Shown in pieces: positions 1 through 64,000 of a stretch of DNA of 64,000 nucleotides. Below the pieces are notes generated by a model. That model had not been told where the DNA came from. It made no database searches and saw nothing but the letters and a program-made list of their open reading frames with translations. Made by a program: the position numbers and the translations under genes. The stretch spans positions 1-64,000 of the forward strand of contig NZ_JACHHK010000004.1 of NCBI RefSeq assembly GCF_014202755.1. The letters are read 5' to 3'. Numbering within the stretch: the first letter of the stretch is position 1; every line of letters starts with the position of its first letter. The stretch comes from Catenisphaera adipataccumulans (GTDB lineage Bacteria > Bacillota_I > Bacilli_A > Erysipelotrichales > Erysipelotrichaceae).

Positions 1-76
1 CCCGAACACAGAAGTTAAGCACTCCCGCGGCGAAAATAGTTGGGCCTGCCCCTGCGAACATAGCACGTTGCCGGGT
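1..76 (+). rRNA. rrf: 5S ribosomal RNA, 3' part (truncated by window edge)
   Basis: The first bases carry the conserved 5S segment CCGAACACAGAAGTTAAGC and the closing helix strand ending GTTGCCGGG, followed at once by a T-run. Only about the last two thirds of the molecule is in the window; the 5' part lies upstream. It implies that an rRNA operon ends here, on the plus strand. Confidence 0.9.
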
Positions 77-97
77 TTTTCTTTGCCTCTTTTGATA

Positions 98-137
98 AAA
101 AAAGCAGATATTCAGTGAATAGAATATCTGCTTTTTA
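98..137. terminator. Bidirectional intrinsic terminator between 5S rRNA and fumC
   Basis: GCAGATATTC (104-113) pairs perfectly with GAATATCTGC (122-131), with an A-run before and a T-run after, so it can stop transcription from the rRNA side and from the convergent fumarase gene. Confidence 0.85.
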
Positions 138-139
138 TA

Positions 140-1513
140 TTATTGATGGATCATTTTTTTCGGATCGACGTATGTATCAAATTCCTCTTCAGTCAAATAG
201 CCAAGCTCTAAGATTGCTTCTTTTAAAGTCAGATTATTTTTATAAGCATATTGACTGACTTCACCGGCCTTTTCATAACCAATGACTGGATTCAAACATG
301 TCACCAGCATCAATGAATTATGAAGATTCTTTTCGATAACTTCACGATTTGGTTTTAATCCTTCCAGACAGCGGATCGTAAAGGAATCAATGGTATCACT
401 TAAAAGACGAATGCTTTGATCCATATTATAGGCTATCACAGGCATGAATACATTTAATTCAAAATTTCCCTGGCTGGCCGCAAATCCAACGGCTGCATCG
501 TTGCCCATCACTTGAACTGCCACCATCGTCATTGCTTCACACTGCGTCGGGTTGACTTTGCCAGGCATGATGCTCGAACCCGGTTCATTGGCCGGAATGT
601 CGATTTCATGAATGCCGCAGCGCGGTCCGCTGGCCAGCCATCGAATATCGTTGGCGATCTTCATACAATTGGCGGCCAATCCTTTTAATGCTCCGGATGT
701 AAAGAGACAGGCGTCCTTGCTTGTCAGGGCATGGAATTTGTTTGGATCTGGTATAAATGGCAGATCTGTCATCTTTTTAATATAGTCGATGCAGACCTGA
801 TCAAATCCTTCCGGACAATTGATGCCAGTACCTACAGCCGTTGCGCCGCAGGCCAATTCATAAACAAAGTTCAATGCCGATTTCAGCTGGCTTTTACTAT
901 GCTCCAGCATCGATCGGTATCCGCTTAGTTCCTGTGAAAAATAGAGCGGTGTCGCATCCTGAAGGTGCGTACGGCCGATTTTGATGATCCCTTGATTTTC
1001 TTCTTCCAAACGGTGTAGAGTTTCGATCATCCGGTCCATCTTAGGAAACAGCCGGCGGTTGATTTCCGTAGCAATCATAATATGCAGCGCAGCCGGAAAG
1101 GTGTCGTTTGAGCTTTGCGAACAATTCACTGTGTCGTTAGGATGCAGAATTTCTTCTCCTGCGAATTCGTTCCCGATCCCGGCAATCACTTCATTCATGT
1201 TCATATTTGTCTGTGTGCCGGAACCCGTCTGCCATACATGCAGAGGGAACTGGTCCGCATATTGTCCATCGAGAATGGCATCACAAACATGGACGATCGC
1301 ATCGCGTTGTTTTGCATCGATTTTATGAAAATCAAAATTCGCCAGTGCGCAGGCTTTTTTTAAGACCGCAAAACTGCGGATGATCGATCGCGGCATTCGT
1401 TCATCCCCGATCTTGAAGTTGTTCAGACTGCGCTGCGTCTGGCTTTTCCAATATTTATCTGCCGGGACTTTCACATCGCCCAGCACATCGTGTTCGATTT
1501 TATATTTTTCCAT
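140..1513 (-). CDS. fumC: Class II fumarate hydratase
   Basis: Reversible hydration of fumarate to L-malate in the cytoplasm. The 457-residue protein has the fumarase/aspartase superfamily signature GSSIMPGKVNPTQ near residue 313, plus the GSGTQTNMNMNE and GRTHLQDATP blocks, and is of the usual length for iron-independent fumarase. I start it at the ATG at 1513 rather than the in-frame GTG at 1525, because GTGAGG at the latter position is the Shine-Dalgarno for the ATG. It is transcribed towards the rRNA operon and divergently from the pullulanase gene. A cre-like box lies in the shared upstream region. No other TCA-cycle gene is in the window, so the pathway role (fumarate reduction branch or amino acid degradation) is open. 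Confidence 0.95.
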   Translation of the reverse strand: MEKYKIEHDVLGDVKVPADKYWKSQTQRSLNNFKIGDERMPRSIIRSFAVLKKACALANFDFHKIDAKQRDAIVHVCDAILDGQYADQFPLHVWQTGSGTQTNMNMNEVIAGIGNEFAGEEILHPNDTVNCSQSSNDTFPAALHIMIATEINRRLFPKMDRMIETLHRLEEENQGIIKIGRTHLQDATPLYFSQELSGYRSMLEHSKSQLKSALNFVYELACGATAVGTGINCPEGFDQVCIDYIKKMTDLPFIPDPNKFHALTSKDACLFTSGALKGLAANCMKIANDIRWLASGPRCGIHEIDIPANEPGSSIMPGKVNPTQCEAMTMVAVQVMGNDAAVGFAASQGNFELNVFMPVIAYNMDQSIRLLSDTIDSFTIRCLEGLKPNREVIEKNLHNSLMLVTCLNPVIGYEKAGEVSQYAYKNNLTLKEAILELGYLTEEEFDTYVDPKKMIHQ

Positions 1514-1559
1514 CGTCTGCCTCACTTTTTAAATAACAATACCATAATTCCATACACTT

Positions 1560-1573
1560 TGAAAACGTTTAGT
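1560..1573. promoter_or_regulatory. cre-like catabolite-repression box between fumC and pulA
   Basis: TGAAAACGTTTAGT matches 12 of 14 positions of the CcpA operator consensus TGWAANCGNTNWCA. It sits upstream of the pullulanase -10 and close to the likely fumC promoter. A CcpA-like regulator is encoded at 42441-43451. The site is inferred, not tested. Confidence 0.45.
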
Positions 1574-1601
1574 CATTTTAATAGTCTTGTCTGAAATTTC
1601 A

Positions 1602-1610
1602 TGTTATGAT
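1602..1610 (+). promoter_or_regulatory. Extended -10 promoter of pulA
   Basis: TGTTATGAT is a TGn-extended -10 element about 30 bases before the pullulanase start; no good -35 is visible. The same TGnTATGAT form recurs before deoC, pnp and pepV in this window. Confidence 0.6.
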
Positions 1611-1639
1611 AGTCAAAGAAAAGGAAAGAGGCCGTTAAT

Positions 1640-3745
1640 ATGCGAATGAAAGAAGCATATGAGGCGTATCTGGACGACTATAATTGTTTAAATGTCTATA
1701 TATCGAAGAATTTTTTCGAAGGAAAAAGCCGAATATTTCATTTAAAAGATACGCACGATAGGATCATACCGCTGACGATCCAGTCAAGATCCGATTTATA
1801 TAATGGGTACACCCATTATCAATTATCATTAAATGGAGCCTTGCAGATGGGAGAAGAATACACACTGTATGACGAACACTGTCAGACAACCGTGGTTCGC
1901 TATTCTCATATTGTCAAAACCGAGCGCTTTAATGAACAATATAATTATGAAGGCGACGATCTCGGCCTGACATATTCTAAAGAACAATCTATATTTAAAC
2001 TCTGGTCACCCATTGCTTTACAAATTGTATTATGTCTGAAAAACGGCGGCGAAGCCGAAACGTACCCGATGCATCGTGAAGAAAAGGGTGTTTTTTCTGT
2101 CACTGTCCACAAAGATTTATTAAAAGCACGCTATACATTTATGGTCCGGGTCAACGGTAAATGGAACGAGATCGTCGATCCATATACTTCATTTTCGGGA
2201 CCAAATGCGGAATACAGCGTAGTTTACGATAAATCACTGCTGCATCTGCCGCCGCGTGTGCCGATGGCACCATTGGCGGATAATGTAGATGCGATCATCT
2301 ATGAAGCCAGTGTCCGTGATATGACCTCTGCCAATGATATTGGTGTTGAAAATCCGAAAAAATTCAAAGGATTTACGGAAGAAAACGAAAACACCCGGGC
2401 AAAAAACACGGGATTCAGCTATCTGCGTTCGTTGGGAGTCACCCATGTACAGCTGCTGCCGGTTTGTGATTTCGGCAGTGTTGATGAGGTATATCCAAAT
2501 ATCTTCTACAACTGGGGCTATGATCCGGTCCAGTTCCGCTGTCTGGAAGGCAGTTATTCGACAGATCCACGCAATGCGGTCGCCCGGATCGAGGAATTTG
2601 CACAGTTGGTGCATAACTGCCACAAAGCAGGACTGCGTGTCAATTTGGATATTGTCTTTAACCATGTCTATAAGAAAGAAGAATTTTCGCTGGAGAAGCT
2701 GGTCCCGAATTACTATTTTCTGATGAATCGGGAAGGTGAATTTTCCAACGGCAGTTTCTGCGGCAACGATATCGATTCGCAGCCGCCGATGGCCCGTAAA
2801 TATCTAGTAGAAACGTGCAGACGACTGATCGAATGGTTCGATATCGATGGTTTCCGCTTTGATTTGATGGGCATCCTGGACATTCATCTGATGAATGAAA
2901 TTACGCAGGTGTGCCGAAAGATGAAACCAGGATTTATGATTTACGGCGAAGGCTGGAACATGCCGAGCTTCGTGCCTGAAAATCTGCGGGCTTCGCAGAT
3001 CAATCAGGCGGAGATGCCGTTTGTCGGACATTTTTCGGACAGCTTCCGGGAAACGGTCCGCGGTTCCAACGCCGATTTGAATCAGCAGGGCTACTCGAAC
3101 GGAAACTTTGATTTGATTTATTCGATGATGGATCGAATGAGTGCCTCCGGCAATGCGTTCAATGCACCGGGCAAGGTGATCAATTATGTAGAGTGTCACG
3201 ACAACCATACCCTCTGGGATAAAAACCGGGTCGCCTGCCATGGGGAAGGCCGCGATGTCCGTGAAAAACGTCAGGTACTGGCCAATGCGATGGTGCTGCT
3301 TTCTCAAGGCGTACCGTTCCTGCATGCCGGTCAGGAGTTCGGCCGCACGAAGCAGAACTTAGGCAATACCTACAACCGTTCTGACAACTACAACAGTATC
3401 AATTATATCCGAAGGGATCATCACATCAGCATCGTCACGGATACGATCAAGCTGATTTCGATCCGCCGGAAATACAGTTGTTTTCGACTGCGCACGGTCG
3501 AAGAAACACGGGATCAAACCAGTTTCCAGACCATCGAAAACCGGGTGCTGGTCTACATCTGCGAAAGCAAAGAAGATAAATGCATCAGCTTTTTCAACCC
3601 GTCCAACGGATACTATACATACAACTTGGATCATGATGTACAAGTCATCTTTGACAATGGTTCATCCAATACGCATCTGACCCGCAATATTCAGATCGCA
3701 CCGTATAGTGTCATCGTCTGTGATATGATGAAACAATCTGCTTGA
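1640..3745 (+). CDS. pulA: Type I pullulanase (alpha-1,6 debranching enzyme)
   Basis: Hydrolyses alpha-1,6 branches of pullulan, glycogen or starch dextrins. The type I hallmark YNWGYDP is at about residue 290, followed by the four GH13 regions: DIVFNH (337), GFRFDLMG with the nucleophile Asp (404), YGEGW with the acid Glu (435) and YVECHDNH (516). At 701 residues with no signal peptide it is like Bacillus AmyX, so it should act in the cytoplasm on imported maltodextrins or stored glycogen. Start ATG 1640 follows GGAAAGAGG. The stop codon overlaps the -35 box of the next gene's promoter and no terminator separates them. Confidence 0.93.
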   Translation: MRMKEAYEAYLDDYNCLNVYISKNFFEGKSRIFHLKDTHDRIIPLTIQSRSDLYNGYTHYQLSLNGALQMGEEYTLYDEHCQTTVVRYSHIVKTERFNEQYNYEGDDLGLTYSKEQSIFKLWSPIALQIVLCLKNGGEAETYPMHREEKGVFSVTVHKDLLKARYTFMVRVNGKWNEIVDPYTSFSGPNAEYSVVYDKSLLHLPPRVPMAPLADNVDAIIYEASVRDMTSANDIGVENPKKFKGFTEENENTRAKNTGFSYLRSLGVTHVQLLPVCDFGSVDEVYPNIFYNWGYDPVQFRCLEGSYSTDPRNAVARIEEFAQLVHNCHKAGLRVNLDIVFNHVYKKEEFSLEKLVPNYYFLMNREGEFSNGSFCGNDIDSQPPMARKYLVETCRRLIEWFDIDGFRFDLMGILDIHLMNEITQVCRKMKPGFMIYGEGWNMPSFVPENLRASQINQAEMPFVGHFSDSFRETVRGSNADLNQQGYSNGNFDLIYSMMDRMSASGNAFNAPGKVINYVECHDNHTLWDKNRVACHGEGRDVREKRQVLANAMVLLSQGVPFLHAGQEFGRTKQNLGNTYNRSDNYNSINYIRRDHHISIVTDTIKLISIRRKYSCFRLRTVEETRDQTSFQTIENRVLVYICESKEDKCISFFNPSNGYYTYNLDHDVQVIFDNGSSNTHLTRNIQIAPYSVIVCDMMKQSA

Positions 3746-3769
3746 CATCGATGGACAGGGTGATATAAT
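3742..3769 (+). promoter_or_regulatory. Sigma-A promoter of guaB
   Basis: TTGACA (3742-3747), a 16-base spacer and TATAAT (3764-3769): a consensus housekeeping promoter. The -35 overlaps the pulA stop codon. Confidence 0.85.
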
Positions 3770-3795
3770 CAACGCAAAAAATAAAGGAGAAAACA

Positions 3796-5310
3796 ATGGC
3801 AAAATTTTTTGAAGAACCTTCAAGAACGTTTAACGAGTACTTATTAGTACCGGGATACACCGGAGAAGACTGCACACCGGATCGGGTCAGTTTGAAAACA
3901 CCTTTGGTGAAGTTCCGAAAAGGGGAAGAAGAACCTGCATTGTCTTTAAATATTCCGATGGTATCGGCCATCATGCAGGCGGTCAGCGGCGAGAAGATGG
4001 CTTGTGCGCTGGCCCAGGAAGGCGGCGTTTCGTTCATTTACGGAAGCCAGTCGATCGAATCCCAGGCACAGATGATCCGCAATGTCAAAGCGACGAAAGC
4101 CGGTTTTGTCGGCAGTGATTCCAATGTCAGTCCGGAATCCACTTTGGCAGATGTTCTGGCATTGAAAGCACAGACGGGTCATTCAACGATGGCTGTGACC
4201 GAAAACGGCAAAGCCGACGGTAAATTGGTCGGCATCGTCACCAGCCGTGATTACCGTGTCAGCCGTATGGATCCGGCGACCAAGGTCAAAGAATTCATGA
4301 CACCGTTTGAGCATCTGATCGTCGGCGGTGAAAACATCACTTTATCCGAAGCCAACGACATCATTTGGGACAATAAATTGAATCAGCTGCCAATCGTGGA
4401 TAAGGATCAAAAGCTGAAAGCATTCGTGTTCCGTAAGGATTATGAATCGCATAAGGGACATCCGCATGAATTGCTCGACAGTCAGAAGCGTTACATTGTC
4501 GGGGCCGGTATCAATACCCGCGATTATGCGGAGCGTGTTCCGGCTTTGATCGAAGCCGGTGCGGATATATTGTGTATTGATTCCAGTGAAGGTTTCTCGG
4601 CATGGCAGAAAAACACTATTCAGTGGATCCGTGATCATTATGGCGACAGCGTCAAGGTTGGTGCCGGAAACGTTGTTGATGCGGAAGGATTCCGTTTTCT
4701 GGCCGAAGCCGGTGCGGATTTCGTAAAGATCGGTATCGGCGGCGGCTCGATCTGCATCACCCGTGAACAAAAAGGTATCGGCCGCGGTCAGGCGACCGCA
4801 ACGTTGGATGTTGCCCGCGCACGGGATCAGTACTTCAAAGAAACCGGTATCTATGTGCCGATCTGCAGTGACGGCGGTATTGTCCACGATTATCACATTA
4901 CATTGGCCCTGGCCTTCGGTGCTGACTTTGTCATGTTAGGACGGTATTTTGCCCGTTTTGATGAAGCCCCGAACAAACTGGTCACGGTCAACGGCAATTA
5001 TATGAAAGAATATTGGGGCGAAGGCAGTGCCCGTGCCCGCAACTGGCAGCGTTATGATGTCGGCGGCGAACAGAAAATGTCTTTTGTAGAAGGTGTGGAT
5101 TCGTATATTCCATATGCGGGAAGTCTGCATGAGAACGTCGGACTGACGCTTTCGAAGATATCGCATACGATGTGCAACTGCGGCTGTCTGACCATTCCGG
5201 AACTGCAGAAGAACGCCAAAGTGACGCTGGTTTCCCAGACCAGCATCGTTGAGGGCGGTGCCCACGATGTGGTGGTTCGTGACGAAAAGTTTGACGCGCG
5301 CAAAAAATAA
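3796..5310 (+). CDS. guaB: IMP dehydrogenase, Tritrichomonas-like lineage
   Basis: Oxidises IMP to XMP with NAD+, the committed step to GMP. The (beta/alpha)8 barrel is interrupted by a CBS pair at roughly residues 115-225. The catalytic loop reads [19 protein letters not shown] with nucleophile Cys320, and the mobile flap has the Arg-Tyr dyad at 419-420 (ARNWQRYD). These segments and the C-terminal CNCG...LTIPELQ differ from ordinary bacterial enzymes (GPGSICTTR) and match, from memory, the Tritrichomonas foetus enzyme, whose numbering (Cys319, Arg418, Tyr419) is shifted by one. 504 residues is the usual length. Strong Shine-Dalgarno AAAGGAG; closed by a perfect-palindrome terminator. Confidence 0.95.
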
Positions 5311-5316
5311 ACAACC

Positions 5317-5343
5317 AGCTCGATGAATTCATCGAGCTTTTTT
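5317..5343 (+). terminator. Intrinsic terminator after guaB
   Basis: A 22-base perfect palindrome (5317-5338, AGCTCGATGAA and its complement) followed by a T-run. Confidence 0.9.
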
Positions 5344-5351
5344 CATGATTG

Positions 5352-5360
5352 TGCTAAAAT
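5352..5360 (+). promoter_or_regulatory. Extended -10 giving a leaderless transcript of the MarR-NrdG gene
   Basis: TGCTAAAAT ends six bases before the ATG (TGGATT between), which places the transcription start on or next to the A of the ATG. There is no room for, and no sign of, a Shine-Dalgarno. The guaB terminator ends just upstream, so read-through is unlikely. Confidence 0.6.
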
Positions 5361-5366
5361 TGGATT

Positions 5367-6500
5367 ATGAGCAACCAAAGTGATTTATTATTGGATGTCA
5401 GTATCCTTTACCGCAGTACACAGAAGTACTATGACCGGATGCTGCAGAAACTGCACATGACGTATGCCCAGCTGCCGATCCTGATCATGATATATGAACA
5501 GGAAGGGATCACCATGCAGCAGATCGCCAATCAAGGGGTGTACGACAAGGGCACGATTTCAAAAAATGTAAAGAATCTGCAGACTATGGGATTTATTCGG
5601 ACGCAGGAATCCAAGAAAGATAAACGAAATAAAGAACTGTATACGACGGATCAGGCAAAGCAGATCATGTTTCACGTTTATGGGATCCGGCGGGATTGGT
5701 GGCATCATTTGACCAAAGATATACAGACCGATGAATTGGATCATTTTATCTCGCTGTATCAGACGATGGCGGAAAATGCCCGCAGATATGCGAATACAGA
5801 AACTCATCCGATTCATTTTTATCAGTGGCAGAAAGTCAGTCTGGATGCTTATCCGGATCAAGTAGCGACGGTTCTTTCGACCGGCGGCTGCAATTTTCGC
5901 TGTCCGGCTTGTGTGAAATCTGATCTGGTTTTTCTTCAGGAGTCGACACAGGAAATTCTGATGGATGACGTGATCGATTATTTAAACAAGCGCAGAGGCA
6001 TCATACAGGCTGTCAGTATTGAGGGCGGCGAGCCGCTGATGCAGGATGGCATCGCCTACTTTCTGCGGCAAATCAAAACCATGGGCTATAAAGTGAAAAT
6101 TTCTACGAATGGCTCTTTTCCGGATCGTCTGAAAGAGTTAGTCAATGAACAGCTGGTCGATTATGTATCGATGCGGATCAAGAATGGCCCGCGTCATTAT
6201 GGCAAAGCGATCGGCATGGATACACATGATGTCAGCGATATTCAAGAATCAGCAGAATTTTTGATACACGGCTCGGTCGATTATGAATTCTGGTGGCAGC
6301 CGATCAAAGAATTTCATAATGAAAAAGAAATTCAGGAAATTGCCCAGTGGCTGCAGGGAGCTAAGCGTTTGGTCGTTGCACCGCTGCCTGCCGGGGCACG
6401 CATGATTCAGCCGGATCTGCATGGTCTGCCGGCAGAACAAATCAAACAAGCAATCGAAATATTAAGGGGAACAATTCAAGACGTTCAAATGGGGGATTGA
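5367..6500 (+). CDS. MarR-type regulator fused to NrdG-like radical SAM activase
   Basis: Residues 1-140 look like a MarR-family winged-helix regulator (YDRMLQKLHMTYAQLPILIM, then the GTISKNVKNLQTMGFI recognition region). From about residue 165 a radical SAM domain begins with the cluster motif C175-x3-C179-x2-C182 and the SAM-binding GGEP. The C-terminal part resembles clostridial NrdG2-type activating enzymes. It lies two bases upstream of nrdD, so it should install the glycyl radical in the reductase. The regulatory half may read redox or nucleotide state and control this operon, but that is inference. No Shine-Dalgarno; predicted leaderless. Confidence 0.85.
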   Translation: MSNQSDLLLDVSILYRSTQKYYDRMLQKLHMTYAQLPILIMIYEQEGITMQQIANQGVYDKGTISKNVKNLQTMGFIRTQESKKDKRNKELYTTDQAKQIMFHVYGIRRDWWHHLTKDIQTDELDHFISLYQTMAENARRYANTETHPIHFYQWQKVSLDAYPDQVATVLSTGGCNFRCPACVKSDLVFLQESTQEILMDDVIDYLNKRRGIIQAVSIEGGEPLMQDGIAYFLRQIKTMGYKVKISTNGSFPDRLKELVNEQLVDYVSMRIKNGPRHYGKAIGMDTHDVSDIQESAEFLIHGSVDYEFWWQPIKEFHNEKEIQEIAQWLQGAKRLVVAPLPAGARMIQPDLHGLPAEQIKQAIEILRGTIQDVQMGD

Positions 6501-6502
6501 AA

Positions 6503-8533
6503 ATGAAAGTCAAAAAGCGTGACGGAAAGCTGGTCGACTTTGATCTGCAGAAAATTAAAGTGGCCATTGCCAAAGCCTTTGCATCGTTAAACAAAACATA
6601 TGATGATTCGATTCTGGACCTGCTCAGTCTGCGGGTCACAGCAGAATTTCAGGATCGTATCAAGGATGATCAGATTCAAGTCGAAGAAATTCAGGATGCG
6701 GTCGAAAAAGTCCTTTCGGTCTCGGGCTATGCCGATGTGGCCAAGGCGTATATTTTATATCGGCGGCAGCGCGAAAATGTCCGCAAGCTGAATACCAGCG
6801 AGCTGAATTATAAAAATATCGTCGATACTTATTTAAATGAACCGGATTCCGATCAAACGGATGATACATCTTCTTTATATTCGGTCGGCGGACTGATTTT
6901 ATCAAATTCTGCCGCAATTACCCGCAACTACTGGCTGTCTGCCGTGTTTGACCAACAAATTGTCCGGGCGCAGCAGAACGGCGATATCTATATTCACGAT
7001 TTAGATATGTTGACGGGAGACAGTGCCGGATGGTCACTAAAAACATTGATCGAGCATGGTCTGGGCGGTGTCGAAAAGAAAATTTCCTGTCGGCCGCCGA
7101 AGCATTTGTTTTCCATCTGCAATCAACTAGTAAACTTCTTAGGAATCATGCAGAATGAATGGGCCGGCGCCCAAAGCATCTCTGGCTTTGATACCTATCT
7201 GGCACCGTTCGTGAAAGCGGATCAGCTGGATCAGGCTGCCGTGGATCAATGCATCGAAACATTTATTTACGGTGTAAATATGCCAAGCCGCTGGGGCACG
7301 CAGTCACCGTTTTCCTGTATCGGGTTTGACTGGGATGTACCGGAGGTATTAAAAGAGGAACCGGTATGGATCGGCGGAAAAAAAGGTGATTTCTGTTATG
7401 GGGACTGTACCCAGGAAATGCGCATGATCCAGAATGCCTTCTTTCGCATCATGGCTTCTGCCGATCAGTCGGGACACGGGTTTCCGTTTCCGATCCCGAC
7501 CGTCACGATCGGACCAGACTTTGACTGGGACGACCCGAGCGGCCGCTGGCTGTTTCAGGCAGCCGGAACTTATGGTACGCCATATTTTATGAACGGCCGT
7601 CTGCAGGATGCAGGCAAGCGTTCATTTGCGGCATGGAGCGAGGATCAGCTCATGAAAAAAACCGGCGGATACTATGGATATCAGGCTGGTTCCGGAAGCA
7701 TCGGCATGGTAACGATCAATTTACCGAGGATCGCATATCGATCGGAAGATGAAAATGATTTTTTCCGGCAGCTGGAAGAATGGCTGCAGGTATCGATTCG
7801 TTGTCTGGATTTTAAACGTCAGGTATTGGAAAAATTGATGCAAGGCGGGTTGTATCCGTATACAGCACGATATATTGAGAATTTTGACCATCATTTTGGT
7901 ACGATCGGGATCGTCGGCATGAATGAAGCTTGTCAGTTTGCCGGCTGGGTCAATGAAAGTCTGCTGGAGCCGAAAGGCCAGGCATTCGGTCTGAAGGTGC
8001 TCCGGTTCATGAATACGCATTTGATCCAGGCTCAGCAGAAAAATCATCACTTTTATAATTTGGAAGCAACACCGGGCGAACATGTTTCCTATTGGTTCGT
8101 GGAAAAAGATCAGGAATATTATCCGGAGATGAATGACGAGGGCCGGAAATGTTATACCAACTCGACGGATCTGCCGGTCAACGCCACGGAGGACGTATTT
8201 GAAGCGCTGGATATTGAACAGAAGTTCCAGCCATTATACTCCGGCGGCTCGGCATTCCATATTTATCTCAATAAAGCTATCAAAGATTGGAAACATTGCC
8301 GAAATCTGGTCCGTCAGGTCATCGATCATTTTGAAATTGTCAATTTTACCGTCTCCCCGTCTTATTCTGTTTGTCCGGAACATGGATACTTGCCGGGCGT
8401 GCAGGCGGTTTGTCCGGAATGCGGCGCAAAGACGGAAATCTGGGCTCGGGTTGCGGGTTATTATCAGCCGGTCGAAGACTGGAATGAAGGAAAGAAACAA
8501 GAATTTATTCAGCGTAAGAACTTTGTGGTATAG
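6503..8533 (+). CDS. nrdD: Anaerobic ribonucleoside-triphosphate reductase (class III)
   Basis: Makes deoxynucleotides from NTPs without oxygen using a glycyl radical. An ATP-cone lies at residues 1-90 (KVKKRDGKLVDFDLQKI). The C-terminus has the zinc cysteines (CPEHGYLPG, CPECGAKTE) and the radical site RVAGYY with Gly652, followed by NEGKKQEF. At 676 residues it is a normal single-subunit NrdD. I start at the ATG at 6503, seven bases after GGGGGA; a TTG at 6497 is also in frame but overlaps the previous stop. Expression is coupled to the activase gene just upstream, which fixes its partner. Confidence 0.96.
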   Translation: MKVKKRDGKLVDFDLQKIKVAIAKAFASLNKTYDDSILDLLSLRVTAEFQDRIKDDQIQVEEIQDAVEKVLSVSGYADVAKAYILYRRQRENVRKLNTSELNYKNIVDTYLNEPDSDQTDDTSSLYSVGGLILSNSAAITRNYWLSAVFDQQIVRAQQNGDIYIHDLDMLTGDSAGWSLKTLIEHGLGGVEKKISCRPPKHLFSICNQLVNFLGIMQNEWAGAQSISGFDTYLAPFVKADQLDQAAVDQCIETFIYGVNMPSRWGTQSPFSCIGFDWDVPEVLKEEPVWIGGKKGDFCYGDCTQEMRMIQNAFFRIMASADQSGHGFPFPIPTVTIGPDFDWDDPSGRWLFQAAGTYGTPYFMNGRLQDAGKRSFAAWSEDQLMKKTGGYYGYQAGSGSIGMVTINLPRIAYRSEDENDFFRQLEEWLQVSIRCLDFKRQVLEKLMQGGLYPYTARYIENFDHHFGTIGIVGMNEACQFAGWVNESLLEPKGQAFGLKVLRFMNTHLIQAQQKNHHFYNLEATPGEHVSYWFVEKDQEYYPEMNDEGRKCYTNSTDLPVNATEDVFEALDIEQKFQPLYSGGSAFHIYLNKAIKDWKHCRNLVRQVIDHFEIVNFTVSPSYSVCPEHGYLPGVQAVCPECGAKTEIWARVAGYYQPVEDWNEGKKQEFIQRKNFVV

Positions 8534-8541
8534 GAGAGTGT

Positions 8542-8964
8542 ATGGAATATAAAAAATTTGATTCTGTTTACGTGGTCCGGATCGACCGCGGTGAAGAAGT
8601 AATGGAACAGTTAAAAAAATTTGCGGAGGCCGAAGCCATTCAGACGGCAAAGATCGAAGGGCTGGGTGCAGCCGATCATGTCGAAATGGGATTGTATGAT
8701 GTCGGCAAACAAGCGTATGAATCGCATACGTTTGATCAGCCGATGGAAATTTCACAAATCAACGGCAGCATCACCCGTGCCGGCGGCGAACCGTATTTTC
8801 ATCTGCATATCAATGTTTGTGATGAGAAACAAATCAGTTACGGCGGCCATTTGAATGCCTGCCGGATCTCGGGGACCTGTGAACTGTTTGTGACGGTGAT
8901 CGACGGTTGTGTCGGCCGTCAAAAAGACCCAAAGGGAACCGGACTGAACGTGTTTCAATTTTAA
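8542..8964 (+). CDS. PPC/DUF296 domain protein
   Basis: A single PPC (DUF296) domain of 140 residues. Visible landmarks are the KIEGLGAADHVEMGLYD strand, YFHLHINVCD and the conserved GGHL near residue 103, a candidate metal site. Family members form trimers and some bind DNA in plants; bacterial roles are poorly known. It follows nrdD by 8 bases with its own AGGAG, so it is probably the last gene of the nrd operon. Its terminator hairpin has been split by the IS element downstream. Confidence 0.85.
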   Translation: MEYKKFDSVYVVRIDRGEEVMEQLKKFAEAEAIQTAKIEGLGAADHVEMGLYDVGKQAYESHTFDQPMEISQINGSITRAGGEPYFHLHINVCDEKQISYGGHLNACRISGTCELFVTVIDGCVGRQKDPKGTGLNVFQF

Positions 8965-8967
8965 AAA

Positions 8968-8983
8968 AGACCGGCTGCTAATA
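8968..8983 (+). terminator. Left half of a terminator hairpin split by an IS element
   Basis: ACCGGCTGC (8970-8978 region) is the left stem; its partner GCAGCCGGT and the T-run lie at 10261-10273 beyond the IS. Removing the IS and one AATA duplication restores ACCGGCTGC-TAATAT-GCAGCCGGT, a compact nine-pair hairpin with flanking A- and T-runs. Confidence 0.75.
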
Positions 8984-9015
8984 TGGGGCGAACCCCAAAA
9001 GTTGGACAAAATAAG

Positions 9016-9693
9016 TTATCTAGATTTTAAGGCTTGATTTCTTGCTTCGCAAGGAGTCAGGCCTTTTAATCTGACCTGGATCCTTTCTGTATTGTAATAG
9101 GTGATGTATTCTTCCATCGCTGCTTTCAGTTCCTCCAGGCTCTTAAATTCATATTCATGTCCATAGAACATCTCGGTCTTCATCTTTCCAAAGAAATTCT
9201 CCATCACACAGTTATCCAGGCAATTGCCTTTTCGTGACATGGACTGTATGATTCCATGCTCCTTCAAGATGGCTCGATACTGCTTCATTTGATATTGCCA
9301 TCCCTGATCACTATGTAAGATCAAAGCATCGAATTTCGTATGACCAGCGAATGCCTGCTCAAGCATATCAACCGTCTGTTTAAAGTCAGCACTTGATGAA
9401 ATATTGTATGAAATGATCGTATGATCATAGAGATCCAGGATCGGTGAAAGATAGAGCTTGCCGGCCGCAATGTGGAATTCGGATACATCCGTCGCCCAGA
9501 TCTGGTTGCTTCTCTCGGTATTAAAGTCACGAACATAAACTATTGTATGATCTTCTTCATCCACCTTTGGATGGAGCAGACGATTCGATACTGTCTCATT
9601 GAAATTCCCTCTATAAGATCTATATTTGGCACGCGGTGTGATACCGTAAAGGTCCATTTTCTTCATCAGGCGTTTCACCGTCTTATGATTCAC
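9016..9693 (-). CDS. IS3-family transposase OrfB, N-terminally shortened
   Basis: rve/DDE integrase core: WATDVSEF supplies the first Asp, ILHSDQGWQYQ the second and NCLDNCVMENFFGKMKTE the Glu, and the C-terminal YYNTERIQ...GLTPCEARNQA is typical of the IS150-like group. The reading frame opens at GTG 9693; upstream in the same frame KGRYGYRRIVLQLQRDGFHV is readable without a start. The family usually has about 40 more residues (helix-turn-helix linker) between VVTEL and KGRYGYRR; here the two motifs are directly joined and in different frames, suggesting a deletion. Normally it is made as a frameshift fusion with OrfA. Confidence 0.8.
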   Translation of the reverse strand: MNHKTVKRLMKKMDLYGITPRAKYRSYRGNFNETVSNRLLHPKVDEEDHTIVYVRDFNTERSNQIWATDVSEFHIAAGKLYLSPILDLYDHTIISYNISSSADFKQTVDMLEQAFAGHTKFDALILHSDQGWQYQMKQYRAILKEHGIIQSMSRKGNCLDNCVMENFFGKMKTEMFYGHEYEFKSLEELKAAMEEYITYYNTERIQVRLKGLTPCEARNQALKSR

Positions 9694-9760
9694 ATGAAAA
9701 CCGTCTCTCTGAAGCTGCAGTACGATCCGGCGATAGCCATATCGCCCTTTAGTTCGGTCA

Positions 9761-10166
9761 CTACTCCCGCGATTTCTTCTTTTCCCGGTTCTCTTTTACC
9801 GTAACCAAAGCATTTAATTTTTTTAAGTATGCGTTTTGTATCGTAAGAATCTCGTTCTGCCTGCGAAGATCTGCAATTTCTTTCTGCAGGGCTTCGTTCT
9901 TCTGAGGAAGATCCTTCGGTTTCTTCTTTGCCATGGGTTTTCCTGCCTTTCTTCTTTTCAATAACATTATACCCGTTGGCGATATATTCTTTCACCCATC
10001 GTGGTAAAGTTCCCTGATTGGAAAGGCCAAGATCCAATGATACGTCTCTCATGGATTCATGTCCGGCAAGTACACGTTCGATCGCTGCTTTTTTGAATTT
10101 TGGTGAATAGTAGGTCCAAGAATGTCGGATCTGTTCAATGCCCCAGCGGTCTGCTAAATGAACCAT
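9761..10166 (-). pseudogene. IS3-family OrfA, frameshifted
   Basis: The first part (from 10166: MVHLADRWGIEQIRHSW, then YSPKFKKAAIERVLAGHESMRDVSLDLGLSNQG) is the helix-turn-helix half. After VIEKKKGRK the reading frame goes off, while the +1 frame (9967-9761) carries the expected KPMAKKKPKDLPQKNEALQ and the leucine-zipper region ending LKKLNALV. One surplus A in the AAAA of AGGAAAACCC at about 9940 would explain the shift. A run TTAAAAAAATT near 9820 is in the right place for the programmed -1 slippage into OrfB. Confidence 0.7.
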
Positions 10167-10247
10167 TTATTGTATATTTCTGCTTTTGTCTCATATAAAT
10201 ATTTCATAAAGAAAAACCCCTCCAGTTGGTCGTCCAACTTTTGGGGT

Positions 10248-11036
10248 TCATTTCAAATATGCAGCCGGTTTTTCCATTGTGATCATTTGAAAATTTTCCG
10301 GAAATTCAATGTCTTCTTCCGGCTGATTGCAGTAAATCGTGTCAAACTCGTCCAGCGCACAGAAGCGGCAGGAGCCGAGAACATTCAGTTTCGATGCATC
10401 GATCAATAAAGAAGAATGACGGGAATTCTTCATAGCAGCGATCTTGATATCGCGGGTCTCCAATTCAGCGGTATAAGCCAGATTGTTGGCGATATCCAGA
10501 CCGGCACAGCCGACAAAGCATTTATCAAAAAAGAAATCTTGGATCTGCCGAATGGCCGATGTGCCGACGCTCATCGCATACTTTGGTGCATAGCGGCCGC
10601 CGACCACAAATAAATTGCAGGCGGAATTTTCCACGATCCGGGTCGGTACCAGATGATTGTGAGTCACGATAGTGACTGGTTTTTGTTTGATGTAGTCGAT
10701 CAAGTACATCAGGGAAGTGCCGCCGTCAATAAAGATACAATCGCCGTCCTGTACTTCCTGCGCCGCTGCCTGACAGACACGTCGTTTTTCATCCGCGTGC
10801 AGCCGGAATCGACGCTGCATAAATACTTCTTTATCCGGTGTCAGCAGGGCACCTGGATTGACTGGAATGGCACCGCCGTTGATCCGTTTCAGTTTGCCTT
10901 GCTGCTCCAGTTCATGCAGGTCCCGGCGGATGGTCGCTTCTGAAACCTGATATGAACGGACCAGTTCATTGGTATACAAAATGTGATCGGATTGCAGCTG
11001 GGCAATCAATCGGTTTTTTCGTTCTTTTCCCGTCAT
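10248..11036 (-). CDS. DeoR/GlpR-family transcriptional regulator
   Basis: An N-terminal DeoR winged helix (KNRLIAQLQSDHILYTNELVRSYQVSEATIRRDLHELEQQGKL) is followed by the sugar-phosphate-binding DeoRC domain with the DGGTS motif. Such proteins usually repress sugar catabolic genes until a phosphorylated sugar binds. I use ATG 11036, downstream of AAGGGCG, rather than the earlier in-frame start at 11081 that would overlap the promoter. The last two codons and stop (TTG AAA TGA) come from the adjacent IS: without the insertion the protein would end two residues earlier at TAG. Targets are unknown; the nearest divergent gene is the flavoredoxin-rubredoxin gene. Confidence 0.88.
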   Translation of the reverse strand: MTGKERKNRLIAQLQSDHILYTNELVRSYQVSEATIRRDLHELEQQGKLKRINGGAIPVNPGALLTPDKEVFMQRRFRLHADEKRRVCQAAAQEVQDGDCIFIDGGTSLMYLIDYIKQKPVTIVTHNHLVPTRIVENSACNLFVVGGRYAPKYAMSVGTSAIRQIQDFFFDKCFVGCAGLDIANNLAYTAELETRDIKIAAMKNSRHSSLLIDASKLNVLGSCRFCALDEFDTIYCNQPEEDIEFPENFQMITMEKPAAYLK

Positions 11037-11052
11037 AAATACGCCCTTGTTT

Positions 11053-11081
11053 ATCATATCGGATTCTGAATAAAATATCAA
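11053..11081 (-). promoter_or_regulatory. Sigma-A promoter of the deoR-type gene
   Basis: Read on the minus strand: TTGATA, a 17-base spacer and TATGAT, about 17 bases before the start codon. This placement also argues against the longer 11081 start. Confidence 0.8.
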
Positions 11082-11136
11082 TTCCCGGCAATTTATGATA
11101 CGATGAAAGTAACAAAACAGATGAAAGGAGAATCAC

Positions 11137-11775
11137 ATGAACGAACGCGCCATGTATCAATTAACATATGGATTGTTTATTCTCAGTGCCGCCGGTGACG
11201 GTACACGGGCATCTGATAATGCATGTATCATCAATACTGCGATCCAGGTAACTTCGCAGCCCAACCGCATTTCCATTGCCGTAAACAAATCCAACTATAC
11301 GCACGATTTAGTGATGAAGAACCGGGCATTTAATGTTTCGGTGTTATCAGAAGAAGCGACGTTTGATTTATTTCAGCGTTTCGGCTTCCAATCCGGCCGG
11401 GATGTCGATAAATTCGATGGATTCAAGGAATGGAAACGCAGCGAAAATGGATTAGTCTATGTCACGAAGGGCACCAATGCCTATCTTTCCGGGAAAGTCG
11501 TGCAAACGGTCGATCTAGGATCGCATACATTATTTATTGCCGATGTTACAGATATGGACGTCCTGAGCGATGTTCCATCCGCAACGTACACATATTATCA
11601 GAATCATATTAAGCCAAAACCGAAAAAAGCAGCGGCCGGCAGGAAGACAAAGAAGGTGTGGCGCTGTAAAGTCTGCGGCTATATCTATGATGGGACGGAT
11701 CTACCAGCCGATTATATTTGTCCGGTTTGTAAGCATCCAGCTTCCGATTTCGAACAAGTCGAAGTCGAAATTTAG
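11137..11775 (+). CDS. Flavin reductase-like protein fused to rubredoxin
   Basis: Residues 1-155 are an FMN-binding flavin reductase-like (flavoredoxin) domain (YQLTYGLFILSAAGDG...ACIINTAIQVTSQP). After a basic linker (KPKPKKAAAGRKTKK) a rubredoxin domain follows with its four iron ligands Cys177, Cys180, Cys195 and Cys198 (CKVCGYIYDG, CPVCKHP). This is the layout of high-molecular-weight rubredoxin, which passes NADH-derived electrons to flavodiiron proteins or peroxidases in anaerobes defending against oxygen. No such partner is in the window. Start ATG 11137 follows AAAGGAG. Confidence 0.92.
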   Translation: MNERAMYQLTYGLFILSAAGDGTRASDNACIINTAIQVTSQPNRISIAVNKSNYTHDLVMKNRAFNVSVLSEEATFDLFQRFGFQSGRDVDKFDGFKEWKRSENGLVYVTKGTNAYLSGKVVQTVDLGSHTLFIADVTDMDVLSDVPSATYTYYQNHIKPKPKKAAAGRKTKKVWRCKVCGYIYDGTDLPADYICPVCKHPASDFEQVEVEI

Positions 11776-11797
11776 GCTCTCGTAAGAGAGTCTTTTT
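11775..11797 (+). terminator. Intrinsic terminator after the rubredoxin-fusion gene
   Basis: GGCTCTC-GTAA-GAGAGTC (one G-T pair) followed by TTTTT. Confidence 0.75.
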
Positions 11798-11814
11798 CAA
11801 AAGGAGGGATGACA

Positions 11815-12288
11815 ATGCCATTCAAGATTGTTTACGGCGATATTACGACAATGCAGGTCGATGCGATCGTCAACGCAGCCAACAGCCGGCTTCTTCAGGG
11901 CGGCGGAGTATGCGGTGCCATTTTCCGGAAAGCCGGGCCTGCGCGGCTGCAGGAAGCCTGTGATCAGGCAGCGCCGGTAGCCACCGGTCATGCAGCCATT
12001 ACCCCAGGTTTTGATTTACCAGCGAAATATGTCATTCATGCGGTCGGCCCCATTTATCGTGCCGATCAGGCAGAATTGTGCCGCCGGCAGCTGGCTTCGG
12101 CTTATACCGAGTCATTGAAACTGGCTGATGAACATCATTGTGCCGATATCGCTTTTCCGCTGATTTCTTCCGGGATCTATGGATATCCGAAGGCAGAAGC
12201 ACAAGCGGTGGCTGAAGATGCGATCCGCACTTATTTAAAACAGTCGGATTTGATGGTTTATCTGGTTTTATACGGAGGCGGACGATGA
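11815..12288 (+). CDS. Macrodomain (ADP-ribose-binding, YmdB-like) protein
   Basis: A 157-residue stand-alone macrodomain. The ligand loop reads GDITTMQVDAIVNAANSRL followed by GGGVCGAIF, then ISSGIYGYP, matching O-acetyl-ADP-ribose deacetylases. It probably removes or senses ADP-ribose-type ligands. An ATG at 11809 lies on the Shine-Dalgarno itself (AAGGAGGG); the ATG at 11815 has proper spacing and is chosen. Its last codons overlap the ion-channel gene in an ATGA, so the two are translationally coupled. Confidence 0.93.
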   Translation: MPFKIVYGDITTMQVDAIVNAANSRLLQGGGVCGAIFRKAGPARLQEACDQAAPVATGHAAITPGFDLPAKYVIHAVGPIYRADQAELCRRQLASAYTESLKLADEHHCADIAFPLISSGIYGYPKAEAQAVAEDAIRTYLKQSDLMVYLVLYGGGR

Positions 12289-12731
12289 GTCGGAAGCGAC
12301 GCCGGCATAGACAAAAACGCCGCCGTCTGTTGATGCGTGCATTTCGATCAGCTGGGGTCGTGCCGGTTTTTGAGATTTATCTTGTCTACTTCATCGTGGC
12401 AGCGATCATCATTCAATGGGCCGAGCCTTCGATCCATCATATCACCGACAGTCTTTGGTACTGTTTTGCGGTTGCGACAACGAGCGGCTTCGGAGATTAT
12501 ACTGCTGTGACCGCGGTCGGACGGATCGTTTCGGTTTTATTAAGCGTATACTCTATTGCCGTCACGGCAATCTTTACAGCCGTGATCGCGTCGTATTTTA
12601 TGGATTTGTTTAAACTTGATGCATCTGAAAGTTCAAATGCGTTGATGGATGATCTAGAGAATCTGCCGGAGCTTTCTAAAGAAGAACTGGCTGAATTATC
12701 GCAGCGGGTCAAAAAGTTTCGGGAACAATAA
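12285..12731 (+). CDS. Two-transmembrane potassium-channel-like protein
   Basis: Basic N-terminus (residues 1-20, many Arg/Lys), a first membrane helix at about 27-47 (FEIYLVYFIVAAIIIQW), a pore helix with filter T66-S-G-F-G-D71, and a second helix at about 82-108, then an acidic/helical tail of 40 residues. This is the Ion_trans_2 (KcsA-type) fold; the filter has Ser in place of the usual Val of TVGYGD. No RCK domain follows. Overlap with the macrodomain gene (ATGA) suggests joint function, but gating is unknown. Confidence 0.88.
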   Translation: MSRKRRRHRQKRRRLLMRAFRSAGVVPVFEIYLVYFIVAAIIIQWAEPSIHHITDSLWYCFAVATTSGFGDYTAVTAVGRIVSVLLSVYSIAVTAIFTAVIASYFMDLFKLDASESSNALMDDLENLPELSKEELAELSQRVKKFREQ

Positions 12732-12735
12732 AAAA

Positions 12736-12759
12736 GGGATCATTTTTTGATCCCGTTTT
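12736..12759. terminator. Bidirectional terminator between channel and ferritin genes
   Basis: GGGATCA (12736-12742) pairs with TGATCCC (12748-12754), with A-run before and T-rich sequence after; serves both convergent genes. Confidence 0.85.
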
Positions 12760-12765
12760 CATTTA

Positions 12766-13275
12766 TTAAACCAGCGACGGTGCCGCATAAACACGGCCGG
12801 CCAATTCCTGATTCAGTGCATACAATCCTTTTGGATCGCCTGCATATAATTCATATTTTTTGATCAAATCATCGGCATTCTTTTCTTCTTCGCCTTGTTC
12901 CTTGACGAACCAATCCAAAAACTGCAGTGTACGGTAGTCCTTTTTTTCATCTGCAACACGGTAGATTTCGTTGATCAGCGACGTAACGTAGCATTCGTGC
13001 TCATAAGCGGCTTTCAGCGGATCGTTCAATGCTTCACACTTCACATCCGGTTTTTGAATGGCATCGAAAGTCACGGATTCACCGTTGTTGAACAGGTAAG
13101 TACGCATGAGCATCGCATGGTCGCGTTCTTCTTGTGCCTGCACATCGTACCAGTTCGCAAAACCGTCCAGACCTTTGTCATAGTAGAAGTTGGCAAAATC
13201 TAAATACAAATAAGCAGAATAGAATTCTTTGTTGATTTGATCATTCAACAGATTTTTTACTTTGGCATCTAACAT
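12766..13275 (-). CDS. ftnA: Bacterial non-haem ferritin
   Basis: Stores iron by oxidising Fe(II) in a 24-mer cage. The 169-residue four-helix protein shows the ferroxidase ligands: Glu in NKEFYSAYLYLDFA, the EERDHAML E-x-x-H pair and EEEKNADDLIKKY further on. Shine-Dalgarno AGAGGGATC precedes ATG 13275. It is monocistronic, convergent with the channel gene. No Fur-like box was evident by eye. Confidence 0.95.
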   Translation of the reverse strand: MLDAKVKNLLNDQINKEFYSAYLYLDFANFYYDKGLDGFANWYDVQAQEERDHAMLMRTYLFNNGESVTFDAIQKPDVKCEALNDPLKAAYEHECYVTSLINEIYRVADEKKDYRTLQFLDWFVKEQGEEEKNADDLIKKYELYAGDPKGLYALNQELAGRVYAAPSLV

Positions 13276-13323
13276 GATGATCCCTCTTTTCCGTTCCCAT
13301 CATACAACAACTGCTTTCCTGGC

Positions 13324-14211
13324 TCAAGCAAAAGGCTTGATCGTCTGTAAGGCAGAAATCAGAAGCTCCTGGTCTTCCGGCGGCATGCTGCAGTCGCCGA
13401 TCTGGATCTGCGGTTTGGTCTTGCCGTGATAATCACTGCCGCATGTTTTCAATAAATGATTCGCCTCGGCTGCCTGCCGATAGTAGGCAATTTGTTTTGG
13501 TGAGTGATAAGAACTGTATACTTCCATGCCGTCAAAGGGCAGTTTCATCAGCTCATCCAACAACGATTTATCTTCTTTAATATTATTCCCTGGATGAGCC
13601 AATACGATTTTCGCTCCCTGACTGCGGTAAATGTCAAAGGCATCGAGCATCGGCATATAGACGATGGGCGCATAAGCGGGTTTTCCTTTTGCGCAGTATT
13701 CCCAGAAGAAGTCGACATACGGGCTGGTGCTGTGCATGCCGCCTGGAAAGAACTCTTTTAAATAAGGATTATTTCGGTTGCGGGGATCGGCCATTGCGAC
13801 TTCACAGACAGTTTCCGCTTCATAGACGCCGTTGGGGCGCAGGGCTTTCAAACGATCATGATCGATAAACAGATGCATTTCATTTTCGATGTAGCGCAGA
13901 CGTTTCCATCCGGCCTGACGTTCCGCTTCGGTCACTTCGCTGCGGATTTTTTCCCAAACGGGATCATCCGGCTGGATGCCGTAGCCCAGCACATGAAAAT
14001 CATGATCCGCAAAGACGCAGTCCAGTTCGATGCCTGCAAGCCAGCGAATGCCGCGGCAGTCCGGCGTTTCGCGATAGGCGCGCGTCGTATTGTGATCACA
14101 GACTGCAAGCGTGTTCAGACCGTTGGCTTTCGCCAAATCAAAAAGTTCCTGTACTTCTTTCTCACCGTCCAGACTGTATTTGGAATGGATGTGTAAATCG
14201 ATGGTATTCAT
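13324..14211 (-). CDS. PHP-domain phosphoesterase
   Basis: Metal-dependent phosphoesterase fold: N-terminal HIHSKYSLDG, then VCDHN, GIELDC, VLAHPGNN and C-terminal GSDYHGK give the usual His/Asp ligands. The 295-residue layout is like stand-alone PHP proteins (YciV/TrpH type, some of which act on nucleotides or short RNA), but the substrate cannot be told. Its first codons overlap the preceding deoR-type gene by four bases (ATGA), so the regulator and this enzyme are one operon divergent from deoC. Confidence 0.88.
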   Translation of the reverse strand: MNTIDLHIHSKYSLDGEKEVQELFDLAKANGLNTLAVCDHNTTRAYRETPDCRGIRWLAGIELDCVFADHDFHVLGYGIQPDDPVWEKIRSEVTEAERQAGWKRLRYIENEMHLFIDHDRLKALRPNGVYEAETVCEVAMADPRNRNNPYLKEFFPGGMHSTSPYVDFFWEYCAKGKPAYAPIVYMPMLDAFDIYRSQGAKIVLAHPGNNIKEDKSLLDELMKLPFDGMEVYSSYHSPKQIAYYRQAAEANHLLKTCGSDYHGKTKPQIQIGDCSMPPEDQELLISALQTIKPFA

Positions 14212-14972
14212 TCTTCTTTCTCCGTTTCTATAATTTGATCAATGGGCAGCTGGGCTTTCACGGTGGCTGGCAGCGAAGTTGTGACCAGGACGTCGAAATC
14301 GCTGAAATCGGCATACTGCCAAGCTGCTTCCTGTTCGAATTTACCAGCTGCTGCAGCCAGGATCTTTTGCTTGGAACGATGCATCACGATTTGATCGAGG
14401 ATCACCTCGACCGGTGTGCCGTTGGCCGGTCCATTTACTCCTTTGCATCCGTCCATGCCAAGAATACACGTATCAAACCGCATGGTCTGTACCATTTGAA
14501 GGGCGTAATCTCCCACAAGCATATGTCCTTTTTTGTAGAGTTTTCCGCCCAACGCATAGATCGTATGCCGGCTGCTGAATCCTGCCCGAACCAATTCATA
14601 GCTGTCTGTGACGATGGTCAGATCGCGCTTGGTTTCAAGGAAGTGCATCAAGGGCAGGACCGTACTGCCGCCGTCGATGTAGATCATTGCACCGTCATGG
14701 ATAAAGGGCAGTATTTTTTTTGAAATAGCACGCTTTTCATGGTTGTCTTCCTGATAGCGGACCGTGATCGGCGGATCGGTCTTGAGCGGACGTATGACCG
14801 CACCGCCATGAATGCGCAGGATCGATCCTTTTTCCTCTAGAAAACGAAGATCCGTACGGATGGTTTCGGGTGTCACATGATAACGTGCAGCCAGCTGTTC
14901 GACCGTTGCCTGCTGTTCGGTTTGGATTTGTTTTTCAATAGCTTTTCGTCGTACATTATTTTTCTTTGCCAT
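14208..14972 (-). CDS. DeoR-family regulator beside deoC
   Basis: A 254-residue DeoR protein: winged helix (KAIEKQIQTEQQATVEQLAARYHVTPETIRTDLRFLEEKG) and a DeoRC effector domain with DGGSTVLP. It is divergent from deoC and overlaps the PHP gene downstream. Three direct copies of ATAAAAGAAAA between the divergent genes are good candidates for its operator, so it likely represses deoC and itself until a deoxyribose or other sugar phosphate is present. GAGGA precedes ATG 14972. Confidence 0.88.
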   Translation of the reverse strand: MAKKNNVRRKAIEKQIQTEQQATVEQLAARYHVTPETIRTDLRFLEEKGSILRIHGGAVIRPLKTDPPITVRYQEDNHEKRAISKKILPFIHDGAMIYIDGGSTVLPLMHFLETKRDLTIVTDSYELVRAGFSSRHTIYALGGKLYKKGHMLVGDYALQMVQTMRFDTCILGMDGCKGVNGPANGTPVEVILDQIVMHRSKQKILAAAAGKFEQEAAWQYADFSDFDVLVTTSLPATVKAQLPIDQIIETEKEE

Positions 14973-15021
14973 AGGATTCCTCGCTTTGATTGTATACGGT
15001 TTAATGAAATTATATAGGAAA

Positions 15022-15071
15022 ATAAAAGAAAAAGCAGAAATAAAAGAAAATACAATAAAAATAAAAGAAAA
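15022..15071. repeat. Three direct repeats between deoR-type gene and deoC (candidate operator)
   Basis: ATAAAAGAAAA occurs at 15022-15032, 15040-15050 and 15061-15071. The offsets of 18 and 21 bases are about two helical turns, as expected for a regulator binding one DNA face. DeoR-family operators are often AT-rich direct repeats. Confidence 0.55.
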
Positions 15072-15122
15072 GATCCGTATAAAATTTGGAAATCAAAAAA
15101 ATAATTTCAATATTTCTTTCTG

Positions 15123-15131
15123 TGCTATGAT
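15123..15131 (+). promoter_or_regulatory. Extended -10 promoter of deoC
   Basis: TGCTATGAT, identical to the element before pnp; lies 22 bases before the ATG and downstream of the repeats. Confidence 0.65.
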
Positions 15132-15153
15132 AAGAATAACAGGAGGAACAAAC

Positions 15154-15864
15154 ATGAAACCAAATAAACCAGCAGCAGAAATGACAACCAAGGAACTGGC
15201 TTCCTACATTGATTATTCCGTTTTGAAACCGGAATTCACGGAGCAGGAGATCATTGATCTGACCAAAGACGGTGTCAAGCTGGGCTGTGCGACGATCTGC
15301 ATCAACCCGGGCTATATGGAATTGTGCCGTCCGTATGTCCAGGGATCGGATACAAAGCTTTGTCCGGTCACGGATTTCCCATTTGGCGACAGTTCCACGG
15401 CCAGCCGTGTGAAACAAATTGAAGATGTCGCTAAATACGACGAGGTAAAAGAAGTCGATATCGTGGCTAATTTTGGTAAGATCCGTTCCGGCAAACTGGA
15501 CGAAGTGACCGAAGACTTGAAGGCTTGTGCAGAGGCTGCCCATAAATATGGACGCGAGCTGAAAGTCATTTTGGAGACCGATGCTTTGACAAAAGAAGAA
15601 ATCAAGGCCGGCTGTCATTGTGTCATGGACTCCGGTGCCGACTTTATCAAGACCAGCACCGGTTTCTTGACCGGACATGACAATGTCGGTGCAACACCGG
15701 AAGTCATTCAGCTGATCATGGATGAGAATCAGGGCAAATGCAAGATCAAAGGATCCGGATGCATCCGTACCCGTGAACGTTTCTTGAAGCTGATCGATAT
15801 GGGAATTGACCGGATGGGTATTGGATTCCGTTCGATCCCGGTCGTACTCGATCTCAAGCGTTAA
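15154..15864 (+). CDS. deoC: Deoxyribose-phosphate aldolase
   Basis: Cleaves 2-deoxyribose-5-phosphate to glyceraldehyde-3-phosphate and acetaldehyde, in deoxynucleoside salvage. Schiff-base Lys166 lies in FIKTSTGF; CPVTDFPFG, VDIVANFG and KVILET are the other conserved barrel strands. I place the start at ATG 15154 after AGGAGG; the frame stays open for 56 codons upstream but that part is Lys-rich and covers the promoter and repeats. 236 residues fits the family. Other deo genes (deoA/pdp, deoB) are not nearby. Confidence 0.95.
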   Translation: MKPNKPAAEMTTKELASYIDYSVLKPEFTEQEIIDLTKDGVKLGCATICINPGYMELCRPYVQGSDTKLCPVTDFPFGDSSTASRVKQIEDVAKYDEVKEVDIVANFGKIRSGKLDEVTEDLKACAEAAHKYGRELKVILETDALTKEEIKAGCHCVMDSGADFIKTSTGFLTGHDNVGATPEVIQLIMDENQGKCKIKGSGCIRTRERFLKLIDMGIDRMGIGFRSIPVVLDLKR

Positions 15865-15872
15865 TTTGAAAT

Positions 15873-15896
15873 GCACTCCTTCGGAGTGCTTTTTTA
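15873..15896 (+). terminator. Intrinsic terminator after deoC
   Basis: GCACTCC-TTC-GGAGTGC followed by a T-run. Confidence 0.85.
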
Positions 15897-15944
15897 TTGA
15901 CAGGTGGTATATAATAAAGATAAAAAAGCGGAGGAGGACCGGAA

Positions 15945-16823
15945 ATGAATTTTCACTTTACAAAAATGGAAGGTGCCGGAAATGACTATATTTATGTCGA
16001 TGAATTCAAGGAACCGATTCCGGAAAATATAAAGTCAGCACTGACGCAAAAATTATCCAATCGTCATTACGGGATCGGCAGTGACGGTGTGATCTTTATC
16101 AAACCATCCAAAGCCGCCGATGTGGAGATGGAAATGTATAATGCGGACGGAACGCCGGGCGGCATGTGCGGCAACGGTCTGCGCTGTGTCGGGAAATATG
16201 TTTATGATCGTTCACTGGTCAAAGAGAAGACATTTACCTTGGAAAGCTCCGGCGAGATGAAGAAAGTAGAAGTGATCCAGACGAATCCGGATGGCTCCGC
16301 AAAGATGCTGAAGGTGGATATGGGGGCACCGATCTTGGATGCTGACCGGATCCCGGTCACTCATGCAAAAACACGGCCGTTCGAAGGTGAACAAGCCGTG
16401 ATCGATGAGCCGATCGAAGTACAGGGAAAAACCTATCGGATGACATGTGTCTCGATGGGCAATCCGCACGCAGTTGTTTTTGTCGAGGAAACGGATTCTT
16501 TGCCTTTAGCTGCCATCGGACTGCATTTCGAGCATCATGCATGGTTCCCGAAGCGCACGAACACAGAGTTTGTCCAAGTGCTCAACGAAGAGCATGTGAA
16601 AATGCGTGTCTGGGAGCGCGGGATCGGCGAAACGATGGCCTGCGGAACGGGATGCTGCGCAACGGCCGTCGCTTGTATCCTGAATCATAAAACCGGCAAT
16701 AAAGTGCAGGTCGATGTATTGGGCGGACGGATCCTGGTGGAATGGGACCGCGAAAAAAATACGGTTTACATGACCGGACCGGCGGAAGAAGTTTTTTCTG
16801 GCATCATTAATATAAAATTGTAG
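15945..16823 (+). CDS. dapF: Diaminopimelate epimerase
   Basis: Converts LL- to meso-diaminopimelate for lysine and, where used, peptidoglycan. The two catalytic cysteines are Cys75 (GGMCGNGLRC) and Cys233 (MACGTGCCA), each in its expected context. 292 residues; strong GGAGGAGG before ATG 15945. It stands alone with a terminator on each side; the rest of the lysine pathway is not in the window. Confidence 0.95.
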   Translation: MNFHFTKMEGAGNDYIYVDEFKEPIPENIKSALTQKLSNRHYGIGSDGVIFIKPSKAADVEMEMYNADGTPGGMCGNGLRCVGKYVYDRSLVKEKTFTLESSGEMKKVEVIQTNPDGSAKMLKVDMGAPILDADRIPVTHAKTRPFEGEQAVIDEPIEVQGKTYRMTCVSMGNPHAVVFVEETDSLPLAAIGLHFEHHAWFPKRTNTEFVQVLNEEHVKMRVWERGIGETMACGTGCCATAVACILNHKTGNKVQVDVLGGRILVEWDREKNTVYMTGPAEEVFSGIINIKL

Positions 16824-16846
16824 AACATTCAACCAAAAAAAATAGC

Positions 16847-16877
16847 GCATTGGCTTGATCATAAGCCAATGCTTTTT
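16847..16877 (+). terminator. Intrinsic terminator after dapF
   Basis: GCATTGGCTT pairs with AAGCCAATGC, then TTTTT. Confidence 0.85.
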
Positions 16878-16891
16878 ATTAAGATGAGCAG

Positions 16892-16918
16892 AAAAAAAGC
16901 CTTTTGAAAAAGGCTTTG
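16892..16918 (-). terminator. Terminator of the tRNA-Leu gene
   Basis: On the minus strand AAAGCCTTTT and AAAAGGCTTT form a ten-pair stem followed by T residues, just past the CCA end of the tRNA. Confidence 0.75.
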
Positions 16919-16925
16919 AAGACAA

Positions 16926-17009
16926 TGGTGCGGGTGACAGGACTCGAACCTGCATGCCAATGGCGCTAGATCCTAAGTCTAGTGCGTCTGCCAGTTTCGC
17001 CACACCCGC
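16926..17009 (-). tRNA. tRNA-Leu (anticodon UAG), CCA encoded
   Basis: On the minus strand the acceptor strands GCGGGTG and CACCCGC pair; the anticodon arm CTAGA-CTTAGGA-TCTAG holds UAG; the T loop GGTTCGAGTCC and a long variable arm typical of class II tRNA-Leu are present. The gene encodes CCA. It is alone rather than in a cluster. Confidence 0.95.
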
Positions 17010-17089
17010 GTACCTAAAAGATTAGACTATTTTATGAAAAAAAGCAAGCACTGCTGAAAACATGCTTACTTAAAGGAAAAATTGAGGCA

Positions 17090-17332
17090 TCAATGAAGAA
17101 CGGTCGGACGATGTTCTGCCTCGATCTGCTCTTGCACATAGGCTTCTAATTTGTCCAGTAATGCATCATCGATTTCGATCCCGTCGATCTTAATATGGTC
17201 AGGAATCTGGCTGCGGATGAAATGAATAGAAGGAATCTCAACCATTTCCTGATCGCCCATTTCATCTTCCAATTCTTTCAGCTTTTTTAGGATCGGAGCA
17301 GCTAAGATTTTAATTGCTTCATTTTCTGTCAT
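17090..17332 (-). CDS. Small acidic protein of unknown function
   Basis: An 80-residue, strongly acidic protein (ENEAIKILAAPILKKLKELEDEMG ... KIDGIEIDDALLDKLEAYVQEQ), mostly helical with no membrane segment; I do not recognise it. The start is fixed by the promoter: TTGAAG, 17 bases, TATAAT, then six bases to ATG 17332, with no Shine-Dalgarno. The frame continues upstream to 17725 but that part is antisense to the promoter and the next gene. It is predicted to be expressed from a leaderless mRNA. Confidence 0.72.
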   Translation of the reverse strand: MTENEAIKILAAPILKKLKELEDEMGDQEMVEIPSIHFIRSQIPDHIKIDGIEIDDALLDKLEAYVQEQIEAEHRPTVLH

Positions 17333-17338
17333 ATCTAT

Positions 17339-17367
17339 ATTATAGTGGAAAAACGGGTATGCTTCAA
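17339..17367 (-). promoter_or_regulatory. Sigma-A promoter making a leaderless mRNA for the small acidic gene
   Basis: Minus strand: TTGAAG (17362-17367), a 17-base spacer, TATAAT (17339-17344), then ATAGAT and the ATG. The -10 to ATG gap is exactly six bases. Confidence 0.75.
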
Positions 17368-17377
17368 TTACGAAAAT

Positions 17378-17406
17378 TTGACAAAACACAGAAAGTAAGG
17401 TAAAAT
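17378..17406 (+). promoter_or_regulatory. Consensus promoter of the ricin/3D-like gene
   Basis: TTGACA (17378-17383), 17 bases, TAAAAT (17401-17406). Transcription should start near 17413. Confidence 0.85.
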
Positions 17407-17417
17407 CTCGCGAAGAA

Positions 17418-17445
17418 ACTGAATGGTCACCATTCAGTTTTTTTG
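17418..17445 (+). promoter_or_regulatory. Transcript-initial stem-loop with U-tract
   Basis: ACTGAATGG-TCA-CCATTCAGT (17418-17438) followed by seven T. It starts only about five bases after the predicted transcription start and ends just before the Shine-Dalgarno. It has the shape of an intrinsic terminator but sits at the front of the gene, so it could act as an attenuator or as a 5' stabilising stem. Confidence 0.65.
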
Positions 17446-17462
17446 TGAAGAGAAAAGGAGTG

Positions 17463-18248
17463 ATGAATATCTTCGCCAACAAGCAAAAATTATTCGGGGC
17501 AGCTGCCGCATTTGTGATGATGTTTTCGATCGTTGCACAACCGGCAAATGCGAAGACAGCCAACGCCAAATTGGCCGATGGTACGTACCAGATCACGACA
17601 GCTGAAGAAAATTTAGCTTTAAACAAAGATGCAGATTTTGAGGATAAGAAAGATTCGGACGCACAGAAATGGAGCGTCAGCAGTGATGAAAAGGGATATT
17701 TGAAAATTACGAATGTCGAATCCAATCAGGTGCTGACTTATAAGGACAAGCAGCTGACTTTAGCCGATGATGCCGATTCCAAAGCGCAGAAATGGCAGCT
17801 GAAGAAAACAAGCGACGGCTATCAGATTCGATCCGTTTACAATTCGAAATACAGCCTGGCCGAAAATGAGAAAGCCGAATTGGAAAATGCCAAGGGCAAG
17901 GCAGAGTCCTTTACGTTCAGCGAAACGGAAAAAACGCAGACCTGGACCGGCCCGGTATTAAGTGCTTCTGCGGGATCCGTTGAAGGACCGTCCGGCCGGG
18001 AGACTTACTACAACTTGGACATGTCCGGAGTCGTTTCGGCCATGCAGGCAGCTGGTATCGAAGGAGAATACTGGGTCCGCGAAGACGGTGTAAAAATGTA
18101 CGGGGATTATGTGATGGTGGCAGCCAATTACAGCATCCGCCCGAAAGGGACATTAATTGAAACATCGTTGGGAACCGGCATTGTCTGTGATACTGGTGGA
18201 TTTGCTTCTGTCAATCCGACACAGTTAGATATTGCCACCAATTGGTAA
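17463..18248 (+). CDS. Exported ricin-like/3D-like cell-wall protein
   Basis: Signal peptide at residues 1-30 (KLFGAAAAFVMMFSIVAQPANA). Residues about 35-140 look like a ricin-type beta-trefoil with Q-x-W-type repeats (AQKWSV, AQKWQL). From about 160 the C-terminal domain (GPSGRETYYNLDMSGVV ... GTLIETSLGTGIVCDTGGF) resembles 3D/RlpA-like double-psi barrels of peptidoglycan-cleaving proteins, including the DTG turn. The next gene has the same C-terminal domain. Probably a secreted wall hydrolase or lectin. Start ATG 17463 after AAAAGGAG; spacing is short, and an upstream GTG at 17445 is possible. Confidence 0.75.
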   Translation: MNIFANKQKLFGAAAAFVMMFSIVAQPANAKTANAKLADGTYQITTAEENLALNKDADFEDKKDSDAQKWSVSSDEKGYLKITNVESNQVLTYKDKQLTLADDADSKAQKWQLKKTSDGYQIRSVYNSKYSLAENEKAELENAKGKAESFTFSETEKTQTWTGPVLSASAGSVEGPSGRETYYNLDMSGVVSAMQAAGIEGEYWVREDGVKMYGDYVMVAANYSIRPKGTLIETSLGTGIVCDTGGFASVNPTQLDIATNW

Positions 18249-18250
18249 GC

Positions 18251-18277
18251 AGAACCGCTGAGGCGGTTCTTTTTTTC
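18251..18277 (+). terminator. Intrinsic terminator
   Basis: AGAACCGC-TGAG-GCGGTTCT followed by a T-run. Confidence 0.88.
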
Positions 18278-18342
18278 TTGAAAAAGATTGTCAAATCATT
18301 TAACATTGAAATGAGTTTGTAAAATCAGAAGAGAGGTGTTCT

Positions 18343-19974
18343 ATGGAGAGCAGATATAAAAGAAACTTATTGATTGCTGCTTCTGCTGCCTTTATCGCAG
18401 TCGGAGCTAAGACGGCTGCGCTGTCCATCCAGGCAGATACAGTCGATCCGGCGGAAACGATCGTAACCGCATCGGATACCGACACAACCGATACATCTGT
18501 GTACATCACAGAAGAAAATGAAGATACTTCAACGACTGAATCTGCACAAGATGAAACTGCAGAAACCAGTGAGGAAACTTCAAAAACGGAATCAACGCAA
18601 AATGAAATCAAGGAAAATACAAACAGTACGACTGATCAGACTACACTGAGCCGGGTTCAAAAGAACCAAAGTCTCTATCAGTCTATCAATGAAACGATTT
18701 TAAATGGCTGGTCCTCGGATTATCAGAAATATTATGTCGACGGAACAGCCGTGACGGGATTTAAAGACATCAACGGCAGTACCTATTATTTCAATGAAGA
18801 TGGTACAAAAGCATTGGGCCAGCGTCGAATTGGGGATTACTGGTACTGCTTTTTACGAAATCAATCCAATGAACTCAGCAACGGCCGGATGGTCAAGTCA
18901 CAGTTTTTTGATTTGAACGGAATTTATCATGCTTCCTGGGACCATGATAAGACGGCTTATTACGATGAAAACGGACATATGCGCTATAAGCAGCAGCACA
19001 TCGGCAAGTATTGGTACTGCTTCGATCAGTATTCCGGTGCGATGAAGACCGGTTTTGTCAATCTGACGGGAACGTATCACGCATCGTGGGATCAGGATAA
19101 GACGGCCTACTATGATCAAAGCGGCCGCATGCAGTATAAACAAAAATACATTGACGGTTACTGGTACTGCTTCGATCAGTATTCCGGCGCGATGAAGACG
19201 GGTTTTGTCAATCTGACCGGGGATTATCACGCATCCTGGGATCAGGACAAGACCGCATATTATGATAAGAATGGGCACATGCTTTATAAGCAGCAGCACA
19301 TCGGCAAGTACTGGTACTGCTTCGATCAGTATTCCGGTGCGATGAAGACTGGTTTCGTGGATCTGAACGGAACGTATCATGCATCGTGGGATCAGGATAA
19401 GAAAGCTTATTATGATCAAAACGGCCGGATGCAGTATAAACAAAAATACATTAACGGTTACTGGTATTGTTTTGATCGGATCTCCGGTGCGATGAAGACA
19501 GGGTTTGTCAAATTGACCGGCGATTATCATGCCGCATCGGAAGCAGATAAAACGGTTTACTACGATGAAAACGGACATATGTTATATGGCTATCAGACCA
19601 TCAACGGCAAAAAATATTATTTTGATACAGCCTCCGGTGCAATGATGACAACCACAGAGTGGGACGGCCCGGTATTAAATGCCTATCTTGGAACCGTGCA
19701 GGGACCTTCCGGAACCGAAACCTACTACAATCTGGATATGTCCGGCGTGGTTTCGATCATGCGTTCCATGGGATATAGTGAAAAAGACTATCCTTATTGG
19801 GTTCGTTCGGATGGTGTGAAGATGCTCGGTGACTATATCATGGCTGCTGCCAATCTCAGCGTGCATCCGCGCGGATCTTTGGTCGACACGAGCTTAGGCA
19901 AAGCCATCGTCTGTGATACAGGGACTTTTGCTTACTTCAATCCGACACAGTTAGACATCGCCACAACATGGTAA
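18343..19974 (+). CDS. Exported protein with cell-wall-binding repeats and 3D-like C-terminal domain
   Basis: 543 residues: signal peptide (1-33), a Ser/Thr/Glu-rich linker (34-100), six cell-wall/choline-binding-type repeats (about 125-430; core GYWYCFDQYSGAMKTGFV), then a 100-residue C-terminal domain (GPSGTETYYNLDMSGVV ... IVCDTGTF) nearly the same as in the preceding protein. No LPXTG or membrane anchor: the repeats should hold it to wall polymers non-covalently, and the C-terminal domain resembles 3D-type lytic transglycosylase folds. GAGAGGTG precedes ATG 18343. Probably a wall remodelling enzyme or adhesin. Confidence 0.82.
   Translation: MESRYKRNLLIAASAAFIAVGAKTAALSIQADTVDPAETIVTASDTDTTDTSVYITEENEDTSTTESAQDETAETSEETSKTESTQNEIKENTNSTTDQTTLSRVQKNQSLYQSINETILNGWSSDYQKYYVDGTAVTGFKDINGSTYYFNEDGTKALGQRRIGDYWYCFLRNQSNELSNGRMVKSQFFDLNGIYHASWDHDKTAYYDENGHMRYKQQHIGKYWYCFDQYSGAMKTGFVNLTGTYHASWDQDKTAYYDQSGRMQYKQKYIDGYWYCFDQYSGAMKTGFVNLTGDYHASWDQDKTAYYDKNGHMLYKQQHIGKYWYCFDQYSGAMKTGFVDLNGTYHASWDQDKKAYYDQNGRMQYKQKYINGYWYCFDRISGAMKTGFVKLTGDYHAASEADKTVYYDENGHMLYGYQTINGKKYYFDTASGAMMTTTEWDGPVLNAYLGTVQGPSGTETYYNLDMSGVVSIMRSMGYSEKDYPYWVRSDGVKMLGDYIMAAANLSVHPRGSLVDTSLGKAIVCDTGTFAYFNPTQLDIATTW
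18841..19640 (+). repeat. Tandem 150-base repeats coding for wall-binding modules
   Basis: The TGGTACTGC core starts at 18841, 19012, 19162, 19312 and 19462, with a diverged copy near 19610. The last steps are exactly 150 bases (50 residues); the first is 171. Units at 19012 and 19312 share CAGCAGCACATCGGCAAG, those at 19162 and 19462 share CAAAAATACATT, so the array alternates A-B-A-B. Confidence 0.9.
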
Positions 19975-19980
19975 AAAATC

Positions 19981-20012
19981 AGACAAGATCTTTATTGGAT
20001 CTTGTCTTTTTC
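19981..20012 (+). terminator. Intrinsic terminator
   Basis: AGACAAGATC and GATCTTGTCT form a ten-pair stem followed by T-rich sequence. Confidence 0.88.
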
Positions 20013-20050
20013 TATATCCACTATGTCCCTGACGTATTTGGAGCAGAGTG

Positions 20051-20059
20051 TGTTAAAAT
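20051..20059 (+). promoter_or_regulatory. Extended -10 giving a leaderless transcript of the GH25 gene
   Basis: TGTTAAAAT, then AATTTC and the ATG: six bases between -10 and start codon, no Shine-Dalgarno, terminator just upstream. Confidence 0.6.
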
Positions 20060-20065
20060 AATTTC

Positions 20066-20890
20066 ATGAAGAAATTCAATCGAAAAGGAATCATCTGGTA
20101 TCGATTGGTGCTGGTCATTGTGGTTGCTGCTTTGGCTGTTTTTGGCATCGCCCGCGGCATTCAGACTTTGATTTTCCGCCAGGAATCTGCCCATATTCAA
20201 TCTGATGTCAATGCGTATTCCTACCAAAAAAAGAAATTCAAAAATAAGAATGGTTTTAAAATTTATACAGGCAGTGATTACACTTACTATAACGGCATCG
20301 ATGTTTCTTCCCATCAGGGGGATATCGACTGGGATCAAGTCAAGGATTCTGGTGTGGATTTTGTGATGATCCGGTGTGGTTTCAGCAGCTTGGATACGGG
20401 AAAAGTTCATACGGACGAAAACTTCAAGAAGAATATCAAGGCAGCGAAAAAAGCCGGACTGCGTGTCGGTGTCTATTATTTTTCTTCCGCGAAAACCAAA
20501 AAAGAAGTTACCAAGGAAGCAAATTATGTTCTGAATTTGATCAAAGACTATGATCTGGAATTTCCGGTTGCTTATGATATGGAATACTATAATGGCGCCA
20601 GCCGTGCGGATTCATTATCCAAAAATAAGAAGACACAGTTGGCCTTGACGTTCTGTGAAAAGATTGAAGACGCTGGCTATACGCCTTTGATCTACGGCAA
20701 CGATACCTGGTTTACGGATCATGTGAAGTTATCGAAAGTGAAAAAATATGCGCTGTGGTATGCGTCCTATTCACAGAAGCCGAATATGACCCATTATTTT
20801 GCGATGTGGCAGTATTCCAATACGGGCAGTCTGCCGGGGATCGACGGCGATGTGGATATGAACATTTATCTGGAACCGAAAGAGAGTTGA
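20066..20890 (+). CDS. GH25 lysozyme-type muramidase, membrane-anchored
   Basis: Cleaves the MurNAc-GlcNAc bond of peptidoglycan. A basic N-terminus and one hydrophobic helix (residues 14-36) export or anchor it. The GH25 domain starts at GIDVSSHQGDIDW (about residue 77), has the catalytic D-x-E in VAYDMEY and ends with AMWQYS...IDGDVDMN. 274 residues. Third exported wall gene in a row, but each has its own terminator and promoter. The gene has no Shine-Dalgarno and is predicted to be leaderless. Confidence 0.92.
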   Translation: MKKFNRKGIIWYRLVLVIVVAALAVFGIARGIQTLIFRQESAHIQSDVNAYSYQKKKFKNKNGFKIYTGSDYTYYNGIDVSSHQGDIDWDQVKDSGVDFVMIRCGFSSLDTGKVHTDENFKKNIKAAKKAGLRVGVYYFSSAKTKKEVTKEANYVLNLIKDYDLEFPVAYDMEYYNGASRADSLSKNKKTQLALTFCEKIEDAGYTPLIYGNDTWFTDHVKLSKVKKYALWYASYSQKPNMTHYFAMWQYSNTGSLPGIDGDVDMNIYLEPKES

Positions 20891-20915
20891 ATTATAAACT
20901 ATTTTTCGTTAAAAT
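20887..20915 (+). promoter_or_regulatory. Sigma-A promoter of the tetR-type gene
   Basis: TTGAAT (20887-20892, overlapping the GH25 stop), 17 bases, TAAAAT (20910-20915). Confidence 0.78.
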
Positions 20916-20934
20916 TTAGGCAGTGAGGTAATGT

Positions 20935-21489
20935 ATGTCTGATTTTACGGAACAAGCAATTATGGAGGCTTTCGTCGAGCTGCTCGAAGAAAAACCGTTC
21001 AATAAAATTACGGTCAAGGACATTGTCGGCCGCTGCGGCATCAACCGCAATACGTTTTATTACCATTATCAGGATATTTACGATTTGTTGGAGAAAGTCA
21101 TCCGTTATTATCTGGAGGCTTCCAATATAAAAAATCTGTCCCGTGAAAACTGGAAAGAAACCACCGACACGATCGTCCAGTTTGTGGGCAGTCATAAGCA
21201 TGCGATGGCGCATGTCTTTGATTTCATCGGCGCAAAAGAACTATGCCATTATTTTCGCGAAGTCAGCTGGCAGGCCATCGAACATTATATGGAGCCGGTG
21301 TTCACGACCTTGAATGCGCCGGAAGAAGATCGGGAGTTTTTCCTGCGGCTGATGTCGAATTCCGTTGTCGGTACGATCATGGAATGGGCGGAACACGACT
21401 TTAACAAAGCGTTTGCGGACCGGGTCATCGAACGGCTGGCCTACTGGCTGACGGGCAGTTTGAATATGATCGATTACTGGCGAAATTAA
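20935..21489 (+). CDS. TetR/AcrR-family regulator
   Basis: An N-terminal TetR helix-turn-helix (FTEQAIMEAFVELLEEKPFNKITVKDIVGRCGINRNTFYYHYQDIYDLLEKV) and an all-helical ligand domain of about 120 residues with no close family clue (similar in outline to DhaS/TetR_C_8 types). 184 residues. GAGG lies eight bases before ATG 20935. No divergent partner and no efflux pump next to it; target genes are unknown. Confidence 0.9.
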   Translation: MSDFTEQAIMEAFVELLEEKPFNKITVKDIVGRCGINRNTFYYHYQDIYDLLEKVIRYYLEASNIKNLSRENWKETTDTIVQFVGSHKHAMAHVFDFIGAKELCHYFREVSWQAIEHYMEPVFTTLNAPEEDREFFLRLMSNSVVGTIMEWAEHDFNKAFADRVIERLAYWLTGSLNMIDYWRN

Positions 21490-21508
21490 GGTTGTTTTTT
21501 TTGCTTGA

Positions 21509-21514
21509 TATGAT
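21509..21514 (+). promoter_or_regulatory. -10 element of the alaS leader
   Basis: TATGAT about 10 bases before the T-box RNA begins; upstream is a T-run and no clear -35. Confidence 0.5.
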
Positions 21515-21520
21515 AAACTA

Positions 21521-21730
21521 TTCACGTCCGGCAGTGAAGAAAATAAGTACGGTATCCTGCAGAGAGGCAGAGATAAAGCGGTTGGTGGAAGCTTTACGAA
21601 CAGGATATGCGGAAGCTCTTTCGGAGTCGGGCCGTTGCCGGCGTTAACGGAAAGTAAGGGCATCGCTGCGGCGATGAACTAGGATGGTACCGCGTAGTTA
21701 TACGTTCCTAGAAAATGGGAACGTTTTTTT
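21521..21730 (+). promoter_or_regulatory. T-box riboswitch controlling alaS
   Basis: Hallmarks in order: GTATCCTG and CAGGATAT forming Stem I (5' strand near 21552), the AGAGAG-like and GGTTGGTGGAAG segments, the T-box core AGGATGGTACCGCG (21681-21694) and the terminator ACGTTCC / GGGAACGT (21702-21724) with T-run. Uncharged tRNA-Ala should bind the specifier and the T-box and open the terminator. GCT at 21615-21617 (or GCG at 21609) is the likely Ala specifier; I cannot settle which without folding. Confidence 0.92.
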
Positions 21731-21746
21731 ATTGGAGGAAGATAAA

Positions 21747-24371
21747 ATGAAAGATTTAACCGGAAGTCAGATCCGGCAGATGTTTTTGGATTACTTTGCC
21801 GGAAAAGGACACATGATCGAACCGGGAGCAAATTTGATCCCGCGAAACGACCCGACATTGTTGTGGATCAATGCCGGCGTTGCAGCATTAAAGAAGTATT
21901 TTGACGGTTCGGAAAAACCAAAGTGCAACCGGATCGCCAATGCGCAGAAGAGTATTCGAACCAATGATATCGAAAATGTTGGCAAGACGGCCCGGCATCA
22001 CACCTTCTTTGAAATGCTGGGAAACTTCTCGATCGGCGATTACTTCAAAGAGGAGGCCATTCCATTTGCGTGGGAATTCTTGACCAGCGAGGAATGGATG
22101 GGCATTGATAAAGACCGTCTATATATTACGGTGTATACGGATGATGCGGATGCTTATCGGATCTGGACCGAAAAATGCGGTGTGGATCCTTCGCATATTT
22201 TGAAAACCTATGATAACTTCTGGGAAATCGGCAAAGGACCGGGCGGGCCGGACTCGGAGATCTTCTTTGACCGCGGGGAAAAATATGATCCGGATCATAT
22301 CGGCGAAAAACTGTTCTTCGATGAGATGGAAAACGACCGTTACATCGAAGTATGGAATATCGTCTTCTCACAGTATGACTGCGATCCCTCGATCCCGCGG
22401 AAAGAATACAAAGAACTGCCGCAGAAGAACATTGATACCGGCATGGGCCTGGAGCGGCTGGTTGCGCTGGTGCAGGACGGCGAAACCAACTTTGATACCG
22501 ACCTGTTCCTGCCGATCATCCATGCGACCGAGAAAATGGCGGATGTGCCGTATGAAGGCGAATACAAGATGGCTTACCGGGTCATTGCCGACCACATTCG
22601 TACGGTGACCTTCGCACTGAGCGACGGCGCTAATTTCTCAAACAGCGGCCGCGGCTATGTGCTGCGCCGGGTACTGCGCCGGGCAGCCCGTTATGGCTTG
22701 AAATTAGGCTTGGACGATGCGTTCCTGTATAAACTGGTGCCGGTGGTTGCCGATACGATGAATGATTTCTATCCGTATCTGGAGGATCATGTGGCATTCA
22801 ACCAGAAATTGATCAAGATCGAAGAAGAGACCTTTAAGAAGACTTTGCGCAACGGCCAGATGCTGCTGGATGAAGAAATTGCCAAAGCCAACGGTGAACT
22901 GAGCGGTGAAGTGGTTTTCAAACTATATGATACCTACGGATTCCCATTTGAACTGACACAGGAGATCGCCGAGGAGAGCGGTGTCAAAGTCAGCCGGGAA
23001 GCTTTTGATGAACAAATGAACAAACAAAAAGAACGGGCCCGCAAAGCGCGCGCGAACAAGGATTCGTTTGCCAGCCAGAACGAAGCTTTGATGAATTTCA
23101 CCGAGCCAAGTGAATTCATCGGCTACGATCGGATCGACTGCCCGGCAAAAGTCATCGCTTTGCTGAAGGACGGCAAAATGGTCGACAGCCTGGAGGACGA
23201 AGGACAGGTCATTCTGGATCAGACGGTGTTCTATGCGGAAAGCGGCGGCCAGGTGGCCGATACGGGTACGATCACAGCCGATGGGCTGGAATGTGAAGTC
23301 TTGGATGTGCAGAAGGCCCGCAACAAGCAGCATGTCCATACGGTGAAAGTGAAATCCGGTATTTTGGAAAAAGGCATGGCCGTGCATGCATATGTAGATG
23401 GAATGAAGCGCCGGAAGACCACGGCCAACCATTCGTGCACGCACCTTCTGCAGAGTGCGCTGCGTCAGGTCGTCGGTGAGCACATTCACCAGGCCGGCAG
23501 TTTCAACAACCCGGATTATCTGCGGTTTGACTTCAACCATTACGAAAAAGTCACCGATGAGCAGATCCGCAAAGTCGAACAGTTGGTCAATGAATACATT
23601 GAAGAAGCATTGCCTGTCACCAAGGAAGTCATGCCGATCGAAGAGGCACGGAAATCCGGTGCCACAGCCTTATTCAATGAAAAATACGGCGATATGGTCC
23701 GCGTTGTCACGATGGGCGATGTATCCAAAGAATTCTGTGCCGGCTGCCATGTCAACAACACGTCAGAAATTGGCGTATGCAAGATCGTCAGTGAAGAAAG
23801 TGTCGGATCGGATATCCGCCGGATCACGGCTAAAACGGGACTGGCGGCTTATGAAGAGTTTGCCCATGAACACGCGATGCTGGAAAACATTGCGGCCAGT
23901 GCGAAACAGAAAACGATCAAAAAGATCGACCGGAAGGTCGCATCGGCCTACGATGATCTGAAGGCGGAACAGAAAGAGAATGCCGAATTAAAGAATCAGA
24001 TCTTTGCGCTGAAGTCGAAAGACTGGGAAAAGGATATCGAAGATTTAGGCACGGTGCATCTGCTGATGAAAGAAGTGCAGGGCATGGAGGCCAATGCGTT
24101 GAAGGATATCGTTTCCAATGTCAAGAGCAGCGATCCGAACGTTGTCTGCTTCTTTGCGAATAAGAACGGAGGCAAGGTCGTCTTTGTGGCAGGAGCCGGA
24201 AAAGAAGCGGTCAAAGCCGGTGTGCACAGCGGCCGTTTGGTCAAGCAGGCTGCACAGATTTGTGCCGGCAACGGCGGCGGAAAACCAGATATGGCACAGG
24301 CCGGCGGCAAGGATGCGGCCAAGCTGCCGGAAGCGCTGCAGACGGTTCGTGATTTCTTGAACAATCTGTAA
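21747..24371 (+). CDS. alaS: Alanyl-tRNA synthetase
   Basis: Charges tRNA-Ala and edits mischarged Ser/Gly. 874 residues: class II catalytic domain (HHTFFEMLGNFSIGDYFK, motif 2), tRNA-recognition helices, the editing domain with zinc ligands HSCTHLL and CAGCHVNNTSE, and a C-terminal DHHA1-like domain ending GGGKPDMAQAGG. The start ATG 21747 follows GGAGGAA; the frame runs upstream into the T-box, which excludes the longer form. Followed by ireB and ruvX, the usual Firmicutes order. Confidence 0.97.
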   Translation: MKDLTGSQIRQMFLDYFAGKGHMIEPGANLIPRNDPTLLWINAGVAALKKYFDGSEKPKCNRIANAQKSIRTNDIENVGKTARHHTFFEMLGNFSIGDYFKEEAIPFAWEFLTSEEWMGIDKDRLYITVYTDDADAYRIWTEKCGVDPSHILKTYDNFWEIGKGPGGPDSEIFFDRGEKYDPDHIGEKLFFDEMENDRYIEVWNIVFSQYDCDPSIPRKEYKELPQKNIDTGMGLERLVALVQDGETNFDTDLFLPIIHATEKMADVPYEGEYKMAYRVIADHIRTVTFALSDGANFSNSGRGYVLRRVLRRAARYGLKLGLDDAFLYKLVPVVADTMNDFYPYLEDHVAFNQKLIKIEEETFKKTLRNGQMLLDEEIAKANGELSGEVVFKLYDTYGFPFELTQEIAEESGVKVSREAFDEQMNKQKERARKARANKDSFASQNEALMNFTEPSEFIGYDRIDCPAKVIALLKDGKMVDSLEDEGQVILDQTVFYAESGGQVADTGTITADGLECEVLDVQKARNKQHVHTVKVKSGILEKGMAVHAYVDGMKRRKTTANHSCTHLLQSALRQVVGEHIHQAGSFNNPDYLRFDFNHYEKVTDEQIRKVEQLVNEYIEEALPVTKEVMPIEEARKSGATALFNEKYGDMVRVVTMGDVSKEFCAGCHVNNTSEIGVCKIVSEESVGSDIRRITAKTGLAAYEEFAHEHAMLENIAASAKQKTIKKIDRKVASAYDDLKAEQKENAELKNQIFALKSKDWEKDIEDLGTVHLLMKEVQGMEANALKDIVSNVKSSDPNVVCFFANKNGGKVVFVAGAGKEAVKAGVHSGRLVKQAAQICAGNGGGKPDMAQAGGKDAAKLPEALQTVRDFLNNL

Positions 24372-24376
24372 AATTT

Positions 24377-24398
24377 GCCCTCTTTTTGAGGGCTTTTT
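24377..24398 (+). terminator. Intrinsic terminator after alaS
   Basis: GCCCTC-TTTTT-GAGGGC followed by TTTTT. Confidence 0.85.
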
Positions 24399-24411
24399 GG
24401 GTGCAAATCAT

Positions 24412-24439
24412 TTATCTTTGAATCGTTTTCATGTATAAT
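24412..24439 (+). promoter_or_regulatory. Promoter of ireB
   Basis: TTATCT, 16 bases, TATAAT (24434-24439). Confidence 0.65.
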
Positions 24440-24464
24440 GGGGTAAGTCAAGGAGTGTGATAGC

Positions 24465-24716
24465 ATGAAAGACGTTACTGAAACAATGACCTTCACAACC
24501 GAAGAGATCCGCAGAGAAAATATCAAAGCCATTCTTCAGGAAGTCAGTGACGCATTGGAGGAACGCGGCTATAATTCCGTCAATCAAATTGCCGGATATC
24601 TGATCAGTAATGATCCTGCATATATTTCATCCCATAAAAATGCACGAAATCTGATTCAGCGCATTGAGCGCTATGAGATCATCGAAGAATTGGTTCGCGC
24701 GTATCTGGAGAAATAA
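24465..24716 (+). CDS. ireB: IreB family protein (DUF965)
   Basis: An 83-residue helical protein ([45 protein letters not shown]) of the IreB/YrzL family, in the canonical alaS-ireB-ruvX order. In Enterococcus IreB is a substrate of the IreK Ser/Thr kinase and affects cephalosporin resistance; Thr residues near the N-terminus ([10 protein letters not shown]) are the expected phosphorylation area. Its TAA overlaps the ATG of ruvX by one base. Confidence 0.92.
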
Positions 24717-25150
24717 TGTCCAGAATTATCGGTCTGGACTTAGGAAGCAAGACCTGCGGCGTTGCGATCAGTGATCGCTCGCAGCTGATTGCCAGAGCGC
24801 TGAAAACGATCCGCTTTGAATCCGATGACTACGATGACTGTTTTGATCAGGTGCTGGCATTGCTTGATGAACAGGATGTTCATGAAGTGGTGCTCGGACT
24901 GCCGAAGCATATGAACGGGGACATCGGGATCCGCGGAGAAATATCCGTACAGTTTGCCGAGGAACTGAAGAAAGAGGGCGTAAAAGCGATGCTCTGGGAT
25001 GAACGGCTGACGACGGTAGCTGCCGAAAAGATCCTGCTTGAAGGAGATGTTTCCCGCCGGAAGCGGAAGAAAATCATTGACCAGATGGCGGCAGTACAAA
25101 TTCTGCAGAACTACCTGGATAGAAAAAGAAACGGGAGTTTACCGGAATAA
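24716..25150 (+). CDS. ruvX: Putative pre-16S rRNA nuclease (YqgF/RuvX)
   Basis: RNase H-like fold with IIGLDLGSKTCGVAISD at the N-terminus, VVLGLPKHMNG in the middle and DERLTTVAAEK carrying the third acidic residue. It trims the 5' end of pre-16S rRNA in studied species. 144 residues; start overlaps the ireB stop (TAATG), implying coupled translation. Confidence 0.93.
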   Translation: MSRIIGLDLGSKTCGVAISDRSQLIARALKTIRFESDDYDDCFDQVLALLDEQDVHEVVLGLPKHMNGDIGIRGEISVQFAEELKKEGVKAMLWDERLTTVAAEKILLEGDVSRRKRKKIIDQMAAVQILQNYLDRKRNGSLPE

Positions 25151-25164
25151 ACTCCCGGTTTTTT
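25132..25164 (+). terminator. Terminator or attenuator between ruvX and the DUF1292 gene
   Basis: CGGGAGTTT pairs with AAACTCCCG, then GTTTTTTG. It begins inside the ruvX 3' end. Confidence 0.8.
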
Positions 25165-25179
25165 GTGAAAGGAGAAATT

Positions 25180-25458
25180 ATGTTGGATTCGAATTATTTA
25201 TATATCACCGACGATGAAGGCAACGAACATAAAATGATCATCTTGTTTACGTTTGTCAATGAAGAAAATGGCAATCAATATGTGATCTTCCAGGATCCGG
25301 AAGATGAAGACGATGAAGTCTTTGCGGCTCGTTATGTCGAAGCCGATCCGGAAAACGACCAGGGACAGGGCGACTTATTTGAGATCGAAACCGAGGAAGA
25401 ATGGGATATGATCCAGGAAGTCGTCAATACATTTGCTGAGGATTATGAGGATGCATAA
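25180..25458 (+). CDS. DUF1292 protein (YrzB-like)
   Basis: A 92-residue, very acidic protein (YLYITDDEGNEHKMIILFTFVNEENGNQYVIFQDPEDEDDEVFAARY) of the DUF1292 family regularly found after ruvX in Firmicutes. Function unknown. Start ATG 25180 after GGAGAAAT. It overlaps the mltG start. Confidence 0.85.
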   Translation: MLDSNYLYITDDEGNEHKMIILFTFVNEENGNQYVIFQDPEDEDDEVFAARYVEADPENDQGQGDLFEIETEEEWDMIQEVVNTFAEDYEDA

Positions 25459-26539
25459 GACAAAGAAGGTCAATAAAAAGAGAAAGCTGATCAAACGTCT
25501 GGTTGTATTGCTGCTGGTGGTCCTGGTTGCCTGCGGCGGTTCCTTGTATTATCGGCAGACTCTGCAGCCGGCTGGTTCAGGGAAAAAAGAAGTTCTGTTT
25601 CAGATCAAAAGCGGTGACAGCTATGATACGGTCCTGTCCAATTTGGAAGAAAAAGATCTGATCAAATCAAAAACCACCGCGAAGATCTATGCCCGTTTGT
25701 CGGGGCACAATACCTATTATGCGGGTTATTATCGGCTGAATAATGGTATGTCGACCAGTGAGATCCTGGATTATATTGCAGATATCGATAACGCAAACAA
25801 AGAACAGATATCCATCACAGTTACAGAAGGGGAATGGGCCAAGGATGTGGCGAAGTCCATTGCGAAAAAATACCCGAAATACAGTGAGGATGAAATCATC
25901 GAAAAATGGAATGACAGCGATTATATCAAGCAGCTGGCAGAAGATTACGAATTTCTCGATGCTGATGAACTGAACAGTGCTGATGTCAAGATCAAGCTTG
26001 AAGGCTATCTGTATCCGCAGACGTATTTATGCGATCCGGATGCTACGATCGATGACATTACGCGGAGCATGCTGGATCAATTTGATGCGATTTATCAGAA
26101 ATACAAATCAAAGATCAAAAAGAGCGGCTATTCCACGCAGGAAATCGTGACGCTTGCCAGCATCGTTCAGTTTGAATCGGGCAAGAAATCCGATATGAAA
26201 AAGATTGCCGGCGTGTTCTATAATCGTTTGAAGAAAGATATGAAATTGGAATCCAGCGTAACGGTCTGCTACGCCTTGTATGATGATTTCGTTTCTCCTT
26301 CAGCTTGTGAAGTCAATACCGATGTGGATTCTCCATACAATACGTATCAAAATGAAGGCTTACCGGTCGGACCGATCGATAATCCAGGGGAAGATGCGAT
26401 CAACGCGGTCCTGAACCCGGAAGAAAGCGATTATCTGTACTTCCTGGCGGATGTCAATGGCGATGGCACGGTCTACTATTTTAAGACCTATGAAGAGCAC
26501 AAAGCCAAAATGGAAGAGTTGAATTTAAATATCGAATAG
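25451..26539 (+). CDS. mltG: Endolytic murein transglycosylase MltG-like (YceG)
   Basis: Cuts nascent glycan strands at the membrane. A Lys/Arg-rich cytoplasmic N-terminus is followed by one membrane helix (residues 14-32), a LysM-like region and the YceG domain with ASIV, YNRL, SPYNTY and GLPVGPIDNPG. In the active-site motif the family reads IVE-x-E; here residues 238-243 are IVQFES, so the first Glu is Gln240 and only Glu242 remains. ATG 25451 is preferred (GAGG nine bases before); two in-frame starts lie just upstream. In operon with DUF1292 and probably greA. Confidence 0.9.
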   Translation: MHKTKKVNKKRKLIKRLVVLLLVVLVACGGSLYYRQTLQPAGSGKKEVLFQIKSGDSYDTVLSNLEEKDLIKSKTTAKIYARLSGHNTYYAGYYRLNNGMSTSEILDYIADIDNANKEQISITVTEGEWAKDVAKSIAKKYPKYSEDEIIEKWNDSDYIKQLAEDYEFLDADELNSADVKIKLEGYLYPQTYLCDPDATIDDITRSMLDQFDAIYQKYKSKIKKSGYSTQEIVTLASIVQFESGKKSDMKKIAGVFYNRLKKDMKLESSVTVCYALYDDFVSPSACEVNTDVDSPYNTYQNEGLPVGPIDNPGEDAINAVLNPEESDYLYFLADVNGDGTVYYFKTYEEHKAKMEELNLNIE

Positions 26540-26578
26540 TGCTATAATCTCAATGCACAAAAAAGGAGTGGAAGATAC

Positions 26579-27061
26579 ATGGCGGATGAAAAAAATTATG
26601 TGACCCAGGCTGGTTATGATGCCTTGGTTGCCGAACAGAATGATTTGGTTCATAATGTCCGGGCGCAGGTCATTGTCGAACTGCAGGAAGCCCGTGCACA
26701 AGGCGACTTGTCCGAGAACGCCGACTATGATGCGGCCCGTGAACATCAGGCACAAGTAGAAGCTCGTATCCGTGAGCTCGAAGTTCTGATCAAGAATGCG
26801 GTCATCATCGAAGAAGAAGGAGCGAATAAACAAGGTCCGAAAGTCGTCAAACTGGGCGCAAAAGTGAAGCTGTTGGATTTATCGGATAACACGGAACATA
26901 CCTTTAACATTGTCGGTTCGATCGAGGCTGATCCGCTGAACGGCAAGCTTTCGAACAACACGCCGTTGGCGGAAGCCATCATGGACAAACAGGCCGGCGA
27001 CGTTGTACGCGTCAACCGTGTTGATGAACCATACGACGTGAAAATTTTGGAAGTCCGTTAG
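26579..27061 (+). CDS. greA: Transcription elongation factor GreA
   Basis: Rescues backtracked RNA polymerase. N-terminal coiled coil (YVTQAGYDALVAEQNDLV ... QGDLSENADYDAAREHQ with the acidic tip DLSENADY) and C-terminal FKBP-like domain (VKLLDLSDNTEHTFNIVG). 160 residues; AAAAAGGAG before ATG 26579. Follows mltG as in many Firmicutes. Confidence 0.96.
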   Translation: MADEKNYVTQAGYDALVAEQNDLVHNVRAQVIVELQEARAQGDLSENADYDAAREHQAQVEARIRELEVLIKNAVIIEEEGANKQGPKVVKLGAKVKLLDLSDNTEHTFNIVGSIEADPLNGKLSNNTPLAEAIMDKQAGDVVRVNRVDEPYDVKILEVR

Positions 27062-27079
27062 TTTAAATATACTAAGCAT

Positions 27080-27088
27080 TCGTATATA
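27080..27088 (+). promoter_or_regulatory. TCGTATATA element before comEA
   Basis: TCGTATATA occurs 16 bases before the comEA start; the same nine bases occur just before comGA (63664-63672). TATATA would fit as a -10 box. Candidate competence-specific promoter element. Confidence 0.4.
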
Positions 27089-27104
27089 GAGAAGGGTGAG
27101 TTTA

Positions 27105-27587
27105 TTGAAGCGCATTCTTCTCTGTTTTTTTATCTTGGTTTTCTTTTTGGCAACGTATTACGGTCGTTATCAGCCGGTGTCATTGGATCTGGTGCAGCCT
27201 ACGGTCAAGCAAGTCGAAATCAAAGGCGCCGTTAAAAAACCAGGGGTTTACACAGTAAAGTGGGAAGCAACGGTCCGCGATGTCATCAAGGCGGCCGGCG
27301 GGACTTCGGCTGATGCGGATACTGGTACAGTTTCCATGGTCAAGGAGGTCAACGATCATGATGTGATCGTCATCCCGGAAAAAGAGGCGACGCCGCAGAC
27401 CAAAGTCTCCATCAACAGTGCGACCTTGGAACAGCTGGATGCCCTGCCTGGGATCGGGCCGGCACTGGCGCAGCGGATCATTGATTATCGTGAGCAGACA
27501 CCTTTCCAAAGTATCGAAGACATTCAAAACGTCAAGGGCATTGGAGAAGTGATGTATGCGAAGATCAAAGATCAGATCACATTATGA
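27105..27587 (+). CDS. comEA: ComEA-like DNA receptor
   Basis: Binds incoming DNA at the cell surface during transformation. N-terminal membrane anchor (residues 2-18), an SLBB beta-grasp domain (KQVEIKGAVKKPGVYTVKWEATVRDVIKAAGG) and a C-terminal helix-hairpin-helix DNA-binding domain (INSATLEQLDALPGIGPALAQRIIDYR). I start at TTG 27105 behind GGGTGAG; GTG at 27096 is the alternative. Overlaps comEC by four bases. Confidence 0.92.
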   Translation: MKRILLCFFILVFFLATYYGRYQPVSLDLVQPTVKQVEIKGAVKKPGVYTVKWEATVRDVIKAAGGTSADADTGTVSMVKEVNDHDVIVIPEKEATPQTKVSINSATLEQLDALPGIGPALAQRIIDYREQTPFQSIEDIQNVKGIGEVMYAKIKDQITL

Positions 27588-29452
27588 CATGGCTTCTGCT
27601 TTGTGCGCTGGGTACCACAGCACTGCTGATCATCCGGATCCCGGTTTTTATGATTGGTTTTGCGGTCGGGTTCGGGATCATGTTAATGTGGCTGTTCAAG
27701 CGGCCGGCCATCCTGGCTGTTTGGATTTTTTTGAGTGCCGCATCTTTCATACCGGTGATCCATCAACCGCCTGCCGCAGCGCCGGGCAACTATGAGATCT
27801 GTGAAATCAAACCGCATTATTGTCTGGCGCAGAAGCAAGGATCGAAGATCCTGCTTTACGGCATCAATTCTCCCAACTATCATGATGTGTATCACGTTTC
27901 ACATGTCGAAAAGTTTTCTTCGTTGAAAAATATCGGTCTGTTTAATTTTGAAGAGTACTTGAAAAAACAGGGGATCGAATATGCCGCACGCTGCACCGAC
28001 CGTGATCTGGTGCACAGTTCCCGTTCCTTGAAAAGCCGGGTCTATTCGGTACTGTCGCGCAATCCGTATTATCGTGCGCATCTTTATGGCATTTACGATG
28101 AGAATACATCCGCGCTGACTCCTTCGCTGGGACTGGCGGTCATCGGTTTTCTGTCGTTATTTGAATATGGGTTGATGCGGATCGTCAGCCGGCGAACGGC
28201 CCAATGGTGCACGCTTGTGCTGGCGATCCTTTCCGGCTGCTTGTTTGTTTTCACAAACAGTTTGGTGCGCTGGATCACATTTAAAATGGGACGGATCTTT
28301 TTTAAAGAATGGGATCGTTCTGTTTCGTTCGGAGTCTTTTTATTTCTTTTCCTTTGCCCGCTGGCTGCTGGTGACTTTGCGTTCTTATTGCCGCTGTGTC
28401 TGCGACTACTTTACCGGCTGGTGACCGATCCGTCCAAACGCATTCTATACACACGTATGTGTCTGTTTCTTTTTCAATGCATGTATTTCCATTCCATCAA
28501 CTGGGTCTTGTTTCTGTTTTTTCCGATTCTTCGTTCGGTGCAGGGAGGACTGCTTTGTATTGCCTGGTTATTTCCGGTGGAAACCCTTTGGCAGCATCTA
28601 TTGTCCTGCCTGCCCATGATCCAGACCCATTATGTGCCTGGTCTGTTGTTTTATCTTGTTTTCGTGGCATGGCTGCTCACGCGGAAAAAATCATTGATCT
28701 TTTGTTTATTATTGATGCCGTTTTTCGAGACCACATTGGATCCGTTCTTTCATGTATATATGTTGGATATTGGGCAGGGGGACTGCACGTTGTTGGTTGA
28801 ACCGCATAAAAAGTCTGCCGTCATGATCGACTGCGGGCAAAGTTTATACCGAGATAATGTAGAGACGATCATTGTCCCGTTTTTACGATCCCGGCAGATC
28901 GATCATTTGGATGCATTGATCTTGACGCATGATGATTATGATCATAGCGGCGGCGCCGAAGAACTGTGCCAAAACATCCCGGTCGATCATGTCATCACCG
29001 ATTCGTATCAGAAGATCCCGGTTCGATATCCATTTTATTCATTACTGCCGGATCGTTCGGTCCATGATGAAAACAGTAAAAGTATCGTGTCGTATTTCAG
29101 CTATGATGATATGCAGTATCTATGGACCGGGGATGCGGATACCGGCGTGGAGGAACAAATCATAAAAACCTATGATCTGGATGTAGATGTGCTGAAACTT
29201 GGTCATCATGGATCGGATACGGCTTCGTCGTATGATTTCCTTGATCGCACCCGGCCTATATTGGGACTGGTTTCGGTCGGGGCACACAATCGCTATGACC
29301 ATCCCTCTTCATCAGTCATTGGCCGTTGTCATGATTTAGGGATTCATGTCTTGGAAACCAAGGATGTTGGTATGATCCATATTCAGTCATTCTATCATTT
29401 TACATTCTTTACAACAGCGACCCGGATATTTGGTATAATAAGCCCGAGGTAG
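27584..29452 (+). CDS. comEC: ComEC-like DNA uptake channel
   Basis: Forms the membrane pore for single-stranded DNA in transformation. 622 residues: several membrane helices in the first 380 (short compared with about 770 in Bacillus), then a C-terminal metallo-beta-lactamase domain starting MLDIGQGDCTLL with LILTHDDYDHSGG and LGHHGSDTA. N-terminal OB-like region (about 60-160) is present but brief. Start overlaps comEA (ATGA). Confidence 0.9.
   Translation: MTWLLLCALGTTALLIIRIPVFMIGFAVGFGIMLMWLFKRPAILAVWIFLSAASFIPVIHQPPAAAPGNYEICEIKPHYCLAQKQGSKILLYGINSPNYHDVYHVSHVEKFSSLKNIGLFNFEEYLKKQGIEYAARCTDRDLVHSSRSLKSRVYSVLSRNPYYRAHLYGIYDENTSALTPSLGLAVIGFLSLFEYGLMRIVSRRTAQWCTLVLAILSGCLFVFTNSLVRWITFKMGRIFFKEWDRSVSFGVFLFLFLCPLAAGDFAFLLPLCLRLLYRLVTDPSKRILYTRMCLFLFQCMYFHSINWVLFLFFPILRSVQGGLLCIAWLFPVETLWQHLLSCLPMIQTHYVPGLLFYLVFVAWLLTRKKSLIFCLLLMPFFETTLDPFFHVYMLDIGQGDCTLLVEPHKKSAVMIDCGQSLYRDNVETIIVPFLRSRQIDHLDALILTHDDYDHSGGAEELCQNIPVDHVITDSYQKIPVRYPFYSLLPDRSVHDENSKSIVSYFSYDDMQYLWTGDADTGVEEQIIKTYDLDVDVLKLGHHGSDTASSYDFLDRTRPILGLVSVGAHNRYDHPSSSVIGRCHDLGIHVLETKDVGMIHIQSFYHFTFFTTATRIFGIISPR
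29431..29439 (+). promoter_or_regulatory. Extended -10 promoter of holA inside comEC
   Basis: TGGTATAAT lies in the last codons of comEC, 16 bases before holA, which would free holA from competence control. Confidence 0.6.
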
Positions 29453-29454
29453 GT

Positions 29455-30390
29455 ATGTACTATATTATTTACGGAAATGATAAAAATCGCATTCATCAGC
29501 GGATCACGACGCTGCAGAAGAAATATCACATCGAATCGGTCACCACGATCGATGCGACCCAGGAACCGCAGTCAGCCGTCCTAAATGAGATGGACAGTGT
29601 TTCACTGTTCGATGACCAGAAGATGATCGTGGTGGATCATGCAGATTTTCTTTCATCCAAAGATACGACCCACTACGAAGTACAACCGTTTTTAGAGCGT
29701 CAGGATTCCTCTGATGCGGTCATTGTGGTATTCTGTTGTGCATCGGAGAAACTGGATAAACGAAAGAAAGCCGTCAAATCGCTGCTGCCGCTTTCCACGG
29801 TTTATGAATGCAAAGCCTTAGATGGCCGAAGCCAGCCGATCTATGTGCGGGATGTGATCAAAGAATACGGTCTGCATGTCGACCAGGATGCGATGAACTG
29901 GATCGTGCACCGCATTGGGATGGATCCGATGCGCATCCGCAGTGAAATCGAGAAGCTGAGCATTTACAGCTCGACGATCCATTTGGAAGATGCCCAGGCA
30001 TTGATCACACCGGAACCGTTGGATGATATCTTCAAAATGGTCGATGCGCTCTTTCAGCGCAACGCTTTATTGGTGCTGGCCTTCTATCGGAATTTCCGCC
30101 GGCTGAACATGGAACCGGTGACGATCGTATCAAGACTGGCCGGGCAGATCCGCTTTTTGTTTCAAGTGCGTGTATGCATGGATGAAGGCATGGATCACGA
30201 TGCAATCACGGAAGAACTGCATGCCCATCCATATCGGGTGCAGATCAATATGGAGAATGCCCAGCGCTTTTCGGCCGACGAATTATTAGACGAACTGGCC
30301 AGCCTGGCAGATCTGGACCGGAAGATGAAACAAGGATTGGTCGATAAGGATGCCGGCTTTGAACAGTTTGTCATGGAGATGCTCGTATAA
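29455..30390 (+). CDS. holA: DNA polymerase III delta subunit
   Basis: Clamp-loader subunit that opens the beta ring. 311 residues with the HolA layout: MYYIIYGNDKNRIHQRI at the start, TIDATQEPQSAVLNEMDSVSLFDDQKMIVV, and the C-terminal NALLVLAFYRNFRRL and LLDELASLADLDRKMKQG. Two bases after comEC; GAGGTAG precedes ATG 29455. rpsT follows convergently, the frequent Firmicutes order comEC-holA-rpsT. Confidence 0.93.
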   Translation: MYYIIYGNDKNRIHQRITTLQKKYHIESVTTIDATQEPQSAVLNEMDSVSLFDDQKMIVVDHADFLSSKDTTHYEVQPFLERQDSSDAVIVVFCCASEKLDKRKKAVKSLLPLSTVYECKALDGRSQPIYVRDVIKEYGLHVDQDAMNWIVHRIGMDPMRIRSEIEKLSIYSSTIHLEDAQALITPEPLDDIFKMVDALFQRNALLVLAFYRNFRRLNMEPVTIVSRLAGQIRFLFQVRVCMDEGMDHDAITEELHAHPYRVQINMENAQRFSADELLDELASLADLDRKMKQGLVDKDAGFEQFVMEMLV

Positions 30391-30424
30391 AAAAAGTTTT
30401 CCGATCTCGCGGAAAACTTTTTTA
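30391..30424. terminator. Bidirectional terminator between holA and rpsT
   Basis: AAAGTTTTCCG pairs with CGGAAAACTTT, flanked by A- and T-runs. Confidence 0.88.
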
Positions 30425-30685
30425 CTCCATCGCGTTGATTGCTTTTGCCAAACGTGATTTCTGGCGGCTGGCGTAGTTCTTATGATGAACGCCGTGCGCA
30501 ACTGCGCTGTCCAATTTGGAGCAGCATTCGTTGTACGCTGCGACTGCCGCTTCTTTATCGTTAGCATCTACACAAGCCAGTACTTTTTTGATGCTTGTCT
30601 TCAATGCTGATTTTCTGGATACGACCAATTTATGCGCTTTGGCATTGGTTTTTACACGTTTCTTCTGAGATTGGATCTGTGGCAT
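30422..30685 (-). CDS. rpsT: Ribosomal protein S20
   Basis: An 87-residue basic protein beginning MPQIQSQKKRVKTNAKAH, with NKEAA-like middle and C-terminal HKNYASRQKSRLAKAIN, typical bS20. Start ATG 30685 is set by AGGAGGTG upstream; the frame continues 14 codons further but includes the Shine-Dalgarno. It has a strong own promoter. Confidence 0.96.
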   Translation of the reverse strand: MPQIQSQKKRVKTNAKAHKLVVSRKSALKTSIKKVLACVDANDKEAAVAAYNECCSKLDSAVAHGVHHKNYASRQKSRLAKAINAME

Positions 30686-30717
30686 GTTCTGCACCTCCTG
30701 ACATAAATCGCAAAAAC

Positions 30718-30746
30718 ATTCTATCAAAAATCACTAACTAATGCAA
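30718..30746 (-). promoter_or_regulatory. Sigma-A promoter of rpsT
   Basis: Minus strand: TTGCAT, 17 bases, TAGAAT. The -10 context TTTTTGATAGAATG is also found before rpmG. Confidence 0.8.
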
Positions 30747-30763
30747 CACAAGTTATAAAAAAT

Positions 30764-30778
30764 ACGGTATAATACCGT
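30764..30778 (+). promoter_or_regulatory. Palindrome over the -10 of the fmt-lepA-hemW operon
   Basis: ACGGTAT-A-ATACCGT is a perfect 15-base palindrome that contains TATAAT (30768-30773). It could be an operator, or chance symmetry around the -10. Confidence 0.45.
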
Positions 30779-30799
30779 GGTATTAGAGGAGGGATCGCA

Positions 30800-31729
30800 A
30801 TGGCAAAAATTCGATGCATTTTTATGGGGACACCGCAGATCGCTGCCGATGTTCTGAACGCGATGTTGGATGCCGACATCGACGTTGAATTGGTTGTGAC
30901 CCAGCCAGATAAAAAAGTCGGCCGGAAACAGAAAATTGTTTATTCGCCGGTCAAGCAAGTGGCGCAGGCCTATGCTATTCCGTGTTTTCAGCCGATCCGG
31001 ATCAAAACAGATTATCAAACCATTATAGATACAAAGCCCGATGTGATCGTCACATGCGCTTATGGGCAGATCGTACCGCAGGAAGTGCTGGATGCGCCGG
31101 TTTACGGCTGTGTCAATCTGCACGGCTCGCTGCTGCCGAAATACCGCGGCGGTGCTCCGATCCAGCGTGCCATTTGGAACGGGGATCAAAAAAGCGGCAT
31201 GTCGCTGATGAAGATGGTCCCGGCCATGGATGCCGGTCCGGTCATGGATACCGAAGAAATCGAAATCACACCGGATGATACTGCATCAACACTGTTTGAA
31301 AAAATGGGGCAGGCTGCCGGCCGTCTGATCGTCAAAGACTTTGACCGGGTCTGTTCACCGGATGCGGTTTATACCGAACAAGACGAATCGCAGGTCGTTT
31401 ATGCGCCGATCATCAAAAAAGAAGAAGAACACCTGGATCTCAGTCAGCCGGATGAACGCATCCTTTGTCAGATCCGCGCCCTGGCTGATCATCCCGGCGC
31501 CTATGTGAAAGTCGGCCGCCGGAAGTTAAAAATCTTAAAAGCAGACTATAAGAAAGAAGAACACGCCGAACTTGGCACGATCTTCGGCAATAAAAAACAA
31601 TTCGGCATTGCGCTGCATGAAGGCAATTTATATGTAGAGCGCTGCCAGATGGAAGGCAAACCGCTCATGGACAGTCAGTCGTTCTGCTGCGGACAAGGCC
31701 GAAACCTGGTCGATCAGAAAGCGGAATAG
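30800..31729 (+). CDS. fmt: Methionyl-tRNA formyltransferase
   Basis: Formylates initiator Met-tRNA. 309 residues with the active-site region NLHGSLLPKYRGGAPIQRAI and GQIVP upstream; N-terminal CIFMGTPQIAADVL and the C-terminal OB domain. GAGGAGG before ATG 30800. First gene of a run with lepA and hemW. Confidence 0.97.
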   Translation: MAKIRCIFMGTPQIAADVLNAMLDADIDVELVVTQPDKKVGRKQKIVYSPVKQVAQAYAIPCFQPIRIKTDYQTIIDTKPDVIVTCAYGQIVPQEVLDAPVYGCVNLHGSLLPKYRGGAPIQRAIWNGDQKSGMSLMKMVPAMDAGPVMDTEEIEITPDDTASTLFEKMGQAAGRLIVKDFDRVCSPDAVYTEQDESQVVYAPIIKKEEEHLDLSQPDERILCQIRALADHPGAYVKVGRRKLKILKADYKKEEHAELGTIFGNKKQFGIALHEGNLYVERCQMEGKPLMDSQSFCCGQGRNLVDQKAE

Positions 31730-31738
31730 GAGGAGATT

Positions 31739-33544
31739 ATGGATCAAAAACACATACGAAATTTTTCTATTATCGCCCACATCGACCACGGCAAGTCCAC
31801 CTTGGCCGACCGGATCCTGGAACTGACCGATACCGTGGAAAAACGGGAAATGAAAGATCAGATCCTGGATTCCATGGACCTGGAACGGGAACGCGGCATC
31901 ACCATTAAACTCAATGCCGTGCAGCTGGTCTACCATGCCAAGAACGGGGAAGATTACCTGTTTCATCTGATCGATACCCCGGGCCATGTCGACTTTTCTT
32001 ATGAAGTCTCACGTTCGCTGGCGGCCTGTGACGGCGCTGTCTTAGTGGTCGATGCGGCCCAAGGCGTACAGGCCCAGACCTTGGCCAACGTATATCTGGC
32101 GTTGGAAAACGATCTGGAAATTCTGCCGGTCATCAATAAGATCGATCTGCCCAGTGCCCAGCCGGATGTCGTCAAACAGGAAATCGAGGATTTAATTGGT
32201 CTGGACTGCACCGATGCGATCGAAATCAGTGCGAAAAGCGGATTAAATGTCGATCAGGTCCTGGAAGCGATCGTTCATAAACTGCCGGCCCCGAAAGGAG
32301 ATCCGGATGCCCCGCTGCAGGCACTGGTCTTTGACTCACTATACGATTCTTACCGCGGCGTCATCGCATTTGTGAGCGTGAAAAACGGCACCATCCGTCC
32401 GAAGGACAAGATCCGTTTTATGGCGACCGGTGCGGAATACGAAGTACTGGAAGTCGGTGTCCATACCCCGAAGGAAGTCGTGGAATCCAAACTAGGCACC
32501 GGCGATGTCGGCTGGATCAGCGCAGCCATTAAAAATATTGAAGACGTTCGTGTCGGTGATACGATCACATCGGCTGATCATCCGGCTGATGCCCCGCTGC
32601 AAGGCTACAAGGAAATGAATCCGATGGTCTACTGCGGTCTGTATCCGGTCGATAACGCCAAATACGAAGACTTAAAAGAAGCACTGGAAAAACTGAAACT
32701 GAACGATGCTTCTTTACAATATGAACCAGAAACCTCCCAGGCACTGGGCTTTGGTTTCCGCTGCGGTTTTCTCGGCCTGCTGCACATGGATGTCGTTGAA
32801 GAACGGCTGGAAAGGGAATACAATCTGGACCTGATCGCCACCAGCCCGTCCGTGATCTACCATGTCTATAAGACAGACGGCACGATGGAAGCCATCGACA
32901 ACCCGAGCCTGCTGCCCCCGCAGCAGAAGATCAGCCGGATCGAAGAGCCCTATGTCAAAGCCGAGATCATGGTGCCCAAGGAATACGTCGGTCCGATGAT
33001 GGAACTGTGTCAGAAAAAACGCGGCGAATACAAAGACTTACAAGTGCTGGACGATGTCCGGATGATGTTAGTGTATGAACTGCCGCTCAGTGAGATCATC
33101 TTCGACTTCTTCGACAAGATGAAATCCAGTACGAAGGGCTATGCTTCATTGGATTATGAAATCAGCGGCTATCGGGCCAGCGATCTGGTCAAGATGGATA
33201 TTCTGCTCAACGGCCAGCCGGTCGATGCCTTGTCGGTCATCGTCCACCGGGAATTTGCCTATCACCGCGGCAATGCGATGACGCGCAAATTAAAAGAGCT
33301 GATTCCCAAGCAGCAGTTTGAAATTCCGGTCCAGGCAGCCATCGGCGGCAAAGTCATCGCCCGCACCAACATCAAAGCCCTGCGTAAAAACGTCCTGGCC
33401 AAATGCTACGGCGGCGATATTTCCCGAAAGAAAAAACTGCTGGAAAAGCAGAAAGAAGGCAAGAAACGCATGAAACAAGTCGGTTCCGTGGAAATCCCGC
33501 AGGAAGCGTTCATGGCCGTCTTGTCGATGGATGATGAATCATGA
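31739..33544 (+). CDS. lepA: Elongation factor 4 (LepA)
   Basis: Ribosomal GTPase that back-translocates or aids initiation under stress. G1 [11 protein letters not shown]3 DTPGHVDF, G4 NKIDL, and the LepA-specific C-terminal domain ([21 protein letters not shown] ... [25 protein letters not shown]). 601 residues. AGGAGG before ATG 31739; stop overlaps hemW (ATGA). Confidence 0.98.
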
Positions 33545-34608
33545 AACATATCTATGTACATATCCCGTTCTGTGACGGGATTTGTTTCTATTGCGGCTTT
33601 TATCGGCAGACCGCCGGCCGGCAGGTACGGGAAGCGTGGCTGGAAAGAATTTGTGAGACACCGGTTCAAAAGACGAATACATTGTATTTCGGCGGCGGTA
33701 CGCCGAGCTGCCTGGATACCGATCAGCTGGATCGGCTCTGCGCTCACTTCGCCGATTGTCTGCTGCCCGGTTATGAATGGACCATAGAAGCCAATCCCGA
33801 AAACCTGACTGCGGAAAAAATCGCTGTGATGGGGCGATACGGCATCAACCGCGTCAGTCTGGGCGTGCAGACCTTTTCGGATCCTTTATTAAAGAAGATC
33901 GGCCGCCGTCATACCGCGGATGATGCCCGCCGGGCAATTCGTCTGCTTCGGCAGTCCGGCATTGAAAACATTTCGATCGACTTGATCTATGGCCTGCCAG
34001 GCCAGATGCAGACAGATGTTGAACAAGATCTAAATGAATTCCTCCAGCTGCAGCTGCCGCATCTTTCGATCTATGCTCTGCAAATTGAACCCAATTCCGT
34101 TTTTGGCAAACAAGGCATCCCGCCGCTGGCAGAAGAAACCGATGCCGATTGGTACGAAATGATCGTCCGTACGCTCAAAGCGGTCGGTTATGAACATTAT
34201 GAAATCAGCAGTTTTTGTCGGCCGGGCATGTATTCCCGGCACAATCTCGGCTATTGGAACGACGATGATTTTATCGGCATCGGTCCAGGTGCTGCCGGCC
34301 GGGAAGGGCATCAGCGCTATTTGATCGAACGCGACCTCCAGCGATTCATTCAAGTTGGCGAGACCCGCTGTCCGGAGCCGACCGATGCACCGTTTGAAGC
34401 CATCATGATGGGCCTGCGCACGATGTTCGGCGTCGATATCGAAAAATGGAACCAAACGTATCAGAACGATCTGGAAAAAACCTACCAGGCTGTCCTGCAA
34501 AAATACATGCCGGATTTTCTGACGATTGAAAACGGACACTTGATCGCGACGGAAGCCGGCATGGAACAACTGAATTCAATTTTAGTTGATTTTTTGGGAA
34601 CAGACTGA
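33541..34608 (+). CDS. hemW: HemW-like radical SAM protein
   Basis: Radical SAM domain with the cluster motif in [12 protein letters not shown] (CX3CX2C, residues about 12-19), GGGTPS, and the HemW C-terminal domain. HemW binds haem and is thought to deliver it to acceptor proteins; it is often mislabelled coproporphyrinogen oxidase. At 355 residues it lacks the oxidase-specific N-terminal part. Overlaps lepA, the standard lepA-hemW pair of Firmicutes. Confidence 0.92.
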
Positions 34609-34621
34609 TAAGATATAAGAG

Positions 34622-34696
34622 CTTTTGTACTGAGTCTGCGGAAGACTCCGACCGTTTACCCGGTATAAAAGGACCAAATAATAGGAGGAAAGAAAC
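34622..34696 (+). promoter_or_regulatory. rpsO 5' leader, possible S15-binding structure
   Basis: Between TAAGATATAAG (a -10-like segment) and the rpsO Shine-Dalgarno the leader holds a hairpin GAGTC-TGCGGAA-GACTC and a GTTTACCCGG segment. S15 autoregulates through its leader in several bacteria with differing structures, so this is a candidate only. Confidence 0.45.
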
Positions 34697-34963
34697 ATGT
34701 TATTGAAATCAGAAAAAGATGCGATCATCAAAGAGTACGCCATCCATGAAGGCGACACCGGATCGCCGGAAGTGCAGATTGCCGTATTGACAGCGGAAAT
34801 CAACCGCTTGACCGAGCACTTCAAAGAACACAAACACGATTATCATTCCCAGCGCGGATTGATGAAGAAGGTCGGCCGCCGTAAAAACCTGCTGGCTTAC
34901 CTGAAGAGAAAAGATCTGGAACGTTATAAAACCCTGATCGCTAAATTAGGTTTAAGAAAGTAA
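34697..34963 (+). CDS. rpsO: Ribosomal protein S15
   Basis: 88 residues, [39 protein letters not shown] and the C-terminal [17 protein letters not shown] are diagnostic of uS15. AGGAGG before ATG 34697. Has its own leader and terminator; pnp follows with its own promoter. Confidence 0.98.
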
Positions 34964-34982
34964 TCGCAAGATTACTTTTTTT
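34958..34982 (+). terminator. Intrinsic terminator after rpsO
   Basis: AAGTAATC-GCAA-GATTACTT and T-run; the stop codon is part of the stem. Confidence 0.85.
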
Positions 34983-35003
34983 CTGTTATTTTATCAAGCA
35001 GTA

Positions 35004-35012
35004 TGCTATGAT
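35004..35012 (+). promoter_or_regulatory. Extended -10 promoter of pnp
   Basis: TGCTATGAT, 38 bases before the pnp ATG. Confidence 0.65.
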
Positions 35013-35050
35013 AAAATGGTTAGAAATTGTAGTATAAGGAGAAAAAAGAA

Positions 35051-37234
35051 ATGGCGAAACAAGAGTTTCATTTGGATTTCTGTGGTCGGGGGATCACAGT
35101 CGAGACCGGTGAAATTGCGAAACAGGCCGATGGTGCCGTCATCATCCGATACGGAGATACCGTCACATTATCGACAGCCTGTGCAAGCAAGGAACCGAAG
35201 GAAGGAATCGATTTCTTCCCGTTAACTGTTAGTTTTGAAGAAAAATTATATTCGGTCGGAAAAATTCCGGGCGGATTCTTACGACGCGAAGGACGCCCGA
35301 GCGAACATGCCACCTTATCGGCACGAATGATCGACCGTCCGATCCGCCCATTGTTTGCGGATGGATTCCGCAACGATGTACAGGTCGTCAACACGATCTT
35401 AAGTGTTGACCAGGATGCGCTGGCCGAAATGGCGGCCATGCTCGGATCCAGTCTGGCGCTGTGTATTTCGGATATCCCGTTCAACGGCCCGATTGCCGGC
35501 GTGAAAGTCGGCCGCGTCAACGGTGAGTTTGTCGCCAACCCGTCCCTGGAACAGCAGGAAGTCAGCGATATTGATCTGACCGTTGCCGGCACGGCACAGG
35601 CATTGAACATGGTCGAAGCCGGTGCCAAGGAAGTCAACGAAGACGATATGCTCGAGGCATTGATGTTCGGACACGAACAGATCAAAAAATTGTGTGCCTT
35701 CGAAGAAGAAATCATCAAAGCGGTCGGCAAAGAAAAACGCGAGATCCCGCTGTATACCGTCGATGCGGAATTAGACAAGAAAGTCCGCAGCAGCTTTGAA
35801 CAGCCGATCCGTGAAGCCGTATCCATCAAAGAAAAACTGGAACGCTACGGCAAGATCGATGAATTGACGCAGCAGGCAGTCGATCAGATCGCGGCCGAGG
35901 ACTATCCAACCGAAAAAGCGCAGAACGAAGCCATCAAACAAACGAAGGAAATCTGCCGCTCGATCGAGGCCGATGAAGTCCGCCGCCTGATCATCGAAGA
36001 CAAGATCCGTCCGGACGGCCGGAAGATCGATGAGATCCGGCCGCTGAACTCCCAGGTCGACTTACTGCCGCGGGTCCATGGCTCGGCCCTGTTTACACGC
36101 GGTGAGACCCAGGTTTTATCCACCACGACATTGGGTGCTTTGAATGAAAATCAGATCATCGACGACCTGACGGAAGTCGATTCAAAACGCTTCATGCATC
36201 AATATAATTTCCCGCCGTACTGCGTCGGTGAGACCGGCCGCATGGGCAGTCCGGGACGCCGCGAGATCGGACATGGCGCATTGGGCGAACGGGCACTGAA
36301 ACAAGTCCTGCCAAGCGAAGAAGAATTCCCGTATGCGATCCGTACGGTAGCCGATGTCATGGAATCCAACGGTTCCAGTTCACAGGCAAGTATCTGTGCC
36401 GGAACGATGTCTTTGATGGCCGCCGGAGTGCCGATCAAAGCGCCGGTTGCCGGTATCGCGATGGGATTGATCATGAATGATGAAACCGGTCAATATACGG
36501 TACTGACCGATATCCAGGGCATGGAAGATCATTTCGGCGACATGGACTTTAAGGTAGCCGGAACGAAAAATGGCATCACGGCTTTGCAGATGGATATCAA
36601 GACAACGGGCATCACCCGGGATATCTTCAAGCAGGCGCTGGCCCAGGCGCACAAAGCCCGTCTGGAAATTCTGGACAACATGCTCGCATGCATTCCGGAA
36701 CCGCGCAAGGAACTGAGCCCGTACGCACCGAAGATCGCGATCATGCACATCAACCCGGAGAAGATCAAAGATGTCATTGGTCCGGGCGGCAAGATGATCA
36801 ACGAAATCATTGCCGAATGTGACAATGTCAAGATCGATATCGACGAAGACGGCCAGGTCGTGATCTACCATCAGGATCAGGCAGCCATCGAAAAAGCCAA
36901 ACAACGTATTTCCGATATTGTCCGTGAGGCCAAGGTCGGCGATGTATACACGGCGAAAGTTGTCCGCATTGAAAAATTCGGTGCCTTTGTGAACTTGTTC
37001 GGCAACACCGACGGTCTGCTGCACATCTCAAAAATCAGCCACCACCGCGTGGACAAAGTCGAAGACGTGCTGAAGATCGGTGATACGATCGATGTCAAGG
37101 TGACGGAGATCGACAACCGAGGCCGCATCAATGTCAGTGCCAAGGCACTGCTGCCAAAGCCAAAGAACACCGAGAATAAAAAAGAGAAAAAACCGGCAAA
37201 GAAACCGGAAAAAGCAGAGGAAAACGCTGAATAA
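35051..37234 (+). CDS. pnp: Polyribonucleotide nucleotidyltransferase (PNPase)
   Basis: 3'-5' phosphorolytic RNA degradation. Two RNase PH domains (first about 10-220; second from about 315, [11 protein letters not shown] ... [23 protein letters not shown]), an all-helical linker, then KH ([15 protein letters not shown]) and S1 ([20 protein letters not shown]) domains, and a Lys/Glu-rich tail. 727 residues. Usual rpsO-pnp order. AAGGAG before ATG 35051. Confidence 0.98.
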
Positions 37235-37254
37235 AGGCCTGCGGGCCTTTTTTC
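37233..37254 (+). terminator. Intrinsic terminator after pnp
   Basis: AAAGGCC-TGCG-GGCCTTT followed by T residues. Confidence 0.85.
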
Positions 37255-37273
37255 TTTTATCTTAAAAAAATTA

Positions 37274-37282
37274 TGGTATGAT
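37274..37282 (+). promoter_or_regulatory. Extended -10 promoter of the pepV operon
   Basis: TGGTATGAT, 20 bases before the chosen ATG at 37302; this excludes the longer in-frame start at 37278. Confidence 0.65.
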
Positions 37283-37301
37283 AGAGTGCGAGGTGAAAGA
37301 A

Positions 37302-38690
37302 ATGAATTTTCGTGAAGAGATCAATCGCTATCAAGAAGATATGCTGAATGATTTAAATACACTGGTGCAAGTAGAATCCACCCGTGATCTGAGCACCGCT
37401 GCCGAACATGCACCGTTTGGAAAGAACTGCCGCAAAGTGCTGGATCATGTACTGGCGATCGGCCAGCGCGATGGTTTTCAGACCGAAGACATCGATGGCT
37501 ATGCCGGCCTGATCACCTATGGCCAAGGAACGGAAACCTTCGGCATTCTTGGACACATGGACATTGTCCCGATCGGGGATGACTGGACCAAGGAACCGCT
37601 GCAGGTGACGCTGAAAGACGGCTATTTGTTCGGCCGCGGCGTCCTGGATGACAAAGGACCGTTCATGGCCGCTTATTATGCGGTGAAGATGATCCGCGAT
37701 CTGCACATTCCATTGAAGAAACGCATCATGATGATCGCCGGCTGCGATGAAGAATCAGGCATGAGCTGCATCGAATACTATAAGAAACATGCAGAAATTC
37801 CCCAGACCGGCTTCGTTCCGGATGCGGACTTCCCGGTGATCTACGGGGAAAAGGGCGGACTGCACGTTTCCCTGAAGTCACATGATCATACCGTGATCGA
37901 AAAACTTAACGCCGGATCCCGACCAAATATCGTGATCGGTAAGGCGGACTGCTATGTGAAAACCATCAGTCCGCAGCAGCGTAAATTATTTGATTTCTAT
38001 TGTGCGGCCAACCACATTCAAGGTACAATAAAAGAAACCGAAGGATCGGTCCAGCTGCACATCGACGGTGTATTCTCGCATGCCGCGATGCCATGGTTAG
38101 GCATCAACGCCGCGATGCATCTGCTGAACTATGTCGGCATTGCCTACGGGGATCAACTCGCCAATGATTTATATTCGATCTTATATGATTGGCAGGGAAA
38201 ACCGATGGATCTTTGCCAGAACGGCATGTATATGGGCTTCTTGACATTGAATGTCGGCATGATCCGGATGGAAAACGACGAAACCAGCGTCCTGCTGGAT
38301 ATCCGGTATCCGAATGACACCAACGCCCAGGAAATCATGGACCATATTAACCAGGCCTGCGAAGCCCTGCCGTCGAAGGTGGAAGCACACTTAGATTCGG
38401 ATATGGTACCGCTGTTTGTCGATCCAGATTCCGATCTGGTCAACACATTGATGGATGCTTATCGGAAATATACCGGTGATACGTTCTCTTGTCCGATCAC
38501 GATCGGCGGCGGAACGTATGCCCGGATGTTCGATCACTTCGTTTCTTATGGTCCGGTGATGCCGCGGGAACAGAAAACCACGGACGATTTTGTCGGCGGC
38601 TGCCACCAAAGAGATGAAGGCATCAAACTGGACGACCTGCTGACGGCTGCCGCCATCTATGCCGAAGCCATCGTCCGATTGTGTCAATAG
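37302..38690 (+). CDS. pepV: M20 dipeptidase, PepV/Sapep type
   Basis: Zinc peptidase releasing amino acids from dipeptides. Metal ligands are in GHMDIVPIGDDW, GVLDDKGPFMAAYYA and GCDEESGM; C-terminal GGGTYARMFDH and QRDEG-like GGCHQRDEGI. 462 residues, the length of PepV. GAGGTGAAAG before ATG 37302. Followed by trmB after one base. Confidence 0.93.
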   Translation: MNFREEINRYQEDMLNDLNTLVQVESTRDLSTAAEHAPFGKNCRKVLDHVLAIGQRDGFQTEDIDGYAGLITYGQGTETFGILGHMDIVPIGDDWTKEPLQVTLKDGYLFGRGVLDDKGPFMAAYYAVKMIRDLHIPLKKRIMMIAGCDEESGMSCIEYYKKHAEIPQTGFVPDADFPVIYGEKGGLHVSLKSHDHTVIEKLNAGSRPNIVIGKADCYVKTISPQQRKLFDFYCAANHIQGTIKETEGSVQLHIDGVFSHAAMPWLGINAAMHLLNYVGIAYGDQLANDLYSILYDWQGKPMDLCQNGMYMGFLTLNVGMIRMENDETSVLLDIRYPNDTNAQEIMDHINQACEALPSKVEAHLDSDMVPLFVDPDSDLVNTLMDAYRKYTGDTFSCPITIGGGTYARMFDHFVSYGPVMPREQKTTDDFVGGCHQRDEGIKLDDLLTAAAIYAEAIVRLCQ

Positions 38691-38691
38691 T

Positions 38692-39327
38692 ATGAGAATG
38701 CGCCGCATCAAGTGGGCCGTTGAGTACCTGCCCACCAGCAGCAGCTTGATCAAAGAACCGGAACAGCTGAAAGGGAAGTGGAAAGAATTCCTGCAGACCG
38801 ATCGGCTGCATCTGGAAATAGGCTGCGGGAAAGGCGGTTATTCCGCCGCGATGGCAAGCCTCTATCCTGAAGAGGGATTTATCGCTTTGGAATACAACGA
38901 TTCTGCAGCCGGGGTCGCCGCAAAGAAATTTGATGAAATCAAAGGTCACAAACCCGTCCTGCTTTGGAAAAACGCCGCTTATGTGACCGATTGGTTCGGC
39001 GAAAACGAAGTGGATGTGATCCATCTGAATTTCAGCGATCCATGGCCAAAACACCGCACCGCCAAGCGACGCTTATCAAGCCCGCGCTTTCTCGAACAAT
39101 ACAAGTCGATCTTAGCACCTAATGGCGAAGTGCAGATGAAAACCGACAATGAAGATTTGTTCGCCTATTCGCTGCTGGCTTTTCAGGATGCCGGCTTCCG
39201 AATGGACGATGTGACACTGAATTTCCGAAAAGAACCGCATGATGAAGATCCGATGACAGAATACGAAGCAAAATTCGTTGCCCAAGGCCATCCGATCTAT
39301 CGCTGTGTGTGGAAAAGGAACAAATAA
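38692..39327 (+). CDS. trmB: tRNA (guanine-N7-)-methyltransferase
   Basis: Methylates G46 of tRNAs. N-terminal MRMRRIKWAVEYLP, SAM motif LEIGCGKGGYSAAMA, and the TrmB signature NFSDPWPKHRTAKRRLS with the TDNEDLFAYS block. 211 residues. The start ATG lies directly after the pepV stop with no clear Shine-Dalgarno, so translation is probably coupled; the frame is open further upstream inside pepV. Confidence 0.95.
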   Translation: MRMRRIKWAVEYLPTSSSLIKEPEQLKGKWKEFLQTDRLHLEIGCGKGGYSAAMASLYPEEGFIALEYNDSAAGVAAKKFDEIKGHKPVLLWKNAAYVTDWFGENEVDVIHLNFSDPWPKHRTAKRRLSSPRFLEQYKSILAPNGEVQMKTDNEDLFAYSLLAFQDAGFRMDDVTLNFRKEPHDEDPMTEYEAKFVAQGHPIYRCVWKRNK

Positions 39328-39341
39328 AAGGAGGAAACGAG

Positions 39342-40001
39342 ATGTTTAAAGATTTAATGAAATCCATGTTTAAAGAAGACGTCGATATTGAAGAAGAACT
39401 GGAAGACGACGAAGAATATCCGGTCGATGAAGTCAGCGTACAGGCACCGGAGAAAAAAGAACCGGACATCAAAGCGGATGCGGCCCAAAGCCCGGCTGCC
39501 GATGCAGAAAAACAACCGGAAATCGTGAATTTCGACGAAATCCCTCCTGTTCAGCCGTTTCAGCCGGAACAACCGAAAAAAGAAACCGGCTTTATGGATA
39601 TCCACGCCGACGGCTATCGCCCGCATAACCGCAGAAGAAACAGCGAGTATCATTTTGACCGCAATAAACTGAAAAACAACAGCCGCACACGGAGCAATTA
39701 TCAGGCGATCATCTCGCCGATCTTCGGCAATACCCACGACGAAGACAAAGATTACTCCAAGGTGCACGATGCGATCCGTTTGGAGAAACCGCTCAACGAT
39801 CCGAACTTTAAAGAAGTCCTGTCTCCGATGTACGGCCAGGATCTGCCGACCGTCACCAAGAAACAGACCGTGCCGAAGATGGATCCGAAAAAGGAAGCAG
39901 CCAAAAAACAGGCCGTGGAACTTTCGGACATGCTGGAAAAACCAGAGAAGAAAACCGATGCACAGCAGGGACTGTTTGACGGCAGCGGAAAGAAGGACTG
40001 A
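39342..40001 (+). CDS. Unknown hydrophilic protein with two ISPxFG-type motifs
   Basis: 219 residues: acidic start (KEDVDIEEELEDDEEYPVDE), a Pro/Gln/Glu-rich stretch, a basic patch (RPHNRRRNSEYHFDR) and two matching motifs, AIISPIFGN (about 127) and EVLSPMYGQ (about 164), then a Lys-rich tail. No membrane segment; probably mostly disordered. I do not recognise the family. It follows trmB (15 bases, own GGAGG) and is two bases from murC, so a link to cell-wall synthesis or division is possible, but only by position. Confidence 0.75.
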   Translation: MFKDLMKSMFKEDVDIEEELEDDEEYPVDEVSVQAPEKKEPDIKADAAQSPAADAEKQPEIVNFDEIPPVQPFQPEQPKKETGFMDIHADGYRPHNRRRNSEYHFDRNKLKNNSRTRSNYQAIISPIFGNTHDEDKDYSKVHDAIRLEKPLNDPNFKEVLSPMYGQDLPTVTKKQTVPKMDPKKEAAKKQAVELSDMLEKPEKKTDAQQGLFDGSGKKD

Positions 40002-40003
40002 CC

Positions 40004-41320
40004 ATGGCGTATCATTTTATCGGTATCAAAGGAACCGGTATGGCCGCGCTGGCCTGCATTCTGCATGACGAGCACTATGAAGTGACCGGCAGTGATATCG
40101 CCAAATACATTTTTACGCAGGACCGGCTGGAAGAACGAAACATTCCGTTTACGACATTCGATCCCGCCAACATCAAAGACGGCGACACGGTCATCATCGG
40201 CAACGCGTTTGATGAATCCAATCCGGAAGTCAAAGCCGCGCTGGCAAATCCGACCGTGAAGACCTATTACTATTTTGAATTCTTAGGTAAGTTCATGGAA
40301 TCGTATGATTCCATCAGCATTGCCGGAACGCACGGTAAGTCGACCACGACCGGTATCCTGGGATCGATGCTTCATGACTTGGATAAGACCGGTTATTTGA
40401 TCGGCGACGGCCATGGCTATATGCCGGAGGGCGCGAAATACTTTGTGGTCGAGTCCTGTGAATTCCAGCGTCATTTCCTGAACTATCACCCGGATTATGC
40501 GATCATCACCAATATCGATCTGGATCATACCGATTACTACAAAGATCTCGATGATTACATTTCCGCTTTCCAGTCCTTTGTGGATCAGATCCGCAAGAAA
40601 GCCGTTGTCTTCGGCGATGATCCGCATCTGACCAAGCTGCATTATAATGTTCCGTATGTGACCTACGGCTTGAAAGACGGCAACGATTATCAGGCGGTCA
40701 ATGTAGAGCAGGGCCCGTTCGGTATGCGGTTCGATATCAAACACAAAGGCAAGATCCTGGCGCATGCGGAGCTGCCGGAAGCCGGCGATCCGTTCCTGCA
40801 GGATGCGCTGGGCTGCTTTGCGATGGCACATGAACTGGGCATGCCGGCCGATGATATCGTAGAAGGTTTAAAGAACTTTAAGGGCATCTCCCGCCGTTCG
40901 GTCATCGAAGAAATCGGTGAGAACGTGCTGATCGATGATTATGCGCACCATCCGACGGCGATTCGTTATATGATTGATATGGCCCGCAAAAAGTTCCCAG
41001 GCAAGAAAATCGTTGCGCTTTATAAACCAGATCGTTATTCACGGCTCCAGGATTTCCTGCAGGGCTTTGCGGACAGTCTGAATACAGCAGATCAAGTCTG
41101 CCTGTGCGACTTTCCGAAAAACGCAGTGCGTGAAAACGAGAATGTCACCGTGACGATCGATGATCTGATGAATCTTTGCCCGGGCGCCAAATTATTGGAC
41201 ATCGACGATGTCTCGGCCAAGATTTTGTATGACATGCAGCCGGCGGTTTATGTATTCATGTCCAGCAAGGATATCTACCTGCTGAAGGATAAATTAAAAG
41301 CATTATTTGAAGAGGACTGA
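40004..41320 (+). CDS. murC: UDP-N-acetylmuramate--L-alanine ligase
   Basis: Adds L-Ala to UDP-MurNAc, the first peptide step of peptidoglycan synthesis. N-terminal HFIGIKGTGMAALA nucleotide-fold, ATP loop GTHGKSTTTG, central SCEFQRHFLNY and ITNIDLDHTDYY, and C-terminal DDYAHHPTAI. 438 residues, normal MurC length (Mpl would differ at the DYAHH region). Follows the unknown gene by two bases. Confidence 0.95.
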   Translation: MAYHFIGIKGTGMAALACILHDEHYEVTGSDIAKYIFTQDRLEERNIPFTTFDPANIKDGDTVIIGNAFDESNPEVKAALANPTVKTYYYFEFLGKFMESYDSISIAGTHGKSTTTGILGSMLHDLDKTGYLIGDGHGYMPEGAKYFVVESCEFQRHFLNYHPDYAIITNIDLDHTDYYKDLDDYISAFQSFVDQIRKKAVVFGDDPHLTKLHYNVPYVTYGLKDGNDYQAVNVEQGPFGMRFDIKHKGKILAHAELPEAGDPFLQDALGCFAMAHELGMPADDIVEGLKNFKGISRRSVIEEIGENVLIDDYAHHPTAIRYMIDMARKKFPGKKIVALYKPDRYSRLQDFLQGFADSLNTADQVCLCDFPKNAVRENENVTVTIDDLMNLCPGAKLLDIDDVSAKILYDMQPAVYVFMSSKDIYLLKDKLKALFEED

Positions 41321-41336
41321 GCGCCTCTTTTTTTCT
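41311..41336 (+). terminator. Weak intrinsic terminator after murC
   Basis: AGAGG and CCTCT form a short stem over the stop codon, followed by seven or more T. Confidence 0.6.
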
Positions 41337-41338
41337 TA

Positions 41339-41352
41339 TGAAAATGTTTTCA
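41339..41352. promoter_or_regulatory. cre-like box upstream of the CcpA-like regulator operon
   Basis: TGAAAATGTTTTCA matches 13 of 14 positions of TGWAANCGNTNWCA (T for C at position 7). It lies about 30 bases upstream of the promoter of the three-gene operon ending in the LacI/CcpA-like gene, so autoregulation is plausible. Confidence 0.5.
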
Positions 41353-41379
41353 AAATCGGTAGAGGTAAATTTTCAAACG

Positions 41380-41388
41380 TGTTATAAT
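41380..41388 (+). promoter_or_regulatory. Extended -10 promoter of the 41406-43451 operon
   Basis: TGTTATAAT, 17 bases before the first ATG. Confidence 0.7.
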
Positions 41389-41405
41389 TTTTTCGAGGTG
41401 ATACC

Positions 41406-41876
41406 ATGGAAGAAGTCTTGGAAGGCATCCGTGAATTGTTCTTATGCCTGCTGCCGGTTGCCGGCGTTGTGGCCCTGGTGTATTTGGCATTTTTCCTAAA
41501 GAAATTAATCGAGACGTTAAAGGAATTCGATAAGACCCTAGCGGTCGTAGATACACAGATCAAAAAACTGGATGCACCGTTAGCGACAGTGGAAGACCTG
41601 TCACATACTGTCGATGATGTCCACCATGCCGCCAGAGAAGCGACGATCGCCGCTGTGAAATCTGCCGGTGAAGGATTGGATCAGCTGAAAGCGTGGGTCA
41701 ATGAAAAGAAAGAAGATCAGAAATTGGCCAAAGATGCAGAAGCTGTGAAGAGCTGGGTGGATGAAAAAACGACGGTCGTAAAAGAAAAACAGGATGAAAT
41801 CAAAGATGCTGTTCATCAAAAACGGGTACGTGAATTCCCGGTCTATCATGACGGTCAAATTGAGGAGGATCGATAA
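41406..41876 (+). CDS. Membrane-anchored helical protein (DUF948-like)
   Basis: 156 residues: one membrane helix (about 12-34, CLLPVAGVVALVYLAFFLKKLI), then a long helical region with coiled-coil character (LKEFDKTLAVVDTQIKKLDAPLATVEDLSHTVDDVHHAA), like DUF948 general-stress proteins. The C-terminus is charged. GAGGTG before ATG 41406. In operon with another helical protein and the CcpA-like regulator. Confidence 0.7.
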   Translation: MEEVLEGIRELFLCLLPVAGVVALVYLAFFLKKLIETLKEFDKTLAVVDTQIKKLDAPLATVEDLSHTVDDVHHAAREATIAAVKSAGEGLDQLKAWVNEKKEDQKLAKDAEAVKSWVDEKTTVVKEKQDEIKDAVHQKRVREFPVYHDGQIEEDR

Positions 41877-41877
41877 T

Positions 41878-42444
41878 ATGTCAGATGAAGAAAAGAAAAC
41901 AGCCGAATCCGAAGTGGAAAAACTTAAAGAAGAGTCCCTGGAAGAATTGGAAAATTACCGTGAAGACGGCAATGCCGAAAACGAAAAAATGATCAATGAT
42001 GCCCGCGAGCGCCTGAACAAGATTTTCAGTGATTTGAAACAATGGACCAAGGATACATCTGATCCGGAGAAAATCAAAGCGGTCTTGGAAAATTCCAAGG
42101 AAAATGTCACCAAGACCTTGCAGGAATCGCGTGAAAAAGCCGTTGAAATCAGCAACAGCGAAAGTTTCCGCAAGACCATTGACGGCACCAAAGATGTATT
42201 GGAAGGAACGCTGGGACTGATCAGCGAAGGCTTTAAAGCCACCGGCGAGCTGCTGATGAACAACCCAGCGATGAAAAATGCCGCCCAGCGTGCGGATGAA
42301 CGCATGGATACACTGCGGAAAAGCGAAGGCTTGAAACGCGGGGTGGATGCTGCAGAAGAGTTCACCAATAAGATGAATTCCACAATTTTCGGCGGACTGC
42401 GAAATCTGCTGGATAAAAAGGACGATGGTGACGGTCAGCAATGA
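41878..42444 (+). CDS. Unknown charged helical protein
   Basis: 188 residues, no membrane segment, long amphipathic helices (TAESEVEKLKEESLEELENYRED ... LNKIFSDLKQWTKDTSDPEKI). Not recognised. It begins one base after the preceding gene's stop with GAGGAGG as Shine-Dalgarno, and overlaps the regulator gene by four bases (ATGA), so all three genes are co-expressed. The two helical proteins may work together at the membrane. Confidence 0.75.
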   Translation: MSDEEKKTAESEVEKLKEESLEELENYREDGNAENEKMINDARERLNKIFSDLKQWTKDTSDPEKIKAVLENSKENVTKTLQESREKAVEISNSESFRKTIDGTKDVLEGTLGLISEGFKATGELLMNNPAMKNAAQRADERMDTLRKSEGLKRGVDAAEEFTNKMNSTIFGGLRNLLDKKDDGDGQQ

Positions 42445-43451
42445 AACGAATAACAATTTATGATGTCGCAAAAGAAGCGGACGTTTCCCTGGCTACGGTC
42501 AGCCGGGTCATCAATGACAGCAACGTCGTGCGGGAAGATACCCGCTTACGCGTACAGGAAGCAATCAAAAAATTAGGATACAAGCCCAATGCCATTGCGC
42601 AGGGACTGGCTTTGTCAAAGACGACGACCGTATCGATTGTCATGAGCGAAAAACTGTTTGCCTACAATGCGAAGATCCTGAATGGTTTGATGGATGTAGC
42701 CAAGATCTACAACTACAACATCATGTTCCACACCACCAGCAAGGGCATTTCCCGGATGCAGGATGTGATCGAATCGATCATCAAATCGCGTGTGGATGGT
42801 GTGATCTTATTCAATGACAACTTCTCCCAAGAAGAGATGGAAGTATTGAATGATTACCAGATCCCGACCGTCGTGGTCGGCAGCCGGATCGAAGACAACG
42901 GCATCGAAACGGTCGGCAATGTCTATATTAATTTTGAACAGCTGGCCTATGAACTGACCAACCGTTATTTCGAACGGGGCATCGACGATATTTCATTGGT
43001 GGAAGATAAGCTGAATATGAGCACCATGCAGCAGCTGAAAGCCGGCATGGAGCGGGCGTTTAAGGAAAACGGCAAAGAATTTACAAAGTATATTTCCTAC
43101 GATGAAACGTATAAGAGTTCTTATGCCTTCCTGACGGAATATTTCAAGACGCATAAACCAAGCAAAGTAGTCGTGACGCTGCGTGATTCACAGGCGATCG
43201 CTATGATGAACGCCGGCACCGAAGCCGGATATACTGTTCCGGACGATGCCGAACTGATCTGTGTGCTGAACAGCAAGTACCTGATGATGACCCGTCCGAA
43301 TGTTTCGACCTACAATGTGCCGGAATACGATATGGGTGCGGTCGCGATGCGTCTGTTGACCAAGATGCTGGTCAATGATGAGTCCGTGAAAAACAACAAT
43401 AAGATCAATATGTCGTACAACTATATGCCGCGGCAGACAACGAAAGATTAA
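42441..43451 (+). CDS. LacI-family regulator, CcpA-like
   Basis: Helix-turn-helix ITIYDVAKEADVSLATVSRVIN and hinge YKPNAIAQGLALSKT are very close to CcpA; the effector core follows (IVMSEKLFAYNAKILNGLMDVAKIYNYNIMFH). 336 residues. CcpA-type proteins bind cre boxes with HPr-Ser-P and mediate carbon catabolite control. Two cre-like sites are in this window, one before this operon. The effector domain diverges enough that I leave the gene symbol open. Overlaps the upstream gene (ATGA). Confidence 0.85.
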   Translation: MKRITIYDVAKEADVSLATVSRVINDSNVVREDTRLRVQEAIKKLGYKPNAIAQGLALSKTTTVSIVMSEKLFAYNAKILNGLMDVAKIYNYNIMFHTTSKGISRMQDVIESIIKSRVDGVILFNDNFSQEEMEVLNDYQIPTVVVGSRIEDNGIETVGNVYINFEQLAYELTNRYFERGIDDISLVEDKLNMSTMQQLKAGMERAFKENGKEFTKYISYDETYKSSYAFLTEYFKTHKPSKVVVTLRDSQAIAMMNAGTEAGYTVPDDAELICVLNSKYLMMTRPNVSTYNVPEYDMGAVAMRLLTKMLVNDESVKNNNKINMSYNYMPRQTTKD

Positions 43452-43488
43452 GGTGCGCAGGCGCCTTTTCTTTTTAATTTCAGTATCT

Positions 43489-43494
43489 TATAAT
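43489..43494 (+). promoter_or_regulatory. -10 element giving a leaderless ybeY transcript
   Basis: TATAAT, then AAGAAC and ATG 43501: six bases. No Shine-Dalgarno in between. Confidence 0.6.
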
Positions 43495-43500
43495 AAGAAC

Positions 43501-43956
43501 ATGGAACTTGTAATTGTAAATCAGGCGCATGACCATTCCGTTTATCGTTATAAAAAAGATTATCAAACGATCCTGGAACGGACCTGCACCGTATTGAACC
43601 GTCCGGGCGACTGGACCTTATCGGTCATTTTCGTGACCCCCGAAGAAATTCATGAGATCAACCGCAGTTATCGGCACGTCGACCGTGCCACCGATGTGAT
43701 CAGCTTCGCGCTGCAGGATGACATGTCGGATGCATTCGGTGAAGAAGATGAATATGAACTGGGTGATATTTTTATTAATGTACAGGCCATCCGTGATCAG
43801 GCAGCAGAATACGGCCATTCCCAGCGCCGGGAAGCCTGCTTCTTATTCTGCCACGGTCTGCTGCACTTAATGGGTTATGATCATATGACACCGGAAGACG
43901 AAAAAGAAATGTTTCATTTACAGGATGTGATATTGGATGAAGTGGTTCATCGGTAG
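43501..43956 (+). CDS. ybeY: Endoribonuclease YbeY
   Basis: Metal-dependent rRNA-processing nuclease. 151 residues with the three-histidine zinc site HGLLHLMGYDH (near residue 120) and RHVDRATDVISFAL before it. The in-frame upstream codons (from 43453) run through the -10 box, so the ATG at 43501 is the start; the mRNA should be leaderless. Overlaps dgkA by 20 bases. Confidence 0.95.
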   Translation: MELVIVNQAHDHSVYRYKKDYQTILERTCTVLNRPGDWTLSVIFVTPEEIHEINRSYRHVDRATDVISFALQDDMSDAFGEEDEYELGDIFINVQAIRDQAAEYGHSQRREACFLFCHGLLHLMGYDHMTPEDEKEMFHLQDVILDEVVHR

Positions 43957-44278
43957 ATTTAAATATGCGGCATCCGGTTTTCGGTATATGTTAAGGGACA
44001 GAAGCATCCGTCTGCAGATGCTTTTCGGACTGATCGTGCTGATCGCAGCTGTCCTTCTGCACTTGAATGCCGGCGAATGGCTGTGGATCTGTACAGCGAT
44101 CTTACTGGTAGTTGCTGCTGAGGTCTTTAATTCCTGCATCGAAGGCTGTGTTGACTACATTTCGACCAAACGGGATCCGCGCGCAAAACGGATCAAAGAC
44201 ATGGCTGCTGCCGGAGTGTCCTTGATCTGCATTTTAGCGGCGATCATTGGTCTGGTTATTTTTATTCCCAAATTATAG
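43937..44278 (+). CDS. dgkA: Undecaprenol/diacylglycerol kinase (DgkA family)
   Basis: Phosphorylates undecaprenol (in Gram-positives) to recycle the lipid carrier of wall synthesis. 113 residues with three membrane helices, the active-site EVFNSCIEGCVDYI and RDPRAKRIKDMAAAGV. Start lies 20 bases inside ybeY; era follows with its own GGAGG. The ybeY-dgkA-era-recO order is standard. Confidence 0.95.
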   Translation: MKWFIGRFKYAASGFRYMLRDRSIRLQMLFGLIVLIAAVLLHLNAGEWLWICTAILLVVAAEVFNSCIEGCVDYISTKRDPRAKRIKDMAAAGVSLICILAAIIGLVIFIPKL

Positions 44279-44288
44279 GAGGAACGCT

Positions 44289-45188
44289 ATGAGCTATCAA
44301 TCCGGATTTATTGCGATCATCGGCCGGCCGAACGCCGGTAAAAGTACGCTGATGAACGCTATGCTTCAGGAAAAAGTATCCATTATGTCGGATAAACCAA
44401 ACACTACCCGCAATAACATCGCGGGTATTTTAACGAAGGCCGACTGTCAATATGTTTTCATGGATACCCCTGGTATCCATAAACCGCAGCAGCAGCTGGG
44501 ACGCGTTTTAAATAAAAATGCTTATACCGCGATGGAGGACTGTGACTGCATCGGCTGGATCGTTGACGGCACACAGAGCTTCGGCACCGGTGACCAGCAT
44601 ATTCTCAAACGCATTGAAACGCTGCACAAACCAGTGGTCCTGATCTTAAACAAGATCGATTGTCTGCCGCGGGAAAAAATGATGAAGAGCCTGCTGAAAT
44701 GGCAGACTGTTTATGATTTTGCGGACATCGTGCCGATCAGTGCGTTAAAAACGGACAATCTGGAAGAACTTCTGAACGTCTTCCGTAAATATCTGCCGGA
44801 GGGCGGACCTCTGTTCCCGTCAGAAATGACCAGTGACCACAGTCTGACATTCCAGTTATGTGAAATTGTCCGGGAGAAGATCCTGACCCGCACGCAGCAG
44901 GAGATCCCGCACAGTGTGGCCGTGGTCCTGGATTCGTATCAAGAGGAGGATGAGAAACTTTACCTGCAGATGTCGATCATTGTCGATAAGGACAGCCAGA
45001 AAGGCATCTTGATCGGCAAACAAGGGGCCATGATCCGTGCGATCCGTCTGGATGCTCAAAAGGAAATCAAACAGAAACTGCAGCGCCCGGTGCAGCTGGA
45101 ACTTTATGTCCGGGTGGTAAAAAACTGGCGGAACAAAGCCGATAAGATCAAAGAATTCGGCCTGGATGAGTTGGAAGATGACGACTGA
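44289..45188 (+). CDS. era: GTPase Era
   Basis: Ribosome-assembly GTPase. G1 GRPNAGKSTLMN, G2 TRNNIAG (with the T...T switch), G3 DTPGIHKP, G4 NKID, and a C-terminal KH domain (KGILIGKQGAMIRAIRLDAQKEI). 299 residues from ATG 44289 behind AGGAGG; the frame extends into dgkA but without start signals. Confidence 0.97.
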   Translation: MSYQSGFIAIIGRPNAGKSTLMNAMLQEKVSIMSDKPNTTRNNIAGILTKADCQYVFMDTPGIHKPQQQLGRVLNKNAYTAMEDCDCIGWIVDGTQSFGTGDQHILKRIETLHKPVVLILNKIDCLPREKMMKSLLKWQTVYDFADIVPISALKTDNLEELLNVFRKYLPEGGPLFPSEMTSDHSLTFQLCEIVREKILTRTQQEIPHSVAVVLDSYQEEDEKLYLQMSIIVDKDSQKGILIGKQGAMIRAIRLDAQKEIKQKLQRPVQLELYVRVVKNWRNKADKIKEFGLDELEDDD

Positions 45189-45894
45189 GACCGAAGCGCT
45201 GATCTTGAGCGTAGATGCTTATCGGGAAAACGACGGGCTGGTGTCAGCGCTGCTGCCGGACCGGAAGATCCGCTTTCTGGCCCGCGGGATCCAGAAAAAC
45301 AGTTCGAAAAACCGCATGGTCTGTCAGCCGTATTCGAAAGTTAGCATCAGCATCAATGAACGGCCGGGCAAACTGCCGATGCTGCTGTACGGCCAGGTGA
45401 TCTCGTATGCTTACCGCATCATGTCCGATTTAGAAATGCAGTGCGTGGCAGCCGGCATGACCGAATGCATCAGTCATATGGAAACCGATCCGACGGTGTA
45501 TCATAGCCTGGATCACATGTGGCAGGCGTTCCAAAAGGAAGCAGACAACCGCTATGGCTATGCCTGTCTGGCGATGGCCAAACTGTTGATCAAGAATGGG
45601 ATCGCTCCGTATACGGACGGCTGTGTGCGCTGTCAGCGGACCGACCATCTGGATGCTTTTTCCGTACGGGAAGGCGGCTTCCTTTGTCAGGCGGACAACC
45701 GCAATCCAGTCAACCGGCGCCCGAAAGCAGATCTGATCAAGATCCATTCGTTGTTTCATTGCCGTGGAAAGGAAGAAAAACTGCTGGAATTGTTCCATTT
45801 TACGCTTTCGGACTGGCTGGAATGGGCCTATTGGTTTGAATATTATACGCAGATCCATTTGAATAGTGTTGAGCTATTGAAAAAGATACAATAA
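45178..45894 (+). CDS. recO: DNA repair protein RecO
   Basis: Mediates RecA loading on SSB-covered DNA. N-terminal OB-fold (TEALILSVDAYRENDGLVSALLPDRKIRFLARG), a helical domain and a zinc-like C-terminal region with CVRCQR and CQ. ATG 45178 is chosen (overlaps the end of era); ATG 45166 is equally in frame. 238 residues. Confidence 0.9.
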   Translation: MTTETEALILSVDAYRENDGLVSALLPDRKIRFLARGIQKNSSKNRMVCQPYSKVSISINERPGKLPMLLYGQVISYAYRIMSDLEMQCVAAGMTECISHMETDPTVYHSLDHMWQAFQKEADNRYGYACLAMAKLLIKNGIAPYTDGCVRCQRTDHLDAFSVREGGFLCQADNRNPVNRRPKADLIKIHSLFHCRGKEEKLLELFHFTLSDWLEWAYWFEYYTQIHLNSVELLKKIQ

Positions 45895-45896
45895 AC

Positions 45897-45918
45897 AGAC
45901 GTCTTTGGCGTCTTTTTT
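45897..45918 (+). terminator. Intrinsic terminator after recO
   Basis: AGACG-TCTTTGG-CGTCT followed by TTTTT. Confidence 0.75.
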
Positions 45919-45948
45919 ATTGAAATTGTGTTATTATATTAAAGTACC

Positions 45949-45974
45949 TTTTTGTCAGCATTTTTGACAAAAAC
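45949..45974 (+). promoter_or_regulatory. Stem-loop in the glyS leader
   Basis: TTTTTGTCA pairs with TGACAAAAA across a GCATTTT loop, ending six bases before the Shine-Dalgarno AAAGGAG of glyS. No T-box motif is present. Could be a regulatory stem or a 5' stabiliser. Confidence 0.5.
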
Positions 45975-45990
45975 AATAAAGGAGTCGACT

Positions 45991-47370
45991 ATGAACGAAA
46001 AAACTTTTAATGATGTTGTGGCGCATATGAAGAACACCGGATTCGTTTTCCAAGGATCCGAGATCTACGGCGGCCTGTCCAATACTTGGGACTTCGGTCC
46101 GCTGGGTGTGGAATTAAAGAATAATATAAAAAACGCGTGGTGGAAACGTTTTATTGAAGAAGACCCGCGCAATGTCGGCATTCAAAGTGCCATTTTGATG
46201 AACCCGGAAGTCTGGGTGGCCAGCGGCCACGTCGGCGGGTTCAGCGATCCGCTGATGGACTGCAAGGAATGCAAGAGCCGTTTCCGTGCCGATCAGCTGA
46301 TCGAAGAGGCAACCAATCATGAAGTCAGTGCTGCCGGCATGTCCAATGAAGAAATGGAAAATTTCATCAAAGAACACGAAATTGCCTGCCCGAAGTGCGG
46401 AGCCAAGAATTTTACCGGTATCCGTCAGTTCAATTTGATGTTCAAAACGTACCAAGGCGTTCTGGAAGATGCGAAAAGCACGATTTATTTACGTCCGGAA
46501 ACCGCCCAAGGTATCTTTGTGAATTTTAAAAACGTCCAGCGTACGATGCGCCGAAAGGTGCCGTTCGGCATCGGCCAGATCGGCAAGAGCTTCCGCAATG
46601 AAATTACGCCGGGCAACTTTATTTTCCGTACCCGTGAGTTTGAGCAGATGGAACTCGAATTCTTCTGTAAGCCGGGAACGGACCTGGATTGGTTCAAATA
46701 TTATTGCGATGCCTGCCTGCAGTTCTTGTACGATTTAGGCATCCGCAAAGAGAGCCTGCGCCTGCGTGCGCACGATCCGGAAGAACTGGCCCACTATTCC
46801 AACGGCACCAGCGATATCGAGTATCAATTCTCCGAACCGATCGGCTGGGGCGAACTGTGGGGCATTGCGGACCGCACGGACTTTGATTTAAAGGCGCACC
46901 AGGAACATAGTAAACAATCACTGGAGTATTTTGATCCAGCGACAAACGAAAAATATATCCCGTATGTCATCGAACCGAGTGTCGGTGTCGAACGAATGAT
47001 GCTGGCGCTGATGTGCGAAGCCTATACGGTTGAACAACTGGAGAAGGAGGAGCGCGTTGTCCTGAAGCTGCATCCGGTATTGGCACCGTATAAGGTTGCC
47101 GTGCTGCCGCTTTCTAAGAAATTGAGCGAACCGGCAACTGAAGTATTCCACATGCTGTCAAAGCACTTCTCCTGCACCTATGATGAAGCCCAAAGCATCG
47201 GCAAGCGGTATCGCCGTCAGGATGCGGTCGGCACGCCGTACTGTGTCACGGTGGATTTCGATACGGCCGAAGATGGCTGCGTCACGGTGCGTGACCGCGA
47301 TACGATGGCACAAGAACGGATCGCGATCAAAGATTTGAAAGCTTATTTGGAACCGAAATTCGAATGGTAG
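45991..47370 (+). CDS. glyS: Glycyl-tRNA synthetase (homodimeric type)
   Basis: Charges tRNA-Gly; the alpha2 (eukaryote/archaea-like) single-chain type rather than glyQS. Motifs: [47 protein letters not shown] and the C-terminal anticodon-binding domain. Cysteine pairs CKECKSRF and CPKCGAKN sit in an insert. 459 residues. The start is ATG 45991 after AAAGGAG; the frame is open upstream over the leader stem. Confidence 0.97.
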
Positions 47371-47383
47371 AAAGGAGAGCGGA

Positions 47384-49126
47384 TTGAGCTGGATCGCTGA
47401 AGAAGATTTAAAGGCCATCCGCAGTCAGGCGGATATTGTAGATATCATCTCACACTATCTGGACTTGGAAAAACGCGGCAAAGACTACAAAGCCGTCTGC
47501 CCGTTTCACGATGACCACGATCCGAGTTTATCTATATCGGCAGAAAAACAGATCTTCAAGTGTTTTGTATGCGGGGCCGGCGGCGATGTGTTCGGCTTTG
47601 TGCAGCGGATCGAAAATATCAGTTTTCAGGAAGCTGTCTATAAAGTAGCGGACATGATCCATTATCCCCTTGAGCACCGCAGTGTGATCAAACGCGAAGA
47701 TCCGAACCAACGTTATTACGATGCGCTGCAGGAATATATCCGTTTTACGTGCTACGAACTGAAAAGCGAAGAGGGGAAGCAGGCCGATGCGTATCTGCGG
47801 CGACGTAAGATGACCGATCAAATCATCGATGATTTTGAGATCGGCTATGCACCGGCAGCGGACATCTCCCGGCGTTTCCTGCAGGCTAAGCAATATAGCC
47901 CGCAGATCCTGGAGGAAATCGGATTGACATCCGGCGGCCGGATCTTATTTCATGATCGGTTTTTGATCCCGATCCATGATGAGAACGGCTATCCAGTCGG
48001 GTTTACCGCCCGCCGTTTAAATGACCGCAGTTCCGAGCCGAAGTACATCAATACCTCGGCAACGAAAATTTATGAAAAAGGCAATTTTGTCTTCAATTAT
48101 CACCGTGCCCGGCCGGCTGCCCGGAAAGCGGAACGCGTCATCCTGACCGAAGGCGCGATGGATGTGCTGGCATTTGAGAAAGCCGGGATCCATGAAGCCA
48201 TTGCCTGTCTGGGAACCGCTTGTACCCAACGACAGCTGCAGCTGATTGCCGGATTGAAACAACCGGTAACGGTTTGTTACGACGGGGATCAAGCCGGTCA
48301 GGATGCAGCCTATAAGTTCGGCCGTTCGGCAGCTGCCCGTCATCTTTCGTTTCAGATCGTTCAAAGTTCGACGGATCAGGATCCCGATGAGATCTTTGAC
48401 AGCGGCGGCAAAGAAGCCCTGAGCGAATATGTATCACGGACGATTTCGTGGGTCGATTTTCTATTTGACTATTTGCGGAAAAAATATAATCTGGATACAT
48501 ATGAAGACCGGAAAGCCTATGCGCAGGAAATCTTTGAAGCCATCAAGCTGACCGATGAGCCGTTTGAGAAGCAGACCGACCTGCAGAAACTGAAACAACG
48601 GAGCGGTTTTGATTTTTCCCAGGCGATCAGCCAGCCGGTGCAGCCGCATAGGAAAAATCGGCCGCTCCCGCAGACCGTCATTTCGATGCCGGAAGACGGG
48701 CGTACGCATGCGGAGCGGGTGATCTTATCCATGATGTTATTGAATAAAGACGCAGCCCGCCGTTTTAAGGAAGAAATCGGATTTTTCAAGAATGAATACT
48801 GCCGGCAGATCGCCTTGTACTGTTATGACATCTATCGGGAGAAAGATCAGCTGGATCCCGATGATCTGATGTCCCGGATCAACGAAGAACCGGTCCGTCG
48901 GTACTTGAACGATCTGCTGCTGGATACAAACCGTCCCCAAACGTTTGATGAAACGTATTTTGAGGACAGTCTGACCAAGGTCCGCAAGTGTCTGATCCAG
49001 GAACAGCTGGATGTGATCAATCGTAAGATCAGCAGCACTTCGGATCTGGATGAAAAATTGAAGTTATGGAATAAGAAAAAAGAACTGATCATGAATAAAG
49101 ATCGTTTAGGAAGAAAGGAAGGATAG
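47384..49126 (+). CDS. dnaG: DNA primase
   Basis: Makes primers for replication. CHC2 zinc finger (CPFHDDHDPSLSIS ... CFVCGAGG), TOPRIM domain with EGAMDVLAFEKAG and CYDGDQAGQDA, and C-terminal helicase-binding domain. 580 residues. The start codon is TTG 47384, seven bases after AAGGAG; no ATG is nearer. The glyS-dnaG-rpoD run is usual for Firmicutes; rpsU is absent. Confidence 0.97.
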   Translation: MSWIAEEDLKAIRSQADIVDIISHYLDLEKRGKDYKAVCPFHDDHDPSLSISAEKQIFKCFVCGAGGDVFGFVQRIENISFQEAVYKVADMIHYPLEHRSVIKREDPNQRYYDALQEYIRFTCYELKSEEGKQADAYLRRRKMTDQIIDDFEIGYAPAADISRRFLQAKQYSPQILEEIGLTSGGRILFHDRFLIPIHDENGYPVGFTARRLNDRSSEPKYINTSATKIYEKGNFVFNYHRARPAARKAERVILTEGAMDVLAFEKAGIHEAIACLGTACTQRQLQLIAGLKQPVTVCYDGDQAGQDAAYKFGRSAAARHLSFQIVQSSTDQDPDEIFDSGGKEALSEYVSRTISWVDFLFDYLRKKYNLDTYEDRKAYAQEIFEAIKLTDEPFEKQTDLQKLKQRSGFDFSQAISQPVQPHRKNRPLPQTVISMPEDGRTHAERVILSMMLLNKDAARRFKEEIGFFKNEYCRQIALYCYDIYREKDQLDPDDLMSRINEEPVRRYLNDLLLDTNRPQTFDETYFEDSLTKVRKCLIQEQLDVINRKISSTSDLDEKLKLWNKKKELIMNKDRLGRKEG

Positions 49127-49129
49127 GGA

Positions 49130-50272
49130 ATGGCTGAAGAAAAAAACACCATGCCGAAAAGCTTTGCCACATTGGAGGAGGCAAAAGAATACTTGCTGAA
49201 TACCAAGAATTCAGATGAGAACTTATCGCAGCACGCCTTCATGGAAGCCATCGCCAAGCTGAAATTATCCGATGATGATCTGGATGCCTTATTCAACTGG
49301 TGTGATGAAAACGACATTGCTTTTCTTGATAAAGACGGGCTGGATGACATCGATGAAGATGTCGAAGTGGAAGAAGATGAGGATTCCGTTGACGAGATCG
49401 CGCAGCTGGAACAATCGTTTGCGAACTCTTCCCATACCAAGATCAATGATCCGGTCAAGATGTATTTGAAAGAAATCGGTCAGATCCCGCTGCTGGATCC
49501 AAAAGAAGAGCCGATCATCGCCAAGCGGATTCAGGAGGGGGACGAAGAAGCCAAACAGATCCTCATTGAATCGAACTTGCGGCTGGTGGTCTCGATCGCA
49601 AAGAAATATGTCGGCCGCGGCATGCTGTTTCTGGATCTGATCCAGGAAGGCAACTGCGGATTGATCAAAGCCGTCGATAAATTTGATTATAAAAAAGGCT
49701 TTAAATTTTCTACCTATGCCACATGGTGGATCCGGCAGTCGATCACCCGTGCCATTGCTGATCAAGCCCGGACGATCCGGATCCCGGTGCATATGGTCGA
49801 AACCATCAATAAATTGACGCGGATCCAGCGGCAGCTGGTCCAAGATCTGGGCCGTGACCCGATCCCGGAAGAAATCGCTGAAAAGATGGACAACATCACT
49901 GCGGATAAGGTACGTGAGATCCAGAAGATCGCTTTGGATCCGGTCAGCCTGGAGACGCCCATCGGTGAAGAAGATGATTCACATTTGGGTGATTTCATCG
50001 AAGATAAAGAGACGCTTTCGCCGGATGATTATACAAACAACCAGCTGCTGAAGGACGAGATCAACAACGTCCTGCAGGGCTTGACCGAACGCGAGGAAAA
50101 AGTTCTGCGGCTGCGGTTCGGCCTGGAAGACGGCCGGACCCGGACGTTGGAAGAAGTCGGCAAAGAATTCAATGTGACCCGTGAACGGATCCGCCAGATC
50201 GAAGCCAAGGCGATCCGTAAACTGAAGAAACCGAACCGTTCCAAACGTCTGAAAGACTTTATGAAATCATGA
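49130..50272 (+). CDS. rpoD: Primary sigma factor (RpoD/SigA)
   Basis: Directs RNA polymerase to housekeeping promoters. Short region 1.1, very acidic linker (about 80-100), region 1.2 [15 protein letters not shown], region 2 [36 protein letters not shown], region 3, and region 4.2 [19 protein letters not shown]. The 380-residue length fits SigA. TGn extended -10 promoters around the window agree with a standard 2.4-3.0 region. Overlaps trmK (ATGA). Confidence 0.97.
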
Positions 50273-50913
50273 TTTCCCGCCGGCTGCGCAAGATCGTCGA
50301 CTGGATCGACGGCAGCGTCTTAGCAGACATCGGCTGTGATCATGCCTATGTGGCCATTGCTGCCGTGCAGGAACATCGGGTAAACAAAGCCTACGCCTGT
50401 GACATTGCGCCCGGACCGCTGCAGCGGGCGGCAGAAAATATCCGCGCACAGAACTTAGATGGTCAGATCGAATGCCGTCTGCAGACCGGGATCGAAGGAC
50501 TCCCCGAAGCGGTCGATATCATTGTCATTGCCGGCATGGGCGGCCGCACGATCCAGGATATCTTATCCAAGGGACAGATCCGGGAGCAGACCTTTCTGAT
50601 TTCGCCGCATAATCATGCAGCCGACCTGCGCATGTATCTTCAGGCGCACGGACTGCATATCCTTCGTGAGCAGCTGATCACGGAAGGGAATCATGCCTAT
50701 CCGATCCTGGAAGTCAAGAAAAAGGATACGATCCAGCCCATGACTGCCTTTGAGATCGAATACGGCAAGAATGTATGCAACAGGGAAGAGTTTCAGACCT
50801 ATTTGGATCGACTGGAACAAAAATATAAAACGCTGCTGAAACAGGTCCCGCCGGAAAAAAACGGCGAATTGGTTCAAAAGCTGGAATGTTTAAAAAAAAG
50901 AGATACACTATAG
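50269..50913 (+). CDS. trmK: tRNA (adenine-N1-)-methyltransferase TrmK
   Basis: Methylates A22 of tRNAs. 214 residues, N-terminal [30 protein letters not shown] with SAM-binding motif, [11 protein letters not shown] and SPHNHA. Downstream of rpoD as in Bacillus (yqfN). Its last six bases overlap the end of ispH on the other strand. Confidence 0.92.
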
Positions 50914-50937
50914 AATTTCTTCTATGTGTATCTTTTG
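50895..50937. terminator. Bidirectional terminator inside overlapping gene ends
   Basis: AGATACAC-TATAGAA and TTCTAT-GTGTATCT form a long stem (one base bulged) flanked by an A-run and T-rich sequence. Both the trmK and the ispH stop codons lie inside this stem. Confidence 0.75.
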
Positions 50938-51810
50938 TTTTTGTTCGGGATGATGCAGCGTATCGATGACCATCTGCGTTAAATAGGGCGGCGTGCTCGC
51001 TCCGCTTGTGACCGCGATCGTCTCTGCCTCAGCGATCGCTGCCGGATCCAGTTCAGTCACATCCTGGATGCGCTGAATGCTGCGGATCCCCGCAAGCCGG
51101 CCGATCTCAGCCAGTTTGGCGGTATTGTTGCTGGTGGGGGAGCCAACGACGATCAGAGCCTGTACATTTTGTTTTTTTAAATCCAGGATCGCCTGCTGAC
51201 GGACACGCGTCGCATTGCAGATTTCATCATGGAATTCAGCTTGTGGATAATACCGGCGGATCGCCAGAAAGAGATCGCGGATATCAAGTACGGACATTGT
51301 GGTTTGATTGGTGACAAAAATCGGGCTGCGGACCGCTGTCGGAATGTCATCCGGTTTGGTGATCAAGGCCACATGATCCTGGTGCAGATAGATGGCTTCG
51401 GCCTCGGGATGACGGTATTTGCCGATGTAGAAAACGGTATAACCAGCCTGCAGTTTTTGTTTGACAATTTTTTGTGTCTGCAGGACAAACGGACAGGATG
51501 CATCGACAATGGTCAGCCCTTTTGCTATAGCCTTCTGCCGGACTTCATCACTGATGCCATGCGCTGTGAAGACCACAACACCTTCGTTGATTTGATCGAG
51601 CAGCTCCAGGCGGGTCCGGCCTTTTTGTTCCAAGGTGCGGATGTCCAGCCGGCCCAGCGCTTCTTTGACATACTCATTGTGGACCAGATTGCCGAGGATG
51701 GTGATCGGCTGATCCGGATATTGATTGCGGCAGGCTTTTACCTTGGCAATCGCCTGCCGGACGCCGCCGCAGTAGCCCTGCGGTTCGACTTTGATAATTT
51801 TTCTGTTCAT
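50908..51810 (-). CDS. ispH: 4-Hydroxy-3-methylbut-2-enyl diphosphate reductase
   Basis: Last step of the MEP isoprenoid pathway; Fe-S enzyme. N-terminal EPQGYCGGVRQAI with the first Cys ligand, DASCPFV with the second, EICNATRVRQQA with the third, and the GHPEVEG-equivalent KYRHPEAEAI. 300 residues. Start ATG 51810 sits six bases after GATAAT with no Shine-Dalgarno, so the mRNA is predicted leaderless; the in-frame codons up to 51834 overlap the promoter. ispG is at 58736. Confidence 0.95.
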   Translation of the reverse strand: MNRKIIKVEPQGYCGGVRQAIAKVKACRNQYPDQPITILGNLVHNEYVKEALGRLDIRTLEQKGRTRLELLDQINEGVVVFTAHGISDEVRQKAIAKGLTIVDASCPFVLQTQKIVKQKLQAGYTVFYIGKYRHPEAEAIYLHQDHVALITKPDDIPTAVRSPIFVTNQTTMSVLDIRDLFLAIRRYYPQAEFHDEICNATRVRQQAILDLKKQNVQALIVVGSPTSNNTAKLAEIGRLAGIRSIQRIQDVTELDPAAIAEAETIAVTSGASTPPYLTQMVIDTLHHPEQKQKIHIEEIL

Positions 51811-51816
51811 GAAAAT

Positions 51817-51845
51817 ATTATCGCATAGCTTCATTTGTTTTCAAA
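51817..51845 (-). promoter_or_regulatory. Promoter giving a leaderless ispH transcript
   Basis: Minus strand: TTGAAA, 16 bases, TGCGATAAT (-10 GATAAT at 51817-51822), then ATTTTC and the ATG. Confidence 0.6.
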
Positions 51846-51889
51846 GGGGGAGTATGGTATCATGAACAAGATTTTAAGGAGGCGAAACC

Positions 51890-53221
51890 ATGAATTCATC
51901 AAAACGGATCCAGGAAATCATGGATCTTGAGCATTTTAAGACCATGACACCGATCCAACAGGAAGTATTAAAATATGAAAACAGTAACCGTGACCTCATC
52001 GGTATTTCCAGCACCGGTTCCGGAAAAAGCCATGCCTTCTTTTTTCCGATCTTCGATCAGCTGGATCTGGAGAAAGATGAAGTCCAGGCGGTGATTTCAG
52101 CGCCCACCCGTGAATTGGCGTTTCAGTTGTATTCCCGTTGTAAAACTATTGCCAAACATTTCGGCGCGCGGGTCAAGCTGGTGACCGGCGGTATGGAACG
52201 AAAAGAAATTGGTCTGCAGCCGCAGATCGTGATCGGGACACCAGGACGGATGAAAGATTTATTTATTCAGGAAAATGAACTGCGTCTGGATACGGCCCAG
52301 CTCATGGTCATCGATGAGGCGGACATGACACTGGAATTCGGTTTTCTGGAAGATGTCGATGTGATTTTATCCAAGATGCCGAAAAATCTGCGCCTGATGG
52401 TCTTCTCGGCGACGATCCCGAATGCGCTGCATCCGTTCTTACAGAAGTATCTGCACGATCCGGTCTGGATCCAGATCGATGAAAACAAAGATTATCAAAG
52501 TGACGTCACGCATTATTTGGTGCCGTGCAAACATAAATCCTATCAGGAAAAACTGCTCGATGTGCTGCCGGCCATTCAGCCGTATGTTTGTCTGATTTTC
52601 TGCAACACAACAGCGGAGACAAAAGCGACCGCGGATTTTCTGCGCGCCAATGGATACGATCTGGTCGAACTGCACGGCGATCTGGAATCCCGCCAACGTC
52701 TGCAGGCCATCAAGACCATCGAATCGCAGCAGAAAACATATATCGTGGCCAGTGATATTGCCAGCCGCGGCATTGATATCGAAGGGATCACGCACGTGAT
52801 TTCTTGCGGCTTCCCGCGGGATCTGAAATTCTACATTCATCGGGCCGGCCGGACCGGACGGGTGCAGCGGGACGGAATTTGTATTGCACTGTATCAAAAA
52901 TCCGACCGCAATGCGATCCTTTCGCTGATGCGGAAAGGCATTGCGTTTCATCATAAAGATGTGAAGAACAACACGTTTGTTGATCTGAAACCATACGTCG
53001 ACCGCAAACCGCCGAAAAAAGACGATCCGCTGGAACAAGAAATCAATAAGATCGTGCACCGGAAGAAGCAGAAAGTCAAACCAAATTATAAAAAGAAACA
53101 ACGTCAGGAAATTGAACGATTGAAACGAAAACGGAAACGCGAGATCATCCAAAAGGATATTCAGCGGCAGAAAAAAGAACGCGCGATCGAAAAGCAGCGT
53201 GCGAAAGGAAAACGATCATGA
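51890..53221 (+). CDS. DEAD-box RNA helicase (CshB-like)
   Basis: Walker A STGSGKS, PTRELA, motif II in VIDEADMTLE, SAT, and HRAGRTGR in the second RecA domain; Q motif-like MTPIQQEVL near the start. A very basic tail (from about residue 365, KKQKVKPNYKKKQRQEIERLKRKRKRE) should bind RNA or ribosomes. 443 residues. AAGGAGG before ATG 51890; stop overlaps nfo (ATGA). Confidence 0.94.
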   Translation: MNSSKRIQEIMDLEHFKTMTPIQQEVLKYENSNRDLIGISSTGSGKSHAFFFPIFDQLDLEKDEVQAVISAPTRELAFQLYSRCKTIAKHFGARVKLVTGGMERKEIGLQPQIVIGTPGRMKDLFIQENELRLDTAQLMVIDEADMTLEFGFLEDVDVILSKMPKNLRLMVFSATIPNALHPFLQKYLHDPVWIQIDENKDYQSDVTHYLVPCKHKSYQEKLLDVLPAIQPYVCLIFCNTTAETKATADFLRANGYDLVELHGDLESRQRLQAIKTIESQQKTYIVASDIASRGIDIEGITHVISCGFPRDLKFYIHRAGRTGRVQRDGICIALYQKSDRNAILSLMRKGIAFHHKDVKNNTFVDLKPYVDRKPPKKDDPLEQEINKIVHRKKQKVKPNYKKKQRQEIERLKRKRKREIIQKDIQRQKKERAIEKQRAKGKRS

Positions 53222-54087
53222 TCTATTTAGGCAGTCACGTATCTATGAAAGCCCCGGACTTCATGCTTGGTTCGATCAAGGAAGCCCTCTCTTATGGCGC
53301 CAATGCGTGCATGATCTATACCGGGCCGCCGAGCAATTCCCGCCGTCGGCCGGTCGATCAGCTGAAGATCGACGAGGCCCATCAACTGATGGCGGAACAT
53401 GACTTTGATCCGCATCGGATCATCGTCCATGCTCCGTATATCATTAATTTGGCAAATTCCGTCGATCCGGAAAAATCGCAGTTCGGTGCGGACTTTCTGA
53501 AAGAAGAATTAGGCCGTACCGCGGCCATCGGGGCCGATACGCTGGTGCTGCATCCCGGCAGCCATGTCAAAGCCGGTACGGAAATCGGGATCCAATGGAT
53601 CATTCAGCGTCTGAATCAGGTATTGGATGCGGATGATCATCCGGTCAACATTGCCCTGGAGACGATGGCCGGCAAAGGCAGTGAATGCGGGACGACGCCG
53701 GAGCAGCTGGCCGAGATCAAAGCCGGGGTGCATAAACAGGAGCGGATCCGTATCTGCATGGATACTTGTCACTTGAATGATGCCGGCTATGACATCGAGG
53801 ATTTTGATTCAGTCTTGGATCGGTTTACAGCCTTGTTCGGACTTGAAAACATTGCGGTGATCCATGTCAATGATTCAAAAAATCCGCTGGGAGCACATAA
53901 AGACCGGCATGCGAATATCGGGCAGGGAACCATTGGGTTCGAGGCGTTATACCGTGTTTGTCACCATCCGCAGCTTGCGGATGTCACAAAGATCCTGGAG
54001 ACGCCGTATGTGGACGGCGAACCGCCGTACGAACATGAAATTGAAGCTTTACGCGATCATTTACCAATCGAAAAGGCAGACCATTGA
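53218..54087 (+). CDS. nfo: Endonuclease IV
   Basis: AP endonuclease in base-excision repair; zinc-dependent TIM barrel. GSHVSMKA at the N-terminus, VHAPYIINLAN, LHPGSH, LETMAGKGSE, CMDTCHLNDAGYD, HVNDSKNPLGAHKDRHANIGQG and ILETPY. 289 residues. Overlaps the helicase gene by four bases, as in other Firmicutes. Confidence 0.97.
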   Translation: MIYLGSHVSMKAPDFMLGSIKEALSYGANACMIYTGPPSNSRRRPVDQLKIDEAHQLMAEHDFDPHRIIVHAPYIINLANSVDPEKSQFGADFLKEELGRTAAIGADTLVLHPGSHVKAGTEIGIQWIIQRLNQVLDADDHPVNIALETMAGKGSECGTTPEQLAEIKAGVHKQERIRICMDTCHLNDAGYDIEDFDSVLDRFTALFGLENIAVIHVNDSKNPLGAHKDRHANIGQGTIGFEALYRVCHHPQLADVTKILETPYVDGEPPYEHEIEALRDHLPIEKADH

Positions 54088-54100
54088 TCTGCCTTTTTTT
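54071..54100 (+). terminator. Intrinsic terminator after nfo
   Basis: AAAAGGCAGA and TCTGCCTTTT with a T-run; the stop codon lies in the loop. Confidence 0.85.
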
Positions 54101-54127
54101 CTGGTCTGAACATTGGTGTCGGAGCGC

Positions 54128-54157
54128 TTGAGTATTGGGAAAGGTTTGTGATAGAAT
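54128..54157 (+). promoter_or_regulatory. Promoter of the envelope acetylation operon
   Basis: TTGAGT, 18 bases, TAGAAT (54152-54157); single promoter visible for the five-gene operon. Confidence 0.6.
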
Positions 54158-54180
54158 AGGTGCGGTAAAGGAATGAGAGT

Positions 54181-54918
54181 ATGAAGTTTAGAGGTCATCG
54201 TTTTGTGTTTGTTTTGGTTGTTCTTGTTTGTGCAGCCTTTTTTATTTTTCATGCTTTATTGTCGGAACCAAGCAATGTACAGACGGGACTGTCTTATATC
54301 GAAAAACAAGAAAATGCGGATACCGACCAGCTGAATCATAAATTAAGCACCATCCGAAGCCAAGAACTGGAAAAAGCGTATCAGGACGGCAAGATCAATA
54401 TCTTTGCTTTTTATCAAGACTACGCGTTTTTTGGCGATTCTCGTGTGACCGGCTTTTCAACATACGGTTATCTGGATTCATCACGGGTCCTGGCAAAAAC
54501 TGGGCAGACCATCGTAAATATCAAAGATTGGAAACCGCAGATCAAAAAAATGCGGCCGACCCACTTGTATTTTTCCTATGGTGTGAACGATATCCAAAGC
54601 AATTTGGATGAAAGTCTCGGCGGGTATGATACATATTACGAGAAACAGATCAAAGAAATTCTGAAACTGTGTCCGAGCGGAACGACCGTGACGGTCAATT
54701 CTATCCTTCCGGTCTCGGCTGGGGCAGAGGAAAAGAATGCGAACTGGAAGAATATTGATGCATATAATCAAAAAATCAAAAAAATGTGCAAGCGAAATCA
54801 CTGGACGTACATTGATAATGATTCTATTTGCGATTCGGATTCAATCTATGAAGGCGACGGGATCCATTTTGTTCCTTCCTTTTATCAAGTTTGGGCGATG
54901 CATATGCTGGGATTGTAA
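54181..54918 (+). CDS. SGNH-type hydrolase/acyltransferase, copy 1
   Basis: 245 residues with an N-terminal membrane anchor (8-27) and an extracellular SGNH domain: block I FFGDSR (Asp86, Ser87), block III YGVND (Asn136), block V DGIHF (Asp226, His229). Ser-His-Asp are all in place. It is 12 bases from a paralogue with the same layout. In an operon with MBOAT and DHHW proteins it should transfer or remove acetyl groups on an envelope polymer. Which polymer is unknown. Confidence 0.83.
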   Translation: MKFRGHRFVFVLVVLVCAAFFIFHALLSEPSNVQTGLSYIEKQENADTDQLNHKLSTIRSQELEKAYQDGKINIFAFYQDYAFFGDSRVTGFSTYGYLDSSRVLAKTGQTIVNIKDWKPQIKKMRPTHLYFSYGVNDIQSNLDESLGGYDTYYEKQIKEILKLCPSGTTVTVNSILPVSAGAEEKNANWKNIDAYNQKIKKMCKRNHWTYIDNDSICDSDSIYEGDGIHFVPSFYQVWAMHMLGL

Positions 54919-54930
54919 GAAGGGTGAAAG

Positions 54931-55674
54931 ATGAAGAAGAGAAAAAAACAACTTCGAAGACATGTTGTTTTTGTTGTGATTTTTGCGGTGATTCTCGGCA
55001 TCGTTATATGGCCTGCAGATGATGCGGTGGATAGGGGAATTGCCTATGTGAAGGGGCAGGAACAGAAATCAACGACGGCTATATCGAAAAAATTGACCAA
55101 AAAACGTAGCCAGGAATTAAACGATGCCTATAAAGAAGGCAAGATCAATGTCTATTCTTTCTTTACAGATTATGCCTTTTTTGGCGATTCCCGCGTTGTG
55201 GGATTTTCCAATATGGGAGTCCTGGATCGTGCACGGGTGATGGCCGGCGCCGGCCATACCGTCAAGAATATTACGGACTGGAAAAAACAAATCAAAGGGC
55301 TGCGTCCGAGTCATTTGTATTTTTCTTACGGCGTCAATGACATGGGACTGGATATTGACGGACAGTACAATGGGTACGATCGGTACTATGCCTCGCAGAT
55401 CAAACAAATCTTGAAATACTGTCCCGATGGGACGACTGTCACGGTTTGTTCCATCATTCCGGCCACAGCAGCGGCCGCGGCCAAGTCTCCTGCCTGGAAT
55501 CAGGTGGATAAATACAATGCAAAGATCAAAAAGATGTGTAAAGAAAATGCCTGGACCTATGTCGATAATACCGAGATCTGTGATGACGGACAAGCGGATA
55601 TTTATGAAGCAGATGGGGTCCATTTTCATGCGTCATTTTACCCGGTATGGGCAAAGAATATTTTAGGATTATAG
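54931..55674 (+). CDS. SGNH-type hydrolase/acyltransferase, copy 2
   Basis: Tandem paralogue of the preceding gene: same length (247), N-terminal anchor (9-30), FFGDSR (Asp86, Ser87), YGVND (Asn136), DGVHF (Asp228, His231). Large blocks are identical (HLYFSYGVND, KIKKMCK), others have diverged, so duplication is not recent. GAAGGGTGAAAG before ATG 54931. Two copies may act on two positions or do transfer and removal. Confidence 0.83.
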   Translation: MKKRKKQLRRHVVFVVIFAVILGIVIWPADDAVDRGIAYVKGQEQKSTTAISKKLTKKRSQELNDAYKEGKINVYSFFTDYAFFGDSRVVGFSNMGVLDRARVMAGAGHTVKNITDWKKQIKGLRPSHLYFSYGVNDMGLDIDGQYNGYDRYYASQIKQILKYCPDGTTVTVCSIIPATAAAAAKSPAWNQVDKYNAKIKKMCKENAWTYVDNTEICDDGQADIYEADGVHFHASFYPVWAKNILGL

Positions 55675-55684
55675 AGGTGAGGGC

Positions 55685-56164
55685 ATGTCAAAGAGAACGA
55701 TTACGATCCTGCGCTATGTTTTTTTCGCGCTGATCATCGGTGTACTGGCAATGAATTTACACCAGCCGGCAGACTGTAATAAATCGGTGAATACAGTCAC
55801 CAAACAGACGATGGCTTCGGTCAACACGAAATCTTTAGAACAGCAGAACAACCAGGAAATCAAACGCTTCCTGCAGCTGGATGCCAGTATGTATGACGGC
55901 ATTGTCTATTATAAGGATTCAGATACGATGAAAGCGGATGAATTGCTTATCGTAAAATTTAAAGATCATTCCCAGGCGGAGGATTTTAACGATAAGATGC
56001 AGACCCGCATCGACAGTCAAAAAAAGATTTTTGCAGGCTATGCACCGAAAGAGGCCGATAAACTGGATGCGGCAGTCGTCGATGTGCGGGCCAATTATGC
56101 TTTATATGCCGTCAGTAAAAATGCGGATACATTTGATCAGCAGTTCCGGGCTGCTTTGAAATAG
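55685..56164 (+). CDS. DUF4358-type protein
   Basis: 159 residues: N-terminal membrane anchor (7-23), then a small exported domain (LLIVKFKDHSQAEDFNDKMQTRIDSQKKIFAGYAPKEADKLDAAVVDVRANYALYAVSK) that resembles DUF4358, often found beside MBOAT/SGNH genes in Firmicutes. Function unknown; possibly an accessory of the acetylation complex. GGTGAGGGC before ATG 55685. Confidence 0.72.
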   Translation: MSKRTITILRYVFFALIIGVLAMNLHQPADCNKSVNTVTKQTMASVNTKSLEQQNNQEIKRFLQLDASMYDGIVYYKDSDTMKADELLIVKFKDHSQAEDFNDKMQTRIDSQKKIFAGYAPKEADKLDAAVVDVRANYALYAVSKNADTFDQQFRAALK

Positions 56165-56176
56165 AAAGGGCGAATC

Positions 56177-57556
56177 ATGACATTTAATAGTTTAAATTTT
56201 ATTTTCATGTTTCTGCCGGCTGCCTTGCTGCTGAATCATTATCTTCCTTCTGCACGGGCCAAGAATATCATGCTGGTGGTGCTGAGCTTTTTGTTTTATG
56301 CGTGGGGCGATCCCGCTGCATTGCTCCTGCTGCTGATTTCGATCGGCTGGAATTATTTGACGGCGCTGCAGATGGCGGCAGAGGACGATGACCGTAAGAA
56401 AAAGCATCAGTTTGTGCTCGGCATCGTGATGAACTTAGTGATCCTCGGTGTTTTTAAATATACGAACTTTATTTTAAATGATGTCCTGTTCCTACATCGG
56501 CAGCTGGATATTGCCTTGCCGGTCGGTCTTTCCTTTTTCTTATTTTCGGAAATTTCCTATTTGGCTGATGTTTACATGGGAAAATCAAAAGCATCGCATG
56601 ATTTAGTGGAATACTCCTTATATGTCAGCTTCTTCGGAAAAATCAGCATGGGTCCGATCGTGCAGTACCACGATATGGAAGACCAGCTGGGCGAAAGGAC
56701 AATTGATCCTTACGATGCCGGTCAGGGCGCATTGCTTTTTACAAAAGGTTTGATCAAGAAAAGCCTGCTGGCCGATCAGTTTGCGACCTTATTTGCCGCG
56801 ACAGCCGGCAGTACCTCTGTATTGGGAGCCTGGCTGTATGGTGCGGCATATATGTTGGAGATCTATTTTGATTTTTCAGGCTACAGCGATATGGCCATCG
56901 GCATCGGGCAGATGTTTGGATTCCACATGGATCCAAACTTCAATCATCCGTATATTGCCAAAAGCGTGCAGGATTATTGGCGGCGCTGGCACATTTCTTT
57001 GTCGCGCTGGTTCCGGGATTATCTTTATATTCCGCTGGGCGGAAGCCGCGTATCCAATCGAAAATATATCCGTAATATCCTGATCGTCTGGTTCTGTACT
57101 GGATTGTGGCACGGTGCCAACTGGACCTTTATTTTATGGGGATTGTATTTTGGTGCGTTCACGCTGCTGGAAAAGTTTTATCTGAAAGATTTTCTTTCGA
57201 AGCATACAAAATTCGGCCATATTTATACGTTGTTGGTCGTGCTGGTGAGCTGGATCTTCTTCTGCAGTCCGGATATCGGTACAGCATTTGGTGTGATCGG
57301 CCGTCTGGTCGGTATCGGCGCTTCGGCATGGGCAGACGGCAGTACAGCCTTCCTGCTGCTGAACAACTGGTTCCTGCTGCTGTTGGGCGTGCTGTTCTCG
57401 ATGGATATTTTCAAAAATCTGCAGACTTCCATACTGAATCGATACAAGAAGAAAGGCATCACCTGGATGACAGCTGTCTATCTAGTTGGTTTTGTTTTAT
57501 GCATTGCTTTTATTGTCGGCGGAACGTTCCATCCGTTTCAGTATTTCGCGTTCTAG
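56177..57556 (+). CDS. MBOAT O-acyltransferase (AlgI/DltB-like)
   Basis: 459 residues with about ten membrane helices. Hallmarks: FFLFSEISYLADVYMG, FDFSGYSDMAIGIG, RRWHISLSRWFRDYLYIPLGGSR and the catalytic His312 in GLWHGANWTFI. Moves acyl (probably acetyl) groups from the cytoplasm through the membrane to outside acceptors. With SGNH and DHHW partners it forms an AlgI/AlgJ-like system. In DltB-type systems the partner is DltA-C; none here. Confidence 0.93.
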   Translation: MTFNSLNFIFMFLPAALLLNHYLPSARAKNIMLVVLSFLFYAWGDPAALLLLLISIGWNYLTALQMAAEDDDRKKKHQFVLGIVMNLVILGVFKYTNFILNDVLFLHRQLDIALPVGLSFFLFSEISYLADVYMGKSKASHDLVEYSLYVSFFGKISMGPIVQYHDMEDQLGERTIDPYDAGQGALLFTKGLIKKSLLADQFATLFAATAGSTSVLGAWLYGAAYMLEIYFDFSGYSDMAIGIGQMFGFHMDPNFNHPYIAKSVQDYWRRWHISLSRWFRDYLYIPLGGSRVSNRKYIRNILIVWFCTGLWHGANWTFILWGLYFGAFTLLEKFYLKDFLSKHTKFGHIYTLLVVLVSWIFFCSPDIGTAFGVIGRLVGIGASAWADGSTAFLLLNNWFLLLLGVLFSMDIFKNLQTSILNRYKKKGITWMTAVYLVGFVLCIAFIVGGTFHPFQYFAF

Positions 57557-57571
57557 AAAGGGGCTGATCAT

Positions 57572-58714
57572 ATGAAGAGAAAACGTTCAGATAAAGTCGG
57601 GATGCTTTATTCCCGCATTATGATCATCGTTTTATGTCTCGGTTTTGTGATCAATGCTCTTGCGCCGGATCAAGCAGAATCGACGGTGGAAAACCGTTCG
57701 CTGCAGCAGTTTCCTGCCTGGAATACGGAAGATGTGATTTCCGGGCGGTACGGAACCGAATTGAACAACTGGTTCTCAGATCAGTTTGTCGGCCGCAACG
57801 CCCTGATCCATCTGCGTTATCTCACACTGAAAGCAACCGGCACCCGGAAGATCGATGATGTCTATCTAGGGCATCATACCTTGGTAGAGGATGTTGCAGT
57901 CGAAAACGAGAAGCAGCTGCAGCGCAATTTGAAAGCGATCAATGCATTTCAGAAGAAAGAGTCGGATATCAACTGTACGTTTGTACTGGTGCCCAATGCC
58001 GTTTATGTACAGCCGCAGAACCTGCCGACCGGGGCTGATCCGGCGGATCAGAGCGAACGAATCGATGCGATCTATGATCAGCTGAATTCAAAGGTCAAAA
58101 CCGTGGATCTGCGTTCTTCCTTAAAGAAATATAGTGATGATTATCTGTATTATCGTACGGACCATCATTGGACATCTTACGGAGCATTCCGTTCGTTCCA
58201 GACGATTGCCAAAGAGATGGACCTGGATCAAAATGTTAAGAAAAGCGACTACAAAGTTTATACGGTCGCGGACGATTTTAAAGGAACGCTGGCACATAAG
58301 ACCGGCAGCCTGAACATGAAAGATGATGTTGAGATCTATGTCCCGAAGAATGATCCAGATTATTTGATGACGGATCCCTCTTCGCATAAACGTTCCCGTA
58401 CGGTTTTTTCCAGCGAGGGTGCGCAGTCCGAAGATGCCTATACGGTTTTTCTGAACGGCAACCATGCCCGCATCGATCTGGAAATGGACAATGATTCGGA
58501 CCGGCATCTGCTGCTGATCAAAGATTCCTATGCCAATGCGATGATTCCTTTCCTGATTCCGTATTATCGGACGATCACGGTGGTGGATCCGCGCTATTAT
58601 ACGGGCAACCTCTCGCAGCTGATGGCAACCAATGTCTATACCGATGTACTGTATTTATACAACTACAACACCTTTGTCCAGGATACCTCTTTGGCAGATG
58701 TGCTGAATTCATAA
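57572..58714 (+). CDS. DHHW-family protein (AlgJ/AlgX-like)
   Basis: 380 residues: N-terminal anchor (13-30), then the DHHW/AlgJ-like region ENRSLQQFPAW, FSDQFVGRNALIHLR, the signature YYRTDHHWTSYGAF (about 190), and KDSYANAMIPFLIPYY with the serine block. AlgJ/AlgX relatives acetylate alginate with the MBOAT protein AlgI. It is the fifth and last gene of the operon and closed by a terminator, which supports acetylation of a polysaccharide or wall polymer. Confidence 0.88.
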   Translation: MKRKRSDKVGMLYSRIMIIVLCLGFVINALAPDQAESTVENRSLQQFPAWNTEDVISGRYGTELNNWFSDQFVGRNALIHLRYLTLKATGTRKIDDVYLGHHTLVEDVAVENEKQLQRNLKAINAFQKKESDINCTFVLVPNAVYVQPQNLPTGADPADQSERIDAIYDQLNSKVKTVDLRSSLKKYSDDYLYYRTDHHWTSYGAFRSFQTIAKEMDLDQNVKKSDYKVYTVADDFKGTLAHKTGSLNMKDDVEIYVPKNDPDYLMTDPSSHKRSRTVFSSEGAQSEDAYTVFLNGNHARIDLEMDNDSDRHLLLIKDSYANAMIPFLIPYYRTITVVDPRYYTGNLSQLMATNVYTDVLYLYNYNTFVQDTSLADVLNS

Positions 58715-58737
58715 AAAGCGGACACATGTCCGCTTTT
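58713..58737. terminator. Bidirectional terminator between acetylation operon and ispG
   Basis: AAAAGCGGACA and TGTCCGCTTTT form an eleven-pair stem. Confidence 0.9.
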
Positions 58738-59785
58738 AGTATGCCTCGATTTCCTCAATCAGACGTTGGACCATCTGATCCTGCGGGATCTTTTCGATGA
58801 TCTTTCCTTTTTTGATCAACAGTCCTTCGTTCTTGCCGCCGGCAATTGCGATATCGGCATGTTTCGCTTCGCCCGGCCCGTTAACTGCACAGCCCATGAT
58901 GGCAACGGTGATGTCTTTGTGGACCGTCTGTAAGTAGTGTTCGATTTCGTTGACGACTGGTTCCATGTTCCATTGTGTCCGGCCGCACGTCGGGCAGGCG
59001 ATCAAGTTCGGGACATCATCGATCAAATGACAGGCTTTGAGTAGTTCTTTTGCCAGGATGATCTCATCGGCCGGATCGCCGTTGATGCTGATGCGGATCG
59101 TATTGCCGATACCGTCTAACAGTAAATTGCCTAAAGCCAGACTGGATTTGACCGCACTGGTCATTTTCGTGCCGGCTTCCGTCACGCCTAGATGTAACGG
59201 ATAGTCAAAAATTTCTGATGCTTTCCGGTACGCTTCGATACAAAGGAGCGGATCGCTGGATTTGAATGATAAGACCGTATCGTAAAAGTCCATTTCTTCT
59301 AAGATCCGGACATGCCGGCGGGCACTCTCGATCATGCCTTCGGCAGTCGGTCGGCCGTATTTTTCGTGAATGTCTTTTTCCAATGAACCGCTGTTGATGC
59401 CGATCCGGATCGGTATGTGTTTGGCCTTGCAGGCCTTGACGACCGCTTCGACATTTTCGCGTCTGCCGATGTTGCCCGGATTCAGGCGGATCGCATCGGC
59501 ACCGGCTTTAATGCAGGCCAGTGCGAGCTTATAGTCAAAATGAATGTCCGCTACCAACGGAATGTGGATCTGGTCCGTGATGGCTTTGATCGCTTGGGCA
59601 TCTTCCATATCCATGCAGCTGACACGAATGATCTCACAGCCCAGTGTTTCCAGTTCATGGATCTGGGAGACAACAGCGCTGACTTGGCTGGTCTTGATGT
59701 TGCACATGGATTGAATATAGATATGATCGTTGCCGCCTAAGGGCAGGCTGCCGATCTTACATTGTCTGGTTTCTGTTCTTTTCAT
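58736..59785 (-). CDS. ispG: 4-Hydroxy-3-methylbut-2-en-1-yl diphosphate synthase
   Basis: Penultimate MEP-pathway enzyme. 349 residues: TIM barrel from the start (SLPLGGNDHIYIQSMCNIKT) and C-terminal 4Fe-4S domain with CPTCGRT and GCAVNGPGEA. GGAGGAAC lies before ATG 59785, inside the upstream nitrilase gene (29-base overlap). Confidence 0.96.
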   Translation of the reverse strand: MKRTETRQCKIGSLPLGGNDHIYIQSMCNIKTSQVSAVVSQIHELETLGCEIIRVSCMDMEDAQAIKAITDQIHIPLVADIHFDYKLALACIKAGADAIRLNPGNIGRRENVEAVVKACKAKHIPIRIGINSGSLEKDIHEKYGRPTAEGMIESARRHVRILEEMDFYDTVLSFKSSDPLLCIEAYRKASEIFDYPLHLGVTEAGTKMTSAVKSSLALGNLLLDGIGNTIRISINGDPADEIILAKELLKACHLIDDVPNLIACPTCGRTQWNMEPVVNEIEHYLQTVHKDITVAIMGCAVNGPGEAKHADIAIAGGKNEGLLIKKGKIIEKIPQDQMVQRLIEEIEAY

Positions 59786-60590
59786 GTTGTTCCTCCAATC
59801 TATATAGGTCCGTACGGCGGTGTTTTAATAACGGCAGCTGCTGACGGACTTGTTCCGTATCATTAATATCAATGGATGTGATCTGGCTGCAGGCGTCGGT
59901 TCCAGCCTGTGTTACGACGCGTCCCCATGGATCTGTGATCAGCGAATGGCCCCACGAATGATACGATGCATGCGGGTCCAGTGCCGGAGCTGTGGCAACG
60001 CAGAAGACTTGATTGAACAGCGCCTGTGCTCGAAAGGTCAGTTCCCAATGCGCGGGCCCAGTCGTCTGATTGAAGGCGGCCGGCACAAAGAAACAGCGGG
60101 CGCCGTGCAGAGCCATCAGCCGTCCTAGTTCCGGGAAGCGGATATCGTAGCAGATGCAGATCCCCATGGTTCCGAATTCGGTCGGAAATGTCGTGACGGC
60201 ATCGCCGGCAGAGAGAATGTCGGATTCTTTAAAGTGCTGTCCGCCTTGGACCTGGATATCAAATAAATGCATCTTGCGATGTCTGGCCAGCAGTCTGCCG
60301 CTGCGGTCAAAGACAGGGGCAGTATTATAAATATGCCCGTGATCGATTTCAGGAAAGCTTCCGCCGATGACGTAGGCATGATGACGGATGGCCAGCTGCT
60401 GCATAAACTGGAAGCAAGCTCCTTCAAATGGTTCGGCATAGTCCGGAAAGCACTTGGTATCATAAGGACAGGCAAACATTTCAGGCAGACAAATAAAATC
60501 GATATCGTCAGGAATGTCGATCTGCGCAATGGCCTGAAAGGTCTTCTGCAGCTGAGAATTGGTATGGGATTGAATCTGAAGAATTTTCAT
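59757..60590 (-). CDS. Carbon-nitrogen hydrolase (nitrilase superfamily)
   Basis: Catalytic triad: Glu in CLPEMFACPYD, Lys in RHRKMHLFDI and Cys in GICICYDIRFPEL; TWHE-like ending. Hydrolyses an amide; closest by layout to omega-amidase/deaminated glutathione amidases (Nit2-type), but the substrate cannot be set. 277 residues; AAAGGAGAT before ATG 60590. Co-transcribed with ispG. Confidence 0.9.
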   Translation of the reverse strand: MKILQIQSHTNSQLQKTFQAIAQIDIPDDIDFICLPEMFACPYDTKCFPDYAEPFEGACFQFMQQLAIRHHAYVIGGSFPEIDHGHIYNTAPVFDRSGRLLARHRKMHLFDIQVQGGQHFKESDILSAGDAVTTFPTEFGTMGICICYDIRFPELGRLMALHGARCFFVPAAFNQTTGPAHWELTFRAQALFNQVFCVATAPALDPHASYHSWGHSLITDPWGRVVTQAGTDACSQITSIDINDTEQVRQQLPLLKHRRTDLYRLEEQHEKNRNQTM

Positions 60591-60610
60591 GATACATCTC
60601 CTTTCTATTT

Positions 60611-60619
60611 ATCTTACCA
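60611..60619 (-). promoter_or_regulatory. Extended -10 of the nitrilase-ispG operon
   Basis: Minus strand TGGTAAGAT, about 20 bases before the nitrilase ATG. Confidence 0.55.
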
Positions 60620-60703
60620 AAATTCTGTCTTCGGATATACAAGGTTTTGAATGTGCAAGAAAAAAATTTCGTGTATAATAGAAGGAAATGGAAGGAGAGC
60701 GCT

Positions 60704-62782
60704 GTGAAGAGACGTCGGTCAAAAAAAAGTTTAAAAAAAGTACGTTCGCTGAACCATGAAATCTCTCATCGGATCATGCTGCTGTCCGGTGTTATCATGG
60801 TCGCTTTTTTGATCATTTTCATTCGTTTGTTTTATATACAAGTGATTTCCTATCAGGAATATACAGCGAAAAAAGACGATTATACATCTGTCAAACAGTA
60901 TGTCAGCGCACCGCGCGGTCAGATATATGACCGCAAGGGCCGTGTCCTGGCCGCTACTGTCGTCAGTCACAATATCGTATACACATCGCCGCAGAATATG
61001 AGCGATGATGATTATCTTGTTTATGCGCGCCGGATCGTATCTGTGTTCAATGTCAAAGTAAAAGATTTTACGACAACCGAAAAGAAAGAAGCCTATATTG
61101 CCTGGAAATCCCAGCTGGATCCGGATGACAGCGAATATATGTGCAACAATCTGCTGACGGCCAAAGAACGCAGGGAATATAACAGCGGAGCATGGGGATC
61201 GGATGCAGAAACGGTCCGCCACTCCATTTTGATGCGCCGCATCGGCAAAAAACAGCTGAAAGAAATGACGACCAAGCAGATGAAGACGTATCTGATCTAC
61301 AACCGGATGACAGAAAATGCATCGACCGGTCAGGAGAACGTCGTGCTTGAGGATGTCAGTGATGATGATGTGGCTTATATTGTCGAACATAAATCCGATT
61401 TCCCGGGATTTGATGTCGATTTCGGCGGCTGGAAGCGGGAGTATCCATACGGAGAGACGTTATCGGATGTCCTTGGTACGGTTTCTACCAGCACAGAAGG
61501 TCTGCCGGAAGAATTGGCGGATTATTATCTGCAGCGCGGCTATCAATATAATGCCTCTGTCGGTAAGTCCGGACTGGAACTGCAGTACAACGATGTGCTG
61601 TCCGGTACACCGCAGGAATCGAAGATCACATACAATTCGCAGGGGCTGGCAAAGCAGACAGTTACACGAGAGGCAGTCAAAGGCAATGATGTCTATCTGA
61701 CAATTGATATTGAACTGCAGCAGTCTGTGGACGATACAGTGAAAGAAACGTTGGAAACCTACGGCGGAACGACCAATCGTGAAAACTTTTCAACGTTGTT
61801 TATGTGCATGATGAATCCGAACGACGGTTCAATTTTAGCTATGTCCGGATATACGATGGACTTAGATACGCGGGAACTGACCTATTATGCTTCCGGATGC
61901 TACAAGTCTCTGGTCAACCCAGGATCTTGTGTCAAGGGAGCTACTGTATACATGGCTGAAAGCGAAGGCGTAATTGAGCCGGGCGAAGTCTTTGTTGATC
62001 AGCCGATCATCGTCGGCGGTACGGAATATTCTTCCTATACGAATCATGGTGCGGTCAACGATATCAATGCACTGGCGGTATCCAGTAACGTATATATGTT
62101 TAATATTGCGATTCGTATGGCGGGTCAGAATTATTCAGAAGGTATGGCATTTAATGTCGATGATGTGGGAGCTGTGTTCACAAAAATGCGGCAGTATTTC
62201 TCAGAATTCGGCTTGGGGGTGAAGACCGGTCTGGATGTGCCGGATGAGGCGAACAGTTACCAGGCTTCCAGCAGTGAATCGACGATGCTGCTGAACTTTG
62301 TCATCGGTCAGTACGATATGTATACACCGATCCAGCTGCTGACCTATGCATCTACGATCGCAACGACCGGTAAGCAGTATAAACCAACGCTGATGAAATG
62401 TATCAAAGAAGTCAACAGCGATCAGAATATCGAGATCGGTACCGGCCAGCTGCGGAATGTGCTGCCGGAGAAAAATATCAAGTATTTGAAGCGGGTACGG
62501 GAAGGTTTCCGACAGGTCGTTGCCCAAGGCAACGCCAGTGCCTCGCTGCAGAATATGTCTGTGGAAGTATCCGGCAAGACAGGTACAGCCGAAGTCGACG
62601 AATGGACGACGGCGAACTTTGTCGGTTATGCACCAAGTGATGATCCGACGGTCTCCTTTGCGTGCAGTGCGCCGACCTCCAGTGTCAACTCGCAGTCGGT
62701 ATCGTCAAACATCTGTACAGATAACGTTGTACCGGACGCTTTGAACGAGTACTTTGAACTCTATCCTGTTGATGAGAATTAG
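60704..62782 (+). CDS. Class B penicillin-binding protein (transpeptidase)
   Basis: Cross-links peptidoglycan. N-terminal cytoplasmic basic tail, one membrane helix (about 21-43), PBP dimerisation domain (APRGQIYDRKGRVLA) and transpeptidase domain with SxxK at Ser408 (GSCVKGA), SxN at 460-462 (SSN) and KTGT at about 625. 692 residues. Start GTG 60704 after AAGGAG; the TATAAT at 60674 overlaps the upstream in-frame codons. Which class B type (FtsI or MrdA) cannot be told by eye; no mreC/ftsW neighbour. Confidence 0.9.
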   Translation: MKRRRSKKSLKKVRSLNHEISHRIMLLSGVIMVAFLIIFIRLFYIQVISYQEYTAKKDDYTSVKQYVSAPRGQIYDRKGRVLAATVVSHNIVYTSPQNMSDDDYLVYARRIVSVFNVKVKDFTTTEKKEAYIAWKSQLDPDDSEYMCNNLLTAKERREYNSGAWGSDAETVRHSILMRRIGKKQLKEMTTKQMKTYLIYNRMTENASTGQENVVLEDVSDDDVAYIVEHKSDFPGFDVDFGGWKREYPYGETLSDVLGTVSTSTEGLPEELADYYLQRGYQYNASVGKSGLELQYNDVLSGTPQESKITYNSQGLAKQTVTREAVKGNDVYLTIDIELQQSVDDTVKETLETYGGTTNRENFSTLFMCMMNPNDGSILAMSGYTMDLDTRELTYYASGCYKSLVNPGSCVKGATVYMAESEGVIEPGEVFVDQPIIVGGTEYSSYTNHGAVNDINALAVSSNVYMFNIAIRMAGQNYSEGMAFNVDDVGAVFTKMRQYFSEFGLGVKTGLDVPDEANSYQASSSESTMLLNFVIGQYDMYTPIQLLTYASTIATTGKQYKPTLMKCIKEVNSDQNIEIGTGQLRNVLPEKNIKYLKRVREGFRQVVAQGNASASLQNMSVEVSGKTGTAEVDEWTTANFVGYAPSDDPTVSFACSAPTSSVNSQSVSSNICTDNVVPDALNEYFELYPVDEN

Positions 62783-62783
62783 C

Positions 62784-62812
62784 TTGCAAATGTTGTATAT
62801 TTTTGATAGAAT
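62784..62812 (+). promoter_or_regulatory. Sigma-A promoter of rpmG
   Basis: TTGCAA, 17 bases, TAGAAT (62807-62812). Confidence 0.8.
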
Positions 62813-62840
62813 GCTCATGTTAACGTAAGGAGGACTGGCA

Positions 62841-62990
62841 ATGAGAGATCGTATTACTTTTAAGTGCTCTGTTTGCGGTGAAGAGAACTATATCGGAACG
62901 AGAAATAAAAGAAAACATCCGGAACGTATGGTAATTAAAAAATATTGCCCGAAATGCAACCAGAAAACGGAACATAAGGAGAAAAGATAA
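62841..62990 (+). CDS. rpmG: Ribosomal protein L33
   Basis: 49 residues with the zinc-type cysteine pairs CSVCGEENY and CPKCNQKT and the HPERMVIKKY segment of bL33. Short enough to miss in length-filtered searches. AAGGAGG before ATG 62841; own promoter and terminator. secE/nusG do not follow as they do in many bacteria. Confidence 0.95.
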   Translation: MRDRITFKCSVCGEENYIGTRNKRKHPERMVIKKYCPKCNQKTEHKEKR

Positions 62991-63012
62991 GACCGTACAG
63001 CGGTCTTTTTTT
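62989..63012 (+). terminator. Intrinsic terminator after rpmG
   Basis: AAGACCG-TACAG-CGGTCTT and T-run; overlaps the stop codon. Confidence 0.85.
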
Positions 63013-63022
63013 CTAAAAGATC

Positions 63023-63625
63023 ATGGAAATCAAACACAAGGAATTAGGACCTGTACAGGCCAACTGCTATGTGGTGCGTGACGGCGGCCATGCGCTGATC
63101 ATCGATCCGGGCGGTTCGTTTCCGGAAGTCAGAACGTTTGTGGACGGTGATCAGGTGGATGCAGTTCTGCTGACGCATGCGCACTTTGATCACATCGGCG
63201 GACTGGATGAGCTGCTGAGAATCTATCCGGTGCCGGTCTATGTATATCCTTCGGAAGTCAATGCCTTGGCGGATCCGCAGGCAAATGTATCTGAATCCTT
63301 TTATGCCCATATTGTTTCCTATGCAAAGGCTGAACCAATCACAGAAGGGCATCATCAAATCGGGCATTTTGATGTGGATGTGATTCATACACCGGGACAT
63401 TCGGAGGGCTCGGTTGTTTATCTGATCGGGGATGCGATGTTTTCCGGTGATACGCTCTTTCAGGGGTCGGTCGGCCGGGTAGATCTGCCAGGCGGCAGTT
63501 ATCGTGAGATGGAAGCGTCACTGCTGAAATTGAAAGCACTGAAAAAGAATTATCATGTTTATCCAGGTCATGGACCGGAGTCAACATTGGATCAGGAGAA
63601 AATCTGGAATCCGTATTTAAGATGA
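63023..63625 (+). CDS. Metallo-beta-lactamase-fold hydrolase (YqgX-like)
   Basis: 200 residues with THAHFDHIGG, HTPGHSEGS, GDTLF and the last His in YPGHG: glyoxalase II-like hydrolases of thioesters. No Shine-Dalgarno precedes ATG 63023 and it starts 11 bases after the rpmG terminator; its promoter is unclear. Precedes comGA with a terminator between, an order also seen in Bacillus (yqgX-comGA region). Confidence 0.9.
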   Translation: MEIKHKELGPVQANCYVVRDGGHALIIDPGGSFPEVRTFVDGDQVDAVLLTHAHFDHIGGLDELLRIYPVPVYVYPSEVNALADPQANVSESFYAHIVSYAKAEPITEGHHQIGHFDVDVIHTPGHSEGSVVYLIGDAMFSGDTLFQGSVGRVDLPGGSYREMEASLLKLKALKKNYHVYPGHGPESTLDQEKIWNPYLR

Positions 63626-63645
63626 TCATTGATCATCTTTTTTTT
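63620..63645 (+). terminator. Intrinsic terminator after the MBL hydrolase gene
   Basis: GATGATCA-T-TGATCATC followed by nine T. Confidence 0.85.
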
Positions 63646-63663
63646 GTGGGAAACGAATCTGCG

Positions 63664-63672
63664 TCGTATATA
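63664..63672 (+). promoter_or_regulatory. TCGTATATA element before comGA
   Basis: Same nine bases as upstream of comEA (27080-27088). TATATA ends six bases before the second of two ATG codons (63679). Confidence 0.4.
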
Positions 63673-63675
63673 AGC

Positions 63676-64000
63676 ATGATGAGCGAACATATCATGGAAG
63701 ACTTGCTGGTGACATTACTGCAGCTGGCAGCTGAAAAACATGTCAGTGATATTCATTTTGTCTGGGAAAAACAACGGCTTTCCATTGAATTTAGGACCAT
63801 GTTCGGCATGCAGCCGCTGCATCAGGATATCTGGAACGGCGAGTTCTTTTCCTATTTGAAATATCGGGCCAAGCTGGATCTGACACATCCGCAGAAGCCT
63901 CAGAGCGGACAGTTTGACATCCGTCTGCATGATCAAACATTATACTGCCGGTTCAGTACGATCTTGAACCAGAACATGCAGACCGGTGTGCTGCGTATTC
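63676..64000 (+). CDS. comGA: ComGA-like traffic ATPase, 5' part (cut by window edge)
   Basis: The first 108 codons, read here without the 3' end, match GspE/PilB-type ATPases: LLVTLLQLAAEKHVSDIHF, then YLKYRAKLDLTHPQKPQSGQF and YCRFSTI. It powers the competence pseudopilus. Two starts are possible (63676, 63679); the second is six bases after TATATA. No Shine-Dalgarno. The Walker motifs lie beyond the window. Confidence 0.85.
   Translation, partial: MMSEHIMEDLLVTLLQLAAEKHVSDIHFVWEKQRLSIEFRTMFGMQPLHQDIWNGEFFSYLKYRAKLDLTHPQKPQSGQFDIRLHDQTLYCRFSTILNQNMQTGVLRI

Follow-up and report, generated by a model that had tools for sequence, protein, structure and literature searches.

IS1272 and TnSha1 target hairpins regardless of primary sequence, and many of these hairpins have been shown to be terminators; insertion is into the stem, deletes the stem-loop bluntly and generates no TSD (PMC4923244). 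Within the IS3 family, IS1397, ISKpn1 and ISPsy8 insert specifically into REP palindromes (PMC1525189), and group IIC (class C) introns use intrinsic-terminator motifs as neutral insertion sites (PMC4424553). The initial annotation of the locus described here stated that some IS families are known to use terminator loops as safe targets; this comes close to the published record, in which IS1272 enters terminator stems with deletion (PMC4923244) and IS1397 enters REP (PMC1525189). Our literature search, which reached few subscription journals and worked without ISfinder, returned no description of terminator-loop targeting or of inward terminators for IS3-family elements.

In the window (the whole stretch of DNA analysed, 64,000 nt), an IS3-family element of the IS150 group occupies positions 8984–10255, with its ends reading TG...CA and its transposase on the minus strand. 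The element splits a predicted terminator hairpin, the arms of which, ACCGGCTGC at 8970–8978 and GCAGCCGGT at 10261–10269 (plus strand), form nine of nine pairs and are bordered by AAAAAAG at the left and TTTTT at the right. Across 8970–10269 the order is ACCGGCTGC, T, AATA, the IS (TGGGGCGAACCCC...GGGGTTCATTTCA), AATA, T and GCAGCCGGT, the two AATA copies (8980–8983 and 10256–10259, plus strand) being the TSD, and both flanks together with the IRs make up a single 42-nt inverted repeat. In the reconstructed site the insertion centre coincides exactly with the dyad (offset 0), and the stem score is 25.6 (p about 0.0005 relative to 28,902 background positions). The perfect nine-pair hairpin with A- and T-runs and the IS length of 1,272 bp, both given in the initial annotation, were confirmed, as was its placing of the terminator between two convergent genes. 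These are a PCC-domain (PF03479) ORF on the plus strand (8542–8964), whose stop codon lies just ahead of the hairpin, and a DeoR-family regulator ORF on the minus strand (10248–11081). The original deoR stop codon, TAG, lay in the hairpin loop of the reconstructed site (GCA TAT TAG); in the occupied allele a stop supplied by the IS follows two codons later (TTG AAA TGA), and only Leu-Lys is added to the protein. An Rfam search of the region found no family.

Besides decayed ends, the host genome holds one other full copy, L008 (G000:C1, 1,517 bp), which matches the IS3-type DDE (rve) transposase model NCBIfam NF033516 (1.8e-84, score 284, cutoff 160); the window copy itself matches Pfam rve and rve_2. 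The elements carry the IS3-family hallmarks of TG...CA ends, imperfect terminal IRs and a TSD of 3–5 bp, and IS150 and ISKpn8 nest inside our set of 50 OrfBs in a tree that is rooted at the midpoint only and includes OrfBs of no other IS3 subgroup. Compared with L008, the window copy has lost 172 bp (junction 9751–9752, minus strand) and 73 bp (junction 10166–10167, minus strand), both at short direct repeats. Because the 73-bp loss disrupts the start of orfA and the 172-bp loss interrupts the frame before orfB, this copy is unable to encode a complete transposase, and the OrfB remnant (rve integrase core, 9016–9693, minus strand) has had its N-terminal side cut off by internal deletion. The window copy is a dead, passive remnant. 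With respect to the programmed frameshift that joins orfA and orfB in the IS3 family, the frames seen differ among copies: OrfB is a separate frame of about 318 aa in many relatives and part of a single long transposase frame of 484–493 aa in L008 (326–1792, minus strand), L100, L101 and L156. These four also contain a dual-coded segment, in which the +1 frame, and not the long transposase frame, gives the canonical coiled coil (MAKKKPKDLPQKNEALQKEIADLRRQNEILTIQNAYLKKL...).

Relatives were gathered by OrfB similarity, element ends were set only from the IR and TSD, and the stem test was applied to the 31 copies with an intact TSD of 3–5 bp. The stem score was GC-weighted, admitted larger loops and was compared with the same 28,902 background positions; it replaced a first version, restricted to small loops and weighting AT more heavily, that was confounded by poly-A/T tracts. 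The flanking arms exceeded the 95th percentile of the background (p<0.05) in 25 of the 31 copies and the 99th percentile (p<0.01) in 18, and when right flanks were permuted among copies the observed pairing sum was matched in 0 of 20,000 trials. Target arm sequences vary between sites and swapped arms do not pair. An A/T tract (5 or more in 7, on one or both strands) accompanies all 25 scoring hairpins compared with 26% of background hairpins, and tracts on both sides accompany 15 of the 25 compared with 6%. Judged by these signatures, the targets are predicted terminators, many of them bidirectional, rather than mere palindromes. L008, too, interrupts the loop of a terminator, AAAAAGCTGGC-AGAGAATTTT-GCCAGCTTTTT, and has TSD TTTT. 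The survey of other copies proposed in the initial annotation thus revealed a strong preference across the group, and the window site is not a one-off.

Dyads were searched in the reconstructed sites without requiring that the hairpin surround the insertion. In 22/31 copies no more than 3 nt separated the insertion centre from the dyad of the best-scoring hairpin nearby; in 16/31 this hairpin also scored at least 15, compared with 1.85% of positions in intergenic DNA (binomial p 4e-20). This p-value, like the others, assumes independent sites, which is only roughly true, as several copies share an element or a genome. Insertion sites fell within an ORF in 1 of 28 cases, compared with 229 of 280 random flank positions. 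About six of the 31 clean copies failed the stem test (L181, L170, L190, L191, L123 and L161), and most of these have terminator-like sequence nearby.

Separately, one element (L235) was found inserted into a palindrome made by the ends of another element (AGTGAACCCCAATAAT...ATTATTGGGGTTCACT). In genome G167 several copies (L182, L183, L185, L186 and L229) have identical flanks in common, and the element and its split terminator therefore seem to be carried within a larger repeated unit. Solo IS ends, found in G030 and G112 among other genomes, mostly lacked a second end and were left out; the exception was a 53-bp MITE (L196, G030:C1, about 256430) that has IS-related ends, TGTACCGACCCCC...GGTCGGTACA, and no transposase. 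This MITE (TSD TTA) interrupts the loop of a terminator, AAAAACCACCAG/CTGGTGGTTTTT; such a site for an element without a transposase of its own suggests that the specificity resides in a transposase acting in trans.

The initial annotation also proposed looking for an IS-free allele. For the sister site L122 of Massilimicrobiota this succeeded: four congeners (G043, G177, G174 and G182) carry an uninterrupted, IS-free hairpin of the GCAGATG-GAAA-CATCTGCTTTT type, with the same arms as the occupied site. Genome comparison for the window, L167 and L162 sites found no IS-free alleles.

Both ends of the window element carry a terminator-like hairpin that faces inward. At the PCC-facing end, 45–82 nt inside the IS, AAGGCTTGATTTCTTGC-TTC-GCAAGGAGTCAGGCCTT followed by TTAAT (9029–9065, plus strand; −25.2 kcal/mol, z −4.8, synonymous-codon p 0.003) faces read-in from the PCC gene and overlaps the 3′ end of orfB in antisense orientation. 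At the deoR-facing end, 6–46 nt inside, GAACCCCAAAAGTTGG-ACGA-CCAACTGGAGGGGTTT followed by TTCTTT (10208–10249, minus strand; −19.4 kcal/mol, z −3.7) derives from the terminal inverted repeat, faces read-in from deoR and holds the orfA Shine-Dalgarno sequence GGAGGGG in its 3′ arm. The same arrangement recurs across elements, in which the first 45–60 nt on the tnp side form a strong hairpin and a U-run with the orfA start immediately after, and the ribosome-binding site (GGAGG/GGGG) lies within the 3′ arm. Among 28 distinct leaders the tnp-side arms fold far better with their own partners than when swapped (mean −22.0 compared with −13.0 kcal/mol; 0 of 20,000 permutations), and they therefore covary. 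A strict terminator scanner called inward terminators on the tnp side in 30/41 elements and on the far side in 34/41, compared with 7/41 outward. The far-side antisense hairpin in the last orfB codons beats same-protein synonymous-codon shuffles (p<=0.05) in 33/38 elements; it overlaps a conserved protein motif, and codon choice goes beyond what that motif needs. L214–L216 are without the coding hairpin and have a different hairpin followed by T7 in the non-coding 3′ end. Covariation and synonymous codon choice indicate that the inward hairpins at both ends are maintained. Transcription reading in would probably extend only some 45 and 85 nt into the IS, and the suggestion in the initial annotation that both neighbouring genes may now read into the element is probably wrong, as a hairpin and U-run at each end predict a stop.

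Elsewhere in the host genome, a lone remnant of a tnp-side IS end (G000:C2:135139–135181; L011 1439–1482) lies just 3′ of the stop codon of a gene. It keeps a terminator-like fold (−16.2 kcal/mol) with TTTTTCTTT, and is possibly a domesticated terminator.

What we observe, then, is a preference for terminators, centring on the dyad, a TSD within the loop and conserved inward hairpins. The best overall explanation, which on the sequence evidence we consider probable, is structure-directed target choice by IS150-group transposases combined with two-sided self-insulation. The transposase complex would recognize the inverted repeat of an intrinsic terminator, presumably as a hairpin or cruciform, and the IS ends would be joined across the loop with a stagger of 3–4 bp, which would place the TSD in the loop and leave half a terminator on each side. 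The IS would then make up for the broken terminator with the hairpins seen at its own ends. In a transcript arriving from outside, the terminal repeat on the tnp side would fold into its terminator-like hairpin, the 3′ arm of which includes the ribosome-binding site of orfA, and the far-side hairpin, antisense to the last codons of orfB, would face the opposite neighbour. With read-in ended at both ends, the flanking genes would keep near-original 3′ ends; the transposase would be shielded from read-through, and tnp may be expressed only from internal starts or the circle junction.

The transposase might instead read a feature of the duplex, such as an A-tract, a GC-rich centre, a T-tract, a bend or a short consensus, and not a hairpin or cruciform. 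The tracts at all 25 scoring targets fit such a reading, and the right-flank consensus N3-YGAGGC of E. coli IS150 indicates that base-specific contacts exist in the group; however, arm sequences vary by site while own-arm pairing is kept in the swap test, and insertion tracks the dyad and not a tract. We regard duplex reading as rather unlikely. Transcription-coupled targeting, in which the strand-transfer complex would use a paused RNA polymerase, an R-loop or a single-stranded bubble at the terminator, would account for targets that go beyond palindromes in always having tracts (25/25), but it sits poorly with the L235 insertion into a palindrome of other element ends and with the L106 and L192 insertions in hairpins with weak T-runs, and its probability is low. 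That insertion is random and only copies in harmless, terminator-rich 3′ intergenic gaps persist is improbable: nearly all sites are indeed intergenic and terminators do occur in such gaps, yet avoiding genes does not place an insertion on the dyad, nor does it call for one within 3 nt of it, which answers this objection, and the excess holds against intergenic positions alone (16/31 compared with 1.85%). An origin of the hairpin by chance, or as an artefact of AT-richness at the window site alone, can be dismissed, for although poly-A/T flanks by themselves lift pairing scores (the swapped-flank maximum is high), the GC-weighted scores, the permutation, the intergenic background and the IS-free alleles of the sister site all speak against it.

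If structure-directed targeting with self-insulation is correct, it would explain how a large and widespread IS group persists in compact bacterial genomes: landing at terminator dyads would harm no gene, and the element's own ends would restore termination. The dyad rule would offer a sequence-based guide to terminator-directed integration, and hairpin recognition by an IS3-family transposase would become directly testable. For annotation, genes adjoining such elements would probably retain their 3′ ends.

Elements in terminator loops have OrfB identities to L008 down to 39% (L214–L215), and their hosts include Erysipelotrichales, Oscillospiraceae, a Mollicutes MAG and Succinivibrionaceae. 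Plasmid copies, one in Fusobacterium and one in Streptococcus equinus, are also in terminator-like hairpins; a scan of viral contigs found no relatives. The elements resemble the IS150 group (IS150, ISKpn8 and ISEnfa3) in the DDE rve transposase, TG...CA ends, GAACCCC-type IR and TSD of 3–4 bp. E. coli IS150 itself differs. Copies of it and of Klebsiella ISKpn8 (L246–L263, L236 and L266) occur for the most part at hok, mok and ibs loci; their right flank reads N3-YGAGGC, and some 20–27 nt to the left there is a GCCYC motif. The sampled copies of both are at short imperfect inverted repeats and mostly fail the stem test. Sampled E. coli IS150 flanks rarely passed the terminator-stem test, in which the arms were compared without joining the flanks, and the tnp-side hairpin is weak and without a U-run. 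Because these flanks and this hairpin mostly fail, the trait is not uniform in the group. We hypothesize that terminator-loop targeting extends to the whole IS150 group. More tentatively, and with slightly less than an even chance of being right, loop targeting and inward end terminators may be an ancestral, co-adapted strategy of the group, whereby the element's own pair replaces the host terminator and the insertion is silent and neutral; the hok-type clustering in E. coli would then be a specialized derivative, and decayed ends would persist as domesticated terminators.

Group IIC introns share insertion at terminator motifs (PMC4424553), but they are RNA-based retroelements that insert after the motif and do not split its loop. 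IS1397, ISKpn1 and ISPsy8 share IS3-family membership and palindromic DNA targets (PMC1525189); whereas their target is the repeated REP of one host group, the targets here are terminators of varied sequence, and a REP/PU-type target does not fit sites that differ in sequence and whose swapped arms remain unpaired. IS1272 and TnSha1 are alike in using hairpin or terminator targets without sequence specificity (PMC4923244); here, in contrast, the element enters the loop, makes a TSD of 3–4 bp and leaves both arms in place, and the IS-free alleles of the L122 site have the same arms, all unlike stem targeting of the IS1272 type. Targeting of terminators and palindromes is itself known; what seems to be a new variant is its loop-centred form in the IS150 group, paired with predicted self-insulation on both sides.
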